This document shows, one piece after another, positions 1-64,000 of a stretch of 64,000 bases of DNA; positions within the stretch are counted from its first letter, which is position 1, and each line of letters starts with the position of its first letter. The stretch comes from Verrucomicrobiales bacterium (GTDB lineage: Bacteria; Verrucomicrobiota; Verrucomicrobiia; Limisphaerales; J093). The stretch is taken from contig JABTUJ010000001.1 in the NCBI GenBank assembly GCA_015075445.1, forward strand, positions 231,059-295,058. The letters are read 5' to 3'. Position numbers and translations under genes: made by a program. The notes below the pieces were generated by a model, which worked only from the letters and a program-made list of their open reading frames with translations, was not told where the DNA came from and did not search any database.

Positions 1-413
1 ACGCGCAGATCGGCCTGATCATGCTCATCGGGTTGGCCGCCAAGAACGCCATCCTCATCGTCGAGTTCGCCAAGATGAAACGCGAGGAGGGCAGCGAGAT
101 CCTCGCCGCGGCGGTCGAGGCTGCGCGGCTGCGACTGCGGCCGATCCTCATGACCTCCTTCGCCTTCATCCTCGGCTGCGTGCCGCTGATGCTGGCCTCG
201 GGATCCGGGGCCGCCGCGCGCAGCACGATGGGCACCGGCGTCGTCTTCGGCATGACCATCGCCACCGCCGCCGGCCTGTTCATCATCCCGGTCTGCTACG
301 TGTTCGTGCAGCGCATCGTCGAACGCGGACGGAAGCCCAAGCCACTGGCCGTCCCAGCCCCGGCCGCCGTGGCGGCCGCGGCTGCCACCCAGAAAGGAGC
401 GGGACACCCATGA
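1..413 (+). CDS. RND efflux transporter permease, C-terminal end (5' truncated)
   Basis: The reading frame is open from base 3, so the gene begins before the window and only about 136 C-terminal residues are seen. They match the last membrane segments of inner-membrane HAE1/AcrB-type RND pumps: the family motif [14 protein letters not shown], then [13 protein letters not shown] and a final hydrophobic segment ending in [12 protein letters not shown]. After it comes a Pro/Ala-rich cytoplasmic tail. The stop overlaps the start of the next gene (ATGA), an outer-membrane factor, so pump and exit duct are translationally coupled. The substrate cannot be read from this fragment. The periplasmic adaptor gene is expected upstream, outside the window. 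Confidence 0.93.
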
Positions 414-1966
414 AATCCGCCCTCCGCATACCCATGCCCTCGGACCTCCCCCGCCCCGGCCGCCGGCCGGCGACGGCAGCCTCCGCGCGGGTCTTCTGGC
501 TCGCAGGGCTTCTCGTTGGACTGGCCGGCTGCACCGTCGGCCCGGATTACCAACGCCCCGCCCTCGCGACGCCGGCGGCCTTCCGTCCGGCCGCCTCGGA
601 CACGCGGGACTTTTCCGACGCGACCTCGCTGGCCAGCCTGGATTGGTGGCAGGTGATGCGGGATCCGCAGCTCCAGGCCTACATCGCCGAAGCGCTCACC
701 AACAGTTGGGACATCCAGATCGCCGCCGCCCGCGTCCTCCAGGCGGAGGCGATCGCGCGGGTGACCCGTTCCCAGTTCTTCCCCACCGTGGGTGCCGGGG
801 CCGATTGGACCACCACGCGCGCCTCCGAAAACGGTCCCTCCGGCATCCCCCCGGGAGTCGATCCCCAGAAGGAGTATGGCAGCGTCTACGGATCGATGGC
901 CGCGTACGAAGTCGACCTCTGGGGCCGCCTCCGCCGCGCCAACGAAGCCGCCCGCGCCCAACTGCTCGCCACTGAAGCGGCCCAGCAGACCGTCCGGCAA
1001 ACTCTCGTCGCCCAGGTGGCCACCGCTTACCTCACGCTCCTCGAACTCGATCACGAACTGGAAATCGCCCAGCGCACCTACGCGGTCCGGACTGACTCCT
1101 TGGCCCTGACGACGGCCCGTGAGGAAGGCGGCGTGGCCTCGATGCAGGACGTCCACCAGGCCCGGATCCTCGTCGCCTCCGCCGAGGCGTCCATCGCCGA
1201 CACCCACCGCCGCATCGAGCAGCAGGAGAACGAGCTGAACCTTCTCCTCGGGCGCAATCCCGGCTCACCCCCGCGCGGCGCGGCGTTTCTCGGACAGAAC
1301 CTCGAGGTCACCGTGCCGCCCGGCCTCCCGTCCGATCTGCTCGAGCGCCGACCGGACCTTCGCACCGCCGAACAGCAACTCGTCGCCGCCAACGCGGACA
1401 TCGGCCAGGCCAGGGCCGCCTTCTTCCCGAAAGTGACACTGACGGGTTTCTACGGATTCCAGTCCGTGGCGCTCTCGGATCTCTTCACCGGGGGATCTCG
1501 TACGTGGCAGTTCGGCCCGGCGGTGTCCATGCCGCTGTTCACCGGGGGTGCGTTGCGCGGCAACCTGAAGCTCGCCCAGGCCCGCTTCGACGAGGCCGTG
1601 GCGCAGTACCGGAAGACCGTCCAGAACGCGTTTCGCGAGGTCTCCGACAGTCTCATCGCCTACCAGCGCACCCGGGAATTCCGCGCGCGCCAGGAGGAAA
1701 ACACCCAGGCCAATCGCAACGCGGCCGAGCTCGCCAATGTTCGCTATGAAGGCGGCGTCACCAGCTATCTCGAAGTCCTCTACAACGAGCAGGAGCTGTT
1801 CACCGCCGAGCTGAGCCTGGCCCGGGCCCGCCTGAACGAACTCCTCAGCGTCGTCAGTCTCTATCGCGCCCTCGGCGGTGGCTGGCAGACCGGTCCCTCC
1901 CCGGCTCCTGACACGTCAACGGCAACCCACTCCTATGACCCACCGACCTCAGGCCAGGACGGGTAA
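410..1966 (+). CDS. Outer-membrane efflux lipoprotein, NodT/OprM family
   Basis: A 518-residue outer-membrane channel partner of the RND pump encoded just before it (4-base overlap). A long basic N-terminus is followed by a hydrophobic core and a lipobox ending at Cys41 (GLAGC), then TVGPDYQRP, the usual start of mature NodT-family proteins. Two OEP-type repeats follow: a long alpha-helical first half (about 60-300) and a second half (about 305-490) containing [19 protein letters not shown] and the FFPKVTLTG strand motif. Length fits the family. The C-terminal tail after about 490 is low-complexity Pro/Ser/Thr. It should form the trimeric barrel and periplasmic tunnel of a tripartite exporter. 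Confidence 0.94.
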
Positions 1967-1984
1967 GTCGTCGAATCACCCGCG

Positions 1985-2725
1985 ATGAGTGCCCTCGACA
2001 TCGATCTCCCCGTCCGCATCGAGCGCCAACCCGACTACACGACGTGCGGTCCGACGGCGTTGCACGCGATCTACCGTTACTACGACGATCCGATCGATCT
2101 CAAGACGGTGATCCGCGAGACGCCGAAGCTGCCGGGCGGCGGAACGCTCGGCGTGCATCTCGCCGTGCATGCCCTCTCGCGGGGCTACCAGGTCGACACC
2201 TGGCTCTGCAGCGTTCGCCACATGGACCCGACCTGGTTTCAGCAGCCGACCGACATTCGGGCCAAGCTGAAGGCACGGGTGGCGGCGAAGAACCAGGGCA
2301 ACGATCCGCGCTACGGGCCCGCCCTCAGTGCCGTCGAGCAGTACATCGAGCTCGGCGGCCAATTCGTGTGGGGCGACCTGACGCCCGAGTTGATCGGCCG
2401 ACGGCTGGCCCAGGGCACGCCGCTGCTCACGGGTACCAATGGCACGTACCTCTACCAGTGCGCCCGTGAGACCGACGCCGGTCCCGACGACGTGCGCGGC
2501 GAGGCGTTCGGGCATTTTGTGGTGCTCTGCGGCTACCGCGCTGCCGACCAATCGGTCGCGATCGCCGATCCGTTGCTGGACAACCCGGCCCACGGCACCA
2601 AGTACTACCGTGCCAGCGTGTACCGCCTGCTCGGAGCCATCTTCCTGGGGGTCGGCTCCGACGACGGCAATCTCCTGCTCATCCGCCCGAAGGGCTGGAA
2701 CCCTCCCTCCAGCGAAGCCAGCTAA
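1985..2725 (+). CDS. C39-like cysteine peptidase-fold protein
   Basis: 246 residues without a signal peptide. The N-terminus carries YTTCGPTALHAIYRYY, a typical papain-fold C39 nucleophile motif with Cys21. A plausible triad is completed by His177 in GHFVVLCGY and Asp195 in IADPLLDN. Stand-alone C39-like proteins of this kind are common, and many have no known substrate; no ABC exporter is fused or adjacent, so a bacteriocin-processing role is not supported. The stop codon shares a base with the next start (TAATG), which points to co-translation with the amidohydrolase-like gene. The role remains unknown; peptidase activity is inferred only from the preserved residues. Confidence 0.75.
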   Translation: MSALDIDLPVRIERQPDYTTCGPTALHAIYRYYDDPIDLKTVIRETPKLPGGGTLGVHLAVHALSRGYQVDTWLCSVRHMDPTWFQQPTDIRAKLKARVAAKNQGNDPRYGPALSAVEQYIELGGQFVWGDLTPELIGRRLAQGTPLLTGTNGTYLYQCARETDAGPDDVRGEAFGHFVVLCGYRAADQSVAIADPLLDNPAHGTKYYRASVYRLLGAIFLGVGSDDGNLLLIRPKGWNPPSSEAS

Positions 2726-3621
2726 TGAAGCCCACTTCCCATGAACCTGTGGTGCGGGCTTCCAGCCTGCACCTTCTGCGGTCCATGGCCCCTGAGCAGG
2801 TCCGGCCGGACCAGGCCGCTTCCCATGAACCTGTGGTGCGGGCTTCCAGCCTGCACCCTCCCCGGTTCATAGCCCCTGAGCAGCTCCCCAAGGAACCGGA
2901 CGCTTCCCCGGCCCGCGACTTCCTATTGGTGACCTGCGAACACGGCGGCAATCGCATCCCCGCGCCCTACGCGCACCTGTTCCGCAACGCTGCCGACCTG
3001 TTGGCCACGCATCGCGGCTGGGATCCCGGAGCCTTGACGCTCGCGCGCACCTTCGCGCGTCGGCTCCACCGGCCGCTGCTCGCGGTGACTTGGAGTCGCC
3101 TCTTCGTCGAAGCCAACCGCTCCCCCACCAACCCGCGCATCTGGTCGCGCTTCACCCGGAGCCTGCCCCGGGACGAGCGTCAGCAGATCCTCGAGCGCTG
3201 GTGGCGCCCCCACCGGCAGACGGTCGAGGAGGCCGTGGTCGCCGCCCTCGCCCGTGGACATCGCGTGGTGCACGTGGCGGTGCATAGCTTTACGCCCGAG
3301 CTCGACGGGGAGGTGCGTAATGCCGACGTCACTTTCCTGTATGACAGCCGCCGCCAACCGGAAGCGGAGCTCTGCCGTCGGTGGGTCGCGCTCCTCCGCC
3401 AACTGAACCCCGCGCTGCGCCTGCGCTACAACTATCCCTACCGCGGTGCCGCTGACGGGCTGACCACCTGGCTGCGGCGGCGCCATCCCGCGACCCGCTA
3501 CCTGGGCGTTGAACTCGAGATCAACCAGGCGCTGGTCGGCACGCGCAACTGGCGCCGCTTCCAGCAGCAAATGACCGAGAGCCTCCGCACACTCCTCAAA
3601 CACCATGCCCAAGAAGGATAA
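2725..3621 (+). CDS. N-formylglutamate amidohydrolase family protein with repeat-derived N-terminus
   Basis: 298 residues. From about residue 63 it matches the FGase family (PF05013 type): TCEHGGNRIP with Glu72/His73, AVHSFTPEL with His187, then FLYDSRRQPE and LGVELEINQ. These enzymes hydrolyse N-formyl-glutamate or related amides using a metal; the substrate here is unproven. Residues about 5-58 are not protein-like: two copies of SHEPVVRASSLH spaced 28 residues apart come from an 84-bp tandem copy of an interspersed DNA repeat. The TAATG junction with the upstream gene supports the start chosen. An in-frame ATG at 2785 also lies inside the repeat, and no start between the repeat and the domain would keep the first strand. 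Confidence 0.85.
   Translation: MKPTSHEPVVRASSLHLLRSMAPEQVRPDQAASHEPVVRASSLHPPRFIAPEQLPKEPDASPARDFLLVTCEHGGNRIPAPYAHLFRNAADLLATHRGWDPGALTLARTFARRLHRPLLAVTWSRLFVEANRSPTNPRIWSRFTRSLPRDERQQILERWWRPHRQTVEEAVVAALARGHRVVHVAVHSFTPELDGEVRNADVTFLYDSRRQPEAELCRRWVALLRQLNPALRLRYNYPYRGAADGLTTWLRRRHPATRYLGVELEINQALVGTRNWRRFQQQMTESLRTLLKHHAQEG
2735..2885. repeat. Family A interspersed repeat, two tandem copies (84-bp period) inside a gene
   Basis: Two near-identical copies of about 65 bp begin at 2735 and 2819. Each contains TGTGGTGCGGGCTTCCAGCC and ends near CCCCTGAGCAG. The same sequence occurs in reverse at 43531-43574, 43803-43838 and 53509-53569. The 84-bp period is a multiple of three, so the frame of the host gene survives. 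Confidence 0.9.
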
Positions 3622-4420
3622 GACCGCCCGCAGCGAACCCGGCAAAATGAAGACCAAGGCCTACGCCAAGGAGCTGCGCAAGCTGCAGGCCGAGCTGTGC
3701 GCCCTCCAGGACTGGGTCAAGCACAAGGGCTTGCGCGTGATCATCGTGTTCGAGGGTCGCGACGGCGCCGGCAAGGGGGGCACCATCCGCGCCCTGACCG
3801 AGCGTGTTTCGCCGCGCGTCTTCCGCGTGGTGGCCCTGCCTGCCCCCTCCGACCGCGAGAAGACCCAGATGTACCTCCAGCGTTACATGGCGCACTTCCC
3901 GGCCGCCGGCGAGATCGTCATCTTCGACCGCAGTTGGTACAACCGTGCGGGCGTCGAGCACGTCATGGACTTCTGCACCAAGGAACAGCACCAGGCCTTC
4001 CTGGAACGTTGTCCCGAGATCGAGAAGTACATCGTCGAGGGCGGTTTCACCTTGATCAAACTCTGGCTCGAGGTGAGCGATAAGGAGCAGAAACGCCGCT
4101 TCGAGGCGCGCATCACCGACCCCGTCCGCCAGTGGAAGCTCAGCCCGATGGACCTGCCCTCGCGCAGCAAGTGGTTCGAGTATTCGCGGGCCCGCGACCA
4201 GATGCTCAAGGCCACCGACACCAAGTGGGCGCCGTGGTACATCCTGCGTTCCGATGACAAGAAGCGCGCCCGCCTCAATTGCATCCGCCACCTTCTGAAG
4301 CTCATTCCGTACAAGAAACTGCCGCGCGAGAAGGTGAAGCTGCCCCCGCGCTCGATGAAGCACGCCTACGACGACCAGGCGTCCCTCAAAGGCCGCCATT
4401 TCGTGCCGGAGAAATATTGA
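3605..4420 (+). CDS. ppk2: Polyphosphate kinase 2 (PPK2) family
   Basis: 271 residues, the usual size of a single-domain PPK2. Walker A GRDGAGKGG lies at residues 51-59 and the lid/Walker B region FDRSWYNRAGVE at 107-118. The end of the domain contains SPMDLPSRSKWFEYSRARD and TKWAPWYILRSDDKKRARLNCIRHLL, both family hallmarks. PPK2 enzymes transfer phosphate between polyphosphate and nucleotides, usually making NTP from NDP; specificity cannot be fixed by eye. The start overlaps the upstream gene by 17 bases. A basic Lys-rich N-terminus precedes the domain. Cytoplasmic. Confidence 0.93.
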   Translation: MPKKDKTARSEPGKMKTKAYAKELRKLQAELCALQDWVKHKGLRVIIVFEGRDGAGKGGTIRALTERVSPRVFRVVALPAPSDREKTQMYLQRYMAHFPAAGEIVIFDRSWYNRAGVEHVMDFCTKEQHQAFLERCPEIEKYIVEGGFTLIKLWLEVSDKEQKRRFEARITDPVRQWKLSPMDLPSRSKWFEYSRARDQMLKATDTKWAPWYILRSDDKKRARLNCIRHLLKLIPYKKLPREKVKLPPRSMKHAYDDQASLKGRHFVPEKY

Positions 4421-4448
4421 CCCCAGCTTCCGGAACTCGCACACCGCC

Positions 4449-5162
4449 ATGAAACTCGCTGCCATCCGGATCGCGCTCCTGCCGGGGGCGCTGCTTGCCA
4501 CGAGCCTCCTGGTGGGCTCCCTCTCGAGCCTGGCCGGCCTCTTCGGTCCCAAGGGGGATACCCCGGAAGAGAAACGGCAGGAGGTCCTCAAACAGCGCAC
4601 GGAAATGCTCGCCGAGCTGGTACGGACCAAACCCGAGGTGAAGGACCGGCTGCGCCAGGCCGCCGGTTACGCCACGTTCAAACAGACGGACATGAATCTG
4701 TTCCTCCTCGCGTCCGGTCGCGGCTACGGCGTGCTCCGGAACAACCAGACCGGGAAGGACGTTTACATGGGGGTCGCAGCCCTGGGCGGTGGCGTCGGCC
4801 TGGGCGTCAAGGACCTGCGCGTCATCTTTGTTTTCAACGACGCCCGGGTGATGCAGCAGTTTGTCGAACAGGGCTGGCAGTTCGGTGGCAAGGGCGACGC
4901 CGCCGCCAAGTACAAGGACACCGGCGTCTCCGCCGAAGGTGGTGCGAAGGCCAGCGTGGACTTCAAACAGGGCACGGTCACCGCCGCCGCCGGCACCGAC
5001 AGCCGGGCTGGCAGCCAGAAGGCCGACCAGGTCAGCGCCGCCGCTGCCACGACCGGCGGCATCGAGATCTATCAGTTCACCCAAAGCGGCCTGTCCTTGC
5101 AGGCGACTGTCCAGGGCACCAAGTACTGGAAGGATGCGAAGCTGAACAAGCCATCCATTTGA
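4449..5162 (+). CDS. SYLF-domain (YSC84-type) lipid-binding exported protein
   Basis: 237 residues. A signal-peptide-like hydrophobic segment spans about 8-33. The rest fits the SYLF/YSC84 family: GRGYGVLRNNQTGKDVYMG, a GLGVKDLRVIFVFNDARVMQQFVEQGW block and a gapped Ala/Gly-rich region around GDAAAKYK. Family members bind phosphoinositides in eukaryotes; in bacteria they are periplasmic proteins of uncertain function. It lies 28 bases after ppk2 and before several small exported proteins, forming a run of envelope genes. Confidence 0.85.
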   Translation: MKLAAIRIALLPGALLATSLLVGSLSSLAGLFGPKGDTPEEKRQEVLKQRTEMLAELVRTKPEVKDRLRQAAGYATFKQTDMNLFLLASGRGYGVLRNNQTGKDVYMGVAALGGGVGLGVKDLRVIFVFNDARVMQQFVEQGWQFGGKGDAAAKYKDTGVSAEGGAKASVDFKQGTVTAAAGTDSRAGSQKADQVSAAAATTGGIEIYQFTQSGLSLQATVQGTKYWKDAKLNKPSI

Positions 5163-5223
5163 CCCCGCCAACCCGCTCACGTCTGCTATTCCCGACCCGA
5201 CACCACCCTCCACGTTGAATCCT

Positions 5224-5754
5224 ATGAACGCCAACCTCTACCGTTTCGGGTGCGCTGCCGTCCTGGCCCTCGCGACCCTGTGGGCATCCGCCCAAACCCC
5301 GGCCTCGAGCGCGGTCCCCGACGATCTGCGCGCCGTCCTCGAGCTGCTGCGTTCCGACGCCAACACCTTCAAAATCGAAACCCTCAACCAGGCGCTCCAG
5401 TTGACCGCTGCCGAGGCGGAGGCCTTCTGGCCGATCTACCGCCGGTACGAGCAGGAGTTGGCGGCTGTGGCCGATCGCAAAATCGCCCTGCTCCGGGAGT
5501 TCGGCGAGCGCTGCGTCCAAGGCACCCTGGACGACGCTGCCGCCGACCAGATGGCCAAGCGATGGCTCGCAAATGCGCGGGACCGGCTCAACCTCTGGAA
5601 GAAGTACCAGAAGCGGATCGCCAAGGCCGTCTCCCCGGCACGGGCCGCGCAATTCCTCCAGGTCGAGCATCAAATGGCCCTCTTCCTGGATATCAACATC
5701 GCGGCCGAAATGCCGGCCCTCCGCACCGTGACCGTCACCGAGAAGCCTGAATGA
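5224..5754 (+). CDS. Small exported helical protein, 'LTxxEAxAFWPxY' family (paralogue 1)
   Basis: 176 residues from ATG 5224; a TTG nine bases earlier is also in frame. A clear signal peptide ends near ASAQT. The mature part looks all-helical and is rich in charged residues, with LTAAEAEAFWPIYRRYEQEL around residues 57-76. A second exported protein at 15779-16279 has the same motif. The layout resembles Spy/CpxP-type periplasmic helical proteins that monitor envelope state, but identity is too low to claim that by eye. It sits in the run of small envelope genes after ppk2. Confidence 0.75.
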   Translation: MNANLYRFGCAAVLALATLWASAQTPASSAVPDDLRAVLELLRSDANTFKIETLNQALQLTAAEAEAFWPIYRRYEQELAAVADRKIALLREFGERCVQGTLDDAAADQMAKRWLANARDRLNLWKKYQKRIAKAVSPARAAQFLQVEHQMALFLDINIAAEMPALRTVTVTEKPE

Positions 5755-5785
5755 TCACCTCCGCTTCACGCACCACAACCTCCCC

Positions 5786-6016
5786 ATGAACCGAATCCTC
5801 CACTCCCTCCAAGCCGTCGCCGTGGCCGCCACGCTCCTCTGCACCCTCTCCCTGTTGTCCGGTTGCGGCAGCGGGGGCGCCACGTATCAGGCGGCGAGCA
5901 ACACCACCCTGGGTCGGGAACTCCAGGACCTCCAGGAAAGCTACGACAAAGGCATCATCACCAAGAAGCAATACGAAGACACTAAGAAGCGCCTCATCAA
6001 GAAATACACCGACTAA
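5786..6016 (+). CDS. Small lipoprotein with SHOCT-like C-terminus
   Basis: 76 residues. The signal peptide has a hydrophobic core and a lipobox LLSGC near residue 27, followed by a short Gly/Ser linker. The C-terminal 30 residues, containing LQDLQESYDKGIITKKQYEDTKKRL broken across a short helical hairpin, look like a SHOCT motif (short C-terminal oligomerisation helix pair). Function unknown; it is likely membrane-anchored and oligomeric. It lies 31 bases after the previous exported protein. Confidence 0.7.
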   Translation: MNRILHSLQAVAVAATLLCTLSLLSGCGSGGATYQAASNTTLGRELQDLQESYDKGIITKKQYEDTKKRLIKKYTD

Positions 6017-6050
6017 GTCGTCGCGCCCTCAAAGCCCACCCTCGCATCCC

Positions 6051-6605
6051 ATGAAACCCTGCCTGTCCCTCTGCACCCTCGCCGCCGCCTTGGTCCTCCT
6101 CGGCTGTTCCTCAACCCCCACCCAGGTCGACCACGGCGCGATTGCGGCGAAGACCTTCAGCTTCGTCAACCCCGGCAACCGTCCGGCCCCCGCCTTCGGC
6201 GACAACCGCGAGCACGTCCATCAACTCGTCCAGGAAGCCATCACCCGGAACCTCGCCGGCCGCGGTGTCGCCCGGACGCCGGCCGGCGGCGATGTCACCG
6301 TGGCGTACTTGATGATCGTCGGGAACAACGCCTCGACCGCCGCCGTCAGCGATTACTTCGGCTACGGTCGCGATGCCGCGGCGCTGAGCGAGAAGGCCCA
6401 GGAAGCCTACAGCCACGCCAAGACGCCGAACTACTTCGAGGCGGGCACCCTGGTGATCGACGTTATTGACACGAAGACCAACAAGCTGCTCAAGCGCGGC
6501 CACGCGACCGGCCCGCGTCTGCGCAACCTCCCTCCGGATGCCCAGGCCGCCACCGTGCAGGAAGCCGTGGACAAGATCCTCCGCGACCTGCGCTTCGCAC
6601 CCTGA
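6051..6605 (+). CDS. DUF4136-like lipoprotein
   Basis: 184 residues. Signal peptide with lipobox LVLLGC (Cys19) and mature start SSTPTQVDHG. The mature part has the DUF4136 layout: an early KTFSFV strand, a central region with VTVAYLMIVGN, then TLVIDVIDTKTNKLLKRGHATG and a C-terminal helix AVDKILRDLRF, which is the usual end of the domain. The role of these outer-membrane-associated lipoproteins is unknown. It closes the run of small envelope genes; a repeat array follows. Confidence 0.8.
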   Translation: MKPCLSLCTLAAALVLLGCSSTPTQVDHGAIAAKTFSFVNPGNRPAPAFGDNREHVHQLVQEAITRNLAGRGVARTPAGGDVTVAYLMIVGNNASTAAVSDYFGYGRDAAALSEKAQEAYSHAKTPNYFEAGTLVIDVIDTKTNKLLKRGHATGPRLRNLPPDAQAATVQEAVDKILRDLRFAP

Positions 6606-6667
6606 CCCCAGGGGAGGTTCCTCCCGCACCCCACTCCCTATGCTGCGTCCCGACGCCCGCAACGCCT

Positions 6668-6985
6668 GGCAGGCTGGCCGTGGTTTGGCGGGATTGTCCC
6701 CTTTGGCATCCTGGAACTTCCCTTGAACTTTGACCTTTGTACTTCGAGCTTTCTGCCCTTCGTCTTTCGCCCCACCCCGGCAGGCTGGCCGTGGTTTGGC
6801 CGGATTGCCCCTCTGGCATCCTGGAACTTCCCTTGAGCTTTGACCTTTGAACTTTGGACTTTCTCGCCCTTCGTCCGTTGCCCCACCCGGGCAGGCTGGC
6901 CGTGGTTTGGCCGGATTGTCCCCTTTGGCATCCTGGAACTTCCCTTGAACTTTGACCTTTGACCTTTGAGCTTTCTCGCCCTTCC
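6668..6985. repeat. Family B tandem repeat, three copies of 111 bp
   Basis: Copies begin at 6668, 6779 and 6890, exactly 111 bases apart. Each runs from GGCAGGCTGGCCGTGGTTTG through TGGAACTTCCCTTGA to a pyrimidine-rich end CTTTCTCGCCCTTC. The third copy stops directly in front of the ATG at 6988, so it forms the whole leader of that gene. The gap 6606-6987 holds nothing else that I can see. Shorter reverse-oriented relatives occur at 43641-43722 and 51954-52005. Confidence 0.95.
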
Positions 6986-6987
6986 GC

Positions 6988-7905
6988 ATGAAACCTCCCC
7001 TCGCATTCCTCCGCCGGCAGGTTAGCCTCTGGCTCACCGCGGCAATCCTCTGCGCGTCCGCGCTACCCGCCCTCGCCGGAGACCCGCCGCCGCTGCCCCC
7101 GTTGACCACGGTCTCGGGCAACCCCCGGTTGCCCGGCAAGTTCGTCTGGGCCGACCTGGTCACGGACAACGTCCCCGCGGCCACCAAGTTCTACGGCGCG
7201 CTGTTCGGGTGGACGTTCTACGCCGTGGGCCCGTACGTCATCGCGGCCAACGACGAACGGCCCTTGTGCGGGATGTTCCAGCGCCCGCGCCCCGGCGACC
7301 GTCCCGAAGCCAAGCCCCGTTGGTTCGGCTACATCTCCGTGGCCAACATTGACCGCGCCGAACGCGCCGTCGGGCAGGCGGGCGGCAAGGTCTTGGCCCC
7401 GCCCGCCAAGTTCCCCAAGCGTGGCGAGCAGGCGGTCTGTCGCGACCCCGAAGGCGCCCTCTTCGGCCTGATCAAGTCCAGCTCGGGCGATCCGGAGGAT
7501 TTCCTCGCTTCACCGGGCGACTGGATCTGGATGCAGTTGCTGAGCCACGACGCCCGGAACGCGGCCGAGTTCTACCGGACCGTCGCCGGCTATGAAATCG
7601 TCGAGAACACCCGCGACGACCGGATCAACGACTTTGTGCTGACCAGCAAAGGGTATGCGCGGGCGACCATCCGGGCCCTGCCTGAAGCCGCGGCGAAGGC
7701 GCAACCCACCTGGCTGCCGTTTGTCCGGGTGGCGAAGGTCCCGGACGCCGTGGCTCGCACGCGCGAGTTGGGCGGCACGATCCTGTTCGAGCCGCGACCC
7801 GAACACCTCGGCGGCCGGGTGGCGGTCGTCGCGGACCCGACGGGGGCCGCGATCGGCCTGCTCGAGTGGAGCGAAGACCTGCTGCCAGGAGGGAGGCAAC
7901 CGTGA
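6988..7905 (+). CDS. Exported VOC/glyoxalase-fold protein, two domains
   Basis: 305 residues. A signal peptide ends near LPALAGD. Two VOC modules follow: about 48-170 (GKFVWADLVTDNVPAATKFY ... GALFGLIKS) and about 180-300 (WIWMQLLSHDARNAAEFYRT ... GAAIGLLEWSE). These are the paired beta-alpha-beta units of glyoxalase/extradiol dioxygenase-like proteins that bind a metal and small ligands. The substrate is unknown and export is unusual for this fold. The start codon directly follows the third 111-bp repeat. The stop overlaps the GTG of the next gene. Confidence 0.85.
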   Translation: MKPPLAFLRRQVSLWLTAAILCASALPALAGDPPPLPPLTTVSGNPRLPGKFVWADLVTDNVPAATKFYGALFGWTFYAVGPYVIAANDERPLCGMFQRPRPGDRPEAKPRWFGYISVANIDRAERAVGQAGGKVLAPPAKFPKRGEQAVCRDPEGALFGLIKSSSGDPEDFLASPGDWIWMQLLSHDARNAAEFYRTVAGYEIVENTRDDRINDFVLTSKGYARATIRALPEAAAKAQPTWLPFVRVAKVPDAVARTRELGGTILFEPRPEHLGGRVAVVADPTGAAIGLLEWSEDLLPGGRQP

Positions 7906-8348
7906 ACAGGAAGTTTCTCAGCGGCGCTCTTGATACAGCTTCCCAACGCAAAGCGGCGGTCAACCGCACGCACTCCAGACGCGGGCGCGAGGGTCGCACG
8001 GCAGGGCCGGCGCGGAGCGTTTGGAGTGCGCCGTCTTCCAGCGGCGCTTTTCGTTGCTGGCGCGCCTTCTCGGCAGCGCTAGCGCTCGCGCTGCTCACGC
8101 CCCTTTTCACCGGTTGCGAAAGCACGGGGGACGGTAGCTCGAGCACGGCGGTGTACTACGGGGCCGGTTTCTACGATCCCTGGTTCTACGGCGACTATTA
8201 CTACGACAGCCCGGACGTCATCGTCACCCCGCCGTCGGCGCCGGTGCGCCCGAGCCATCCCATTGCCACGCCGCCCACGGCAAGACCGCGACCCACCCCG
8301 ATGCCTTCCATTCCCTCGGGCCCTCGACCGATGCCCCGGGGGCGTTGA
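7902..8348 (+). CDS. Small lipoprotein whose signal region contains an interspersed palindromic repeat
   Basis: 148 residues from GTG 7902, which overlaps the previous stop (GTGA). Residues about 16-51 are encoded by a 107-bp repeat also found at 48878-48984, giving a very long basic n-region. A hydrophobic core and the lipobox FTGC follow, with Cys72. The mature part is about 77 residues: a Tyr/Asp-rich stretch (FYDPWFYGDYYYDSP) and a Pro-rich tail. No alternative ATG, GTG or TTG lies between the repeat and the core, so translation must pass through the repeat if the protein is made. Function unknown; it could be a decaying gene. Confidence 0.6.
   Translation: MNRKFLSGALDTASQRKAAVNRTHSRRGREGRTAGPARSVWSAPSSSGAFRCWRAFSAALALALLTPLFTGCESTGDGSSSTAVYYGAGFYDPWFYGDYYYDSPDVIVTPPSAPVRPSHPIATPPTARPRPTPMPSIPSGPRPMPRGR
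7947..8053. repeat. Family C palindromic repeat inside a gene
   Basis: About 107 bp with imperfect inverted ends: AAAGCGGCGGTCAACCGCAC at the left and GCGCCGTCTTCCAGCGGCGC near the right end, the arms pairing around an unmatched centre. A second full copy lies at 48878-48984 and a half copy at 43751-43795. Confidence 0.85.
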
Positions 8349-8368
8349 GGGGCAAGCCACCGCCAAGC

Positions 8369-9460
8369 ATGAATCCGGAGCGCAACAGGCTGGAGCAGGG
8401 GCTGGGCTGGACGGTCCTGGCCCTGCTGCTGGGGGGGTGTCTCCTGGTGCTGCGCCCGTTTATTTCCGCGCTGCTGTGGGCGACCATCCTGAGCTTCTCG
8501 TTCTGGCCGTTGTACGGTCGGGTGCTGCGGTTTCTCGGAGGCCGTCGGACCCTGGCCGCGCTCGTTCTCGCGCTGGCGATGGTCGGGGTGCTGCTGCTCC
8601 CGGTGGCCATCGTGGGTGTCACGCTGGGGGATCACGTCACGCAACTGACGACCGCCACCCAGCGCTGGCTGGATGAAGGATTGCCCGCGCCCCCGGCGGG
8701 GCTCGCGAAAGTGCCCGTCGTGGGTCAGCGACTGGTGGACGGGTGGGCGCGACTCCAGGCCCAAGGGGCCGGCTGGGTGGGCGAAGTGAAGTGGCTGGTG
8801 GATCGGATGGGGGCGTGGTTGCTCAAGATGAGCCTGATCGTCGGCAGTGGACTCTTCCAGCTCACCTTGAGCATCCTCATGACCTTCTTCTTCCTGCGCA
8901 ACGGACCGGCGTTGGCGGACCGGCTGTCGGCGGCGGTCGAACGCATTTCCGGGGAGCGCGGCCGGCACCTGTTGACCGTGGCCGGCAGCACGGTGCGCGG
9001 CGTGGTGTACGGCGTGCTGGGCGCGTCGTTGGCGCAGGCGCTGATGGCGGCGGTCGGCTTGGCCCTCGCGGGTGTGCCGGGCCCGAGCCTGCTGGCTTTG
9101 CTGGTGTTCCTGTTCTCGGTCGTTCCGGCCGGGCCGTTTCTGGTGATGCTGCCGGCCGCGCTCTGGTTGTTCCATCAAGGCGCGAGTGGTTGGGGTGTCT
9201 TCCTGCTGATCTGGGGGCTGGGCGTGAGCACGATCGACAACGTGGTCCGCCCCTGGCTCATCAGTCAGGGCAGCGAGCTGCCGTTTCTGCTGATCCTCCT
9301 TGGCGTCCTGGGCGGCGCCGTCGCCTTCGGTTTCATCGGAGTCTTCATCGGTCCCACGCTGCTCGCGGTCGGTCATCGCATTGTCCAGGAATGGGCCTCC
9401 GCCCGGCATTTGACGTCCACCAACCCCGCGGGGGCTCTGGTTCCCCGCCCCTCGATATGA
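8369..9460 (+). CDS. AI-2E family (PerM-like) membrane permease
   Basis: 363 residues from ATG 8369; an in-frame TTG at 8345 is less likely. An N-terminal hydrophobic pair (about 10-75) is followed by a soluble helical region, then the family's C-terminal membrane bundle with GVVYGVLGASLAQALMAAVG, FLVMLPAALWL, the diagnostic STIDNVVRPWLIS and LLGVLGGAVAFGFIGVFIGP. The family exports or takes up varied solutes (autoinducer-2, Na+/H+ exchange), so the name does not prove quorum sensing. Its stop overlaps the start of the DUF3300 gene (ATGA). Confidence 0.93.
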   Translation: MNPERNRLEQGLGWTVLALLLGGCLLVLRPFISALLWATILSFSFWPLYGRVLRFLGGRRTLAALVLALAMVGVLLLPVAIVGVTLGDHVTQLTTATQRWLDEGLPAPPAGLAKVPVVGQRLVDGWARLQAQGAGWVGEVKWLVDRMGAWLLKMSLIVGSGLFQLTLSILMTFFFLRNGPALADRLSAAVERISGERGRHLLTVAGSTVRGVVYGVLGASLAQALMAAVGLALAGVPGPSLLALLVFLFSVVPAGPFLVMLPAALWLFHQGASGWGVFLLIWGLGVSTIDNVVRPWLISQGSELPFLLILLGVLGGAVAFGFIGVFIGPTLLAVGHRIVQEWASARHLTSTNPAGALVPRPSI

Positions 9461-10818
9461 ACACAATGACTTCGATGAGAACCGCACGACGCGCATTTCG
9501 TGGGGTGGCGGCCGGCCTGTTCGCCGCTCTGGCTTGCGTGGCGGCGCAAGAGCCACCGGCCGCCACTCCCACCGCGCCCGCGCCGCCCCCCTCGGCGCCG
9601 GCCCAACGCAGCGCGGCCGAGCTCGAGAAGCTCGCCATGCCGATCGCGCTCCATCCCGACCCGCTCATCGCGATCGTCCTGCCCGCGTCGGTTTACCCGC
9701 TCGAAATCGTCCAGGCCGCGCGGTTCGTGAAGGACACCAACAACCTTGCCAAGCTCGACGAACAGACCTGGGACGCCAACGTGAAGGCCGTGGCCAGGAT
9801 CCCCCTGTTGATCGCCCAACTGGATGCGGACCTGACTTGGACGGCGGAGTTGGGGAACGCGTTCCTCGAGCAGCCCAAGGAGTTGATGGACACGATCCAG
9901 TCGCTCCGGGCGAAGGCCCACACAGCCGGAACGCTCCAGACCACCGCCCAGCAAGTGGTGACCGTGACCAACGTGATCGTGCTCCAGACGAACGTTACGC
10001 AGGTCGTCACGGTGACCAACCAGGTGGTGCAGGTGCAGCCCGCTAACCCGCAGGTCGTGTACGTGCCCACGTATCCGCCCACGGTCTACTATCCGCCGCC
10101 CGCCTATGTGTACGACCCGCTGGCCCCGCTGGTCACCTTCGGCGTCGGGATGGCCGTGGGCGCCATCATCGCCAACAACTGCGACTGGCACGGCGGGGCC
10201 GTGTGGGTCGGTGGCGGCGGAGCGGTCTGGGTTGGTGGCGGCGGATACCACGGGGACGTGGACATCGACGTCGACATCGACAACGTGAACATCAATCGCG
10301 GCAACCAGATCAACGCCCAGGGGGGCAATCGCACCGCCAACACCAGCGCCCAGGCCACCCAGCAGAAGTGGCAGCCGGATCAAAACCGTTTGCGCACCTC
10401 GGGCACCCCGACTTCGGCCCAGACCCGCGAGGCCCGCGGCTGGAGTGGTGGCGGAAGCCAGGCGGCGACACGACCGTCGTCGTCCGCTGCGTCGGGCGCC
10501 GCCACGGCGCGGCCCTCGACGATGCCCAGCGCGGGCGCGAATCGTCCGGCGGTCCCCACCCAGCAACCCGCCCAACGTCCGGCCACACCCTCGCCTGGGG
10601 TTTCCCGGCCCGCGACCCCGGCCCAGCAGCCTGCCGCGCGGCCGAGCACCGCCGCGCGCCCGGCACAGACGCCCACGGTCAGCCGCCCCAGTCCCCAGCC
10701 TTCGACGGCTTTCAGCGGCGTCAGCAGTGGCGGCAACGCCCGCGCGTCGAGCAACCGCGGCGCGGTCAGTCGTGGCAGCGCCGGCGGCGGCCGGGCGGGT
10801 GGGGGCGGCCGACGGTGA
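9457..10818 (+). CDS. DUF3300-domain exported protein
   Basis: 453 residues. A signal peptide ends near CVAAQE. DUF3300 covers about 45-250, with LAMPIALHPDPLIAIVLPAS, EIVQAARFVKD and LMDTIQSLRAKA. After that comes a Val/Thr-rich segment, a YPPTVYYPPP motif, a Gly-rich patch and an acidic VDIDVDIDN stretch. The last 150 residues are low-complexity Ala/Pro/Ser/Thr/Gln ending in a Gly/Arg-rich tail. The function of DUF3300 is unknown. DUF3300 and DUF2950 genes are often neighbours, as here. Envelope location is inferred. Confidence 0.9.
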   Translation: MNTMTSMRTARRAFRGVAAGLFAALACVAAQEPPAATPTAPAPPPSAPAQRSAAELEKLAMPIALHPDPLIAIVLPASVYPLEIVQAARFVKDTNNLAKLDEQTWDANVKAVARIPLLIAQLDADLTWTAELGNAFLEQPKELMDTIQSLRAKAHTAGTLQTTAQQVVTVTNVIVLQTNVTQVVTVTNQVVQVQPANPQVVYVPTYPPTVYYPPPAYVYDPLAPLVTFGVGMAVGAIIANNCDWHGGAVWVGGGGAVWVGGGGYHGDVDIDVDIDNVNINRGNQINAQGGNRTANTSAQATQQKWQPDQNRLRTSGTPTSAQTREARGWSGGGSQAATRPSSSAASGAATARPSTMPSAGANRPAVPTQQPAQRPATPSPGVSRPATPAQQPAARPSTAARPAQTPTVSRPSPQPSTAFSGVSSGGNARASSNRGAVSRGSAGGGRAGGGGRR

Positions 10819-10838
10819 ACCTCAACCTCCATCTCATC

Positions 10839-11801
10839 ATGAACCTCTCGCTCAACGCCCATGGGTCTGGTCCACGAACCCGCCGATTCGCCGCCGCCTG
10901 CCTGGGGGCGGCGCTCCTGGCCGCCCCCGCACCCGCTCGCGCCGCGGAAGCCGGCACAGCTTTCTCCACGCCGGAAGCGGCGGTGCAGGCCCTGGCCAGT
11001 GCCGTGCGCGCGGCCAACCGGGCCGAGTTCGCGGTCCTGTTCGGCGACGCCGCGGAACGTCTCGTCAACCCGGACACGGTCCAGGGCACGTCGGAGCTGG
11101 CCGAGTTCGCCGCGGCGTTTCAGACGGTAAACCGCCTGGTCGTCGTGTCGGACACCCGGCGCACGCTCGAGGTGGGCACCGATGGCTGGCCGTTCCCCAT
11201 CCCGCTGGTGAAGTCTGTGGGGGGGTGGCGGTTCGACACCGTGGCCGGTGCCGACGAGATCCTCAACCGCCGCATTGGCCGCAATGAGCTGGCTGTGTTG
11301 CGGGTGATGCGCGCGTACGTGCAAGCCCAGCGTGAGTATGCCAGCCGGGATCGCGACGGCGACGACGTGCTCGAATACGCGCAGAAGCTCGCCAGTTCTC
11401 CGGGCCAGACGGACGGCCTGTTCTGGTCGCCGGAAGTGAACGGTGAAATCAGCCCGCTCGGGCCCCTGGTGGCCTTTGCCCAGCGCGAAGGCTATCGGCC
11501 CGCACCCGCGGCAGGCGGTGGGCAGCCGCAACCCTTCCACGGCTACCTCTTCAAGATCCTCGCGGCCCAGGGCGCCCACGCGCCCGGCGGCAAGCACCGC
11601 TATGTCATCAACGGCAACATGATCGCCGGCTTTGGACTCGTCGCCTGGCCGGTCGAGTACGGCAACTCGGGCATCATGACCTTCATCGTGAATCAACAGG
11701 GACGGGTCTACGAAAAGGACCTCGGCGCCCAAACGGCTCAACTCGCCGGCAAACTGAAGACCTTTGACCCGGCCCCGGGGTGGCGGCTGTCGGCCGATTG
11801 A
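10839..11801 (+). CDS. DUF2950-family exported protein
   Basis: 320 residues from ATG 10839; a GTG at 10815 overlapping the DUF3300 stop (GTGA) would add eight residues and is equally credible. A signal peptide ends near ARAAEAG. The mature domain has the DUF2950 order: FSTPEAAVQALASAVRA, GGWRFDTVAGADEILNRRIG, the Glu/Tyr helix VQAQREYASRDRDGD, then LFWSPEVNGEISPLGPLV, FHGYLFKILAAQG, a YGNSGIMTFIVNQQG strand and a DLG near the end. Function unknown. Confidence 0.9.
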   Translation: MNLSLNAHGSGPRTRRFAAACLGAALLAAPAPARAAEAGTAFSTPEAAVQALASAVRAANRAEFAVLFGDAAERLVNPDTVQGTSELAEFAAAFQTVNRLVVVSDTRRTLEVGTDGWPFPIPLVKSVGGWRFDTVAGADEILNRRIGRNELAVLRVMRAYVQAQREYASRDRDGDDVLEYAQKLASSPGQTDGLFWSPEVNGEISPLGPLVAFAQREGYRPAPAAGGGQPQPFHGYLFKILAAQGAHAPGGKHRYVINGNMIAGFGLVAWPVEYGNSGIMTFIVNQQGRVYEKDLGAQTAQLAGKLKTFDPAPGWRLSAD

Positions 11802-11852
11802 GGACCGACCACGATAGAGTCTAGAACCCTCGAACCGAAAGGCAGCAGCAGC

Positions 11853-12956
11853 ATGAATCAGGACGCGATCTACCAGGAACTCCGGCGCGGCGACAGCGTG
11901 CTGAGCACCGTTCTGGACAGCATCTTTGATGGCGTCTACATCGTGGATCGGGAGCGGCGGATCATCTTCTGGAACCGCGCCGCCGAGGAGATCACCGGGC
12001 ACCTCAAGAAGGATGTCATGGGGCGCTGCTGCCACGACAGCATGCTCAACCACATCGACGAGAACGGGACGATGCTCTGCTTCTCGGCCTGCCCGTTGGC
12101 CCGCTCGATCCAGACGGGCGAGAGCCTCCGCGCCAAGGTGTACCCCCAGCACAAGGACGGGCGGCGTTTCCCGGTTTACACCCACATCGGCGCCATCCGG
12201 GATGAGACCGGCGCGATCATCGCGGGCATTGAGGTCTTCCGCGACATCTCGCAGGAGGAGGAGTTCCGGCTGCTCCAGGAAAAGTTCAACGCGTTGATCA
12301 AACGCTACGTTTCGACCGCGACCCTGGAGGAGGTGATGGAACACCTCGAGGGCGGCACCGAAGGCCACGCGCGAGTCCGAGAGCTGACGGTGCTCTACCT
12401 GGATGTCGTCGGGTTCACCTTGTTCTCGGAACGGAATGCACCCGCAGTGGTGGCGACGATGTTGAACGAGCTGTTCGGGGTGTGTGAGGTGATCACCCGC
12501 GAATGCCATGGCGACATCGACAAGTTCATCGGCGACGCGATCATGGCGGTGTTCATCGACGCCAATGATGCCGTGGCCGCGGGTCGGAAAGTGCTCGCGG
12601 CAGTGGGGCGGCTCAACGGGACGCGACACGCCCGCGGGCTCGAGGGCGTCCGCATCCGGGTCGGCATCAACTCCGGCTCCGTGATCCAGGGGGAGATCGG
12701 CACATCGAGCCGCAAGGACGTGACCGTGATCGGCGACGTGGTCAATACCGCGGCGCGGATTGAATCGGTGACGGATCCCATGCGGATGGGCATCTCCCGG
12801 GCCACTTATGCCCGCCTGCGCGACCCGGGTCCGGGCTGGGAGTGCAGGACCGTCCAGGTCAAGAACCGGACGGAGCCCGTGACCGTCTACATCTCGGCAG
12901 CCCCCGAGGCATCGCCCGAGGAACCGGCCCCGCCGGCTGCTTCACATTCCGCATGA
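11853..12956 (+). CDS. PAS domain-containing class III adenylate cyclase
   Basis: 367 residues, soluble. A PAS domain spans about 15-135 and carries the Cys pattern of a known PAS subgroup (GRCCHDSMLNHID ... MLCFSACPLARSI). A short linker leads to a class III cyclase domain (about 175-345): metal-binding Asp in YLDVVGFT, the substrate-Lys region DIDKFIGDAIMAVF, RVGINSGSVIQGEIG and VTVIGDVVNTAARIE. The Lys/Thr pair at specificity positions favours ATP over GTP. It should make cAMP in response to a ligand or redox state sensed by the PAS domain. AAAGG about 12 bases upstream is a fair ribosome-binding site. A cyclic-nucleotide-binding protein is encoded at 28739. Confidence 0.93.
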   Translation: MNQDAIYQELRRGDSVLSTVLDSIFDGVYIVDRERRIIFWNRAAEEITGHLKKDVMGRCCHDSMLNHIDENGTMLCFSACPLARSIQTGESLRAKVYPQHKDGRRFPVYTHIGAIRDETGAIIAGIEVFRDISQEEEFRLLQEKFNALIKRYVSTATLEEVMEHLEGGTEGHARVRELTVLYLDVVGFTLFSERNAPAVVATMLNELFGVCEVITRECHGDIDKFIGDAIMAVFIDANDAVAAGRKVLAAVGRLNGTRHARGLEGVRIRVGINSGSVIQGEIGTSSRKDVTVIGDVVNTAARIESVTDPMRMGISRATYARLRDPGPGWECRTVQVKNRTEPVTVYISAAPEASPEEPAPPAASHSA

Positions 12957-12969
12957 AACCGCGACCGAT

Positions 12970-12991
12970 TGTAGGCGCCGACGTGAGGAGG
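12970..12991. repeat. Family D REP-like element, single arm
   Basis: A 22-bp arm starting GTAGGCGCCGACGTGAGG, in the gap between the cyclase and the SulP gene. It matches both arms of the inverted elements at 22033-22138 and 50021-50091. Here the right arm has decayed, although the loop (GGCGTTGCTCCTGGCCCAC) still resembles the 50-kb copy. Confidence 0.85.
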
Positions 12992-13097
12992 CCAAGCGGC
13001 GTTGCTCCTGGCCCACGACGTCTTCTGGACAGCGCGGCCCCCGCCTCGGCGGGTGCCCCAAGCCAAACCCCTGAGCCTCTCGACGACCGATAATTCC

Positions 13098-14798
13098 ATG
13101 AGCCCCCCATCACCCGCTGTGTCCGCCCTCGGCTGGGCGCGTTGGTTCCCGGCGATGGGCTGGCTTCGGACCTATCAAGCCTCCTGGCTGCGGGGCGACG
13201 TGGTGGCGAGCATCACCCTCGCCGCCTACTTGTTGCCGGCCGCCTTGGGTGATGCCTCGCTGGCCAACTTGCCCCCGCAAGCCGGCTTGTACGCCTGCCT
13301 GTTCGGCGGCCTGGTCTTCTGGCTCTTCTGCAGTTCCCGGCACACCACCGTCACGGTCACCTCCGCCATCTCGCTCCTCATCGGCGCGTCGCTCGGGGAG
13401 ATCGCCGGCGGTGACCCGACCCGCTTCGGCGTGCTGGCGGCGGCCACCGCCCTGTCGGTCGCGCTGCTGGCCTTCTTGGCGTGGCTGGTGCAGGCGGGGG
13501 CGGTCGTGAATTTCATCTCGGAAAGCGTGATGACCGGCTTCAAGTGCGGCGTGGCCCTGTTCCTGGCCAGCACCCAACTGCCGAAGCTGCTCGGCTTTCA
13601 CGGCGCCCACGGTGATTTCTGGGAGAACAGCGCCCACTTTTTCGGGCACCTGCACGAAACCAACCTGGCCTCGCTCACCATCGGAGGCGTCGCGCTAATC
13701 GTCCTCGTGCTCGGCAAGATCTATCTCAAGCACAAACCGGTGGCGCTGGTCGTGGTCGTCGGCGGCATTGCGGCGTCGGCCTGGCTGGGGTTGGAGGCCC
13801 ACGGGGTGAAGTTGCTGGGCGAGGTGCCCCAGGGACTGCCACCGGTCGGCCTGCCCGCGATTCGGTGGGCGGACCTCAATACGCTCCTGCCCTTGGCCGT
13901 CGCCTGCTTCCTGTTGGGGGCAGTGGAAACGGCCGCGATTGGCCGGATGTTCACGGCCAAACATGGCGGGCGCCTGGAGGCGAACCAGGAGTTCCTCGCC
14001 CTGGCCGTGGCGAATCTCGCGGCCGGGCTGGGGCGCGGCTTTCCCGTCAGCGGCGGCATGTCGCAATCCCTGGTCAACGAGGGAGGCGGCGCCCGCACGC
14101 CACTCTCGGGGCTGCTGGCGGCCGTCATCATCCTCGTCGTCGTCCTCTTCTTCTCGCACCTCCTGAGCGCGCTGCCCCAGCCGGTGCTGGCCGCGATCGT
14201 CCTCGTGGCGGTGGCGGGGCTGTTCAAGCTCTCCGTGCTCCGACAACTCTGGCGTGGCGACCGTCCCGAGTTCGTGGTGGCGATGACCGCCCTCCTCGGC
14301 GTGCTGGGTTCCGGCCTGCTGCGTGGCGTGATGATCGGGGCGGCCCTCTCGCTCGTCCAGTTGCTGCGGCGCGCCTCCCGCCCGCATGTCGCTTTCCTGG
14401 GCCGCATCCCGGGCACCCGTCGCTTCTCGGATCGGGCGCGCCATCCGGACAACGAACTGATTCCCGGCGTCCACATCTTCCGGCCCGAGACAGGGCTGCT
14501 TTACTTCAACGTGGACCACATCTGCGACACGATCCTCGAGCGGGTGCGAGCCGACGCGACGCCCCCCAAGCTGGTGGTTCTCGATTTGTCCGCCGCGCCG
14601 CAGGTGGACCTGCAGAGCAGCCACGCGCTGGCAGGACTTGCCGAGGAACTGACGGCTCGCGGCATCCACGTTCAGGCCGTCGAGGCCCGCGCGTCGGTGC
14701 GCGACCGACTGCGCCACGCCGGACTGGCCCAGCGGCTCGGGGGCATCGACCGCTCCACGAGCGTGGCGGACGTGATCGACCATTGGACCCAGCCCTGA
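13098..14798 (+). CDS. SulP family anion transporter with STAS domain
   Basis: 566 residues from ATG 13098; the frame extends 5' but only across the repeat-bearing gap. The N-terminus has WLRTYQASWLRGDVVASITLAAYLLPAALGDASLA, the SulP signature region, broken over the first membrane helices. About 10-12 hydrophobic segments follow, including SESVMTGFKCGVALFLASTQ and GLGRGFPVSGGMSQSLVN. The last 120 residues form a STAS domain (LLYFNVDHICDTILERV ... LVVLDLSAAPQVDLQSSHAL). SulP proteins move sulfate, bicarbonate or other anions. The substrate is not determined; two sulfatases in the window make sulfate attractive but unproven. Confidence 0.92.
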   Translation: MSPPSPAVSALGWARWFPAMGWLRTYQASWLRGDVVASITLAAYLLPAALGDASLANLPPQAGLYACLFGGLVFWLFCSSRHTTVTVTSAISLLIGASLGEIAGGDPTRFGVLAAATALSVALLAFLAWLVQAGAVVNFISESVMTGFKCGVALFLASTQLPKLLGFHGAHGDFWENSAHFFGHLHETNLASLTIGGVALIVLVLGKIYLKHKPVALVVVVGGIAASAWLGLEAHGVKLLGEVPQGLPPVGLPAIRWADLNTLLPLAVACFLLGAVETAAIGRMFTAKHGGRLEANQEFLALAVANLAAGLGRGFPVSGGMSQSLVNEGGGARTPLSGLLAAVIILVVVLFFSHLLSALPQPVLAAIVLVAVAGLFKLSVLRQLWRGDRPEFVVAMTALLGVLGSGLLRGVMIGAALSLVQLLRRASRPHVAFLGRIPGTRRFSDRARHPDNELIPGVHIFRPETGLLYFNVDHICDTILERVRADATPPKLVVLDLSAAPQVDLQSSHALAGLAEELTARGIHVQAVEARASVRDRLRHAGLAQRLGGIDRSTSVADVIDHWTQP

Positions 14799-14865
14799 AC
14801 CCAACCCGGACTTGACCGACCGCGCCACCCAGACCCTTTCGGAACGAATCCAGATACCAAACACC

Positions 14866-15657
14866 ATGAAATCACCCCTGCTCGCCCTGAGCGTCCTCAC
14901 CTTGTGGGGAACCCCGCACGCCTCCGCCGACTTGCTCGAACTCAAGGACGGTAAGACCCTCAACGGCAAGTATGCTGGCGGCACCGCCGCCACCGTCCGC
15001 TTCGAAACCAGTGGCGGGGTTCAGGTCATTGAAACCTCGCAGATCCTGGCCCTCACCTTTACCGGCGCGGGCGCCAGTCCCACGGCGGCGCCCCCTGCGG
15101 CTGCTCCTCCTCCAGCCGCTCCCCCCGCGGCAGCAACGCCCGCGGCGGCGCCCGCGCCGGCCTCCGGCCCCATCACCGTCCCCGCCGGCACGCCGATCCT
15201 GGTGCGCCTCGCCGACGCTGTGTCGTCCCGCGACGCCGCGGGCAAACGGTTCACCACCACCCTGGAAACCGACCTGACCGTCAACGGCGTCGTGGTGGCC
15301 AAGGCCGGCACCAAGGCTTACGGGCGTGTGCAGAGCGCCGAGCAGGCCCGCCGCTTTGCCGGCCAGAGCAAGCTCGACCTGCGGCTGACCGAGCTGGCAC
15401 TTGGCCCCAACCTCGTGCCGATCGTCAGCAGCGGCTACACGGACGCCGGCGCGCGCTCGGTCGGCAAGACCGCCAAAGGTGCGGCCGCCGGGGCCGCGAT
15501 TGGCGCCATCGTCGAGGATGACCAGGGCGCCGGCAAAGGAGCGGCCATCGGGGCGGTAGCCTCCGGCCTCAAGAAGGGGGAAGCGGTCTCCGTGAGTCCC
15601 GGCACCCTCCTCGAGTTTCGCCTCCAGCAACCCGTGACCGTGAGCGTCTCTCGCTGA
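14866..15657 (+). CDS. Exported protein with LSm-like N-domain and glycine-zipper-like segment
   Basis: 263 residues from ATG 14866. A signal peptide ends near ASADL. A short beta module (LELKDGKTLNGKYAGGT ... IETSQILALTF) is followed by an Ala/Pro linker, then a beta-rich domain ITVPAGTPILVRLADAVSS resembling those in conjugation and envelope proteins. Near the C-terminus, Gly/Ala repeats GAAAGAAIGAI and GKGAAIGAVASG resemble glycine zippers that insert in or line membranes. Function unknown. It lies 67 bases after the SulP gene. Confidence 0.75.
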   Translation: MKSPLLALSVLTLWGTPHASADLLELKDGKTLNGKYAGGTAATVRFETSGGVQVIETSQILALTFTGAGASPTAAPPAAAPPPAAPPAAATPAAAPAPASGPITVPAGTPILVRLADAVSSRDAAGKRFTTTLETDLTVNGVVVAKAGTKAYGRVQSAEQARRFAGQSKLDLRLTELALGPNLVPIVSSGYTDAGARSVGKTAKGAAAGAAIGAIVEDDQGAGKGAAIGAVASGLKKGEAVSVSPGTLLEFRLQQPVTVSVSR

Positions 15658-15778
15658 ATCGGAAATGTCATACCCTCGTCGAGGCGGCCCGGCGAACGGC
15701 AGGTTTCCCATGGAATACCCGGCCGAAAGCGCCCCGCCCCGCAGCTTCAACCGCCAAACCCTCATCCCCACGATTCGC

Positions 15779-16279
15779 ATGAAAACTCGCCTCCTCCCCA
15801 CCGCCTGGCTGGCCGTACTCCTGGCCGTCCTGCCTGCTCTCGTCCACGCCGAAACCGGCGAGGATCTCAACGCCGCCCTGGCCACCGTCCGGGCCACCTA
15901 CGGCGCCGACCGCCAGGCGTTCCTGGCCAGCAACCTCGAACTGACCGAGGCGGAGAGCGCCGCCTTCTGGCCGTTCTACCGGGAGTATCGCCTCGCGATG
16001 GACAAGCTGGGTGACAGCCTCGTCAAGGTGGTCCTCGAATACGCGGATGCCTATCCCGACGTCACCGACAGCCGCGCCCGCAAGCTGCTCGCCGACTACA
16101 CCAGCCTCGAAGAGAAGCTCGCCAAGACCCGCGCCACGTACGTCCGGCGCGCCGCCAAGATCATCCCGCCGGCCAAGGCGCTCCGGTGGGCGCAGCTCGA
16201 ACAGCGTCTGGACCTGGCCCTGCGCCTCCAGCTCGTCGGCACCGTGCCCCTCGTTCCCTCGAGCAAACCCGTCGAATGA
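15779..16279 (+). CDS. Small exported helical protein, 'LTxxEAxAFWPxY' family (paralogue 2)
   Basis: 166 residues from ATG 15779. A signal peptide ends near VHAETG. The mature part is helical and shares with the protein at 5224-5754 the block LTEAESAAFWPFYREYRLAM and similar spacing of charged helices (RARKLLADYTSLEEKLAKTR, then a C-terminal KALRWAQLEQRLDLALRL). Function unknown. The two paralogues lie about 10 kb apart on the same strand, each among envelope genes. Confidence 0.75.
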   Translation: MKTRLLPTAWLAVLLAVLPALVHAETGEDLNAALATVRATYGADRQAFLASNLELTEAESAAFWPFYREYRLAMDKLGDSLVKVVLEYADAYPDVTDSRARKLLADYTSLEEKLAKTRATYVRRAAKIIPPAKALRWAQLEQRLDLALRLQLVGTVPLVPSSKPVE

Positions 16280-16351
16280 AGTGCTCCCTGGTCTCCCCGT
16301 CTCCGATTCCCCGGCCGAGGTGGCGGGCTTGATGGCGGCTTGTGGCAGGCC

Positions 16352-16379
16352 AAATGTTAAATGTTAAGACGCGACCCCA
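16352..16379. repeat. Solitary end of the MITE-like family E
   Basis: AAATGTTAAATGTTAAGACG followed by CGACCCCA matches the terminal inverted repeat of the complete element at 37381-37551 with one substitution. No partner arm is seen nearby. It lies between the exported protein ending at 16279 and the convergent vapC. Confidence 0.8.
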
Positions 16380-16408
16380 CTGAGCACCGGTGAGGCGTCT
16401 CGGCGTCC

Positions 16409-16840
16409 TCACGCCGCGATGGGGTTGCGCCATTTCAGGCCACGGAACCGGGCGAAGTCAGTGTCAGTCGAGTGCAGGACACCGTTGTGCTCCAGGGCCA
16501 GGGCGGCGAGATGCGCGTCGGAAACGAGGTTGGCGGTGGCGTTGCCGGCTCGCAGCATCTGCTGAAACAGCCGCCAGTGCGCGTCGGTCGGCGTCAGCAC
16601 CCGCACACACGGCTGATCGAGCCAGCTTTGCACCCGCTCGACCGCCTCCCGGAGGATCAGGGGCCGGCGGTGCAACCGCGCATTGGTGCCGATGCGAATG
16701 AAGGCGCTCAGCACCGGCCAGCACAGGCCGACGGGCGCCGTTCCGCTCAACTGGGTGTCCCACCATTCCCGCGCCGCCTCGTGGTGCGCCGAGAGGCTGT
16801 CCTCGGCGTACAGGAGCAGATTGGCGTCCACCAGGATCAT
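16409..16840 (-). CDS. vapC: VapC-type PIN-domain ribonuclease toxin
   Basis: 143 residues, the full length of a PIN toxin. The N-terminus MILVDANLLLYA gives Asp5. A mid-domain WPVLSAFIRIGTN follows, then NLVSDAHLAALALEH with the second acidic site and STDTDFARFRGLKWRNP with the last. This is the VapC subgroup in which the usual mid Glu is replaced. It should cleave RNA when free of its antitoxin. Its start overlaps the stop of vapB (ATGA), the standard antitoxin-toxin order. Confidence 0.92.
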   Translation of the reverse strand: MILVDANLLLYAEDSLSAHHEAAREWWDTQLSGTAPVGLCWPVLSAFIRIGTNARLHRRPLILREAVERVQSWLDQPCVRVLTPTDAHWRLFQQMLRAGNATANLVSDAHLAALALEHNGVLHSTDTDFARFRGLKWRNPIAA

Positions 16841-17082
16841 TGATGATCCTCCCCCTCGGCGCGGGCGAGCAGGTCGGCGATACTGTCGTAGCTGAAGCCT
16901 TCCCTCAGGCCGAGGGGGCGTGGTTCGGTGCGGTAGGGCTTGGAGGGGGGCGGGGCGAGGACGACGTCCAGCCCGGCCCGCAGCGCCAGGTTCACCACCT
17001 CCTTGAAGGGCCTGCCGAGCTTGGCGGCGCCTTGGCGCGCCTTGGTCGCCACATCTGGATCGAGTGTCAAGGTGGTTCTCAC
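16837..17082 (-). CDS. vapB: VapB-type ribbon-helix-helix antitoxin
   Basis: 81 residues from GTG 17082. The N-terminal MRTTLTLDPDVATKARQ and KLGRPFKEVVNLALRAGL form a ribbon-helix-helix DNA-binding domain. The C-terminal tail with REGFSYDSIADLLARAEGED is acidic and should wrap the toxin. The gene overlaps vapC by four bases. A 24-bp near-perfect palindrome covers its start and presumed -10 box, fitting autoregulation by VapB and the VapBC complex. Confidence 0.9.
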   Translation of the reverse strand: MRTTLTLDPDVATKARQGAAKLGRPFKEVVNLALRAGLDVVLAPPPSKPYRTEPRPLGLREGFSYDSIADLLARAEGEDHQ

Positions 17083-17104
17083 GCAGACATCATGATGCTT
17101 GCGT
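17081..17104 (-). promoter_or_regulatory. Palindromic operator of vapBC
   Basis: The 24-bp sequence at 17081-17104 reads the same on both strands except for two central dinucleotide positions. Its core GCATCATGATGC and the outer ACGCA/TGCGT arms are symmetric. It overlaps the first two bases of the vapB start codon. RHH antitoxins bind such palindromes. Confidence 0.7.
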
Positions 17105-17116
17105 GAAGCGTGTCAA
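17089..17116 (-). promoter_or_regulatory. Putative vapBC promoter (leaderless)
   Basis: Read on the minus strand: TTGACA (17116-17111), a 16-base spacer, then CATGAT (17094-17089; 4 of 6 matches to TATAAT). The GTG start lies 6 bases later, so the mRNA would have almost no leader. Inference from sequence only. Confidence 0.45.
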
Positions 17117-17138
17117 GAGGCGCGTCCCAGGGGTGCTC

Positions 17139-17873
17139 TCATGCCTCGGCCGACCCGGATGAGCCGGGTCCGAGCGCGGGCTGCGTGACTCGCTCGAGCT
17201 CGGCCGCGATGGCCTCCAGCGGGGAGGCGAACCGGATTTGCCGACCCAGTGCCAGGGCGATGCTGTAGGGATTAACCGCGAGTCCGGGTGGCTGGGGGGA
17301 ACGCGCGGCCAACTTCTTCGTGCTCTTCTTGCGTTGTCCTCGGGGGAAGCCGTCTCCCGGCAGCCGTTCTCCCACGCCTCGAGGGTCGTCCATCATCCCG
17401 TCGTACAGCCCGCGGACAAACAGTCGCCGGTCGGAGGCGCTCACACCCGCCAGTTTGCCGAACTGCTCCAGGAGGGCTTTGAAGCTCCGGGTGATGTGCT
17501 TCGCGACCTTGGTCAGCCGCTTCGCGGTCGCGACGGTCACGGGGGCGGACAACGCATCGCCGCGAAAGGTACAGAGGATTCCGGTCGCCTGTTCAATAGC
17601 CCACTTGACCGCGTTGGCGATGTCGAAGTCAGTCGGCTCGAAGGTGTGCACGTGGACGCTGCGCCGGGCGGGTCGCTGGGATTGGATGCCGGCGAAGATG
17701 TCCAGTTGCTCGAGCTCGTCGGGGTCCGGTTCCAAGAAGTCAAAGCGGTTTCGCAGCCGTTGCACCTTGCGACGAGCGGCGGCGATCTCGTCGGGCGTGC
17801 CCCCATTGGCGGGGTCCGCCAGGCGTTCGAGTTTGCCGAGCAAGGCGCGGGCTTTCGCGTTCGCCGGTTTCAT
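17139..17873 (-). CDS. DUF2786-like protein of unknown function
   Basis: 244 residues, no signal peptide. The N-terminus KARALLGKLERLADPANGGT followed by DEIAAARRKVQRLRNRFDF resembles the DUF2786 helical module found in phage and mobile-element proteins. The middle (FDIANAVKWAIEQATG, KRLTKVAKHITRSFKALL, RRLFVRGLYDGMMDD) is helical and basic, and the C-terminus contains a short Lys-rich stretch. No catalytic motif is recognised. It lies upstream of vapBC on the same strand, 56 bases away, and divergent from the sensor kinase at 17981. Confidence 0.6.
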   Translation of the reverse strand: MKPANAKARALLGKLERLADPANGGTPDEIAAARRKVQRLRNRFDFLEPDPDELEQLDIFAGIQSQRPARRSVHVHTFEPTDFDIANAVKWAIEQATGILCTFRGDALSAPVTVATAKRLTKVAKHITRSFKALLEQFGKLAGVSASDRRLFVRGLYDGMMDDPRGVGERLPGDGFPRGQRKKSTKKLAARSPQPPGLAVNPYSIALALGRQIRFASPLEAIAAELERVTQPALGPGSSGSAEA

Positions 17874-17980
17874 TGGCCGACGAAGGTAGCCAGGATGGCG
17901 CCGCTGCAGCCACGAAAAACCGGGCCGCGGGACTTGGGTTCATCATTGCGTGAGCGACGGGCTTCCTCCCAAATCCAGCC

Positions 17981-20900
17981 GTGCAACGGGAACGGCCAAT
18001 CCCACGCGCCGCGCGTGTAGTCACGCCGCGTACGAGCCGCAATTCCCTGGCAGTTGGCGCCGGCCGAACCGCCCGAACGAGTGCGTTGCTCCCGGAGCAC
18101 AGCGGCACGCGGGAGCCGGCGGCGCAGCGCGAACTCACCAAGAGCGCCGCGGGCGGCCTTCGCGGCGTAGCGGCCGGCCTTCTGCTTTTGGCGGGGGCGC
18201 CCACCGGTCTCGGCGTCGAGGCGCCGGCCGCCAGCGCCTGGATCCCACCCCCCACCTCGCTGGGGAGCGAATGGCTCGTTCGAACCTGGGAGACGGCTGA
18301 TGGGTTGCCTGAGAACTCCGCCACGGCCTTCGCGCAGACTCCGGATGGCTATGTGTGGTTCGGCACGTTCAACGGCCTGGTGCGTTTCAACGGCACCCGC
18401 TTCAGAGTGGTCACTCCCGACACCACGCCGGGCTTGCCCGGTGCGGGCATTGTGAATCTGCACCTGGACCGGCGGGGCCGCCTGTGGGTCAGCACCTACG
18501 GCGGTCTGGTCGTGCGCGAGGGAGAACGGTGGCGGTCGCCGTCCGCGGAGGGCGGTTGGAACCGCGATTTCGTGCGGACCTTCGCTGAGAGCGAGTCGGG
18601 CGAGGTGCTGATCACCTCCTTCAATGGCCGGGTCTTCGCGTCTTCCGGCCTGGGGCTCGTGGAATTGCCCGCCCCGCCCGGCGAGCCAAGTCAGGGGTAT
18701 TTCGGCGGCGTCGACATTGACGGGGCTTGGTGGGTTGTCCAGAGCCGGTTCGTGGGCCGGTGGGTGGACGGGCGCTGGGACGCGAGGCTCACGCCGTCCC
18801 CAGAGCTGCCGCGCGATGCGGTCGGTTGTGCCCCCGCGCGCGGCGGTGGGCTATGGGTTCTGCTCGGGCGCGAGCTCCACCACATCCGGGGCGACCGGGA
18901 GGTGGCCCGGCGCACGTTGCCGGACGCGCCAGGGGGCGTGTGGAGCCTGAGCGAGGACAGCCAGGGGAACCTCTGGATCGCCACGCACAATCGGGGGTTC
19001 TGCCAACTGGCACCCGACGGCACGCTGCGCCGGTGGGATGCGGCGCGCGGGGTTTCGGACAACGGCCGTTGTGTGTTCGAGGACCGCGAGCGGAACGTCT
19101 GGCTCGGGACCAGCGGTGACGGGTTGCTTTGCCTCACGCGAAGGCGGTTCCAGTACTTCGATCTGCGAGGCGATCAGAAGTCGTTGGTCGTCCAGTCGGT
19201 GTCGCCCGATCCCGGCGGGGGGGTCTGGGCGGCCACGTACGGGCGGGGGCTCTTCCGCCTGGGCGCGCCTGGCCTGACGAACGTGCCGCCCCCGGAACTC
19301 CCGGACGGCACGCGCGTCCTGCAGAGTGTGTGGGCGGATCGGGCCGGCCGTCTCTGGGCGGGGACGCTGGGCGGGGCCTTGCGACTGCGGGACGCCGACG
19401 GTTGGCGTTCGTTGCCCATGGACCAGACGGGTGGCGGCAACATGATTGCGCTGTTCGAGGATGCGGAGGGGGGCGTGTGGGTCAGCGGCGGCGGTGAGGC
19501 CATTGCCCGATTTGACGGCCGTGCGTTCCGTGTGTTCGGGCCCGCGGACGGGCTGAGGGTGTCCGGGGTCACGAGCGTGGCCGAGGACACTGCCGGCGCC
19601 CTCTGGGTGTCGGACGGGCACGCCGTGTTCCGCCGCGAACGGGACCGGCCCTTTACCGAAGTGAAAGGGGCCGGCGGTGACAGCTTGCGCCATATCGCCT
19701 GCTTAAAGGCAGACGCAGAGGGCGGGATGTGGCTGGGATCGACCGACCGGGGACTCTGGCGGTGGAAGGAAGACCGGCTGAGCTGGCTCGACGCGCGGGT
19801 GGGTCTCCCGGTGCGGAGCGTGGGGGGGATTATTGAGGATCTGGACGGTTTCTTCTGGATCACCTCGGGCCATGTCCTAGTGCGGGTCCGTGGAAGCGAC
19901 CTGCGGGCGGCGGCGGAGGGTTTGTTAGCGCGGGTGACGGCGCAGGAGTTCGACCACAACGATGGTCTGCCGCGGGCGGAGTTCACGCAGGGCCGACAAC
20001 CCACCTGCGCGCGGGACACCGCCGGACGCCTGTGGTTCGCCACGATCAAAGGGGTGGCCATGATCGATCCCGCCGGCTTGCGGCTGAATGAAACGCCGCC
20101 GCCGGTGCATGTGGAACGTATCTCCTTTTACCGGCCTGCCGCGGCGGTCGATGAGCCAGACGGTGGGAGGGTCGCCGGAGAGGTTCAGGAGTCCCTGGAC
20201 TGTCCGCCGGTGGGGCCTGTCCTCCTGCCTCCGGGGAGCCGGCGGATCGAGATTCACTACGCGGGCTTGAGTTACGCCGTTCCCGAACGGGTGCGGTTCC
20301 AGGTGAAGCTGGAAGGACAGGATCCGGACTGGCACGAGCCGACGCGGAAGCGGGTGGCGGAGTTCCATGAACTGGCCCCGCGCCCGTACGTGTTCCGGGT
20401 GCGGGCGGCCAACCACGACGGCGTCTGGAACGAGACCGGCGCGAGCCTGGCCTTCACCGTTGTCCCGTACTATTGGCAGACCGGATGGTTCCGGTTGGGG
20501 GTAGCCGTCTTGCTCGTGTTGCTGGGGGGGGGAGCGGTCTGGGTGGGGTCGCGGACCCACGTCCGCCGGGCGCTCGAGCGGGAACGGGTGGCGCACGAGA
20601 TGCGCGATCTGGCGGGCCGGCTCATCAACGCGCAGGAGGACGAGCGTCGGCGCATCGCCCGGGAACTGCACGATGACTTCAGCCAGCGCCTGGCCCTGCT
20701 GTCCGTCGAGCTCGATTTGCTCGCCGCGGCCCCGCCGGACACGCCGAGCTCCGCCCCCGGGCGTTTGGGGGAGATGGCCACCCACGTGCGGGACCTCTCG
20801 AGCGAGGTGCATCGGATGGCCTACGAACTGCACCCGGCCAAGCTCGACCAACTGGGTCTGGTGTCCGCCGCCCGGGCGTTCGCCCGCGAAGTGTCCCAGC

Positions 20901-21259
20901 AGTCCGGCGTGCCCATCGCGTTCGAGCCGGGCGCCATTCCTCGGGAACTTCCACCGGAGCTGGCGCTGGGTCTGTACCGCATCCTGCAGGAGGCCCTGCA
21001 GAACACGATCCGGCACAGCGGGGCCGCTGAAGCGCGGGTCGAGTTCCGCGCCGAGACGGAGCGCATCCACCTCAGCGTCTCGGACACGGGTCGGGGCTTC
21101 GATGTCGAACAGGCCCGGCGCGAGGGAGGCTTGGGTTTGTCGAGCATGCAGGAACGCGTCCGTCTCCTGCACGGCACGCTGGCGGTCACTTCCGTCCCCG
21201 GCCGAGGCACGCGGATCGAGGTCAGCGTCCCGCGGGTTCGGCGTGAGTCCGGCGCGTAG
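17981..21259 (+). CDS. Propeller-type sensor histidine kinase (Reg_prop, Y_Y_Y, HisKA_3)
   Basis: 1092 residues if GTG 17981 is used; TTG 18086 is the other workable start, since the first 65 residues look unlike protein and the signal-like core GVAAGLLLLAG comes after them. About 95-700: two-component regulator propeller repeats (TPDGYVWFGTFNGLVRFNG and many similar blades). About 755-830: Y_Y_Y-like beta domain. A membrane helix lies near 836-858. The cytoplasmic part has a HisKA_3 helix with ARELHDDFSQRLALL (His897) and an HATPase with LYRILQEALQNTIRHSGAAE and GLGLSSMQERV. It probably senses a periplasmic ligand, often a carbohydrate, and phosphorylates the NarL-type regulator encoded 71 bases later. 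Confidence 0.92.
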   Translation: MQRERPIPRAARVVTPRTSRNSLAVGAGRTARTSALLPEHSGTREPAAQRELTKSAAGGLRGVAAGLLLLAGAPTGLGVEAPAASAWIPPPTSLGSEWLVRTWETADGLPENSATAFAQTPDGYVWFGTFNGLVRFNGTRFRVVTPDTTPGLPGAGIVNLHLDRRGRLWVSTYGGLVVREGERWRSPSAEGGWNRDFVRTFAESESGEVLITSFNGRVFASSGLGLVELPAPPGEPSQGYFGGVDIDGAWWVVQSRFVGRWVDGRWDARLTPSPELPRDAVGCAPARGGGLWVLLGRELHHIRGDREVARRTLPDAPGGVWSLSEDSQGNLWIATHNRGFCQLAPDGTLRRWDAARGVSDNGRCVFEDRERNVWLGTSGDGLLCLTRRRFQYFDLRGDQKSLVVQSVSPDPGGGVWAATYGRGLFRLGAPGLTNVPPPELPDGTRVLQSVWADRAGRLWAGTLGGALRLRDADGWRSLPMDQTGGGNMIALFEDAEGGVWVSGGGEAIARFDGRAFRVFGPADGLRVSGVTSVAEDTAGALWVSDGHAVFRRERDRPFTEVKGAGGDSLRHIACLKADAEGGMWLGSTDRGLWRWKEDRLSWLDARVGLPVRSVGGIIEDLDGFFWITSGHVLVRVRGSDLRAAAEGLLARVTAQEFDHNDGLPRAEFTQGRQPTCARDTAGRLWFATIKGVAMIDPAGLRLNETPPPVHVERISFYRPAAAVDEPDGGRVAGEVQESLDCPPVGPVLLPPGSRRIEIHYAGLSYAVPERVRFQVKLEGQDPDWHEPTRKRVAEFHELAPRPYVFRVRAANHDGVWNETGASLAFTVVPYYWQTGWFRLGVAVLLVLLGGGAVWVGSRTHVRRALERERVAHEMRDLAGRLINAQEDERRRIARELHDDFSQRLALLSVELDLLAAAPPDTPSSAPGRLGEMATHVRDLSSEVHRMAYELHPAKLDQLGLVSAARAFAREVSQQSGVPIAFEPGAIPRELPPELALGLYRILQEALQNTIRHSGAAEARVEFRAETERIHLSVSDTGRGFDVEQARREGGLGLSSMQERVRLLHGTLAVTSVPGRGTRIEVSVPRVRRESGA

Positions 21260-21330
21260 CGGGGTCGGCGCGCCACGCGAGTTGGCGGGATGCCCCTCCT
21301 CGGGTAGTGTTCGCACCACGACTACGGCTC

Positions 21331-22005
21331 ATGAACGCGCCCCCTACGTCCGCCCCGCGTGTGTTGCTGGCCGATGACCACGCCCTGCTCCTGGATGCCT
21401 TCCAGCGCCTGCTCGAGCCGGCTTACACCGTGGTCGGGGCCGTTACCGACGGCCGCGAGCTGGTGGCGGCGGCGCGACAGCTCAAACCGGACGTCATCGT
21501 GGCGGACATCTCGATGCCGCGTTTGAACGGCCTGGACGCCTGCGAGGCGTTGATGCAGGAACTGCCGGACACCCGCCTGGTGTTCCTCACCGTGAACGAG
21601 GATCCGGACATCGCCGCGGAGGCCATCCGTCGCGGGGCGGCCGGCTACCTGCTCAAGAAGGCCGCGGCGGCCGAACTCTTCACGGCCCTCGTGCGGGTCC
21701 TCGAAGGGCACTACTACGTTGCCCCGCAGATAGCGTCCGGGCCGGTGGCGGTCTTTGTGGCGCGGGCTTTGCGGAGCCGCGCCCGCCATCCGTTGACCCG
21801 TCGCCAGCGCGAAGTGCTGCAGTTGCTGGCCGAGGGGCGGGCCATGAAGGAAGCCGCGGATATCCTCGGGCTTTCCCCGCGCACCATCGCCTTTCACAAG
21901 TACACGATGATGGAGCAGCTCGGACTCCGGACCAGCGCGGAGCTCGTGCAGCACGCCGTGAAGCTGGGCCTCGTCAATCCGCGGGGTTCGCCGGAGCTCG
22001 GGTAG
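21331..22005 (+). CDS. NarL/FixJ-type response regulator with LuxR HTH
   Basis: 224 residues from ATG 21331. Receiver domain 10-125: acidic pair in LLADDHALLLD, phosphoacceptor Asp59 in IVADISMPRLNG, switch Thr in LVFLTVNED and Lys in GYLLKKA. LuxR-type HTH at about 155-215: LTRRQREVLQLLAEGRAMKE and LGLSPRTIAFHKYTMMEQLG. It is the natural partner of the HisKA_3 kinase just upstream and should be a DNA-binding activator or repressor. Its targets are unknown. Confidence 0.95.
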   Translation: MNAPPTSAPRVLLADDHALLLDAFQRLLEPAYTVVGAVTDGRELVAAARQLKPDVIVADISMPRLNGLDACEALMQELPDTRLVFLTVNEDPDIAAEAIRRGAAGYLLKKAAAAELFTALVRVLEGHYYVAPQIASGPVAVFVARALRSRARHPLTRRQREVLQLLAEGRAMKEAADILGLSPRTIAFHKYTMMEQLGLRTSAELVQHAVKLGLVNPRGSPELG

Positions 22006-22032
22006 CATCCAGCCCGGACGTCTGGCATCCCC

Positions 22033-22138
22033 GTAGGCGCCGACGTGAGGAGGCGTCGTTCCGACGGTAGGTGCCGACGTGAGGAGGCGTCGGGGGGGCA
22101 GAGTCAACATCCGTTCGCCTCCTCACGTCGGCGCCTAC
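22033..22138. repeat. Family D REP-like inverted element, three arms
   Basis: Two direct arms at 22033-22054 and 22067-22088 and one inverted arm at 22117-22138, each 22 bp and starting GTAGGCGCCGACGTGAGG, or GTAGGTGCC in the second. The third pairs with the first to form a long hairpin. It fills most of the 193-bp gap between two response-regulator genes. Confidence 0.9.
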
Positions 22139-22155
22139 AGCCGAAGCCCCCCGAC

Positions 22156-22171
22156 CTGTCAGTACTGACAG
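22156..22171. promoter_or_regulatory. 16-bp perfect palindrome, candidate operator
   Basis: CTGTCAGTACTGACAG is fully symmetric and lies 28 bases before the ATG of the receiver-only gene at 22199. Length and position fit a dimeric regulator's site at the head of the long operon. No regulator is assigned. Confidence 0.5.
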
Positions 22172-22198
22172 TAGTCCGCGCGGCCGCCGTTCCGCAGG

Positions 22199-22669
22199 AT
22201 GGTCCATACCGAAGTCGTGAGTCCGTCAAATCCCTGCGCGCGCGTGCTCCTCGTCGATGATCATCCCGCCCTGTTGCGGCAGGTGGCCCGGTTGCTGGCC
22301 GGGGAATTCGAGGTGGTGGGCACCCTGCCGGATGGCCGAGACCTGCCCCAGACGGTGGCGGCTCGCCACCCGGATCTCGTCGTCCTGGACATCACCTTGC
22401 CGGGGCGCAGCGGCATTGAACTGGCCCGCGACCTCGGCCAGACCTCCGGTGGAACGGGCATCGTGTTCCTGACCGTCCACGCGGACCTGGATTACGCCCG
22501 GGAAGCCTTCGCGACGGGCGCGCTGGGCTACGTCGTCAAGTCGCGCCTGGCTTCGGACCTGATCCCCGCGCTCCGCGCCGCGCTGGCCCATCGTCGCTTC
22601 GTCTCGCCGAGTGCTGAGCTCGGCGAATTGGCTCAGGAGTCGGCCTCTAAGAACCACCTCATCCCATGA
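22199..22669 (+). CDS. Receiver-only response regulator
   Basis: 156 residues. Receiver domain about 14-130: LLVDDHPALLRQ, phosphoacceptor Asp64 in VVLDITLPGRSG, Thr in IVFLTVHAD and Lys in GYVVKSRLA. The sequence resembles the receiver of NarL-type regulators, but the chain ends about 25 residues after it with no HTH. It may act by protein contact, or as a phosphate sink or shuttle. The stop overlaps the fadL-like start (ATGA), so it heads the long same-strand run up to 37335. Confidence 0.9.
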   Translation: MVHTEVVSPSNPCARVLLVDDHPALLRQVARLLAGEFEVVGTLPDGRDLPQTVAARHPDLVVLDITLPGRSGIELARDLGQTSGGTGIVFLTVHADLDYAREAFATGALGYVVKSRLASDLIPALRAALAHRRFVSPSAELGELAQESASKNHLIP

Positions 22670-23931
22670 GACACCATCCCAGGCTCACGCGGCTCGGCAG
22701 CACACTCGCTGGCGGCCTCCTGCTCAACGCAACGGCCTTGGCCAGCGGCCTCATCCTCTACGAGATCGCCACGCCCGATGCCGCGCTGTCCGGTGCTGGC
22801 GCCGCCGCGCGGGCTGGTGACGCCGCGACGGTGTTCACGAACCCGGCCGGCATGAGCCAGTTGGAGGAGGCCCAGTTCCTCGGCGGGCTGCAGGTGCTCT
22901 ATGGCAGCGTCTCCTTCACGCCGGACGCCGCCACCTCCCCCCGGCTCGGCGCGGGCGACGGCGGCAATGCCTTAGGCTGGTTGCCGGCCGCCAGCACCTT
23001 TGTGGTCGTCCCGCTGGGCGAGAAATGGCGGGCGGGCTTCGGCGCGTTGTCCTACTTCGGGCTGGCGGAGGAATTCGACGAGAACTGGGTGGGCCGTTAC
23101 TACGTTCAGAAGGGCACGCTGTTGGGCCTGAGCCTCACGCCCTCTCTGAGCTATGCGATCACCGACTGGCTCTCCCTGGGCGGCGGGTTGAACGCGATGT
23201 ACGGCGTGTTGGATACGGAGGTCGCGGTGAACAACGGCGTGGGCCCGGACGGCCAGATGGCGCTGAAGGACCAGACCTGGGGCTTCGGCGGCAATGTGGG
23301 GGTTCTGGTGAAGGTCGGTGAGAAGACGCGCCTCGGTGTGACTTATCTCTCCCCCGTCGACCTGGACTTCCGCGACACTCCCGCGTTCAGCGGGTTGGGG
23401 CCCGGCCTGAGTGTCCTCCTGGCCAACCCCGCTGCGTTGGACTTGGGCATGACGGTTCCCCAAACGGTGATGCTGAGCGGGTACCGCACGCTGAGCGATC
23501 GCTGGGCGCTCCTGGCCAATGTCGGCTGGCAGAATTTGAACGACTTCGGCTACGTGGAGGCCGGCGTGGAACATGCGGGCACCACCACACTGGATCTGGC
23601 CTACCAGGACACCTGGCACGGCGCCCTGGGCGCCCAGTATCAGGCTTCCCGCAACTGGCTGCTTTCGGGCGGCTTCGCCTATGACAGTTCCCCCGTGGAC
23701 AGCGAGGACCGGACGGTGACGCTGCCCCTCGGTGAACAGTGGCGCTTCAGCTTGGGCGCGCAGTACCAGCTCAGCCGCTCCCTGAGCGTCGGCGCCGCCA
23801 CCACCTTCCTCTGGGCCGGCGACCTCGCGGTGGATCAAGGCGACCCCAGCTCCCTCCGCGGCCGTGTGTCGGGCGCCTTCGACGATGCCTGGTTCGTCCT
23901 GATGAATCTCAACCTGAATTGGAAGTTCTAG
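22666..23931 (+). CDS. FadL/OmpP1/TodX-family outer-membrane transport protein
   Basis: 421 residues. A signal peptide ends near ATALASG. The mature N-terminus ILYEIATPDAALSGAGAAAR and AATVFTNPAGMSQLE is the FadL hatch signature. The rest is amphipathic beta-strands, ending in a C-terminal strand LMNLNLNWKF with terminal Phe, typical of BAM substrates. The family takes up long-chain fatty acids, hydrocarbons and aromatics by lateral diffusion. It overlaps the receiver gene by four bases, and the arylsulfatase starts 34 bases later. Confidence 0.92.
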   Translation: MRHHPRLTRLGSTLAGGLLLNATALASGLILYEIATPDAALSGAGAAARAGDAATVFTNPAGMSQLEEAQFLGGLQVLYGSVSFTPDAATSPRLGAGDGGNALGWLPAASTFVVVPLGEKWRAGFGALSYFGLAEEFDENWVGRYYVQKGTLLGLSLTPSLSYAITDWLSLGGGLNAMYGVLDTEVAVNNGVGPDGQMALKDQTWGFGGNVGVLVKVGEKTRLGVTYLSPVDLDFRDTPAFSGLGPGLSVLLANPAALDLGMTVPQTVMLSGYRTLSDRWALLANVGWQNLNDFGYVEAGVEHAGTTTLDLAYQDTWHGALGAQYQASRNWLLSGGFAYDSSPVDSEDRTVTLPLGEQWRFSLGAQYQLSRSLSVGAATTFLWAGDLAVDQGDPSSLRGRVSGAFDDAWFVLMNLNLNWKF

Positions 23932-23965
23932 TCCTGTCACCACTACTCCTCCGCCCTCGAACACT

Positions 23966-26437
23966 ATGAGATCCAACCCACTCCTTGCCACGTTGCCGCG
24001 CACGCCGACCCTGATGTTTCTGGCCGTTTGCGGGGCGATCGCCGCGCTGGCCACCCCCGCTGCGGGGCCCCCTGGCGAAGTCAGGTCCCGATCCGTCCTG
24101 CCCCTGCCGAACACCGTCCGGCAGCACTATGTCAACTACGACGCGAAGCGCCCGGATACGAAGTTGCCGCCCATCGAGCAGGTGCGGCCGCCGACCAGTG
24201 CGCCCAACGTCTTGATTGTCCTCATTGACGATGCCGGTTTCGGCGCCTCGAGCGCCTTCGGCGGTCCCTGCCAGACGCCGACCCTGGAGAGGCTTGCGGC
24301 GGGTGGCTTGAAATACAATCGCTTCCACACCACCGCCCTCTGTTCGCCGACGCGCCAGGCCTTGCTGACGGGGCGCAACCATCACTCCGCGGGCATGGGC
24401 GGGATCACCGAGACGGCCACCGGCGCGCCGGGCTACAGCTCGGTGTTGCCCAACTCGATGGCGCCGCTGGCAATGACGCTCAAGCTCAACGGCTACTCGA
24501 CCGCCCAGTTCGGCAAGTGCCACGAGGTGCCGGTCTGGCAGACCAGTCCCGCGGGCCCGTTCGACGCCTGGCCCTCCGGCGGCGGTGGCTTCGAGTACTT
24601 CTATGGGTTCATCGGCGGCGAGGCCAATCAGTGGTATCCGACGCTGTACGAGGGCACGACGCCGGTCGAGAACAAGAAGACCCCGGAGCAGGGCTACCAC
24701 CTCGTGGCGGACATGGCCGACAAGGCCATCAAGTGGATCGGCCAGCAAAAGGCGCTCATGCCGGACAAGCCGTTCTTCATCTACTTCGCCCCCGGCGCCA
24801 CCCATGCACCCCATCATGTGCCCAAGGAGTGGGCGGACAAGTACCAGGGCCGCTTCGACCAGGGCTACGACAAGCTGCGCGAGGAGACCTTCGCGCGGCA
24901 GAAGCGGCTCGGGGTGATTCCCGCCGACTGCCAGCTCACGGCGCGCAACCCGGAAGTGCCCTCTTGGGAGGAGATGCCGGCGGCGTTCCGGCCCGTCCTC
25001 GCCCGGCAGATGGAGGTGTACGCCGGGTTCCTGGAGTACACGGACCATCACATCGGCCGCATCGTGGACACGCTCGCGAAGCTCGGCGCCCTGGATGACA
25101 CGCTCATCTACTACATCTGCGGCGACAATGGCGCGTCGGCGGAAGGCTCGATCAACGGGTGCTTCAACGAGATGAGTTACTTCAACGGCCTGCAGGCCAT
25201 GGAAACGCCGGAATACCTCACCGCGCGATTGGCCAAACTCGGCGGGCCGGAATCGTACAACCATTACGCGGTGGGCTGGGCGCTCGCGATGAACACCCCT
25301 TTCCAATGGACCAAGCAGGTCGCCTCCCACTGGGGCGGCACGCGCAACGGCGCCGTGGTTCACTGGCCCAAGGGCATCCAGGCCCGGGGCGAAATCCGCT
25401 CCCAGTTCACCCACGTCATCGATGTGGCCCCCACGGTGCTCGAGGTCGCCGGGCTGCCGCAGCCTCAGTTCGTCCATGGCATCCAGCAGGACCCGATCGA
25501 GGGGGTCAGCATGGTCTATTCCTTCAATGACGCCCGGGCGCCCGAACGGCATTCCACCCAGTACTTCGAGATCTTCGGCAACCGCGGCCTCTACCACCAG
25601 GGTTGGACGGCGGTGACGAAACACCGGACCCCGTGGGCCCCGACGTCGGCCATGCCGCCGGCGTTCGACGACGACGTCTGGGAACTCTACGCAGACACGG
25701 ACTGGAGTCAGGCTAAGGATCTCGCGAAGGCCATGCCGGCGAAGCTCCACGAGTTGCAGCGGCAGTTCCTCATCGAGGCCGCCCGCTACAAGGTGCTCCC
25801 GCTGGATGACCGCCTCATGGAGAAGATCAACCCGGACACCGCCGGCCGGCCCGTGCTCATCAAGGGGAAGACCCAGGTGTTGTTCGGCGGCATGGGTCGC
25901 CTTTCCGAGAACTGTGTCCTGAACCTCAAGAACAAATCCCACTCGATCACGGCGGAAATCGTCGTGCCCGATCGCGGCGCTGAGGGCGTCATCGTCTGCC
26001 AGGGCGCGAACATCGGCGGCTGGAGCCTCTACGCGAAGGACGGCAAGCTGAAGTACTGCTACAACTGGGGCGGTTTCCAACACTTCTTCGTCGAGTCCGC
26101 CGACCGGCTTCCCGCCGGCCCGCAGCAGGTCCGGCTCGAATTCGCCTACGCCGGCGGCGGCCTCGGCAAGGGAGGTAAGGCTACCCTGTTCGTGGATGGC
26201 AAGCAGGTCGGTGAGGGCGAGATCGGCGCGACCCTGGCGATGATCTTCTCGGCGGACGACGGCGCCGATGTCGGGGAGGATTCGGGCGCCCCGGTGTCGC
26301 CAGATTACGGGCCGGTCGGCAACGCCTTCAACGGCGAAGTCCGCGGCGTCCAGCTCTCCATCGCCGACGACCCGAACAACTCCGATCACCTGGTCAAGCC
26401 CGAGGACGCCATCCGGGCGGCCTTGGGACGGCAGTAA
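23966..26437 (+). CDS. Arylsulfatase, Cys-type (formylglycine), large form
   Basis: 823 residues. A signal peptide lies at about 1-35, followed by a spacer and the alkaline-phosphatase-fold sulfatase domain. PNVLIVLIDDAGFGASSAFG gives the metal-binding Asp pair; CSPTRQALLTGR gives Cys126, to be converted to formylglycine, and Arg130. HAPHHVPKEW and GDNGASAEGSING supply further metal-site residues. After about 570 there is a beta-rich jelly-roll-like C-terminal part (LFGGMGRLSENCVLNLKNKS ... GKATLFVDGKQVGEGEIG). It should remove sulfate from aryl or other sulfate esters in the periplasm. No maturase is encoded in the window. Confidence 0.93.
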   Translation: MRSNPLLATLPRTPTLMFLAVCGAIAALATPAAGPPGEVRSRSVLPLPNTVRQHYVNYDAKRPDTKLPPIEQVRPPTSAPNVLIVLIDDAGFGASSAFGGPCQTPTLERLAAGGLKYNRFHTTALCSPTRQALLTGRNHHSAGMGGITETATGAPGYSSVLPNSMAPLAMTLKLNGYSTAQFGKCHEVPVWQTSPAGPFDAWPSGGGGFEYFYGFIGGEANQWYPTLYEGTTPVENKKTPEQGYHLVADMADKAIKWIGQQKALMPDKPFFIYFAPGATHAPHHVPKEWADKYQGRFDQGYDKLREETFARQKRLGVIPADCQLTARNPEVPSWEEMPAAFRPVLARQMEVYAGFLEYTDHHIGRIVDTLAKLGALDDTLIYYICGDNGASAEGSINGCFNEMSYFNGLQAMETPEYLTARLAKLGGPESYNHYAVGWALAMNTPFQWTKQVASHWGGTRNGAVVHWPKGIQARGEIRSQFTHVIDVAPTVLEVAGLPQPQFVHGIQQDPIEGVSMVYSFNDARAPERHSTQYFEIFGNRGLYHQGWTAVTKHRTPWAPTSAMPPAFDDDVWELYADTDWSQAKDLAKAMPAKLHELQRQFLIEAARYKVLPLDDRLMEKINPDTAGRPVLIKGKTQVLFGGMGRLSENCVLNLKNKSHSITAEIVVPDRGAEGVIVCQGANIGGWSLYAKDGKLKYCYNWGGFQHFFVESADRLPAGPQQVRLEFAYAGGGLGKGGKATLFVDGKQVGEGEIGATLAMIFSADDGADVGEDSGAPVSPDYGPVGNAFNGEVRGVQLSIADDPNNSDHLVKPEDAIRAALGRQ

Positions 26438-26443
26438 CCGCCC

Positions 26444-27559
26444 GTGAACCCTCCTCCTCCTCCCATGCCTGGTCCCACCTCCCTCGCCGAACTCCTGGGC
26501 GTCCTGGTCCAACATCAGGGCTCGGACCTCCACCTCCAAGCCGACGAAGTGCCCATCGGCCGCCTCCAGGGCCAGTTGGGCCGGTTTGACATGGCGCCCT
26601 TGACCACCGAAGACGTGCTGCGACTGGCCCGCGAAGTCCTCGGCAGCGACGAGAAGCTCCGCGAGTTCCGCACCACGCGCGACTGCGACGCCGCCGTCGC
26701 CCTCCCGGGCCTGGGCCGGTTTCGGGCAAACCTGTTCTACCAGCGCGACAAGCCCGGCATGGTGCTGCGCACCATCGGGACCCGGATCCTGAGCCTGGAC
26801 GCGCTCGAGTTGCCGCCGGTGCTCAAGGACCTCGCCGGCGCCAACGACGGCCTTGTGCTCGTGACCGGCGCCACCGGCTCCGGCAAGTCCACCACCCTCG
26901 CGGCGATGATCGATCACATCAACGCGACCGAGGCCGTCCACATCATGACGCTCGAAGACCCCATCGAGTTCGTGCACGAGAACAAGCTGGCCCTCGTCAA
27001 CCAGCGCGAGATGTCCCTCGACTCCGCCAGCTTCGCCAGCGCCCTCAAACACGTCCTCCGCCAGGACCCGGACGTCATCCTCATCGGCGAAATGCGCGAC
27101 ATGGAGTCCGCGTCCGTGGCCCTGACCGCCGCCGAAACCGGCCACCTCGTGTTCGGCACGCTGCACACGCAGGACGCCCCCGAGTCCCTCGAGCGGTTGA
27201 TCAACATGTTCCCGACCGACCGCGCGGCGCAGATCCGCATGCAGCTCTCCCTGGGCCTGCGCGCCATCGTCTGCCAGAAGTTGCTCAAGCGCGCCGGGGG
27301 CGGTCGCGTCGCCGCCCTCGAGATCCTGATCAACTCGCCCCGGATCCGGAAACTGATCCTCGAAGGCGACACCACCAAGATCCCGGCGGCGATCCAGGCC
27401 TCGCGGACCGAGGGCATGCAGACCTTCAACCAGGCCCTGGTCGACCTGGTGCAGGCCGGCACCATCGAGGAAGCCGAGGCCCTGCGCGTCTCCCCGAAGG
27501 CCGACGAGCTCAAGATGAACCTCAAAGGCGTCTTCTCCGGCACGTCCGGCCTCCGGTAA
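26444..27559 (+). CDS. PilT/PilU-type twitching motility ATPase (first copy)
   Basis: 371 residues from GTG 26444, 6 bases after the sulfatase; ATG 26465 would skip a Pro-rich start. N-domain about 12-110 with GSDLHLQADEVPIGRLQG. Walker A GATGSGKSTT with Lys148, Asp box MTLEDPIEFVHE, Walker B QDPDVILIGEMRD and His box TGHLVFGTLHTQDA. These mark a pilus retraction ATPase; the absence of a long N1E domain rules out PilB. The C-terminal part INMFPTDRAAQIRMQLSLGLRAIV leans slightly to PilU. No pilus assembly genes are in the window. Confidence 0.92.
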   Translation: MNPPPPPMPGPTSLAELLGVLVQHQGSDLHLQADEVPIGRLQGQLGRFDMAPLTTEDVLRLAREVLGSDEKLREFRTTRDCDAAVALPGLGRFRANLFYQRDKPGMVLRTIGTRILSLDALELPPVLKDLAGANDGLVLVTGATGSGKSTTLAAMIDHINATEAVHIMTLEDPIEFVHENKLALVNQREMSLDSASFASALKHVLRQDPDVILIGEMRDMESASVALTAAETGHLVFGTLHTQDAPESLERLINMFPTDRAAQIRMQLSLGLRAIVCQKLLKRAGGGRVAALEILINSPRIRKLILEGDTTKIPAAIQASRTEGMQTFNQALVDLVQAGTIEEAEALRVSPKADELKMNLKGVFSGTSGLR

Positions 27560-27632
27560 ACGAACGCCTCCCCGGCCATCTTGGACCCGTCCCCTCGCCC
27601 TTCGCCCTTCGCCACCCTCCCTCCTGAACCCA

Positions 27633-28742
27633 ATGCCTATGGACCTCGCTGAACTCCTCAAGTACGCCGTCGAGTACGGCGCCTCGGACCTTCACCTCAC
27701 CGTCGGCCGACCGCCGATGGTGCGCATCTCGGGCCGGCTCATCCCCAGCGGCTACGAGACCGAAATCACGCCCGACGAGGCGAAGACGCTCGTGTACAGC
27801 ATTCTGACCGACGACCAGAAAGCCCGGTTCGAGGAGGAGCACGAGCTGGACTTCTCGATCGGCATCCCGGGCGTCTCGCGCTTCCGCGTGAACGTCTTCC
27901 TGCAGCGGGGCTGTGTCGCCGGAGTCTTCCGCGCCATCGGCGAGAACATCCCCACCGTCGAGACGCTCGGTCTGTCCGACACCATCTGCCAGCTCGCGCT
28001 CCTGCCGCGGGGCCTGGTGGTCGTGACCGGTCCCACCGGCTCCGGCAAGTCCACGACGCTGGCGGCGATGCTCCAGCTCATCAACGAACAGAAGGAAGGC
28101 CACATCATCACCATCGAGGACCCCATCGAGTTCGTGCACCCCCACCTCCGTTGCACGGTCAACCAGCGGGAGCTCGGCCACGACACCCACTCCTTCCCGC
28201 GGGCGCTCAAGAGCGTGTTGCGCGAGGATCCCAACGTCATCCTGGTGGGCGAAATGCGCGACCTCGAGACCATTGCCGCCGCGCTCACGCTGGCGGAGAC
28301 TGGCCACCTTGTGCTCTCGACGCTCCACACGCAGGACGCCGCCCAGACGGTGGATCGCATCATCGACGTCTTCCCGCCCTACCAGCAGGAGCAGATCCGG
28401 GTCATGCTCGCCTCCAGCCTCAAGGGCGTCGTCTCCCAGATCCTGCTCCCGCGCGCCGACAGCGAAGGGCGGGTGGCCGCCCGCGAGGTCATGGTCGTGA
28501 CGCCCGCCATCGCGGCGATCATCCGCGAAGGCAAGACCCACCAGATCTACTCGGCCATCCAGACCGGCACGCGCGACGGCATGGGCACCATGGAGAAGTC
28601 GCTCGCCGAACTCCACGCCGCCGGCTGGATCACCGAGGAAGACGCCCTCTCCAAAGCCAACCATCCCCAGGAGCTGCGCGCCCTGCTCCGGCCGCGCCAG
28701 GACCTGCACCTGCAAGGCCTGGAATCCGAGGAGGCCCGATGA
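27633..28742 (+). CDS. pilT: PilT-type twitching motility ATPase (second copy)
   Basis: 369 residues; ATG 27639 is an alternative start. N-domain ASDLHLTVGRPPMVRISGRL, Walker A GPTGSGKSTT with Lys139, ITIEDPIEFVHP, DPNVILVGEMRD, TGHLVLSTLHTQDA and RIIDVFPPYQQEQIRVMLA, close to canonical PilT. It powers pilus retraction. The 73-base gap before it holds a short GAAGGGC-type repeat relative. The stop overlaps the next start (ATGA). Paired PilT-like ATPases are common, one driving and one modulating retraction. Confidence 0.94.
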   Translation: MPMDLAELLKYAVEYGASDLHLTVGRPPMVRISGRLIPSGYETEITPDEAKTLVYSILTDDQKARFEEEHELDFSIGIPGVSRFRVNVFLQRGCVAGVFRAIGENIPTVETLGLSDTICQLALLPRGLVVVTGPTGSGKSTTLAAMLQLINEQKEGHIITIEDPIEFVHPHLRCTVNQRELGHDTHSFPRALKSVLREDPNVILVGEMRDLETIAAALTLAETGHLVLSTLHTQDAAQTVDRIIDVFPPYQQEQIRVMLASSLKGVVSQILLPRADSEGRVAAREVMVVTPAIAAIIREGKTHQIYSAIQTGTRDGMGTMEKSLAELHAAGWITEEDALSKANHPQELRALLRPRQDLHLQGLESEEAR

Positions 28743-29695
28743 ACCCCGACGCCCTCAAGCGCATCGCCCTGTTGCGGGCCATGGACGCCGAGGCGCTCAC
28801 CCGCCTGGCCGCCGTCCTCGAGGCCCGCACCTTCGCCGACAGCCAGCGGATCTTCCAGGAAGGCGATCCCGGCGATGCCATGTACTTCATCGCGTCCGGC
28901 ACCGTCCGGATCGAGAAACGCACCGGCGCCACCGCCGACGCCGTCAAGACGTTGGCCGTCCTGGAGCCGGGCGATTACTTCGGCGAGATGGCGCTCTTCG
29001 ACCAGCAACCCCGCTCCGCCGCGGCCGTGGCGACGGGCGCCACGGAGCTGTTTCGGCTGTCGACCACGTCGTTCGGCGTGCTCCATGGCAGCGCCGGCCA
29101 CGCGGGTCTGAGCGTGCTCTTCGCCATGATCCGCACCGCCGGCGAGCGCATCCGCCGGCTCAACGCGCAGGTGGTCGTGTACGACGAGATCGGCAAGGCC
29201 ATCGGCGAAGCGAAGACCTTGGATGAACTGCTCGACGTCGTGTTGCGCCAACTGTGCCGGGCCACGCTGGCCGACTGGGGGCTGATCGTGGTGCGCCCGC
29301 AGTTCGCCGACCGCCTCGACGTCCGCGCGACCGTTAACCTTGCGCTGACGCCCGGCCAGAAGGACGCCATCGCCGGCGGCCAGGGGTTTCTCATGCCCGC
29401 CCGACGGGAAACCGAGGGGCGTTTGGTCGCCGATCTGGACGCCCTCGAGCCGTACAAGTCATGCGGCCGACTCGGGTTCGAGACTGCGCCGCTCCTGGTC
29501 ATGCCGGTGGTTGTCGAAGGCCAGGACCTCGGCCTCATCGCCCTGGGGGCCCGCCCACCGGGGACGTTCGACCTGAACGACCTGAACCTGACCCGCGGTG
29601 TGGCGCGGCAAACCGCCCAGGCGATCCTGAACGCCCGGCATCGCGAAGAGGATCAGGCCCGGGCGCGGCACGGGCGCCAGTTTGTGCGGTTTTGA
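28739..29695 (+). CDS. Cyclic-nucleotide-binding and GAF-like signalling protein
   Basis: 318 residues. CNB domain about 5-125 with EGDPGDAMYFIASGTVRIEK and a phosphate-binding cassette GEMALFDQQPRSAAAV that keeps Glu83 and Arg92, so cAMP or cGMP binding is expected. A linker helix leads to a GAF-like domain about 150-310 (EAKTLDELLDVVLRQLCRAT ... TAPLLVMPVVVEGQDLGLIAL). There is no DNA-binding HTH, so it is not a CRP-type regulator. It sits between pilT and cheR with overlaps on both sides (ATGA, TGATG), suggesting that cAMP modulates the pilus retraction or the kinase. Confidence 0.9.
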   Translation: MNPDALKRIALLRAMDAEALTRLAAVLEARTFADSQRIFQEGDPGDAMYFIASGTVRIEKRTGATADAVKTLAVLEPGDYFGEMALFDQQPRSAAAVATGATELFRLSTTSFGVLHGSAGHAGLSVLFAMIRTAGERIRRLNAQVVVYDEIGKAIGEAKTLDELLDVVLRQLCRATLADWGLIVVRPQFADRLDVRATVNLALTPGQKDAIAGGQGFLMPARRETEGRLVADLDALEPYKSCGRLGFETAPLLVMPVVVEGQDLGLIALGARPPGTFDLNDLNLTRGVARQTAQAILNARHREEDQARARHGRQFVRF

Positions 29696-30528
29696 TGTTG
29701 ACTGCCACCCAGTTTGACCGGGCGCGGCGGCTGGCTTTGCGCCTGGCCGGCATCGAGCTGGTCGAGCGCCACCGCGCATTGCTCGACCGCCGCTGCCGGC
29801 GGCTGGGCCTGGCGGAGGAGAGCGGCATCGAGCGGTTGCTCCACGCGGCGGAGGTCGAGGACCCGGCCGCGAGCCGGCGGTTCGTGGGCCTGGTCACGAC
29901 GCGCTTCACGGGGTGGTTTCGGCATCCGGAACACTTCGCGCTGGCGGCCGAACACGTGCGCCGCAAGGTCGAGCAGCGAGGCGAGGCCCGGGTGTGGTCG
30001 GCGGGGACCGCGACGGGAGAGGAGGCGTACTCGCTGGCGATGGCGGTGATCGAGGCGTTGTGCTGTGAAGACCCGCCGGTGCGCATCCTGGCCACGGACA
30101 TTGACGCCGTGGCGCTGGCGGCGGCGGAACGCGGCGAGTATGGTGAGCGCGCGCTCGCGACCTTGACCCCCGCGCGCCGGGTCCGCTTCCTGGCGCCGGC
30201 AGCCCAGGAATCCCGGTGGCGCCTCGCACCCGCCGTGCGTCGGCTGGTCGAATGGCGCCACCTGAACCTGGTCAGCGCAGCATGGCATCTCGCGGGCCCT
30301 ATCGACATCCTCTTTTGCCGGAACGTGCTGATGTACCTCCAGACCGACTGCCGTGGCGCGGTTCTCACACGCATGGCTTCGCTGCTCGCACCGGATGGGG
30401 TGCTGTTCCTCGACCCGGCGGAGCACCTCGGTGGGGCAGCACCCCTGTTCGGGCCCGGGGTGAACAGCGCCCATCGCCGTCCGGGAGCGCCGGCTTGGAG
30501 AAACCCTTCGCCAAGCCCTGAACCATGA
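29695..30528 (+). CDS. cheR: CheR-type protein-glutamate methyltransferase
   Basis: 277 residues. N-terminal helical domain about 1-75, then [19 protein letters not shown], the SAM-binding [18 protein letters not shown] (usual form WSAGCSTGEEPYS), [17 protein letters not shown] and the late [12 protein letters not shown] motif. It should methylate Glu residues on a chemoreceptor using SAM. No chemoreceptor, CheB, CheW or CheA lies in the window, so its partner is either elsewhere or unusual. It is locked between the CNB protein (TGATG) and the giant hybrid kinase (ATGA). Confidence 0.92.
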
Positions 30529-33500
30529 CGATTGCGAAGCGTTTGAGCGTGCTGCTGGCCGTGCCGCTGCTGGCGCTGCTGGGACTGGGGCTATTCACGC
30601 GGCTGCAACTGGCGCAGGTCGAGCGCAGCAGCCGGTTCGTGGCCGAGTCGCGGATCGAGGCCCTGGCCAGCCTCGGGAACCTCTCCCGGAGCTTTGCGGA
30701 ACTGCGGGTGAACGTGCGGAGCTATGTGCTGGCCCCCAGTGACGACCTCCGCCGCGCGGCGCGCACCGCCTTCGAGGTGGACGAGCGTGAGGTGGTGCGG
30801 CTGCTCCGGCATTACGCGGATGATCTGGTGGTCAGCGACGAGGACCGCCGGATGATGACCGACTTCCAGAACCTCGGCCGCGAATGGATCGAAGGGGCCC
30901 GGCGCGTCATGGAACTGGTGGATGCGGAACAGCGGGAGCGAGCGGGGACGTTGCTGAGCGGACCGCTTGGCGAGGTTGGGGATCGCCTCAGCCAGGCGTC
31001 CAGTGAATGGATTGACCACAACGAGGTGCTGGCCCGCACCTCAGGCCAGGACGCCGTCGCCCTGATCGCGGCCTTCCGCCACGAGATGTTCCTCGCCAAC
31101 ACGACGGCGGTGCTGGTGACCGGGCTGTTGGGCTTCCTCACCTTCCGCCGGATCGTCCTGCCGATCCGCGGATTGGAGACCTCGGTCCGCTGCATCGCCA
31201 GCGGCGACTACACACGTCCGGTTCCCTTCATCGAGGCCCGCGATGAGACTGGCGGACTGGCGCGGTCGGTGGACGTCCTGAAACAGGGGGCCGCGGCGAT
31301 GGACCGGCAGCGCTGGGTCAAGACCAGCGCCGCCCAACTCACCGGCGAGCTGCAGGGCGCTGCTTCCCTGGCCGAGTTCGGTCAACGACTCCTGGCCGGC
31401 CTGATGCCCTTACTGGGCGGCGGCGTCGCCGGCTTCTACATCTTCGAAGAGAAACCGGGTCACTTGCGGCGGGTGGCGGCTTATGGTCTCGCCCCCGGCG
31501 CGGATGCGACCGACTGCTTCCGGCTGGGTCAGGGGTTGGCCGGCCAGGCCGCCCAGGGACGCCGGACCGTCACGCTCACGAACCTGCCGCCGGACTACCT
31601 GCGCATCGCTTCGGGAGTGGGCGAAGCGGCTCCGGGGCACGCGGTGGCCTGGCCGCTGTTATCCCAGGACACGCTCCTGGGAGTGATCGAGGTTGGCACC
31701 TTCCGCGTGTTCGACGCCCGGGAGCAGGCCCTGCTCGAAGAAGTCCGGCCGACGTTGGCGATGAGCCTTGAAGTCCTGGAGCGGAGTCTGCGCACCCAGG
31801 AACTGCTCGCGCAAACCCAGGAGCAGGCCCGGCAACTCGAGGAGCAAACCGAGGAGCTCACCCAGTCCCAGGAGGAACTCCTGGCCCAGAAAGAGGAGTT
31901 GCTCACCCAGCAGCGCGAACTGACCGTACAGCGCGAGAAGCTCCAGGTAAGCGAGGAGCGCTCGCGCCTCATCCTCGACTCCAGCGCCGAGGGCATCTTC
32001 GGCACCGACACCGAAGGACGCATCACCTTCGTCAATCCCGCCGCCTGCCGGATGCTCGGCTTCACGGCGGAGGAACTCATCGGGAAACCCTCCCACGCCA
32101 CCTTCCATCATCACCGACCGGACGGTCGGGAATACCCGCCGGAAGAGTGCCCGATGTTCGCCGCCTATGCCCGCGGCGAGGCCAGCCGGATCGACGACGA
32201 ATGTCTCTGGCGCAAGGACGGCACCTCCCTCCCGGTCGAGTATGGCGCCACCCCCATCCTCAAGGACGGCCTGATCGTCGGCTCCGTGGTCAGCTTCACC
32301 GACGTTACCGAGCGCCGGCGCGCCGAGGCGGAACTGCAGCGCGTCAACTTCCTGTCCGATCAGGCGCTGGACCTCACCCGGGCCGGCTACTGGCACGTGC
32401 CGCTGGACGGTTCCGGCTGGTACAACTCCTCCGAGCGCGCCGCCCGGATCTTCGGTGACCCGCCCGCGCCCGACCACCGCTATACGATCGAGCACTGGTT
32501 GAAGCACGTGTTCCTGGGCGATGAGGAGGCGGGCAAGGTCACGGCGAAAAACTTCGAGGACGCCGTGGCGGGAAGGGTTCCCTTTTACGACGCCATCTAC
32601 GCGTACCAGCGCCCGGTGGACGGGAGGGTGGTGTGGATCCATGCACTGGGCCAGATCGTCAAGGACGAACACGGCAAGCCCCGGGATATGTTCGGAGTCA
32701 CGCAGGACATCACCGAGCAGAAGATCGCCCAGGATACCATGCGGAACCACGCGGCCTTCCTGCAGGCCCTGATCGATACGATTCCCTATCCGGTCTTCTA
32801 CAAGGACCCCGACACCCGGTTCCTCGGCTGCAACCGTGCCTACGAACAGGCCTTTGGCATCCAGCGCGCCAACGTGATCGGGAAACGTGTGGCCGAGCTC
32901 GCCTACCTGCCGGAGGCCGAGCGGCTCGCCTACCAGGCCGAGGACGAACATCTCATCGCCACCGTCACCTCCGTCGAGAAGGAAATCGCCCTCCCGATGG
33001 CCGACGGCCGGGTCCACGACGTGCTGTACACGGTCGCCGGCTTCCGCAAGGCCGACGGCTCTCCCGGCGGACTCATCGGCACGCTCGTCGATGTCTCCGA
33101 CCGCAAGAAGGTCGAGGAGATCGAACGCTTCAACCGCCTGGCCCTCGGACGCGAACAGCGGATTCTCGAACTCAAACAGCAGGTTAACACGCTGGCCGCC
33201 GGGCTCGGCCGCACCGCGCCTTTCCCGTCCGTCGAGGCGGGGGAGGTTGCCACCCTGGAAGCCACGCCCGCCGAAGCCACCCCCGCCACCCTGGACGACG
33301 CCACCGTCCGGACCCGTTTCGTGGAGCTCGTGCGCGAGAACGAACTGCAGCAACTGTTCACGGACTTCTGCGAGGCGGTCGGCGTGGCCGCCGCCATCAT
33401 CGATCTCGAGGGGAACATCCTGGCCGCGGCCCGCTGGCAGCGCGTGTGCACCGACTTCCACCGGGTCAACGAACAGACCTGCGCGCGCTGCCTCGAGAGC

Positions 33501-36293
33501 GACACGGGCCTCGCCCTCCACCTCCAGGAGGGAAAAGACTACGCCATCTACCGCTGTCGCAATGGCATGACCGACTGCGCGTCGCCCATCAAGCTGGACG
33601 GCCGGCACGTCGCCAACGTCTTCATCGGCCAGTTCCACCTGGCGCCGCCGGATGACGCTTTCTTCGTGGCCCAGGCCCAAGAACAGGGCTTCGACCGAGA
33701 CGCGTACTTGAAGGCGGTCCACGAGGCGCCGGTCATCGACGAGGCCCGGTTGCCCTCGATCCTGGGCTTTCTTACCCGCTTTGCGCGGCTGGTGGGTTCC
33801 TTCGCCGTCGAGCAATGGCGCGCCCGGCAGGCCGAGCTGAGCAATCGCCACCAGGCCATGGAGCAACAGCGCCAGCGGGTGGCCGCCATCAGCCTGGCCG
33901 AAGACGCCGAGCATTCACGGGCCGAGGTCACCGCCTACAAGGAACATCTCGAGGAACTCGTCAAGGAACGCACCGCCGAACTCGTCGTCGCCAAAGCCAA
34001 GGCCGAGGAAGCCACGCAGATGAAGTCCATGTTCCTCGCCAACATGAGCCACGAGATCCGCACCCCGATGAACGCCATCATCGGGCTCTCCCACCTCGCC
34101 CTCAAGACCCAGCTCACCCCCAAGCAGCGCGATTACGTCGCCAAGGTTCACAACGCCGGCACCTCGCTGCTGGCCATCATCAATGACATCCTCGACTTCT
34201 CGAAGATCGAGGCCGGCAAACTCGACCTCGAGACCACCGACTTCGTCCTGGACGAGGTGATCGGCTCGGTCACCACCGTCACCGCCCAGAAGGCCCATGA
34301 CAAGGGGCTCGAGTTCCTCGCTGACGTGGGGGCGGCCATCCCCGAGCAGTTGCGCGGCGATCCGCTGCGATTGGGGCAGGTGCTGACCAACCTCGTCAAC
34401 AACGCCATCAAGTTCACCGAGCGCGGCGAGATCCGGCTGCGCATCGAGTTGCTCGAACAGACCGGGGACAAGGTGCAGCTCAAGTTCTCGGTCCGCGACA
34501 CGGGCATCGGCATGACCTCCGAACAGGCCGCCCGGCTCTTCCAGCCCTTCTCGCAGGCCGACATGTCCACCACCCGCAAGCACGGCGGCACGGGGTTGGG
34601 CCTGACGATCTGCCGGCGGTTGGTCGAGCTCATGGGAGGCCAGATCTGGCTCGAGAGCGAGCCCGGCGTGGGCAGCACTTTCAGCTTCACGATCTGGCTG
34701 GGAGTCGGCGCGGCAACTGGCACGGGCCGATGGGTGCCCGGGCGTTTTCAGGACCTGCGCCTTCTGGTCGTGGACGACAACGCAGCGGCGCGGGAGATCC
34801 TCTTCGAGTCACTCGAGCCGCTGGCCGCCCGCGTGGATGCTGTGAGCTCGGGAGCCGAGGCCCTGGCGGCGATCAAGGAACGCGACGGCGATGCGCCCTA
34901 CGATGTCGTGTTCATGGACTGGCGGATGCCCGGCATGGACGGATTGCAGGCGACGCGGCTGATCAAGAATGACCCCACCCTCCGCCGCCCCCCGGCGGTG
35001 GTCATCGTGACGGCCTTCGGCCGGGAGGAGGTGCGCGAGGAGGCCGAGAAGCTGCACGTGGACGGCTTCCTGGTGAAGCCGGTCACCAAGTCGATGCTGG
35101 TGGATTCGCTCATGAACATCTTCGGGGACGCCGGCGAAGCAAGGGTGGCGGCGGGGATCGAGGCTGCGGATGAGACGGGACGGCTGCGTGGACTGCGCGT
35201 CTTGCTGACCGAGGACAACGAGATCAACCAGCAGATCGCCGTCGAGTTGCTCGAGGGAGTCGGGGCGCACGTGAACGTGGCGAACCACGGACGCGAGGCC
35301 GTCGACCGGTTGTGTGGCGGCCCGTTCCCGCCCGTCTTCGATGTGGTGCTCATGGACCTCCAAATGCCCGAGATGGACGGCTACCAGGCCACGCGGCGGA
35401 TTCGCGACGACGCGCGCCTGGCCGGCTTGCCCATCATCGCGATGACCGCGCACGCCACGATCGAGGAACGGCAGCGGTGTCTCGAGGCGGGAATGAACGA
35501 CCACGTGGCGAAACCCATCGATCCCGCGCTCCTGTTCGAGACGCTCGGACGATACTACCGGCCCACGACGGTGGGAGTGTCAGGCGGGGCGCCCGCCACT
35601 GCACCCGGGGCGGGTGCGGTCCCCAACGACTTTCAGACGGGTGCGGCTTCCAGGGTGGCGTCCGAAGCCACGCTCCCGGTGGTGGAGGGGCTGGACACGG
35701 CCGATGGGCTGACCCGCGTGGCGGGCAACCGCAAGCTCTACCTGAAGTTGCTGCGGCAGTTCGTCGAGCAACAGGGGCCGGCACCCGCACAGATCGCAGC
35801 GGCGCTGGCGGGCGATGACGTGCCCTTGGCAGAACGATTGGCCCACACGGTCAAAGGCGTCGCCGGCAGCCTGGGGGCCCGGCCCCTGCAGCAGGTGGCG
35901 GCCGCGCTGGAGAAGGCGATCGCCGCCCGGTTGGACCCGGCCGAACTGACGCCGCTCATGGAGCGGTTCCGCGGAGTGCTCGAGGACTTCGTGAGCCGGA
36001 TGCGCGCGGCGTGGCCGGAGGGCGCCGCTATCACGCCGGCCGCCGCCGCGGCAGCTCCGGCCCGGTTGGACCCCGCGCGGGTGAAACAGGTCGTGGAGGA
36101 GATGCAGGGGCATCTGAACCAGTTCGACCCGACCGCGGGCGAGTGTCTCGAGGCAAACCGGGAGGTCTTCGCGGCGTTGCTCCCGGGCGAGGCGCTGGCG
36201 GCGTTCGAACAACAAGTGAACAGTTTCGCGTTTGGCGATGCGTTGGCCCGGCTCGAACAGGCCGTGGCCGCCCATCGGGAGATGTCCTCATGA
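30525..36293 (+). CDS. Giant hybrid sensor histidine kinase with HAMP, GAF, PAS, PocR, two receivers and Hpt
   Basis: 1922 residues. Membrane helix about 9-27, a periplasmic helical-bundle sensor of 160 residues, second helix near 193-212, HAMP to about 265, GAF about 275-425 and a Gln/Glu-rich coiled coil about 425-480. Three PAS domains run to about 870. A PocR domain lies at about 925-1100 ([30 protein letters not shown]). HisKA has [20 protein letters not shown] (His1176), followed by HATPase. Receiver 1 has Asp1465 ([13 protein letters not shown]), receiver 2 has Asp1611 ([15 protein letters not shown]), and Hpt has His1774. All phosphorelay residues are intact. Output probably goes to the receiver-cyclase that overlaps its stop. 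Confidence 0.95.
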
Positions 36294-37335
36294 ACCCTGC
36301 TGCGAAGCCTTCGCCGGGCCGGATCCTGATTGTCGATGACACGCCGGCGAACATCCAAACCCTGGCCGCGACGCTCAAGGAACGCGGTTACCAGATCAGT
36401 GGCCACCAACGGCAAACAGGCCTCGAGGTGGTCGAACGCGTCCAGCCGACCTGATCCTCCTGGACGTGATGATGCCCGAGATGGACGGCTTCGAGACCTG
36501 CCGACGGCTGAAAGGCTCCGCGGCGTGGCGGGCCATCCCGGTGATCTTCCTCACGGCCAAGACTGACACGGCCGACATCGTGCGCGGGTTCGAGCTGGGG
36601 GCCGTGGATTACGTGGGCAAACCGTTCAACGCGCACGAGCTCCTGGCGCGGGTGCACACGCATCTGACCGTGGACCGGCTGAACCGGGAGAACGAGCGGC
36701 TCTTGCTGAATGTCCTCCCGGCGCCGGTGGCGGGACGGCTCAAGGCCGGCGAGGACAGCATCGCCGACCATTTCCCGGACGTGACGGTGCTCTTCGCGGA
36801 CATTGTGGGTTTCACGACCTTGTCCGGCGGGATGCCCCCGCAGCCGTTGGTCGAGATGCTCGACGATCTGTTCAGCCGGTTTGATGAACTGGCGCGACGG
36901 CACCTCGTGGAGAAGATCAAGACCATCGGGGACTGTTACATGGCGGTGTGCGGTGTCCCCGAGCCGCGGTCGGGTCACGCGGCCGTCTTGGCCGCGATGG
37001 CGCTCGAGATGCTCGCGAGCGTGCGCGCCTTCAACGCCAGCCAGGGCAAGGCGCTGCAGATCCGGATCGGCCTGAACACGGGACCGGTCGTGGCGGGCGT
37101 CATTGGCCGGAGCAAGTTCATCTACGACCTGTGGGGCGACACGGTGAACACGGCGAGCCGGATGGAATCGAGCGGGTTGCCGGATCGGATCCAGGTGACA
37201 ACCACGACGCGGGACGCGCTGCTGGCGCAGTACACCTTCGAGGATCGCGGCGAGATCGAGATCAAGGGCAAGGGCCGTGTGCGCACCTGGTTCCTCCTCG
37301 GCCCCATCGCTCCCTCAACCGCCACGGCCGCATGA
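36290..37335 (+). pseudogene. Receiver-adenylate cyclase with clustered frameshifts in the receiver
   Basis: Translation from ATG 36290 (ATGA overlap with the kinase) gives ILIVDDTPANIQTLAATLKE and then hits a stop at 36452. The receiver resumes in another frame with LILLDVMMPEMDGFETC, KPFNAHELLARV and a class III cyclase (VTVLFADIVGFTTLSGG, EKIKTIGDCYMAVCG, YDLWGDTVNTASRME) to 37335. Between 36396 and 36455 the family's expected line SVATNGKQALEVVERVQPDL is spread over three frames, as if about 2, 1 and 1 bases were lost at three points. Everything else is well preserved. Either local consensus errors or a recent break. If intact, it would make cAMP under phosphorelay control; Lys and Asp specificity residues favour ATP. 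Confidence 0.85.
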
Positions 37336-37380
37336 ACCCTCTCCCCCAGCGCTTTCGTCTTCCCCCAGGCGCCCCACCAT

Positions 37381-37551
37381 CGTTTTGGGGTCGCATCTTA
37401 ACATTTAACATTTCTCCCGGGACGAAGACCCCGGTTCCTTGCGTGGCCCGGCGCCGAGCGTCGACAACCTCCAAGCCGTACGCGGGCGGAGGCGGCGGTG
37501 ACATCGTCGTCGGGGCGCGAATGTTAAATGTTAAGATGCGACCCCAAAACG
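37381..37551. mobile_element. MITE-like element (family E) with 32-bp perfect terminal inverted repeats
   Basis: The left end 37381-37412 (starting CGTTTTGGGGTCGCATCTTA) and right end 37520-37551 are perfect reverse complements over 32 bp, around a 107-bp centre. The ends contain AACATTTAACATT. No target-site duplication is evident and no ORF is inside. A solitary end sits at 16352-16379. The rest of the gap 37336-37672 shows nothing recognisable. Confidence 0.85.
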
Positions 37552-37672
37552 GGGGAGCCCGCGCTTTTGTCGCTGTCAGGTCAGCGGGGGTTTCCCCGAG
37601 GGACGGGCGACAGAAAACCGAAACGAGACCCATCGAACACGAACCGGACCACCGGCTAGCACACGAAACCGT

Positions 37673-38290
37673 ATGAAGTACCATCCCCTCCTCCTCCTCG
37701 GACTCTTGACCGTATTGGGCGGCACGACGCAGGCCTCCCAGGAAGCGCTCGCCTCCAGCATGCAGGAGGCCCGCCTCGAAGCCACCCGCGCCAGCGAACA
37801 GCTCAAGGCCGCCCTGGAGGCCCTCAACGCGCTCACCAAACAGACCCAGGGCGATCTGCGACCCGCCTACGAGACCTTTGCCACCCAGGTCCCGAAGGTC
37901 GAGGCCGCCGCCACCTGGACCCGCGCGCGCGTCCAATGGATGCAAGGCGACGGACGCCGTTACTTCGGCGAGTGGCAGAAGACCGTGGACGGTCTGGGCA
38001 ACGAGTCCCTCCGGAAGAAGGCCCAGAAGCGCCTGGACGCCGTTCAGAAGAGCTACGACAAGGTCTTCACCACGTTTCAGGCTTCCGGTGAACAGTTCCG
38101 AGGGTTCCTCTCGGATCTGGGCGACATCCAGAAGACCCTGGCCCTGGACGTGACGCCGGGCGGCGTGAAAGCGGTCCGCAGCACGGTGAGCCATGCCAAC
38201 TGGAACTTCCGGGGTGTCAACCGGTCGATGCAGAGCGCGCTGAAGGAACTGCTGAAGACGGAGCAGGCCCTCTCGCCGGAGGCGAAGTAA
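37673..38290 (+). CDS. DUF2959-family exported coiled-coil protein
   Basis: 205 residues. A signal peptide ends near TTQASQ. The mature chain is helical throughout: QEARLEATRASEQLKAALEA, then YFGEWQKTVDGLGNESLRKK and a late HANWNFRGVNRSMQSALKEL. It matches the DUF2959 layout. Function is unknown; location is the periplasm. It is separated from the upstream signalling run by the MITE-like element. A strong hairpin follows its stop. Confidence 0.8.
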   Translation: MKYHPLLLLGLLTVLGGTTQASQEALASSMQEARLEATRASEQLKAALEALNALTKQTQGDLRPAYETFATQVPKVEAAATWTRARVQWMQGDGRRYFGEWQKTVDGLGNESLRKKAQKRLDAVQKSYDKVFTTFQASGEQFRGFLSDLGDIQKTLALDVTPGGVKAVRSTVSHANWNFRGVNRSMQSALKELLKTEQALSPEAK

Positions 38291-38303
38291 CCACCACGGG
38301 CAC

Positions 38304-38336
38304 AGCCACCCGGCCGGCCTTCGGCGCCGGGTGGCT
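38304..38336 (+). terminator. Strong hairpin, terminator-like
   Basis: AGCCACCCGGC (38304) pairs perfectly over 11 bp with GCCGGGTGGCT ending at 38336, around a short loop containing CTTCGG. It begins 14 bases after the DUF2959 stop. It has no T-tract, so it could also be an mRNA-stabilising structure. Confidence 0.5.
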
Positions 38337-38360
38337 GACCTGTCCGTCTGCCGCCCTGGC

Positions 38361-39026
38361 ATGTCCCACCCACCGGCCCTGGCCTCCTCGAAGCGGGTCC
38401 TCGACCCTTACGACCGGCTGTCGGAGGTGTTGTTCGGGCTGATCATGGTGCTCACGTTCACCGGTTCTCTGAGCATCGCCGAAACGGGTCGCGACGACGT
38501 CCGCACGATGTTGATCGGGGCGTTAGGCTGCAACCTGGCCTGGGGCCTCATCGACGGGGTCTTCTACCTCATGGGCTGCCTGGCGGAGCGGGGGCGCAAC
38601 CGGGCGCTGCTGCGGGCCGTACGCCGGGCCCCGGACGCGCCCCAGGCGCACCATCTCCTCGGCGACCTGCTCCCCCCGGCGTTGCTGCCGGTCCTGCTGC
38701 CGACCGATCTCGAGGTGCTGCGCGAGCGGATTCGCCAGGGTCCCGAACCGCTGCCACGGGTCCGCGTCCAACGCGAGGATTGGACCGGGGCGATCGGGGT
38801 GTTCCTGCTCGTGTTCTTTTCCACTTTTCCGGTGGTGATCCCGTTCCTGTTCATGACCCAGGCGCGGGGGGCATTGCGCGTCTCGAACCTGATCGCCATC
38901 GCAATGCTGTTCGGAACCGGCTGGGTGTTCGGGCGGATCACAGGCCGCGCTCCCTGGCTCGCGGGCGCGGTCATGGTGCTGCTGGGCGCCGCCCTGGTCG
39001 GACTCACCATCGCCTTGGGAGGCTAA
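38361..39026 (+). CDS. VIT1/CCC1-like integral membrane protein
   Basis: 221 residues from ATG 38361; an in-frame TTG at 38331 would overlap the upstream hairpin. An N-terminal helix with YDRLSEVLFGLIMVLTFTGS and CNLAWGLIDGVFYLMGCLAE resembles the first helices of VIT/CCC1-type iron/manganese transporters. A soluble helical loop comes next, then three more membrane segments (GVFLLVFFSTFPVVIPFLF, LIAIAMLFGTGWVFG and the C-terminal helix). The metal-binding loop residues of true VIT1 are not obvious, so the substrate is uncertain. The next gene starts two bases after its stop. Confidence 0.75.
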   Translation: MSHPPALASSKRVLDPYDRLSEVLFGLIMVLTFTGSLSIAETGRDDVRTMLIGALGCNLAWGLIDGVFYLMGCLAERGRNRALLRAVRRAPDAPQAHHLLGDLLPPALLPVLLPTDLEVLRERIRQGPEPLPRVRVQREDWTGAIGVFLLVFFSTFPVVIPFLFMTQARGALRVSNLIAIAMLFGTGWVFGRITGRAPWLAGAVMVLLGAALVGLTIALGG

Positions 39027-39028
39027 CC

Positions 39029-39712
39029 GTGCGCCGCTCCATCCTGCTTGTCCTGGTGTCGGTCTGTGGGTTGCCTGCGCTCGCCGGGGCGTTGGGGCAT
39101 CCGGAGATTGCGACCGACCGGCCTCCCCGCCCGGAACCTGCTCCCGTGGCGTTCGCCCCTCCCGCGGACGAGGCGTGGTCGTTCGGGGTTTCCGCGTTCG
39201 CGTACTTCGTGCCCGACGACCGGGACTACCTCCAGCCCACGATCACCGCCGACCGGGGGGGGCTGCACTTCGAGGCCCGGTATAATTACGAGGACCAGGA
39301 GACGGGCTCGGTCTGGTTCGGGGGCAACGTCTCGGGTGGTGAGGCGCTGGCGTGGGAACTGACCCCGATGATCGGAGGCGTGTTTGGCGCCACCACCGGC
39401 ATTGCGCCTGGCGTCAAGGCCTCGCTGAGTTGGTGGCGGCTCCAGCTCTATGTCGAGGGCGAATATGTGATGGACGCCGGCGACTCCGAGGGGACCTTCC
39501 TCTATGCCTGGACTGAACTGACACTCGCGCCCCTGGACTGGTTCCGCCTGGGCGTCGTCAGCCAGCGCACCCGCGCCTACGCATCAGACCTGGACATCCA
39601 GCGGGGGTTCCTGGTCGGCTTCAGCTACAAGCAGGTGGATCTGTCGGCGTACGTGTTTAACCCGGATGCGAGCGGTCCTCCGATCGTCCTCGCCTTGGCG
39701 GTAGTGTTCTGA
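39029..39712 (+). CDS. Exported beta-rich protein, probable outer-membrane barrel
   Basis: 227 residues from GTG 39029. A signal peptide ends near LPALAGA. The mature chain alternates polar and aromatic residues in strands (WSFGVSAFAYFVPDDRDYLQ, GLHFEARYNYEDQETGSVWF, LQLYVEGEYVMDAGD) and ends with IVLALAVVF, a terminal Phe as in BAM substrates. No named family is recognised. It is probably co-transcribed with the VIT-like membrane protein two bases upstream, but a joint role is only a guess. Confidence 0.75.
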   Translation: MRRSILLVLVSVCGLPALAGALGHPEIATDRPPRPEPAPVAFAPPADEAWSFGVSAFAYFVPDDRDYLQPTITADRGGLHFEARYNYEDQETGSVWFGGNVSGGEALAWELTPMIGGVFGATTGIAPGVKASLSWWRLQLYVEGEYVMDAGDSEGTFLYAWTELTLAPLDWFRLGVVSQRTRAYASDLDIQRGFLVGFSYKQVDLSAYVFNPDASGPPIVLALAVVF

Positions 39713-39733
39713 CGGTCCCAAACCCCTCATGCC

Positions 39734-40996
39734 ATGAACATCACGCTCCTGGGTGAACCGCGGTTCGCCTCTCCGATCCCCCGCACCGTCAGCGACACGC
39801 TACGGTTGCCGGAGAACATCCTGCTGGACCCGCCGACGCCTCCGGCGACCGGCTTGCAGTTCGAGTTGGCCGGGCCGCGCGCCCGGCTGTTCTTCGAGCC
39901 GGCCAAGACGCGCGCGGGCATCGTGACCTGTGGCGGCTTGTGTCCCGGCTTGAACAATGTCATCCGGTCCCTCTTCCTCGAACTGCGGCACGCCTACGGG
40001 GTGGGGGAAGTCCTGGGCTTCCAGGGCGGTTATCAGGGCCTGGATCCGGCGCGGGGCGGCGAACCGCTGGTCCTCACTCCGGAGTTCGTCGCCGGCATCC
40101 ACAAGGAGGGCGGCACGGTCCTGGGCACTTCGCGCGGGCCGGTGGACATCGGCGCGGCCGTGGAGAACCTGATCCGGCGCGGCATCAACATGCTGTTCAC
40201 GATCGGCGGCGACGGAACGCAGCGCGGCGGCAACGACCTGTTCCAGGAGGCGCGGCGCCGCGGCCATGCGCTGGCGGTGGTGGGGATTCCCAAAACGATC
40301 GACAACGATGTGGCCTTCGTGGCACGGACGTTCGGTTATCTGACCGCGGTCGAGGAGGCGGCCAAGGTCCTGCACCGCGCCCACACCGAGGCGTGCAGCG
40401 TGCCAAACGGCGTTTCCCTGGTGAAACTGATGGGTCGCCACGCGGGTTTCATCGCCGCGGGCGCCACGGTGGCGAGTCAGGATGTGAACTTCACGCTCGT
40501 GCCGGAAGTGCCCTTCAAGCTGGATGGCCCGCGGGGCTTCCTCGCGGCCCTCGAACATCGTGTCCGCCAACGGGGCCATGCCGTGGTCGTGGTGGCCGAG
40601 GGGGCGGGGCAGGAACTGCTTGCCAGCGGTGAGGTGGCGCGCGACGCCTCGGGCAACGTCAGGCTGCAGGACATCGGGCTTTTCCTGCGGCAGCGGATCG
40701 AGGACCACTTCCAGGCCGTGGGCGTTCCCCTGGTGATGCGTTACTTCGATCCGAGCTACCTCGTTCGCAGCAGCCCCGCCAACGCCGAGGACGCGATCCT
40801 CACTGACCTGTTTGCGCGCCACGCCGTCCATGCGGCGATGGCGGGCAAGACCGGCCTCGTCATCGGCTTTCTCCACGGCCAGTTCATTCATGTGCCCATC
40901 GAACTGCTGGCCAGCCGCAAGAAGCAGATGGACCCGGACGGCTTTGTCTGGAGCGCCGTGCTGGCGGCGACCGGCCAACCCGAGCGATTCGAGTAA
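39734..40996 (+). CDS. pfkA: 6-phosphofructokinase, plant-like/group with Gly-Lys signature
   Basis: 420 residues. An 80-residue N-terminal extension precedes the core: GIVTCGGLCPGLNNVIRSLF, GFQGGYQGL, TIGGDGTQRGGNDL with GGDGT at 158-162, GIPKTIDNDVAF with Lys187, and VSLVKLMGRHAGFIAAGA. Gly in the first motif points to ATP, whereas Lys in the second is usual in PPi enzymes; the same mix is known in plant ATP-PFKs. The reaction is fructose 6-phosphate to fructose 1,6-bisphosphate. The next gene, a D-2-hydroxyacid dehydrogenase, starts 9 bases later and pyruvate kinase follows, a compact glycolytic set. Confidence 0.92.
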   Translation: MNITLLGEPRFASPIPRTVSDTLRLPENILLDPPTPPATGLQFELAGPRARLFFEPAKTRAGIVTCGGLCPGLNNVIRSLFLELRHAYGVGEVLGFQGGYQGLDPARGGEPLVLTPEFVAGIHKEGGTVLGTSRGPVDIGAAVENLIRRGINMLFTIGGDGTQRGGNDLFQEARRRGHALAVVGIPKTIDNDVAFVARTFGYLTAVEEAAKVLHRAHTEACSVPNGVSLVKLMGRHAGFIAAGATVASQDVNFTLVPEVPFKLDGPRGFLAALEHRVRQRGHAVVVVAEGAGQELLASGEVARDASGNVRLQDIGLFLRQRIEDHFQAVGVPLVMRYFDPSYLVRSSPANAEDAILTDLFARHAVHAAMAGKTGLVIGFLHGQFIHVPIELLASRKKQMDPDGFVWSAVLAATGQPERFE

Positions 40997-41005
40997 ACGC
41001 TTCCC

Positions 41006-42007
41006 ATGATCACTACCGCCGTTTACGACACGCGGCCCTACGACCGCGAACATCTGCAACGCGCCAGCCGCGACAGCGACGTCGAGTGGCGCTTCCTCGA
41101 CTTCCGGTTGACGCGCGAGACCGCCGCGCTGGCCCAGGGGGCGCGGGCGGTGTGTGTGTTCGTGAACGACGAAGTGGACCGGGCGTGTCTCGAGACCCTC
41201 GCCGGTCACGGCATCGCGTTGGTGGCCCTGCGCTGCACGGGCTTCAACAACGTCGATCTCGCCGCCGCGAAGGCGCTGGGACTCACCGTCACGCGCGTCC
41301 CGGTGTACTCGCCGCACGCCGTGGCCGAGCATGCCGTGGCGTTGCTCCTGACGCTCAACCGCAAGATCCATCGCGCGTTCAGCCGAGTGCGCGAACTCAA
41401 CTTCTCGCTGAACGGCCTCGTGGGCTTCGATCTGCACGGCAAGACGGCGGGCATCGTCGGCACCGGCAAGATCGGCCGCATCGTCGCCCAGATCCTCCAC
41501 GGCTTCGGCATGAAGGTCCTCGCCTTCGATCCGTTTCCCGACGCGAACTGGGCCAACCGCTCGGGGGTGACCTATGTGGACGCCGCCTCGCTCGCCGGGT
41601 TCAGCGACGTGGTCTCGCTGCACATCCCGCTCACGCCCGAAACCAAGCACCTCATCCGGCAGGAAACGCTCGACCTGATGAAGCCCGGCGCCATCCTCAT
41701 CAACGTGAGCCGGGGCGCGCTGATCGACACCACCGCGCTGATCGGGGCCCTGAAATCCGGTCGCCTCGGCGGCGTAGCCCTCGACGTCTACGAGGAGGAG
41801 GAGGGGATTTTCTTTGAGGACTTGTCCGGCCAGGTCCTCCAGGACGACGAGCTCGCCCGGCTGCTCACGTTCCCCAACGTCCTCATCACCTCGCACCAGG
41901 CCTTCCTCACCCGCGAAGCGCTCACCGACATCGCCCGCACAACCGTGGACAACCTCCAGGCACTGGACGCCGGCACGCCGTTCGTCGGAGGTTCGGTCCT
42001 CACTTGA
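41006..42007 (+). CDS. D-lactate dehydrogenase-type 2-hydroxyacid dehydrogenase
   Basis: 333 residues. Rossmann motif GIVGTGKIGRIVAQ (GTGKIG 152-157), catalytic Arg in INVSRGALIDT, Glu in the DVYEEEEG region and His297 in ITSHQAFLT. ALRCTGFNNVDL and PVYSPHAVAEHAVALLL are typical of fermentative D-LDH (LdhA type). It should reduce pyruvate to D-lactate with NADH. Its position between phosphofructokinase and pyruvate kinase supports a role at the end of glycolysis. Cytoplasmic. Confidence 0.92.
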   Translation: MITTAVYDTRPYDREHLQRASRDSDVEWRFLDFRLTRETAALAQGARAVCVFVNDEVDRACLETLAGHGIALVALRCTGFNNVDLAAAKALGLTVTRVPVYSPHAVAEHAVALLLTLNRKIHRAFSRVRELNFSLNGLVGFDLHGKTAGIVGTGKIGRIVAQILHGFGMKVLAFDPFPDANWANRSGVTYVDAASLAGFSDVVSLHIPLTPETKHLIRQETLDLMKPGAILINVSRGALIDTTALIGALKSGRLGGVALDVYEEEEGIFFEDLSGQVLQDDELARLLTFPNVLITSHQAFLTREALTDIARTTVDNLQALDAGTPFVGGSVLT

Positions 42008-42015
42008 ACCCCGCC

Positions 42016-43476
42016 ATGAAACTCCCCGCCCACAAGACCAAAATCGTCGCCACCATCGGCCCCGCGTCCGAGTCCCCCGCGATGCTCGAACGCCTCCTCC
42101 GCGCGGGGTTGAACGTGGCCCGGCTCAACTTCTCGCACGGCGACTTCCCGAGTCACGCCGAACGCATCGCCCGTCTCCGCGCTGCGGAGCAGGCCACGGG
42201 GCGGCGGGTGGCCATCATGGCCGATCTGCCGGGACCCAAGATGCGGATTGGCCGGCTCGAACCCGAGCCGGTCCAATTGCTGGCCGGCGAGCGGTTCACG
42301 TTGACCGTCGAGGAGGTCACCGGCAACGCGGAGCGGGTGTCGGTGAGTTTCGACCGGCTGCCGCGCGTGGTCAAATCGGGCGACCGGCTCTTCCTCAACG
42401 ACGGCCTGGTGCAACTCGTCGTCGAGCGCGTCGCGGGTCCGGACGTGCCCTGCCTGGTGGCCGTGGGCGGTGAGCTGCGCTCGCGCAAGGGGCTGAACCT
42501 GCCGGGCATCAACCTGGGCATCAGCGCCTTCACGGACCATGACCGGCGCTGCCTCGAGTTCGCCCTGGCCCACGGGGTCGATGCGGTCAGCCAGTCGTTT
42601 GTTGAGACCGCGGCGGACGTCGAGGCCGTGCGGGCCGCCGCCCGGGAGTTGGGCCGCCAGCCGTTCATCATCGCCAAGATCGAGCGGAGCGACGCCCTCC
42701 AGCACTTCGACGAGATCCTGCGCGCGGCCGACGGCATCATGGTGGCCCGGGGGGATCTGGGCGTCGAGGTGCCGATCGAGGAGATGGCCATCCTCCAGAA
42801 ACAGCTCATCGCCCGCGCGAGCCTCGCCGGCAAACCGGTCATCACCGCCACCCAGATGCTCGAGTCCATGACGACCAGCCGCCTGCCAACCCGCGCCGAG
42901 GCCACCGACGTCGCCAATGCCATCCTCGATGGTACCGACTGCCTCATGCTCTCGGGAGAGTCCGCCATGGGGAAATTCCCCGAGGAAGCCGTCGCCATGC
43001 TGGCCCGGATCGCCGCGTACACCGAGGCGCACCGCCCGCCCACGCGCCTGGAAGCCCTGAAAGCGGTGGCCCACCAGGAAACGCCTGCGTCCGCCGCCGA
43101 AGCCATTTCCGCGGTCGTCGAGCATGCCCTCGAAACCGTGCCGTGCGCGGCGGTGTTCGTGCCCACCCGCACCGGCACCACCGCCCGGATGATCTCCCGC
43201 TTCAACCCGCCGGTCTGGATCGTCGCGCTCAGCCACGACCCGGCGGTGTGCCGCGGCCTGGCCTTCTCCTACGGCGTTCACGCCGTGCCGCTGACCGACG
43301 AACCCGCCGACTGGCGCGAGTTCGCCCGCACCTGGCTGCGGGACCGCGAGATGCCAGGGAACGTGGCGATGCTCGTCGCCGGTCCCTCCACCCGTCATCC
43401 GGACGCCAACCACCGGATCGAATTCCTGCGGGTCGCCGACAAGCCCGCGTCGCAAACCCCCGCATCGCCTGCATGA
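42016..43476 (+). CDS. pyk: Pyruvate kinase
   Basis: 486 residues from ATG 42016; a TTG at 42004 overlapping the previous stop would add four residues. TKIVATIGPASESP and ARLNFSHGDF at the N-terminus, ADLPGPKMRIG, then the barrel motifs FIIAKIERSDAL, IMVARGDLGVEVPIEEM and VITATQMLESM. The C-terminal domain has CAAVFVPTRTGTTARMISRF. The reaction is phosphoenolpyruvate plus ADP to pyruvate plus ATP. It is the last gene of the pfk-ldh-pyk set; a repeat island follows. Confidence 0.95.
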   Translation: MKLPAHKTKIVATIGPASESPAMLERLLRAGLNVARLNFSHGDFPSHAERIARLRAAEQATGRRVAIMADLPGPKMRIGRLEPEPVQLLAGERFTLTVEEVTGNAERVSVSFDRLPRVVKSGDRLFLNDGLVQLVVERVAGPDVPCLVAVGGELRSRKGLNLPGINLGISAFTDHDRRCLEFALAHGVDAVSQSFVETAADVEAVRAAARELGRQPFIIAKIERSDALQHFDEILRAADGIMVARGDLGVEVPIEEMAILQKQLIARASLAGKPVITATQMLESMTTSRLPTRAEATDVANAILDGTDCLMLSGESAMGKFPEEAVAMLARIAAYTEAHRPPTRLEALKAVAHQETPASAAEAISAVVEHALETVPCAAVFVPTRTGTTARMISRFNPPVWIVALSHDPAVCRGLAFSYGVHAVPLTDEPADWREFARTWLRDREMPGNVAMLVAGPSTRHPDANHRIEFLRVADKPASQTPASPA

Positions 43477-43852
43477 AACCCCGTTCGTTCCCCCGCCGGT
43501 CGTCCGCTCGGAATGGAGTCTTGGAGCCCGGAGCTGCAGGCGGGACGCCTGCACCACACGGTTCATGGGAAGCGGACTGTTCCTCTTGGGCCTGCTCAGG
43601 GGCGATCCCCCTGGTGGAGCAAAGGGCGCAGGCAGACGAAGTTCAAAGTTCAAAGTCCAAGACTCAAGGGAAGTTCCAGGATTCAATGGAAGAAGTCCGG
43701 CTCAACGGTGGCCAGCCTGCCCAGGGGTGCCTGGGTCACCGCCCTGGGCGCGGCGCGCAGCGTATGGAGTGCGCCGGCTTGCAGCGGCGCTTTGCGGGAC
43801 GAAGCTGCAGGCGGGAGGCCCGCACCACAGGGTCACGGAGCGCCTCCCTCAA

Positions 43853-43931
43853 CCCCATTCCCGATGTTCGTAATCGGTGGAGGAAGTCGCCGGCTTGGAT
43901 TCTCCGCCGATTACGAACATCGGGGATGGGG
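43853..43931. repeat. Inverted-repeat element, 29-bp arms
   Basis: Arms 43853-43881 and 43903-43931 are reverse complements with two mismatches around a 21-bp loop. The arm core is CCGATGTTCGTAATCGG. No second copy is seen in the window. Confidence 0.85.
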
Positions 43932-43980
43932 GAAGTGACGTGGTTCTCTTGGATCTGCTCAGGGGCCGTGAACCCTTCCC

Positions 43981-44033
43981 GCCGGGTCGGGGGACCCGGC
44001 CTACAGGTTGTAGGCCCGGTGCCCTCACCGGGC
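43981..44033. repeat. Family F: two tandem GC-rich hairpins
   Basis: GCCGGGTC-GGGG-GACCCGGC (43981-44000) and GCCCGGTG-CCCT-CACCGGGC (44014-44033), each an 8-bp perfect stem with a 4-base loop, joined by CTACAGGTTGTAG. They end 27 bases before the GTG at 44061. A related hairpin closes the array at 55404-55525. Confidence 0.85.
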
Positions 44034-44060
44034 GGTTCCTGGGAAGCGCCTCGCCGATTC

Positions 44061-44897
44061 GTGGGACGCCGTGCTCTCCCGACGGCTCTCGTCGTCATCG
44101 CGGCCGTCCTGGTCTCGTGCTTGGCTGCGGTCGCAGAGCCAGTCGAGGCCCCTCCGCCATTCCTCAGTCCGGAACTGAAGGTGCAGGACGATCCGACCCT
44201 GCTGCTCCGTCGCGCGTGGGCTGATACGGAATGGAACCACTTCAAGGATGATCGCGAAGATCTCAAGCTGGAGCTCGGCGGCCTCTGGTCATGGCGCGTC
44301 TCGGAGCGGCAGGAATGGGCCGTGCAACTCAAGCTGCCGGTAGCGGGCCATGTGGCGGGTGAGGCGGAGGGCGACGCCGACGCCCTGGGTCTGGGAGACA
44401 TCGAGGTGGGGACCGGCACCGCGTTCCGGCTCGGCCATGCCTGGCGCACCGGCGGCGGCCTGGAATTGCGCACGCCTTCGGCCACCGACGACGTGCTCGG
44501 GGACAACGTCTGGAGACTCAAGCCCTTCTGGGCCGTTGCCTGGGATGCGACCGGCTGGCTCACGTTGACTCCCCGGGTGGAGTACAACGACTCCTTCGCC
44601 GAGGAATCCGGTGTGCTCCCGCAGGAATACCTGGAGATGTACCTGCCGGCCACTTTCGGTCTGTCGCGGGGCTGGTCGGTGTCTACCCGTTACGAGACCA
44701 AGGTGGACCTCGAACGGAACGATGAATGGACCCATTCGGCTAAGCTCGTCCTGGCCAAACAACTCGAGCGACTGCCCCTGAGCTTCGCCGTCTCGCTCAA
44801 GAAGTCCTTTGACGGGGGCGACAAGCAGTTCCAGCTCAACTTCACGACCACGTACTTCTTCCGCACCACGAAACGCGAGACATTGGGAGTCCGCTGA
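44061..44897 (+). CDS. Exported outer-membrane beta-barrel-like protein
   Basis: 278 residues from GTG 44061; upstream sequence in the same frame is repeat. A signal peptide ends near AAVAEPVE. The rest is strand-rich with alternating residues: LKLELGGLWSWRVSERQEWA, VGTGTAFRLGHAWRTGGGLE, WLTLTPRVEYNDSF and a last strand FQLNFTTTYFF followed by a short polar tail. It resembles transporter-type or MipA-like barrels without a clear family match. It stands alone between the repeat island and the 14-bp repeats before glgP. Confidence 0.75.
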   Translation: MGRRALPTALVVIAAVLVSCLAAVAEPVEAPPPFLSPELKVQDDPTLLLRRAWADTEWNHFKDDREDLKLELGGLWSWRVSERQEWAVQLKLPVAGHVAGEAEGDADALGLGDIEVGTGTAFRLGHAWRTGGGLELRTPSATDDVLGDNVWRLKPFWAVAWDATGWLTLTPRVEYNDSFAEESGVLPQEYLEMYLPATFGLSRGWSVSTRYETKVDLERNDEWTHSAKLVLAKQLERLPLSFAVSLKKSFDGGDKQFQLNFTTTYFFRTTKRETLGVR

Positions 44898-44916
44898 CTG
44901 CCTCCTTTTCGCCTGC

Positions 44917-44958
44917 CGCTCAACGCCCAACGCTCAACGCCCAACGCTCAACGTCCAA
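44917..44958. repeat. Three tandem copies of a 14-bp unit before glgP
   Basis: Unit CGCTCAACGCCCAA at 44917, 44931 and 44945, the last with one change. The array ends 19 bases before the glgP start at 44978, so it lies in the leader or promoter. Confidence 0.9.
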
Positions 44959-44977
44959 TCTTCAACTGTTGTTACCC

Positions 44978-47481
<2,504 letters not shown>

Positions 47482-47485
<4 letters not shown>

Positions 47486-48810
47486 ACCCCATCCCGCAAG
47501 TCCGCTCCCTCCTTTCCACCTTCTGCCGGCGCTCCGCGCGACGGCGGGCCCGCTCCGCCGGCCTCTGGCTGGTTGGGGCCTCGCTGAGTCTCACGGCCGT
47601 GGCCGAACTGGTCCCCTCGCCCGTGACCCTCCAACTGGTCAGCCGTGGCGGGATCCTCGAGCTGTCCTGGCCCACGCACTCCGTCATCACCAACACCGGC
47701 CGCACCCCGATCTACCCGGGCTACGTGCTCCAGGCCAGCACCGACCTCGCCTACTGGTGGGACACGTTCGTTGTGGTCCCGCCCCGGGTGGGCGGCCCGG
47801 CGTCCCTGGTGCAGACCAACTTCGCACCCATCCCGGTCCTGCCGAACCTCTTCCTGCGGGTGCGCAGCGAGCTCAACCTCGCCGGCGCCGACCTGTCGAA
47901 CGGCGACTTCAGGGATGTGGACTTCAGCGGCATGAACCTGACGGGCACCCGCTTTCACCGCGCCCAGTTGGGCAACGCTCGCTTCGACCGCGCCACGTTA
48001 GATCTCGCTGAGCTGACCGAGGTGCAGGCCCCGGGCGCGACCTTCGAGAACGCCCGGGCCGACGGGCTCGTGGCCACTGGTGGCGACTTCAGCAACACCA
48101 CCTGGAAGGGCGTGGTCCTGGACGCCGTCGACTTCGAGAGTGCTCGCCTGAGCGGGGTGGATCTCTCGGGCCTGAGTCTCGTGCGCACCAAGCTGAACCG
48201 CGCGCAGCTCAGCGGGGCCGTCTTGAATGGCGCCGATCTCAGCTATGCCGAGCTGGATGGTGCCGTCGCCACGGACGCCTCCTTCCGGGACATCCGGGCG
48301 TCCTACCTCCAGGCCACCGATGGCGATTTCCGCCGCAGCTTCTGGGATCGGGCCCAGTTGGACAGCGCCCGGCTGGACGACTCGGACTTCGAGCAGGCGG
48401 ACTTCAACGCCGCCCGCTTGACCGGGGCCACCGCGCAACGGACACGTTTCCACAACGCCTACTTCAACGACACGGTCATGAACAACGCGCTGTGTGTCGG
48501 GGCAGACTTTAGCGAGGCCACCTTCACCGACGCCCAGGTCGGCGCGACCTCGTTCCGCAATGCCAAGATGCATAGCGTCGACTTCGACGGCACCGACGGC
48601 GAGGAGGCCGACTTCTATGGCGCTGTCCTCACCGACTCCGTGTTCCAGGAATGTGACTTTTCCCTGGCCGATTTCCGCACGGCGAACCTCTCGGGCTCTG
48701 AGATGGAACGGTCCGATTTCCGTTTCTGCGATTTCCGCGGGGCTAACCTCAACGACGTGTCCGCCTGGTTCTGCGACTTCACCGGGGCCCAGTTCTGGGG
48801 TGCGCCGTGA
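47482..48810 (+). CDS. Exported pentapeptide-repeat protein
   Basis: 442 residues from ATG 47482, overlapping glgP by four bases. A signal-like segment at about 25-42 is followed by a beta domain (LVSRGGILELSWPTHS, YPGYVLQASTDLAYWWD) resembling the Fn3-like modules of exported Verrucomicrobia proteins. From about 140 to the end there are continuous pentapeptide repeats (LAGADLSNGDFRDVDFSGMN and so on), giving a right-handed quadrilateral beta-helix of about 60 units. The role is unknown. Export makes a gyrase-inhibitor role unlikely. The coupling with glgP is curious. Confidence 0.85.
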
Positions 48811-48877
48811 CCCGCAGGCAGTCGGGGGATCGCCAGGCACGCCCCCGGGACCACTCGCGGTTTCGGAAGGCACGGAC

Positions 48878-48984
48878 GAAAAGCGGCGGTCAACCGCACG
48901 CACTCCAGACGCTGTCGCGAACGCCCCACCACCCGGCCGGCGCGCAGCGTTTGGAGTGCGCCGACTTCCAGCGGCGCTTTTCGT
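48878..48984. repeat. Family C palindromic repeat, intergenic copy
   Basis: Same 107-bp imperfect palindrome as 7947-8053, with ends AAAGCGGCGGTCAACCGCAC and CCAGCGGCGCTTTT. It occupies the middle of the 253-bp gap between the pentapeptide gene and the prepilin gene; nothing else is seen in that gap. Confidence 0.88.
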
Positions 48985-49063
48985 TCACTCGCCCCCCGCC
49001 CCCCGCGACTCTCTGCGTTGAATCGTCTCCGGCGGACGAGCCCGTGAAGCTGCCCCCGCGGGG

Positions 49064-49801
49064 CTACTTCAGGTCCTCGCCGGCGAGGCCTCCGATGGTC
49101 CAGTCGAGGTTGTAGATGGGCGTGTTGCCGTCGCGGAACGGCGCGTTGAGCCGGTCGTAGAGGGCCATTTCGGTGTGCCCGTCCACGAAGAGGAGCACCA
49201 TGCCTTTCGGGCCGTGACCGGCAGTGCTGGTGTTCTTGCGGATGTCATTCCACGTGCCGGCGGAGCTGGCGAAACAGGGCGAGATGGCCTTCTTGGTGGG
49301 GAAACGCACCTCGGGCACCTTCCGGACCTTCAGGGTGGCGTTGTCGTCGGTGCGGTAGAACGTCACGTAGTAGTAGTACGAGCACGGGAAGAGCAGTTCG
49401 TTCGTGCGGATCGTCGAATTCGCGATCGCCCACTCGAAGTTGAAGCCGCGACCGCGGTCCGCCGGGCAGAGGTAGAAGGCGCGGCCGTTGGTGCTGAGGT
49501 ACGGGTCGAACAACCGGAGCAGGTCCACAAAGCCCATCTGCGGCCAGTCGCGGCCGGAGTAAGGGAACCGGTCATGGTGATCGCCCGTGTACATGGCGAA
49601 GGTGAGGCCGATCTGTCGCAGGTTCGAAAGGCACCGGACCGTCTGCCCCTTCAGCTTCGCCTTGCTCAGCGCCGGCAACAACATGCCCGCCAGGATGGCA
49701 ATGATGGCGATGACCACCAGCAACTCGATGAGGGTGAAGGCGGCGCCGCGGCGCGCCGGCCGGCTGCGGGCCGAGGCCCAGAAGGAAGACATGGGACTCA
49801 T
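49064..49801 (-). CDS. Prepilin-type N-terminal cleavage/methylation protein (DUF1559-like)
   Basis: 245 residues. After a short basic leader comes [20 protein letters not shown], the type IV prepilin/pseudopilin signature, cleaved by PilD before the Phe, then [20 protein letters not shown]. The C-terminal domain contains [18 protein letters not shown], close to the H-X9-DG motif of the large Planctomycetes/Verrucomicrobia prepilin family. These proteins are thought to be secreted or surface-attached, not pilus subunits proper. Single gene, with no secretion operon nearby. Confidence 0.92.
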
Positions 49802-50155
49802 GGATTCAAGGTGTTCACGGTGTCGCCAAAGAGATTAAGGCCGAACCTTCAACGCGGCCAGCCGGGAGTTTCCCGGACTTTCTGACTGCCCTTCCCGGTC
49901 ACCAGCCCGTGAGGGATGGCGGAAGTAACTTTCGTTGCCTTGGTTACCTTCTGTGGGTAACGCAGACATTCAACCGAGCCTGCTTGTCGAACCCGGATCC
50001 CGCCCGAGACCGCGACCGACGGCAGGCGCCGACCTGAGGAGGCGAAGGGGCGTTGCCCCGGCCCACAACGCCTCCTCACGTCGGCGCCTACAGAAGGGAG
50101 ATACCCGGACCAAGCCCGGCTTGACGGCGTGCCGCGGATCCGGGTCCATCCGGGT
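49802..50155. other. Intergenic region between divergent prepilin and ggt genes
   Basis: 354 bp. It contains the family D element at 50021-50091 and, around 49925-49965, a pyrimidine/purine-biased stretch with GGTTACCTTCTGTGGGTAAC, an imperfect inverted repeat. No gene is supported. Promoters of both flanking genes must lie here but are not clear to me. Confidence 0.6.
50021..50091. repeat. Family D REP-like inverted element
   Basis: Left arm 50021-50043 and right arm 50070-50091 pair over about 21 bases around a GC-rich loop containing GGGGCGTTGCCCCGGCCCAC. Related copies lie at 12970 and 22033-22138. Confidence 0.9.
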
Positions 50156-51901
50156 ATGTCATGCACTCCCGTGGCTGGCCCGCCAAAACCCGATGGAACC
50201 CGGTCCTCCTTCGCGACGCTCCGCCGGTTGAGGCCCGTCGGCTTGCTGCTGCCGGCGTGGCTGGTCGCCGCCCAAGCGAGCGAGCTGGTCCGGGCGCATC
50301 GCGGCATGGTGGCTTCCGAGTCGGCCTTGGCGACGCAGGTGGGGGTGCAGGTGCTGCAGGAAGGCGGCACGGCGGTGGATGCGGCGGTGGCCACGGCGTT
50401 CGCGCTGGCGGTCACTTGTCCCGCGGCGGGCAACCTGGGCGGCGGCGGGTTCCTGCTGCATCGCGCCGCGTCGGGGAAGGCCGTGGCCTACGATTTCCGC
50501 GAAGTTGCCCCCGCGGCGGCCGATGCCTGGATGTTCGTGACCAACGGGGCGTATGACGTCACCCGACACCATCACAGTCACCGCGCCGTCGGGGTGCCCG
50601 GCACCGTGGCAGGGCTGCACCTGGCCTGGCGCGATCACGGCCGTCTCCCTTGGCGGCGGTTGGTCGAGCCGGCGATCAAGCTGGCCGCGACCGGCTTCCC
50701 GGTGAGCGAGGAGCTGGCGCGGTCGCTGACCGATGCCTTGCCGAAACTGCGGCGCTCGACTGCCGCCTACCAGCAGTTCACGCGGTCCGGCATCCCGTAT
50801 GCACCGGGGGAGATCCTCCAGCAACCGGATCTTGCCGCCACCCTCGAACGGATCGCCCGTCGCGGGCCCGCGGGGTTCTATCGAGGCGAGGTGGCGCAGC
50901 GCCTCGCCCGCGAAATGACGGCTGGGGACGGGCTCATCACGCAGGCCGATCTCCGCGAGTACCGGGCCCTTCGCCGCGAACCGGTGCGCGGTACGTACCG
51001 CGAGTTCGAGGTGCTCTCGATGCCCCCGCCCAGCTCGGGCGGTACCGTGCTGGTGCTCATGCTCAACCTGCTCGAGGAACTCGACCTCGCCCGGAACGGC
51101 CGTGACTCGGCGGCCACCATCCATCTCGTGGCCGAGGCGATGCGGCTTGGCTTCGCCGAACGGGCCCGTTGGTTGGGCGACCCGGACTTCAACCCCGACT
51201 TGCCGCTCGAACGGTTGCTGTCGAAGGAGCATGCCGCGCGGCTGCGTGCCACGATTCAGCCCGACCGTGCTTCGCCGTCGTCGCTGGCCGCCGTCGCTGG
51301 TGAAGCCGAGAGCCGTCAAACCACCCACCTCTCCGTCGTGGATGCCGCCCGCAATGCCGTGGCGCTGACCTACACCCTCGAGGAGAGCTACGGTTCCGGC
51401 CTCATGGCCCCCGGCACCGGCTTTCTCCTGAACAACGAGATGGGCGATTTCAACCCTGCTCCCGGCCTCACCACCACGAATGGCCTGATCGGCACCGCCC
51501 CCAACCTCGCGGCCCCCCGCAAGCGGATGCTCTCAAGCATGACGCCCACCATCCTCGTGAAGGACCACCAGCCGGTTCTGGTCCTCGGTTCGCCAGGCGG
51601 CCGGACGATCATCAACACCGTCCTCCTCACGATCCTCAACGTGGTCGACTTCGGTCTGGACCTGGAGACGGCCCTCGCCACCCCGCGCTTTCATCACCAG
51701 TGGTTCCCCGACCGGATCCTGTGCGAACGCGGGGCCTTCTCGACCGAGACCATCGCGGCCCTGCGCGCCCTTGGACATCGGCTCGAGGAATACCCCTATC
51801 CCCAGGGCGCCGTGGGGGCGATCCGCGTGGATCCCGGGACTGGCCGGCTGGAAGGGCTGTTTGATCCCCGTGCCCCGGATGGCGCGGCAGCCGGGTGGTG
51901 A
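50156..51901 (+). CDS. ggt: Gamma-glutamyltransferase
   Basis: 581 residues from ATG 50156; GTG 50129 is possible. A signal peptide ends near LVAAQAS. Large-subunit motifs: VRAHRGMVASESALATQVGV, GGTAVDAAVATAFAL and GNLGGGGFLLHR. The autocleavage site precedes Thr389 in RQTTHLSVVDAARNAVALT, aligned with Thr391 of the E. coli enzyme. Later come GSGLMAPGTGFLLNNEMGDF and SSMTPTILVK. The enzyme self-cleaves and then hydrolyses or transfers the gamma-glutamyl group of glutathione and related peptides in the periplasm. It stands alone, divergent from the prepilin gene. Confidence 0.95.
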   Translation: MSCTPVAGPPKPDGTRSSFATLRRLRPVGLLLPAWLVAAQASELVRAHRGMVASESALATQVGVQVLQEGGTAVDAAVATAFALAVTCPAAGNLGGGGFLLHRAASGKAVAYDFREVAPAAADAWMFVTNGAYDVTRHHHSHRAVGVPGTVAGLHLAWRDHGRLPWRRLVEPAIKLAATGFPVSEELARSLTDALPKLRRSTAAYQQFTRSGIPYAPGEILQQPDLAATLERIARRGPAGFYRGEVAQRLAREMTAGDGLITQADLREYRALRREPVRGTYREFEVLSMPPPSSGGTVLVLMLNLLEELDLARNGRDSAATIHLVAEAMRLGFAERARWLGDPDFNPDLPLERLLSKEHAARLRATIQPDRASPSSLAAVAGEAESRQTTHLSVVDAARNAVALTYTLEESYGSGLMAPGTGFLLNNEMGDFNPAPGLTTTNGLIGTAPNLAAPRKRMLSSMTPTILVKDHQPVLVLGSPGGRTIINTVLLTILNVVDFGLDLETALATPRFHHQWFPDRILCERGAFSTETIAALRALGHRLEEYPYPQGAVGAIRVDPGTGRLEGLFDPRAPDGAAAGW

Positions 51902-51953
51902 GAAGCCGCCGGCTCCGCATGGCCCGCCCCATGGGGCCGTGACTCGGTGGAGC

Positions 51954-51988
51954 GAAGGGCGAAGGGCGAAGGGCGAAGGGCGAAGGGC
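51954..51988. repeat. Five tandem copies of a 7-bp unit (family B relative)
   Basis: GAAGGGC repeats at 51954-51988, followed by GAAGTCGAAAGCTCAAGGGA, which resembles the reverse of the 111-bp family B unit. It lies between the ggt stop and the convergent sulfatase stop. A two-unit relative is at about 27597-27612 on the opposite strand. Confidence 0.88.
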
Positions 51989-52000
51989 GAAGTCGAAAGC

Positions 52001-53410
52001 TCAAGGGACATGCGGGGTGGGCATTGGCGCCTGGATGCTCATCCGCCACGACTGCAGACCGTCCAAGAGTTCCTGTGTCCGGGCGGGCTCTTTCGTGGCG
52101 AGGTTGGCCCGTTCGCCCAGGTCAACCTGCAGATCGTAGAGCTCGAGGTGATCGTCTTCGAGGAAGTGCAGGAGCTTCCAGTCGCCGTCGCGGATGACGC
52201 TGACCGGGGTCGTGCGCCACGTGTGCTGGCCCTGGCCCAGGTAACCGGGGAAATGCCAGAACAACGGCGGCCGTGGGGTGGCCTTCGGTTGTCCGAGCAG
52301 GAGATCGAGATAGCTGTGGCCATCGAGCGGATGGTCAGCCGGCGGGCTCGCCCCCGCCACTTCGAGCAACGTCGGGTAAAGGTCGACGCTGGTGATGGGT
52401 TCATCACAGCGGGCGCCGGCCGCGATGGTTCCCGGCCAGCGAAACAGGTACGGCACGCGGATGCCGCCTTCGTACAGGCTGCCCTTCCCGCTCCGGAGCG
52501 GGGCGTTGTCCGTGATGCCGTTCCCGCCCTCGAGGCCTTCACGCTGATACCCGCCCACCCCGCCGTTGTCGCTGGTGAAGATGACCAGCGTGTGGCGGGA
52601 CAGTTGCCCTTCGTCCAGGGCCGCGAGCACGCGGCCGACGCTTTCATCCACGCTGGCCACCATGGCGGCATAGACGGGATCCGCGTGACCCGGCGCGGGC
52701 GCGCGGTCCCGGAAGCGGGCGACCTGTTCCGGCTTGGCCTGGTAGGGCGAATGGACAGCGAAATGATGCAGGCAGAGGAAGAACGGCTGGCGGCGATGAC
52801 GGCCGATGAAGTCGAGCGCCCTTTCGGTCAACCAGTCAGCGAGGTAGGCGTCAGCGGGCGGGTTGGCGGGCGGCACGGTGGTGAAGTCAAAGTGCCGGCC
52901 CATGCTCACCATCGCCTCGTCGAAGCCGCGCTGGGCCGGATGATGGGCCGGATCCTGGCCGAGGTGCCACTTGCCGAAGAGTCCGGTTCGATACCCTGCG
53001 CGCTGGAGTGCCTGGGCGATGGTGAGCTTCTCGAGGGGCAGTTGCTCGACATTGTCCACCGGTCGCAGCGGCCGGCGGCGCCAGTTGAACCGGTCGATAT
53101 GGCCCACGGTGTAGATGCCGGTGCGCGGCCCGTACTGGCCGGTGATGAGGGCTGCGCGAGTGGGCTGGCAGTTGGGACCGCTGGTGTAGCCGCTGGTGAA
53201 ACGCATGCCCTCCGCGGCCATCCGATCCAGGGCTGGCGTCTCATAGTAGCGGCTGCCGTAGCACGCGAGGTCCGTGTAGCCCAGGTCGTCGGCCAGGATG
53301 AAGACGATGTTCGGGGATGAAGCCATGGCCCCCAAACCCGCCAGCAGCACGGCGATGAAGCTCAGGACCCAAGACCAATCCCAGGCCCGGCGGAGGGGGG
53401 AACGGCTCAT
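52001..53410 (-). CDS. Sulfatase, Cys-type (formylglycine)
   Basis: 469 residues. A signal peptide with core SWVLSFIAVLLAGLGAMA is followed by PNIVFILADDLGYTDLACYG. The modification motif is CQPTRAALITG with Cys81. GKWHLGQDPAHHPAQRGFD, LCLHHFAVHSPY and TSDNGGVGG complete the metal and sulfate site. It is of the single-domain type typical of the many polysaccharide sulfatases in marine and soil Verrucomicrobia and Planctomycetes. The substrate is unknown. It is distinct from the 823-residue arylsulfatase at 23966. Confidence 0.94.
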   Translation of the reverse strand: MSRSPLRRAWDWSWVLSFIAVLLAGLGAMASSPNIVFILADDLGYTDLACYGSRYYETPALDRMAAEGMRFTSGYTSGPNCQPTRAALITGQYGPRTGIYTVGHIDRFNWRRRPLRPVDNVEQLPLEKLTIAQALQRAGYRTGLFGKWHLGQDPAHHPAQRGFDEAMVSMGRHFDFTTVPPANPPADAYLADWLTERALDFIGRHRRQPFFLCLHHFAVHSPYQAKPEQVARFRDRAPAPGHADPVYAAMVASVDESVGRVLAALDEGQLSRHTLVIFTSDNGGVGGYQREGLEGGNGITDNAPLRSGKGSLYEGGIRVPYLFRWPGTIAAGARCDEPITSVDLYPTLLEVAGASPPADHPLDGHSYLDLLLGQPKATPRPPLFWHFPGYLGQGQHTWRTTPVSVIRDGDWKLLHFLEDDHLELYDLQVDLGERANLATKEPARTQELLDGLQSWRMSIQAPMPTPHVP

Positions 53411-53508
53411 GCCGGGATCAAGTCAAACCCCCACCCACCCGTCAAGCGCGTCGGGGGGCTTTCCGAGCAACGAGCAACAGGGAGATGCGCCGCGTCCCCG
53501 GTGGAGGT

Positions 53509-53569
53509 GCTCAGGGGCCATCAACCGCAGGAGGTGCAGGCTGGAAGCCCGCACCACAGACTCACGGAG
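53509..53569. repeat. Family A interspersed repeat, single copy
   Basis: Reverse complement of the unit seen at 2735-2885, with TGCAGGCTGGAAGCCCGCAC intact. It lies in the 206-bp gap between the sulfatase start and the ABC-2 permease stop; nothing else is evident in that gap. Confidence 0.88.
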
Positions 53570-53616
53570 AGCGGCCGACGATTTCGCGCCCTTTCGCCAC
53601 TTTCGCGGGCAACATC

Positions 53617-55266
53617 TCAACCCGCTCGCCTTGCCCCATCCCCCTCCGCCACGCGCCGTCGCAGATCACCCATCAACCACGCGCGGCTGCGGCCCACGAG
53701 CCAGAAGTCATACACCAGACAGCCCAGTACCCACAGTAGAAATACCACCGCTGCGTCCGCCGCACGCTGATGAACCGCCGCGAGGAAGGCGACCCCAAAG
53801 GCCAGCCACGGAATCACCATGACCCAGCCGAACGCCCGCGCCGCCGCCTTCACCTGACTCGGCGCCCGGAGCGCCTCACGCAGGCCGAGCCAGCGGAGCG
53901 CGGGGAAATCCGCCAACGTGAGCACGGCCCCGCCGGCGAAGAAGACGAGAAAGATCTGCAACGTGCCCCCTTGCATGCGCAGTTGTCGCGGGAACAGAGC
54001 GATCATGAGCAGCAGCGCCGCATTCATCGCCAGCAAGGTCAGCCAGGCGCGCCGGAACGCCGTGCGCAGCGCGTCGAGTTGCGCCGCGATCACCTCCTCG
54101 GCACTCACCGGGGTCACCAGCAACAGCTCGAACGCGCCGCTGCGCCGGTCCTCCGACCAGCGCCGGGTGGCTGCCAGGCCCAGTTGGGTCCGCGTGATCA
54201 CGTGGAGAACCCAGGCCGTGCCAAAGGCTGCGCTGAAGCCCGATTCCCAATGGCGGGTGGCCACCGACACCCACAACATGACCCCAAAGAACAGCACCGC
54301 GGTCCACCGGAAAAGTCGTGGCAGCCAACCCTCCTCCAGCCCCTGCGCGGCCCACCACCGGCACGGGAAAAGGTCCCTCCTGCCCCACCACCGCTGACCC
54401 CGTTGTCCCGTGGGTTCCGACCCTGCCTCAGGCGCGGGCACCGCCACGTGAGCGCTGCTCCGCCGGGCGCCCGCCTCGGCTCGTCGCCACAACGCCGGCA
54501 AGAGCCACCCAGCCAGTCCGACCATTCCAACGCCCAGCCCGAAGCCGGCCCCCATGCCCCCCCAGTACAGCGCGCCCCCCGGAGCTGACCCGCGATTTCC
54601 CGGCCGCCCGTAAAAGGCTTCGAAGGCTTGCACCACCAGCGTGAGCGGTGACAACGCGGCGCCGGCATCCGGAAGAAAGCCCTGGTTGAAGAACATGCCC
54701 CTCACCAGCGCCGGTGCCCAGGGCAGGAAGGTCAGGAACAACAGGCTCGTGGCCGTCCCGACCACCGCCGTCCGTGCTTCCCGACACACCGTGGACCAGA
54801 GCAGCCCACACGCCAGCGAGATCAGCAGCGTGACCAGCAACGCCAGCAGCAGCCGCACGGCTTCGGTCCACCTTACCCCCCCGTGCAGCAGCGGCAGGAA
54901 CAGCACCGGCAGAATTCCCAGCCAGGCCCAGCCCACCTGCAGCGCGTGCGATCCCATCTTGCCCAGCAGGATTTCCCAGCCGCGCAACGGCGTCAGGAAC
55001 AGCAGCCCCAGCGTCCCTTCCCGCTTCTCCACGCTCACGCTGTCCGCGGTGAGATAAGGGCCCGCTGCCAGACTCAAGGCCAGGCCGCTCCCGGCGAGGC
55101 AGGCCAGGATCGCCTGGCCCCGGTCCTGCGGCGCCAGGCCTGGCAGCAGCCACCCGAACCCGCACGCCGCCAAGCCACCCCCGGCGTAGGCCAGACGCAG
55201 CCCCCACGTCGCCGGGTGCCGCGACGCCGCCTTCAGTTCGCGCAGAATGACCGCCTGCAGGTTCAC
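53617..55266 (-). CDS. ABC-2 type membrane permease without adjacent ATPase
   Basis: 549 residues from GTG 55266 (VNLQAVILRELKAASRHPAT); the frame is open 19 codons further but without better support. There are about 10-12 hydrophobic segments. The N-terminal half has SVSVEKREGTLGLLFLTPLRG and WEILLGKMGSHALQ, the coupling-helix region typical of ABC-2 permeases. A second similar site, RRWSEDRRSGAFELLLVTPV and AEEVIAAQLDALR, lies in the C-terminal half, so two permease units appear fused. No ABC ATPase gene is present on either side. Confidence 0.82.
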   Translation of the reverse strand: MNLQAVILRELKAASRHPATWGLRLAYAGGGLAACGFGWLLPGLAPQDRGQAILACLAGSGLALSLAAGPYLTADSVSVEKREGTLGLLFLTPLRGWEILLGKMGSHALQVGWAWLGILPVLFLPLLHGGVRWTEAVRLLLALLVTLLISLACGLLWSTVCREARTAVVGTATSLLFLTFLPWAPALVRGMFFNQGFLPDAGAALSPLTLVVQAFEAFYGRPGNRGSAPGGALYWGGMGAGFGLGVGMVGLAGWLLPALWRRAEAGARRSSAHVAVPAPEAGSEPTGQRGQRWWGRRDLFPCRWWAAQGLEEGWLPRLFRWTAVLFFGVMLWVSVATRHWESGFSAAFGTAWVLHVITRTQLGLAATRRWSEDRRSGAFELLLVTPVSAEEVIAAQLDALRTAFRRAWLTLLAMNAALLLMIALFPRQLRMQGGTLQIFLVFFAGGAVLTLADFPALRWLGLREALRAPSQVKAAARAFGWVMVIPWLAFGVAFLAAVHQRAADAAVVFLLWVLGCLVYDFWLVGRSRAWLMGDLRRRVAEGDGARRAG

Positions 55267-55403
55267 CGTGTGCTTGCCTCGCAGCGTGAGGAAACCCGGT
55301 GCGGGAGGCAAGCCGTGGCCCACCCCACGTAGCGTTTCCCATTTTGGCCGAATCCCCCCAAGCCGGGTGGGGCACCCGGGCGGAAACCTGGCGCACCTGC
55401 GCT

Positions 55404-55525
55404 CCTGTAGGCCGGGTGCCCTCCTGTAGGCCGGGTGCCTTCCTGTAGGCCGGGTGCCTTCCTGTAGGCCGGGTGCGTTCCTGTAGGCCGGGTGCGTTCC
55501 TGTAGGCCGGGTGCCCTCACCCGGC
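55404..55525. repeat. Six tandem copies of a 19-bp unit ending in a hairpin (family F relative)
   Basis: The unit CCTGTAGGCCGGGTGCCNT starts at 55404, 55423, 55442, 55461, 55480 and 55499. The last copy runs into CACCCGGC, forming GCCGGGTG-CCCT-CACCCGGC at 55506-55525. The rest of the gap 55267-55682 shows no gene. There are no spacers, so it is not CRISPR. Confidence 0.93.
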
Positions 55526-55682
55526 GATGCCCCCGGGCCTCATGAGAAATGCTGACACCCACGGCCTCCTCCGGCGGCGGTGCGGATGGTATTTCTGCGC
55601 CGCTTTCCCGTTTGACGCTCCCGGCGGTTTGCGTTGAACTCACTCGCAGATTCCGAAGTTCAGCCATCACGCCTTACCTCGT

Positions 55683-56591
55683 ATGACAACCAAGTTCTCC
55701 CGTCGTTCCGCCCTCAAGTCGGTCGCTGGCGCCGCGGTGGCCGGCAGCGTTGCGCATTCCCTGGCCGCCCGCCTCGAGGCCGCCGAAACCGCGGGCGGCG
55801 CGGGACTTAAAGGCCGCATCCACCATTCGGTCTGCAAGTGGTGCTACGGCAAGATCCCCCTCGAGACCTTCTGCCAGGCCGCCCGCGAAATCGGCCTCCG
55901 ATCCGTCGAACTCCTCACCGTGGAAGATTTCCCCACGCTCAAGAAGTACGACCTCGTCTGCGCCATGGTCAGCGGCGTCCCGGGCGGCATCTCGAGCGGC
56001 CTCAACCGCCTCGAGAACCACGACCGCATCGTCGCCTTCTACGAGAAGACCGCGCCCCTCGTGGCGGCCGCCGGCTACCGCAACATCATCTGCTTCTCCG
56101 GCGACCGAAAAGGCATGTCGGACGAGCAGGGACTCGAGAACTGCGCGGCCGGCCTCAAACGCATCGCGCCCATCTGCGAGAAGCACGGGGTCGTCGCGGT
56201 CATGGAGTTGCTCAACAGCAAGATCGATCACGCAGATTACATGTGCGATCGCACCGCCTGGGGCGTGGCGCTCTGCCAGCGGGTCGGTTCGGAGCACTTC
56301 AAGCTCCTCTACGACATCTATCACATGCAGATCATGGAGGGGGACGTCATCCGCACGATCAAAGGCGACGCCGCCAAGGGCATCCCCGCCGCGGCGCCTT
56401 TCATCGCGCATTACCACACCGGCGGCGTGCCCGGTCGCAACGAGATCGACGAGACCCAGGAGCTCTACTACCCGGCCATCATGAAGGCCATCGTCGATAC
56501 CGGCTTCCAGGGGTTCGTGGCCCAGGAGTTCATCCCCAAGCGCGACCCGCTCACCTCCCTCCGCCAGGGCGTCCACATCTGCGACGTGTAG
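55683..56591 (+). CDS. Tat-exported sugar phosphate isomerase/epimerase-like protein (hydroxypyruvate isomerase type)
   Basis: 302 residues. The N-terminus has a twin-arginine signal (SRRSALKSVAGAAVAGS, Arg7-Arg8). The mature TIM barrel shows HHSVCKWCYGKIPLETFCQA, ENHDRIVAFYEKTAPLVAAA, VVAVMELLNSKIDHADYMC, LLYDIYHMQIMEGDVI, FIAHYHTGGVPGRNEID and FQGFVAQEFIPK, the metal-binding Glu/Asp/His/Glu set of the Hyi branch of the AP-endonuclease-2 superfamily. Export through Tat implies a periplasmic role in sugar-acid metabolism; the real substrate is unknown. Such exported forms are common in Verrucomicrobiota and Planctomycetota. Confidence 0.92.
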   Translation: MTTKFSRRSALKSVAGAAVAGSVAHSLAARLEAAETAGGAGLKGRIHHSVCKWCYGKIPLETFCQAAREIGLRSVELLTVEDFPTLKKYDLVCAMVSGVPGGISSGLNRLENHDRIVAFYEKTAPLVAAAGYRNIICFSGDRKGMSDEQGLENCAAGLKRIAPICEKHGVVAVMELLNSKIDHADYMCDRTAWGVALCQRVGSEHFKLLYDIYHMQIMEGDVIRTIKGDAAKGIPAAAPFIAHYHTGGVPGRNEIDETQELYYPAIMKAIVDTGFQGFVAQEFIPKRDPLTSLRQGVHICDV

Positions 56592-56655
56592 CAGGCGAGC
56601 GCAGGGTCCCTCCCGTCGAGCCCACGCATCGAGCGCGGCGGAACCGCACGCACCC

Positions 56656-58062
56656 CTATCCCGCTCCTGTCCGCGGCACCCGGACGGTGAAATCCGATCC
56701 GGTGCCCGGACGGCTGGCGACGCCCACCGTGCCGCCGTGGGCCTCGACCACCGCCTTGACCAGGCTCAGCCCCAGACCCAGTCCGCGCTGCGAGCGGCTG
56801 CGATCCCCCCGGTACAGCCGGGCCCAGATGCGGTCCAGTTCCCCGGCGGGGATCCCGTGACCGGTGTCGCGCACCCGCACCACGGCCTGTTCCCCCTCGA
56901 CGTTCACCCCGGCCGTCACCTCCCCGCCCGGGTCGGTGTACTTGATCGCGTTGTCGAGCAGGTTGCCCAGCACCTGCCGCATCCGCGTCTCATCCACCAC
57001 CGCCTCGACGGGCACGGAGGATGGGTGGCGCAGCGCCACGCGCTTTTCCTCGGCCACGACGCCGTAAACCTCGACCACCTCGGCGAGCAACCGGTGCAGG
57101 TCGGTGCTACGGCGCTGCAGGCGCAGCGTGCCGGCCTCCGCCTCCGAGATGTCCATCAAGGTGTTCAACATGCTCAGCACGCGGTCCGATTCCTCGACAC
57201 AATCTGCCAGGGCCGCCTGCGCGGAGGCCAGATCCCCCGCATTTCGCAGGGCCTGTTCCGCCGCGCCCCGCAGGCGGGCCAGCGGCGTGCGCAGGTCGTG
57301 CGCGACGTTGTCCAGCGCCTCGCGCATGCCCCGGATCAGGGCCTGGTTGCGATCCAGCAGGGTGTTGAACAGGCCCGCCAGCTCGTCCAGTTCATCCCGG
57401 CGCGGACGGAGGGGCACGCGTGATTCGAGCCGGCCGGTCGCGATGATCGACCGCGCCGTGCCGATGATCTGCCGCACCGGCAGCATGGCCCGGTTGACGA
57501 ACAGGGCGCCCGCCGCAAACCCCAGCACCACGATCACGCCAAAGGCCCCCAGGAACGTGCGCCGGAACGGGTCCAGCAGCATGGCCCGCTTGCTCGCACT
57601 CCGGCCCACCTGGAGCAGCGTGCCGTCCGGAAACACCAGCGACGCGAGCGCGAAGTCCTTTTCCTCGTCCTTCGGGATCCGCAACACGCCCACCTGCCGG
57701 CGATAGCCATCCCAGCCGGGCTCGATGTCCTCAAACGTGAGCCACTCTTCGGGCGCCAGCACCACCAACACGGTGTTGCGCGGGCTCAGCAGCCGCACGA
57801 AAAAGGGTTTCTCGCGCGGCGTGGCATCCTCCCGGAACAGCGCCCGCCGCAGGGCACTCACGCCGCCCGCCTGATACAAGGTGGCGTAGCGCTGGAGCTG
57901 CGCCTCCAGCACCTCCCGTTCCTTGACCTCGAGGGCGTGCGTCAGCAGCACGTACAGCAACAGGAACAGCGCCGCGCTGCACACCGTGAACAGCACGGCG
58001 TACCACAGGTTCAGCCGCAGGCCGAGGTTCCGGCGCAGCGGATCAAGGACGTTCCGCACCAT
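56656..58062 (-). CDS. OmpR-partner sensor histidine kinase
   Basis: 468 residues. Membrane helix about 20-42, a periplasmic domain of about 125 residues, second helix near 170-190, HAMP to about 240, then HisKA with [15 protein letters not shown] (His255) and HATPase with [29 protein letters not shown] and [20 protein letters not shown]. Its start overlaps the response regulator by 20 bases. With degP upstream in the same run, it probably senses envelope stress or a periplasmic signal. Confidence 0.94.
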
Positions 58063-58762
58063 GAGCCGGTTGTTCCGGGGAAGGCCGCCCCCCGCCGCGG
58101 ACCTCGAGCACGTAACCCACGCCGCGCAGGGTGTGGATCAGCGTCTTCGCGGGATCCACTTTCGCCCGCAGCCGGTGCACGAGCACGTCCACCACGTTGG
58201 TCTGCGGATCGAAGCTGTACCCCCACACCTGCTCGAGGATCATCGTCTTGGTCACCACCCGCCGCGCATTTCGCATCAGGTAGGCGAGCAACGCGAACTC
58301 CCGCGCCTGCAACTCGACCGGCTGCCCACCGCGCCGCGCCTCGCGTCGCACCAGGTCCAGCTCGAGGTCCCCCACCACCAACCGGGTCGGCTCCGACGTC
58401 GGCGAGCGCCGTCGCAGCAACGCCTGGACCCGGGCCAGCAGCTCCGCAAACGAGAACGGCTTCGTGAGATAGTCATCCCCGCCCGCCTGCAAGCCGCGCA
58501 CCCGATCGTCCACACTGGCCTTCGCGCTCAGCACCAGAATCGGCGTGCCCACCCCCGCCTCCCGCAGCCGGCGGATCACCGTCAGCCCGTCGAGCTTGGG
58601 CAGCATCAAGTCCAGCACGGCGGCGTCGTACGCCGTCCCCAGCGCCAGCGCCAGCGCGCGTTCGCCTTCGTCGCAGTGGTCCACGGTGTAGCCGCTCTGC
58701 CGCAGCCCGTTCACCACGAAGGACGCGATCTTCGGGTCGTCTTCCACCACCAGGATGCGCAT
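58043..58762 (-). CDS. OmpR/PhoB-type response regulator
   Basis: 239 residues. Receiver 1-120: [20 protein letters not shown], phosphoacceptor Asp51 in [13 protein letters not shown] and Lys in [17 protein letters not shown]. Winged-helix DNA-binding domain about 135-230: [38 protein letters not shown] and [15 protein letters not shown]. It lies between degP and its kinase on the minus strand. It may control the degP/glgP-type intergenic region, where two short inverted repeats lie. Confidence 0.95.
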
Positions 58763-58819
58763 GCCGCGGTGGATGTTGATCGGCCCTTTCCCCCGCGCAA
58801 GCCCGGCGGCGGTGAGCCC

Positions 58820-60343
58820 TCAGCCCCGTTCAGTCTCGTCCACCACCACGTAGCGGTGGGCGCCCTCGCGCCAGACCCGGAGCAGGGTGACGCGGTCTTC
58901 CGGCCGCTCCGTCAGGCGCACGGCCGTTGTCGCGTCCGCGACGGGTTCCCGGTTGATCTCCGTGATGAGGTCCCCGGGTCGCAACCCGGCGCGCTGCGCG
59001 GCTGAACCGGGCTGCACCTGGGCGATCAGTGCTCCTTCGACGCCCGCCGGCACTCCCAGGCGCTCGCGGGCCCGGTCATCGAGGTCTTGTACCGCCACCC
59101 CCTGCAGCGTTTCCGCGGCCCGGTCACCGCCTGCCCCGCCGCGCGCCACGGATCGGGAACCCGGCACCTCTTGGGGGGTCACAGTCAGGGTCACCGGTTT
59201 GCCGTCGCGCAGCACCTTGACGGCCACTTCGCTGCCGGGCTCGGTCTGGGCCACCAGCAGGCGGAACTGGCGTTGGTGGCGCACGGCCTTGCCGTCGTAT
59301 TCGGTCACCACGTCCCCTTCCCGCAGGCCGGCCTTCGCCGCCGGTGTGCCGGACGAAACCTCGGCGATCAACACCCCGCGGTCCTCGCCCAGAGCGAACT
59401 TCTTGGCCAGCGCAGGCGTGAGATCCTGGATCATCACCCCCAGGAACCCGCGGCGAACCTGGCCGTCCCGAACGAGGTCTTCGAGGACGTGGCGGGCCAG
59501 GTTGGTGGGCACCGCGAAGCCGATGCCGTTGTTGCCGCCGGTCCGGCTCAGGATGGCGGTGTTAATCCCGATCAGGCGTCCCTGAGTGTCCACCAGCGCC
59601 CCCCCGGAGTTGCCCGGGTTGATGGCGGCATCCGTCTGGATGAAGTCTTCGTAGTCCAGCCCCAGGTTGCCGCGGCCCGTGGCGCTGACGATGCCCAGCG
59701 TGACGGTCTGGCCCAGGCCAAAGGGGTTGCCCACGGCCAGCACCACGTCACCGACCTCGACCTGGTCGCTGTCGGCCAGCGGCAGCGTCGGGAGACCGGC
59801 GGCCGCGACCCGGATGACGGCGAGGTCCGTCTTCGGATCGCGCCCCACGACCTTGGCGGGGAGCTCCCGCTCATCGTTCAGCCGCACCAGGACCTGTTCC
59901 GCGCCGTCCACGACGTGGTTATTGGTCAGGATGTACCCGTCCTCGCTGATGATGACACCTGACCCGGCACCTTGTTGGCGTGGGGCGGGACGGGCGCGTT
60001 CGGATCCGCGGTCGGGACGCAGCCCGAAGAACCGTTCGAACAGATCGCTCCCGGGCTGGCCGGACCCCTCCCAGGCGACATCGCGCACCGGCTTCTGGAC
60101 GGTGACCTGCACCACGGAGGGCGTCACTTGGCGCACGACCCCGGCGAAACTGGTGGTCGGCGTGTCGAGTCGGACGGGGGGCGTCTCGTCCACCACGAGC
60201 CGCAGCGGTGGCCGATCAGTCGATCCGACGGCCTGAGAAGGACTGGACCGCAGCCCGGCGGCCAAGGCTGCAGTGACCAAGGCCGCGCCCACGGTGAGGG
60301 CGGCGAGCTGCGTGAGTGTGCGTGAAGGATGCTTCGGTTTCAT
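58820..60343 (-). CDS. degP: Do-like serine endopeptidase (DegP/HtrA)
   Basis: 507 residues from ATG 60343; the frame extends further upstream but without a signal peptide. A signal peptide has the core LAALTVGAALVTAALAAG. Trypsin-fold protease with His143 (ILTNNHVVDGA), Asp173 (KTDLAVIRV) and Ser246 (INPGNSGGALVDTQG). Two PDZ domains follow, about 300-385 (RGFLGVMIQDLTPALAKKF) and 420-505 (GAQRAGLRPGDLITEINREP region). It degrades or refolds misfolded periplasmic proteins. The response regulator follows 57 bases later, so degP-regulator-kinase is probably one operon. Confidence 0.95.
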   Translation of the reverse strand: MKPKHPSRTLTQLAALTVGAALVTAALAAGLRSSPSQAVGSTDRPPLRLVVDETPPVRLDTPTTSFAGVVRQVTPSVVQVTVQKPVRDVAWEGSGQPGSDLFERFFGLRPDRGSERARPAPRQQGAGSGVIISEDGYILTNNHVVDGAEQVLVRLNDERELPAKVVGRDPKTDLAVIRVAAAGLPTLPLADSDQVEVGDVVLAVGNPFGLGQTVTLGIVSATGRGNLGLDYEDFIQTDAAINPGNSGGALVDTQGRLIGINTAILSRTGGNNGIGFAVPTNLARHVLEDLVRDGQVRRGFLGVMIQDLTPALAKKFALGEDRGVLIAEVSSGTPAAKAGLREGDVVTEYDGKAVRHQRQFRLLVAQTEPGSEVAVKVLRDGKPVTLTVTPQEVPGSRSVARGGAGGDRAAETLQGVAVQDLDDRARERLGVPAGVEGALIAQVQPGSAAQRAGLRPGDLITEINREPVADATTAVRLTERPEDRVTLLRVWREGAHRYVVVDETERG

Positions 60344-60381
60344 CGGTTTTGCCTTTCGTTTTCGTGTCGCATTCGAAGGTT

Positions 60382-60400
60382 TCAGACAGTGCGTGTCTGA
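60382..60400. promoter_or_regulatory. Inverted repeat upstream of degP
   Basis: TCAGACA-GTGCG-TGTCTGA, a 7-bp perfect stem with a 5-base spacer, 39 bases upstream of the degP start. A second one, TTACAG-CT-CTGTAA, lies at 60420-60433. Either could be an operator. Confidence 0.45.
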
Positions 60401-60419
60401 CCGGGGCCTTTCCGGAGGA

Positions 60420-60433
60420 TTACAGCTCTGTAA
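60420..60433. promoter_or_regulatory. Second short inverted repeat upstream of degP
   Basis: TTACAG-CT-CTGTAA is a 6-bp perfect stem with a two-base centre, 19 bases beyond the first inverted repeat. The paired spacing suggests a protein-binding region, not a terminator. Confidence 0.4.
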
Positions 60434-60720
60434 GGGAACGCTGCTCGCACCCGGGGACCGCTGACCGCGGCCGAACGCCGCGCTTGCGTCCTGGCTTAGG
60501 TAGAAGCACGGGTAGGGGCCGCGGCGCCGGAAATTCCGTTGCCGGGCGGGGATCGGCTGCTCTAGCGTTCGCGCGGCCGTTGATCGGACGCCAGGAGCCC
60601 TGGGCACTGCAAGGCACGCCGCACTCCCCGGCCCGTCCGGCCCCCGCGGCAAGCGCGCAGTGATCGCCGGCCTGGCTTGCCGCTTCGGGTTGAGCCAACC
60701 GGCCGGCGGAGCGAGCACGC

Positions 60721-62898
60721 ATGGCAAACAAACCGCTGAACGCAACGGAACTCGAGGACCTCGTCCGACGCCTCCACCGCCTGGCCCACAATCTCTGGTG
60801 GACCTGGGATCAAGGCGCCCAGGATCTCTTCCAGGAACTGTCCCCCCGTGGTTGGCAGAACCTCTACCACAACGCCGTGGCTATCCTGCGGGAGGTCTCG
60901 GACTACGAGCTCCGCGTCCGCTTGCAGGACATCGAGTTCGCCGAGCGCGTGCTCCAGGTCCTCCGTCGGTTCGAGGCCTACCTCGAGCGTGCCGACACCT
61001 GGGCCGCCCTGCACGCCCCCCAGTTCGCGCAGCGGCCGGTCGCCTATTTCAGCGCCGAATTCGGTTTCCACGAAACGCTCCCCATCGCCGCCGGCGGGCT
61101 TGGGGTCCTGGCCGGCGATCACGCCAAGTCAGCGAGCGATCTTGGCCTGGGCTTCGTGGGCGTCAGCCTGTTCTACCGCGAAGGCTACTTCATGCAGGCC
61201 TTCAACGAGGAGAACTGGCAGACCGAGTACTACTCGCGGCTGGACCCGCGCAACCTGCCCCTGGACCGCGTCCTGGATCCACGCGGTGAACCGCTGGTGG
61301 GTTCCCTGCGAATCGCCGCCAGCACCGTCAGCTTCCAGGCCTGGCGTGTGAACGTGGGACGCTGCCCCGTCTTCCTGCTCGACACCGATCTCCCGGCCAT
61401 CGAACCCCACTACCGCGACCTCACCCTCCGGGTCTATGGCGGCGACAGTACCACCCGCATCATGCAGGAGATACTGCTGGGCGTCGAGGCGTCCGTGCTG
61501 CTGCGCGCTCGGCTACCAGCCGGTGTCTTCCATCTCAACGAAGGCCACGCCGCCTTCCTCACCCTCGAACTGGCGCGCGAGAAGATCGCCGCCGGCATGA
61601 CCTTCGAGGAAGCCCTCGCCGCCACCCGCCAGGAGTGCCTCTTCACCACGCACACGCCCGTCGAAGCCGGCCACGACCGGTTCAGCAGCGATCTGGTCCA
61701 GTACGCGGCGCACAAGTTCAGCCTCCAGCTCAACCTGTCCCACGAGCAGCTCATGGCCCTTGGCCGCGTCCGGCCCGAGGATCCCCACGAGCCCTTCTGC
61801 ATGACCGTCCTGGCCTTGAAGCTCTCCCGCGCCGCCAACGGCGTCAGCGAGCTCCACGGCGAGGTCAGCCGTCGCATGTGGCAATGCCTCTACCCCGGCC
61901 GCCCCGTCGAGGACGTTCCCATCGGTCATGTCACCAACGGCGTGCACCTCCTCGGCTGGATGAAGGGCGGCGTCCGCCGCTTCTGGCGCGGCAAACTCCA
62001 CCGCGCCCTCAGCAACGGTGCCACCGGCGCCCATGTCGACGCCGGCCACCTTTGGGCCGATGCCGCCAATTCCCCCGAGTTCTGGGCCGCCGTCAGCGAT
62101 CCGTCCTTCGTCTCGGACGAGGAGCTGTGGGCCCTGCGCTACGAGCTCCGTCGCCAGTTGATCGAATTCACCCGCCGCCGGCTCTTGCTGCAGGACGCCC
62201 GCCTCACCCGCACCGCGTTCATTGAACACGATCACCTCCTCAACCCCGACGCCCTGACCATCGGATTCGCCCGGCGCTTCGCCACCTACAAGCGAGCCAC
62301 CCTCATCTTGAATCACTTCGACCGCATCCTCCGGCTCGCCCATGACCCCCGCCGCCCGGTGCAGTTCATCTTCGCCGGCAAGGCGCATCCGCGCGACGAC
62401 GAAGGCAAGCGGCTCATCCAAAACATCCTGCACCTCAGCAAGCACAGCGACCTGCGCGGCCACCTCGTGTTCATCGAGAACTACGACGTGCACGTGGCCC
62501 GCCAGATGGTCTCCGGCTGCGATGTCTGGCTCAACAACCCGCGTCGCCCCCTCGAGGCCTCCGGCACCAGCGGCATGAAAGCCGCCATCCACGGCTGTCT
62601 CAACTTCAGCATCCTCGATGGCTGGTGGCGCGAAGGCTACGACGGCACCAACGGCTTCGCCATCGGCGATGACTCCCACCCCGACCAGGTCCTGGAGCAG
62701 GACCGGCGCGACGGCGAGCATCTCTTCCACACCCTCACCGAGGACATCATTCCCAGCTTCTTCCAGCGCGATGCCCAGGGCATCCCGCGACAATGGATCC
62801 GCCGCATCCGCCGCTCCTTCGCCACGCTGGTGCCCCGCTTCAACACCTGGCGCATGGTCCAGGAGTACACCACTAGGTACTACCTGCCCTCCCCGTAG
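60721..62898 (+). CDS. Alpha-glucan phosphorylase, short form
   Basis: 725 residues. GT35 short branch (as in Thermus and Thermotoga, often named alpha-glucan family phosphorylase): RRLHRLAHNLWWTWDQGAQD at the N-terminus, VAYFSAEFGFHETLPIAAGG, HLNEGHAAFLTLELAREKI, TTHTPVEAGHDRF, GFARRFATYKRATLI and pyridoxal-phosphate motif EASGTSGMKAAIHGCLNFS with Lys620. It phosphorolyses alpha-1,4-glucans, often with different chain-length preference from the long form. It is transcribed divergently from degP and is followed 10 bases later by rlmN. Confidence 0.95.
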   Translation: MANKPLNATELEDLVRRLHRLAHNLWWTWDQGAQDLFQELSPRGWQNLYHNAVAILREVSDYELRVRLQDIEFAERVLQVLRRFEAYLERADTWAALHAPQFAQRPVAYFSAEFGFHETLPIAAGGLGVLAGDHAKSASDLGLGFVGVSLFYREGYFMQAFNEENWQTEYYSRLDPRNLPLDRVLDPRGEPLVGSLRIAASTVSFQAWRVNVGRCPVFLLDTDLPAIEPHYRDLTLRVYGGDSTTRIMQEILLGVEASVLLRARLPAGVFHLNEGHAAFLTLELAREKIAAGMTFEEALAATRQECLFTTHTPVEAGHDRFSSDLVQYAAHKFSLQLNLSHEQLMALGRVRPEDPHEPFCMTVLALKLSRAANGVSELHGEVSRRMWQCLYPGRPVEDVPIGHVTNGVHLLGWMKGGVRRFWRGKLHRALSNGATGAHVDAGHLWADAANSPEFWAAVSDPSFVSDEELWALRYELRRQLIEFTRRRLLLQDARLTRTAFIEHDHLLNPDALTIGFARRFATYKRATLILNHFDRILRLAHDPRRPVQFIFAGKAHPRDDEGKRLIQNILHLSKHSDLRGHLVFIENYDVHVARQMVSGCDVWLNNPRRPLEASGTSGMKAAIHGCLNFSILDGWWREGYDGTNGFAIGDDSHPDQVLEQDRRDGEHLFHTLTEDIIPSFFQRDAQGIPRQWIRRIRRSFATLVPRFNTWRMVQEYTTRYYLPSP

Positions 62899-62908
62899 CC
62901 CCCGCCCC

Positions 62909-64000
62909 ATGTCCCTGCCGGATGCGCATGGCCTGACCCGCGATGAATGGCGCGCGGCGCTGACCGCGTGGGGGGAGCCCGCGTACCGGCTCGACCAGTT
63001 GCTGGAGTGGCTCTATGCGCGGCGCGCCCCTGCGTGGGACGCCATGTCCAATCTGCCCCGCGCCCTCCGCCAGCGGTTGAGCGCCACCTGGTCGCTCCGC
63101 TCCCTCGAGCTCGTCACCCGCCAGGCCTCCGGCGATGCCACACAGAAATTCCTCTGGCGGCTCACGGATGGCGCTTTGATTGAAAGCGTCCTGATTCCCG
63201 CAAGTCCGGCCCTTTATGGTGAGGCCAGCGACCGGCATACGCTTTGCGTCTCGACCCAGGTGGGCTGCGCGTACGGCTGCCGGTTCTGCGCCAGTGGACT
63301 GGAGGGATGGCGGCGGAACCTGCGTCCCGAGGAGATCGTCCAGCAGGTGCTGGCCGTGGAGCAGTGGCACGCGGCCCGGGAGCGCCACGAGCCCGCGCTG
63401 GCGACCACGGATCCACGGTCGCGCGTCGTCAGCAACCTCGTGATCATGGGGATGGGCGAGCCCCTGGCGAATTACGATCACTTGCTTAAGGCCTTACGAA
63501 TACTTAACGCTCCCTGGGGGGGCAACATCGGCGCGCGGAAGATCACGATTTCGACCAGTGGGCTGGTGCCGCAGATCCGGCGACTGGCCGGGGAACCGGA
63601 GCAATTCCGCCTGGCGATCTCCCTGCATGGCGCGACTGACGCCGTGCGGGACCGCCTCATGCCGGTCAACCGGAAATACCCGTTGCGCGAGCTCGTCGCC
63701 GCTTGCGAGCACTATCTCGAGCACAAGGGGCGCGTCATCACGCTGGAGTACTTGCTCCTTGAGGGTGTCAACGACGCGCCGGACCACGCCCGCGCCCTGG
63801 TGCAGGTGGCCGCGCGGTTGCGGGCGAAGGTCAATCTGATCCCCTACAACCGGGTCGAGGGCCTGCCTTGGCAGCAACCGGCGACTTCCGTGCAGGAGGC
63901 ATTCTACAAGTTATTGGTTTCAGGCGGGATACAGGCGACGCTCCGGCGCGAGAAAGGGGCCGACATCGATGCCGCCTGTGGTCAACTCCGGTTGCGGAGC
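62909..64000 (+). CDS. rlmN: 23S rRNA (adenine2503-C2)-methyltransferase, 3' truncated by window end
   Basis: 364 residues are visible and the frame is still open at 64000. N-terminal accessory helical domain (AYRLDQLLEWLYARRAPAWD, MSNLPRALRQRL). Radical-SAM cluster CAYGCRFC with Cys120, Cys124 and Cys127. Then FCASGLEGWRRNLRPEEIVQ, IMGMGEPLANYDHLLKAL, KITISTSGLVPQIRRLA, SLHGATDAVRDRLMPVNRKY and NLIPYNRVEG. RlmN methylates A2503 of 23S rRNA and A37 of some tRNAs. The C-terminal Cys region near the end of the chain is probably just inside the window (DIDAACGQLR). Confidence 0.97.
   Translation, partial: MSLPDAHGLTRDEWRAALTAWGEPAYRLDQLLEWLYARRAPAWDAMSNLPRALRQRLSATWSLRSLELVTRQASGDATQKFLWRLTDGALIESVLIPASPALYGEASDRHTLCVSTQVGCAYGCRFCASGLEGWRRNLRPEEIVQQVLAVEQWHAARERHEPALATTDPRSRVVSNLVIMGMGEPLANYDHLLKALRILNAPWGGNIGARKITISTSGLVPQIRRLAGEPEQFRLAISLHGATDAVRDRLMPVNRKYPLRELVAACEHYLEHKGRVITLEYLLLEGVNDAPDHARALVQVAARLRAKVNLIPYNRVEGLPWQQPATSVQEAFYKLLVSGGIQATLRREKGADIDAACGQLRLRS

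Follow-up and report, generated by a model that had tools for sequence, protein, structure and literature searches.

A palindromic repeat of 112 bp is embedded in frame in the signal peptide of a lipoprotein gene in the analyzed window, a stretch of 64,000 nucleotides from a Verrucomicrobiales bacterium. The best explanation, with a probability of roughly 0.72, is that a REP- or MITE-like repeat was inserted into a pre-existing lipoprotein leader and is tolerated there as a long, positively charged n-region removed by signal peptidase II. The repeat, likely non-autonomous, would have entered the n-region of an existing signal peptide, where the insert would act as an overlong net-positive extension staying on the cytoplasmic side. 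In Sec export, a positively charged n-region lacking a membrane-spanning stretch is expected to stay cytoplasmic. The unchanged h-region would engage Sec, Lgt would lipidate Cys72 and LspA (signal peptidase II) would cut away residues 1-71, with the element-encoded residues thereby absent from the mature protein. The expected removal of so long a signal while the protein is being made is probably what makes it tolerable.

The lipoprotein precursor of 148 amino acids (7902-8348, forward strand) has syntenic orthologues in three other genomes. Its first codon is a GTG at 7902, downstream of a Shine-Dalgarno-like AGGAGGGAGG (7887-7896, forward strand) that is identical in the congeneric species G003. 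The GTG overlaps the TGA of an upstream gene encoding two glyoxalase/VOC domains (6988-7905, forward strand; PF18029/PF00903), and a syntenic AI-2E family transporter gene follows downstream (8369-9460, forward strand; PF01594). All 148 codons in the window form an intact frame. After 57 residues, the leader reaches a hydrophobic core (residues 58-69, AALALALLTPLF; 8073-8108, forward strand) and the lipobox LFTGC (8103-8117, forward strand) with Cys72 at 8115-8117. The gene therefore carries the h-region and the lipobox ending in cysteine that define a lipoprotein precursor. The sequence-only reading had described both as intact, which holds. A strict lipobox rule admits leucine, valine or isoleucine at -3; the phenylalanine found here falls outside this rule and is common to the orthologues in G003, G005 and G051. 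Lipoprotein cysteines usually sit near residue 20, roughly within the first 15-35 residues. Cys72 of the window and of G003 is outside this range, and the element-free orthologues have Cys32 and Cys24.

The element (7945-8056, forward strand) sits between the GTG start and the hydrophobic core and encodes residues 16-51. The in-frame palindromic repeat at these residues and Cys72 are confirmed as first proposed, and only the length of 107 bp had to be corrected to the measured 112 bp. Aligned copies reveal two arms of about 40 nt, a small hairpin in each and a variable loop in between, corresponding here to a 5' arm of 38 nt (7945-7982), an apical loop (7983-8016) and a 3' arm of 40 nt (8017-8056), all on the forward strand. 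The sense frame is open, rich in arginine and lysine, and devoid of a membrane-spanning hydrophobic stretch. The n-region carries a net charge of +10 in the window and +8 in G003, with a peak 12-residue hydropathy of 0.31 and 0.63, respectively, compared to 2.23 and 2.06 for the core. A weak match (13 of 16 bases) at 7919-7934 (forward strand) may be a remnant of the 3' end of another element.

The repetition of the element in its own genome (G000; 8.2 Mb in 100 contigs) is far beyond chance, with 72 matches to a 301-bp query at E<=0.001, almost all restricted to the element part of the query. An RNA model built from 30 copies has matches in 35 of the 58 genomes searched, including at least 65 in G000 and at least 65 in G003; counts per genome are lower bounds. 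RNAalifold recovered 24 consensus pairs, with covariation or compensatory changes at 3. The fold energy was only modestly better than that of shuffled sequences (z -1.82; 11 of 200 shuffles as good). A known structured RNA was rejected as the identity of the element, as no Rfam family matched 7800-8400 up to E 1. The window holds a second full element (48875-48986) and a half element (43751-43796). A different repeated unit lies between two genes at about 6600-6985, with a repeated peptide in a minus-strand open reading frame. Tandem arrays of similar, evenly spaced copies were seen in G003 at 137 bp (L125:2453-3630) and 122 bp (L110:2409-3028).

A protein search of 58 genomes detected the lipoprotein in G000, G003, G005 and G051, and its apparent absence from the other 54 may reflect low sensitivity for such a short protein. 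The filled site is known in one genome besides that of the window, G003, where the element has the same position, the same frame and Cys72. The more distant syntenic orthologues in G005 and G051 lack the element. The overlap of the start with the VOC stop (GTGA/ATGA) is common to the window, G003 and the element-free G005, and the start position is thus older than the insertion. Codon comparisons indicate that the signal core and the mature part are under purifying selection in both species with a filled site. Between the window and G003, dN/dS was 0.14 for the core and lipobox (codons 52-72, a small sample of 21 codons) and 0.13 for mature codons 73-130, which take in a few codons beyond a frameshift in G003. 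The AI-2E gene served as a yardstick, with a dS of 0.287 and a dN/dS of 0.14. Given these ratios, the sequence 3' of the insert appears to behave as a working lipoprotein in two lineages. The 14 codons that separate the start from the insert seem unconstrained (dN 0.355, dS 0.105). Insert codons 16-51 have a dN/dS of 0.95, and changes there (19:7) differ from those in core and mature part (16:32; rounded counts) by a Fisher test (p 0.0015). Neutral evolution of the insert codons was dropped as a reading, since the value of 0.95 blends arms that have barely changed with a loop that is dissimilar.

An insertion that harms export, leaving a pseudogene or a cytoplasmic product, is improbable. Such damage could account for a cysteine far past its usual place and for a G003 gene that is frameshifted in its 3' part. 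However, purifying selection still acts on the signal core, the lipobox and the mature part in both species, each with a filled site, and the frame in the window is complete. The frameshifts in G003 (L046, relative to the window) affect the lipoprotein gene towards its 3' end as well as the upstream VOC gene and are probably assembly errors. The sequence-only reading had left loss of export and tolerance as a very long n-region side by side, and had named orthologues with the same insertion and conserved spacing as evidence against its account. G003 has an element at this position together with Cys72, which speaks against a recent damaging insertion. Loss of export is thereby disfavored and tolerance gains, with export itself predicted from the preserved signal. 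Even less probable is translation that begins inside or after the element, with an ordinary leader and the element as 5' untranslated sequence. Most elements near gene starts in the present data do precede the likely start, and G003 has an in-frame GTG40 within its element, which would yield a 33-residue leader, along with an extra ATG3. For REPs located at the start of open reading frames, translation is also described as often beginning within or past the repeat (PMC3733652). The window leader, though, has no in-frame ATG, GTG or TTG after codon 1, and a check of further start-like codons gave a single one, CTG64 in the core. The upstream start context is moreover conserved, including in the element-free G005. 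An alternative start past the element, raised by the sequence-only reading, is excluded for ATG, GTG and TTG in the window, and GTG40 of G003 lies inside the element. A further in-frame GTG upstream, at 7866, weighs against the best explanation. We infer that translation starts at GTG 7902.

A function of the element in place, as an mRNA hairpin or as a charged peptide regulating translation, stability or targeting, is similarly unlikely. Regulatory roles have been proposed for extended signal peptide regions. Both species still carry an element, and the arms differ at only 4 of 78 positions compared to about 19 expected from the synonymous rate of the neighboring gene. Yet most other shared sites show a similar degree of arm conservation, which is thus best seen as a property of the family. 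The loop is not alike between species, and orthologues manage without the element. The hairpin was also considered as a mask over the ribosome site and rejected in this role, as the start region is predicted to be almost equally accessible with and without the element.

Tolerance of the insert as a removable n-region is compatible with different histories of the site. Compared with the G003 element in this slot, the window element is identical at 74/78 positions of the two arms taken together and at 12/34 positions of the loop. At other shared sites, loop identity ranges from 0.50 to 1.00 with a median of about 0.83 (14 of 15 rows; the truncated L099 pair was omitted). Judging from these alignments, the slot has been conserved while its element content turned over. 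The insertion most likely predates the split of the two congeneric species. Both a single ancestral insertion followed by gene conversion and two hotspot insertions fit, and the identical position and frame lead us to prefer the former. The slot would then have remained open to element turnover, with arms and frame retained and the loop exchanged. Counting against a single insertion, the two site elements are not nearest relatives: the G003 element ranks only 35 of 106 in nearness to the window element, whereas the counterpart is the top-ranked relative in 8 of 13 other shared-site comparisons. This ranking and the poor loop match lend some weight to two independent insertions at one hotspot, a less likely history that is otherwise compatible with the best explanation. 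Against it stand the shared base position and frame, as well as the low loop identity (0.56 and 0.50) at two more shared sites, where in-place turnover seems to occur.

The genomic contexts of the copies indicate where such repeats can persist. Contexts were read for 134 hits in the window and 80 loci, of which 107 are near full length, and for 10 hits in 10 further loci, taken for sites among the matches listed. None of the 144 hits (0/134 and 0/10) in G000 and G003 interrupted a gene body, according to a codon model trained for this analysis; a 15-codon leader is beyond its scoring, and the leader cases were taken from a downstream scan. Closed reading frames are not the reason why gene bodies are spared, since in 79 of the 107 full copies no more than one of the six frames is closed. 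Read-in at a C-terminus was seen in one weak case among 134 (L124). Three coding sites were found, all of them export leaders: the lipoprotein, a secreted protein with a GH127 catalytic domain and a pseudopilin. The GH127-domain leader contains two tandem in-frame copies in G000 (L078:2414-2760) and one in G003 (L114:2440-2685), in antisense orientation. A homologue in G012 has the same MNPL start and an ordinary signal peptide without the element. The aligned insert shows zero synonymous changes over 28.6 sites, and a GTG within the element could serve as an alternative start. The pseudopilin, which has an N-methylation motif, carries a full element ahead of GFTLIELL in G000 (L082:2487-2660) and roughly half of one in the orthologue of G003 (L155:1500-1600), with the frame kept. 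Inspection by eye revealed no element in the G001, G002 and G009 homologues. The pseudopilin start is uncertain and could be a TTG, GTG or ATG upstream or a GTG-ATG inside. In both genes, the insert would likewise be removed by their own peptidases.

Other sites with an element ahead of a gene (L068, L070, L076, L080, L088, L101, L109, L239 and others) were rejected as coding, as the element appears by eye to be 5' untranslated with a plausible start after it. L068 and L104 are orthologous exported-protein genes with an element just 5' of the start in both species. A partial element in G000 (L073:2684-2744) lies just before a gene with the leader GWVPRGWRCAQVLAVV, and its final codon may supply the GTG start of that gene. 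Among the more distant genomes G012, G037, G025 and G021, where elements are lower-scoring relatives of the RNA model, none of 55 hits in 40 stretches had coding flanks on both sides, after merging of both-strand duplicates by hand and removal of matches weaker than about E 1e-6. Only one of these hits has clear downstream coding, and it adjoins a Tat-type start on the 5' side.

Precedents for repeat-derived coding can be drawn by analogy from Rickettsia RPEs and from Yersinia RU-2/YPAL in YPO1552. RPEs are described as palindromes of about 105-146 bp that occur between genes and as in-frame fusions within protein-coding genes, with related species showing them as well (PMC2229807; PMC10969869). 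They lie within many conserved proteins, with 19 reading frames counted in a review (PMC2229807; PMC10969869). The likeness is in-frame presence in genes that would be translated, here three. The RPE host, however, belongs to an unrelated phylum, and gene bodies yielded 0/144 hits here while all three coding sites are export leaders. In YPO1552, RU-2 is described as making residues 1-30 and helping to create the signal peptide (PMC2229807), whereas here the element is inserted in a pre-existing lipoprotein leader and adds only n-region. REPs are described as high-copy palindromes, mostly intergenic and some clustered, a pattern shared by the element. REPs also occur within open reading frames, with the highest numbers for GTAG repeats in O. 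terrae, a verrucomicrobial species (PMC3733652). Like REPs and REPINs, the element has paired inverted palindromic units, with a small hairpin per arm and long pairing between arms. The GTAG/CGTC end tag given as a REP feature (PMC3733652) is absent by eye from the consensus, which starts CACGCAAAGCG and ends GCGCTTTTCGTTC. The loci of 15 Y1_Tnp matches in G000 (about 1.5 kb on each side) contained no element, and mobilization by a RAYT is thus not supported by linkage. Terminal inverted repeats as in MITEs are present but imperfect (AACGCAAAGCG / CGCTTTTCGTT). Signal sequences of more than 50 residues are described for autotransporters, with a positively charged segment extending the N-terminus (PMC2805444). 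In autotransporters this segment is a recurrent domain, whereas here repeat DNA with a non-conserved loop extends a lipoprotein. Among the matches listed, titles and abstract openings of the open-licence literature mentioned no case of a lipoprotein n-region with an inserted repeat.

Cleavable export leaders might tentatively be seen as a protein-level refuge for mobile palindromes, with persistence, expansion and turnover of the repeat in coding DNA confined to these short regions. What the repeat encodes there would be lost through cleavage by signal peptidase II, signal peptidase I or prepilin peptidase, which would make the refuge possible. The three sites suggest that leaders are unusually tolerant of inserts. 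The lipoprotein offers a natural experiment on n-region length, with a leader of about 71 residues in two species and the core and lipobox under selection. The initial view of it as a natural test of signal peptide limits still stands, and the two further leader genes broaden it. Lipoprotein finders with a rule-based limit on the cysteine position would miss such a leader. Taken together, these three genes point to a general and testable filter on repeat survival in coding DNA.
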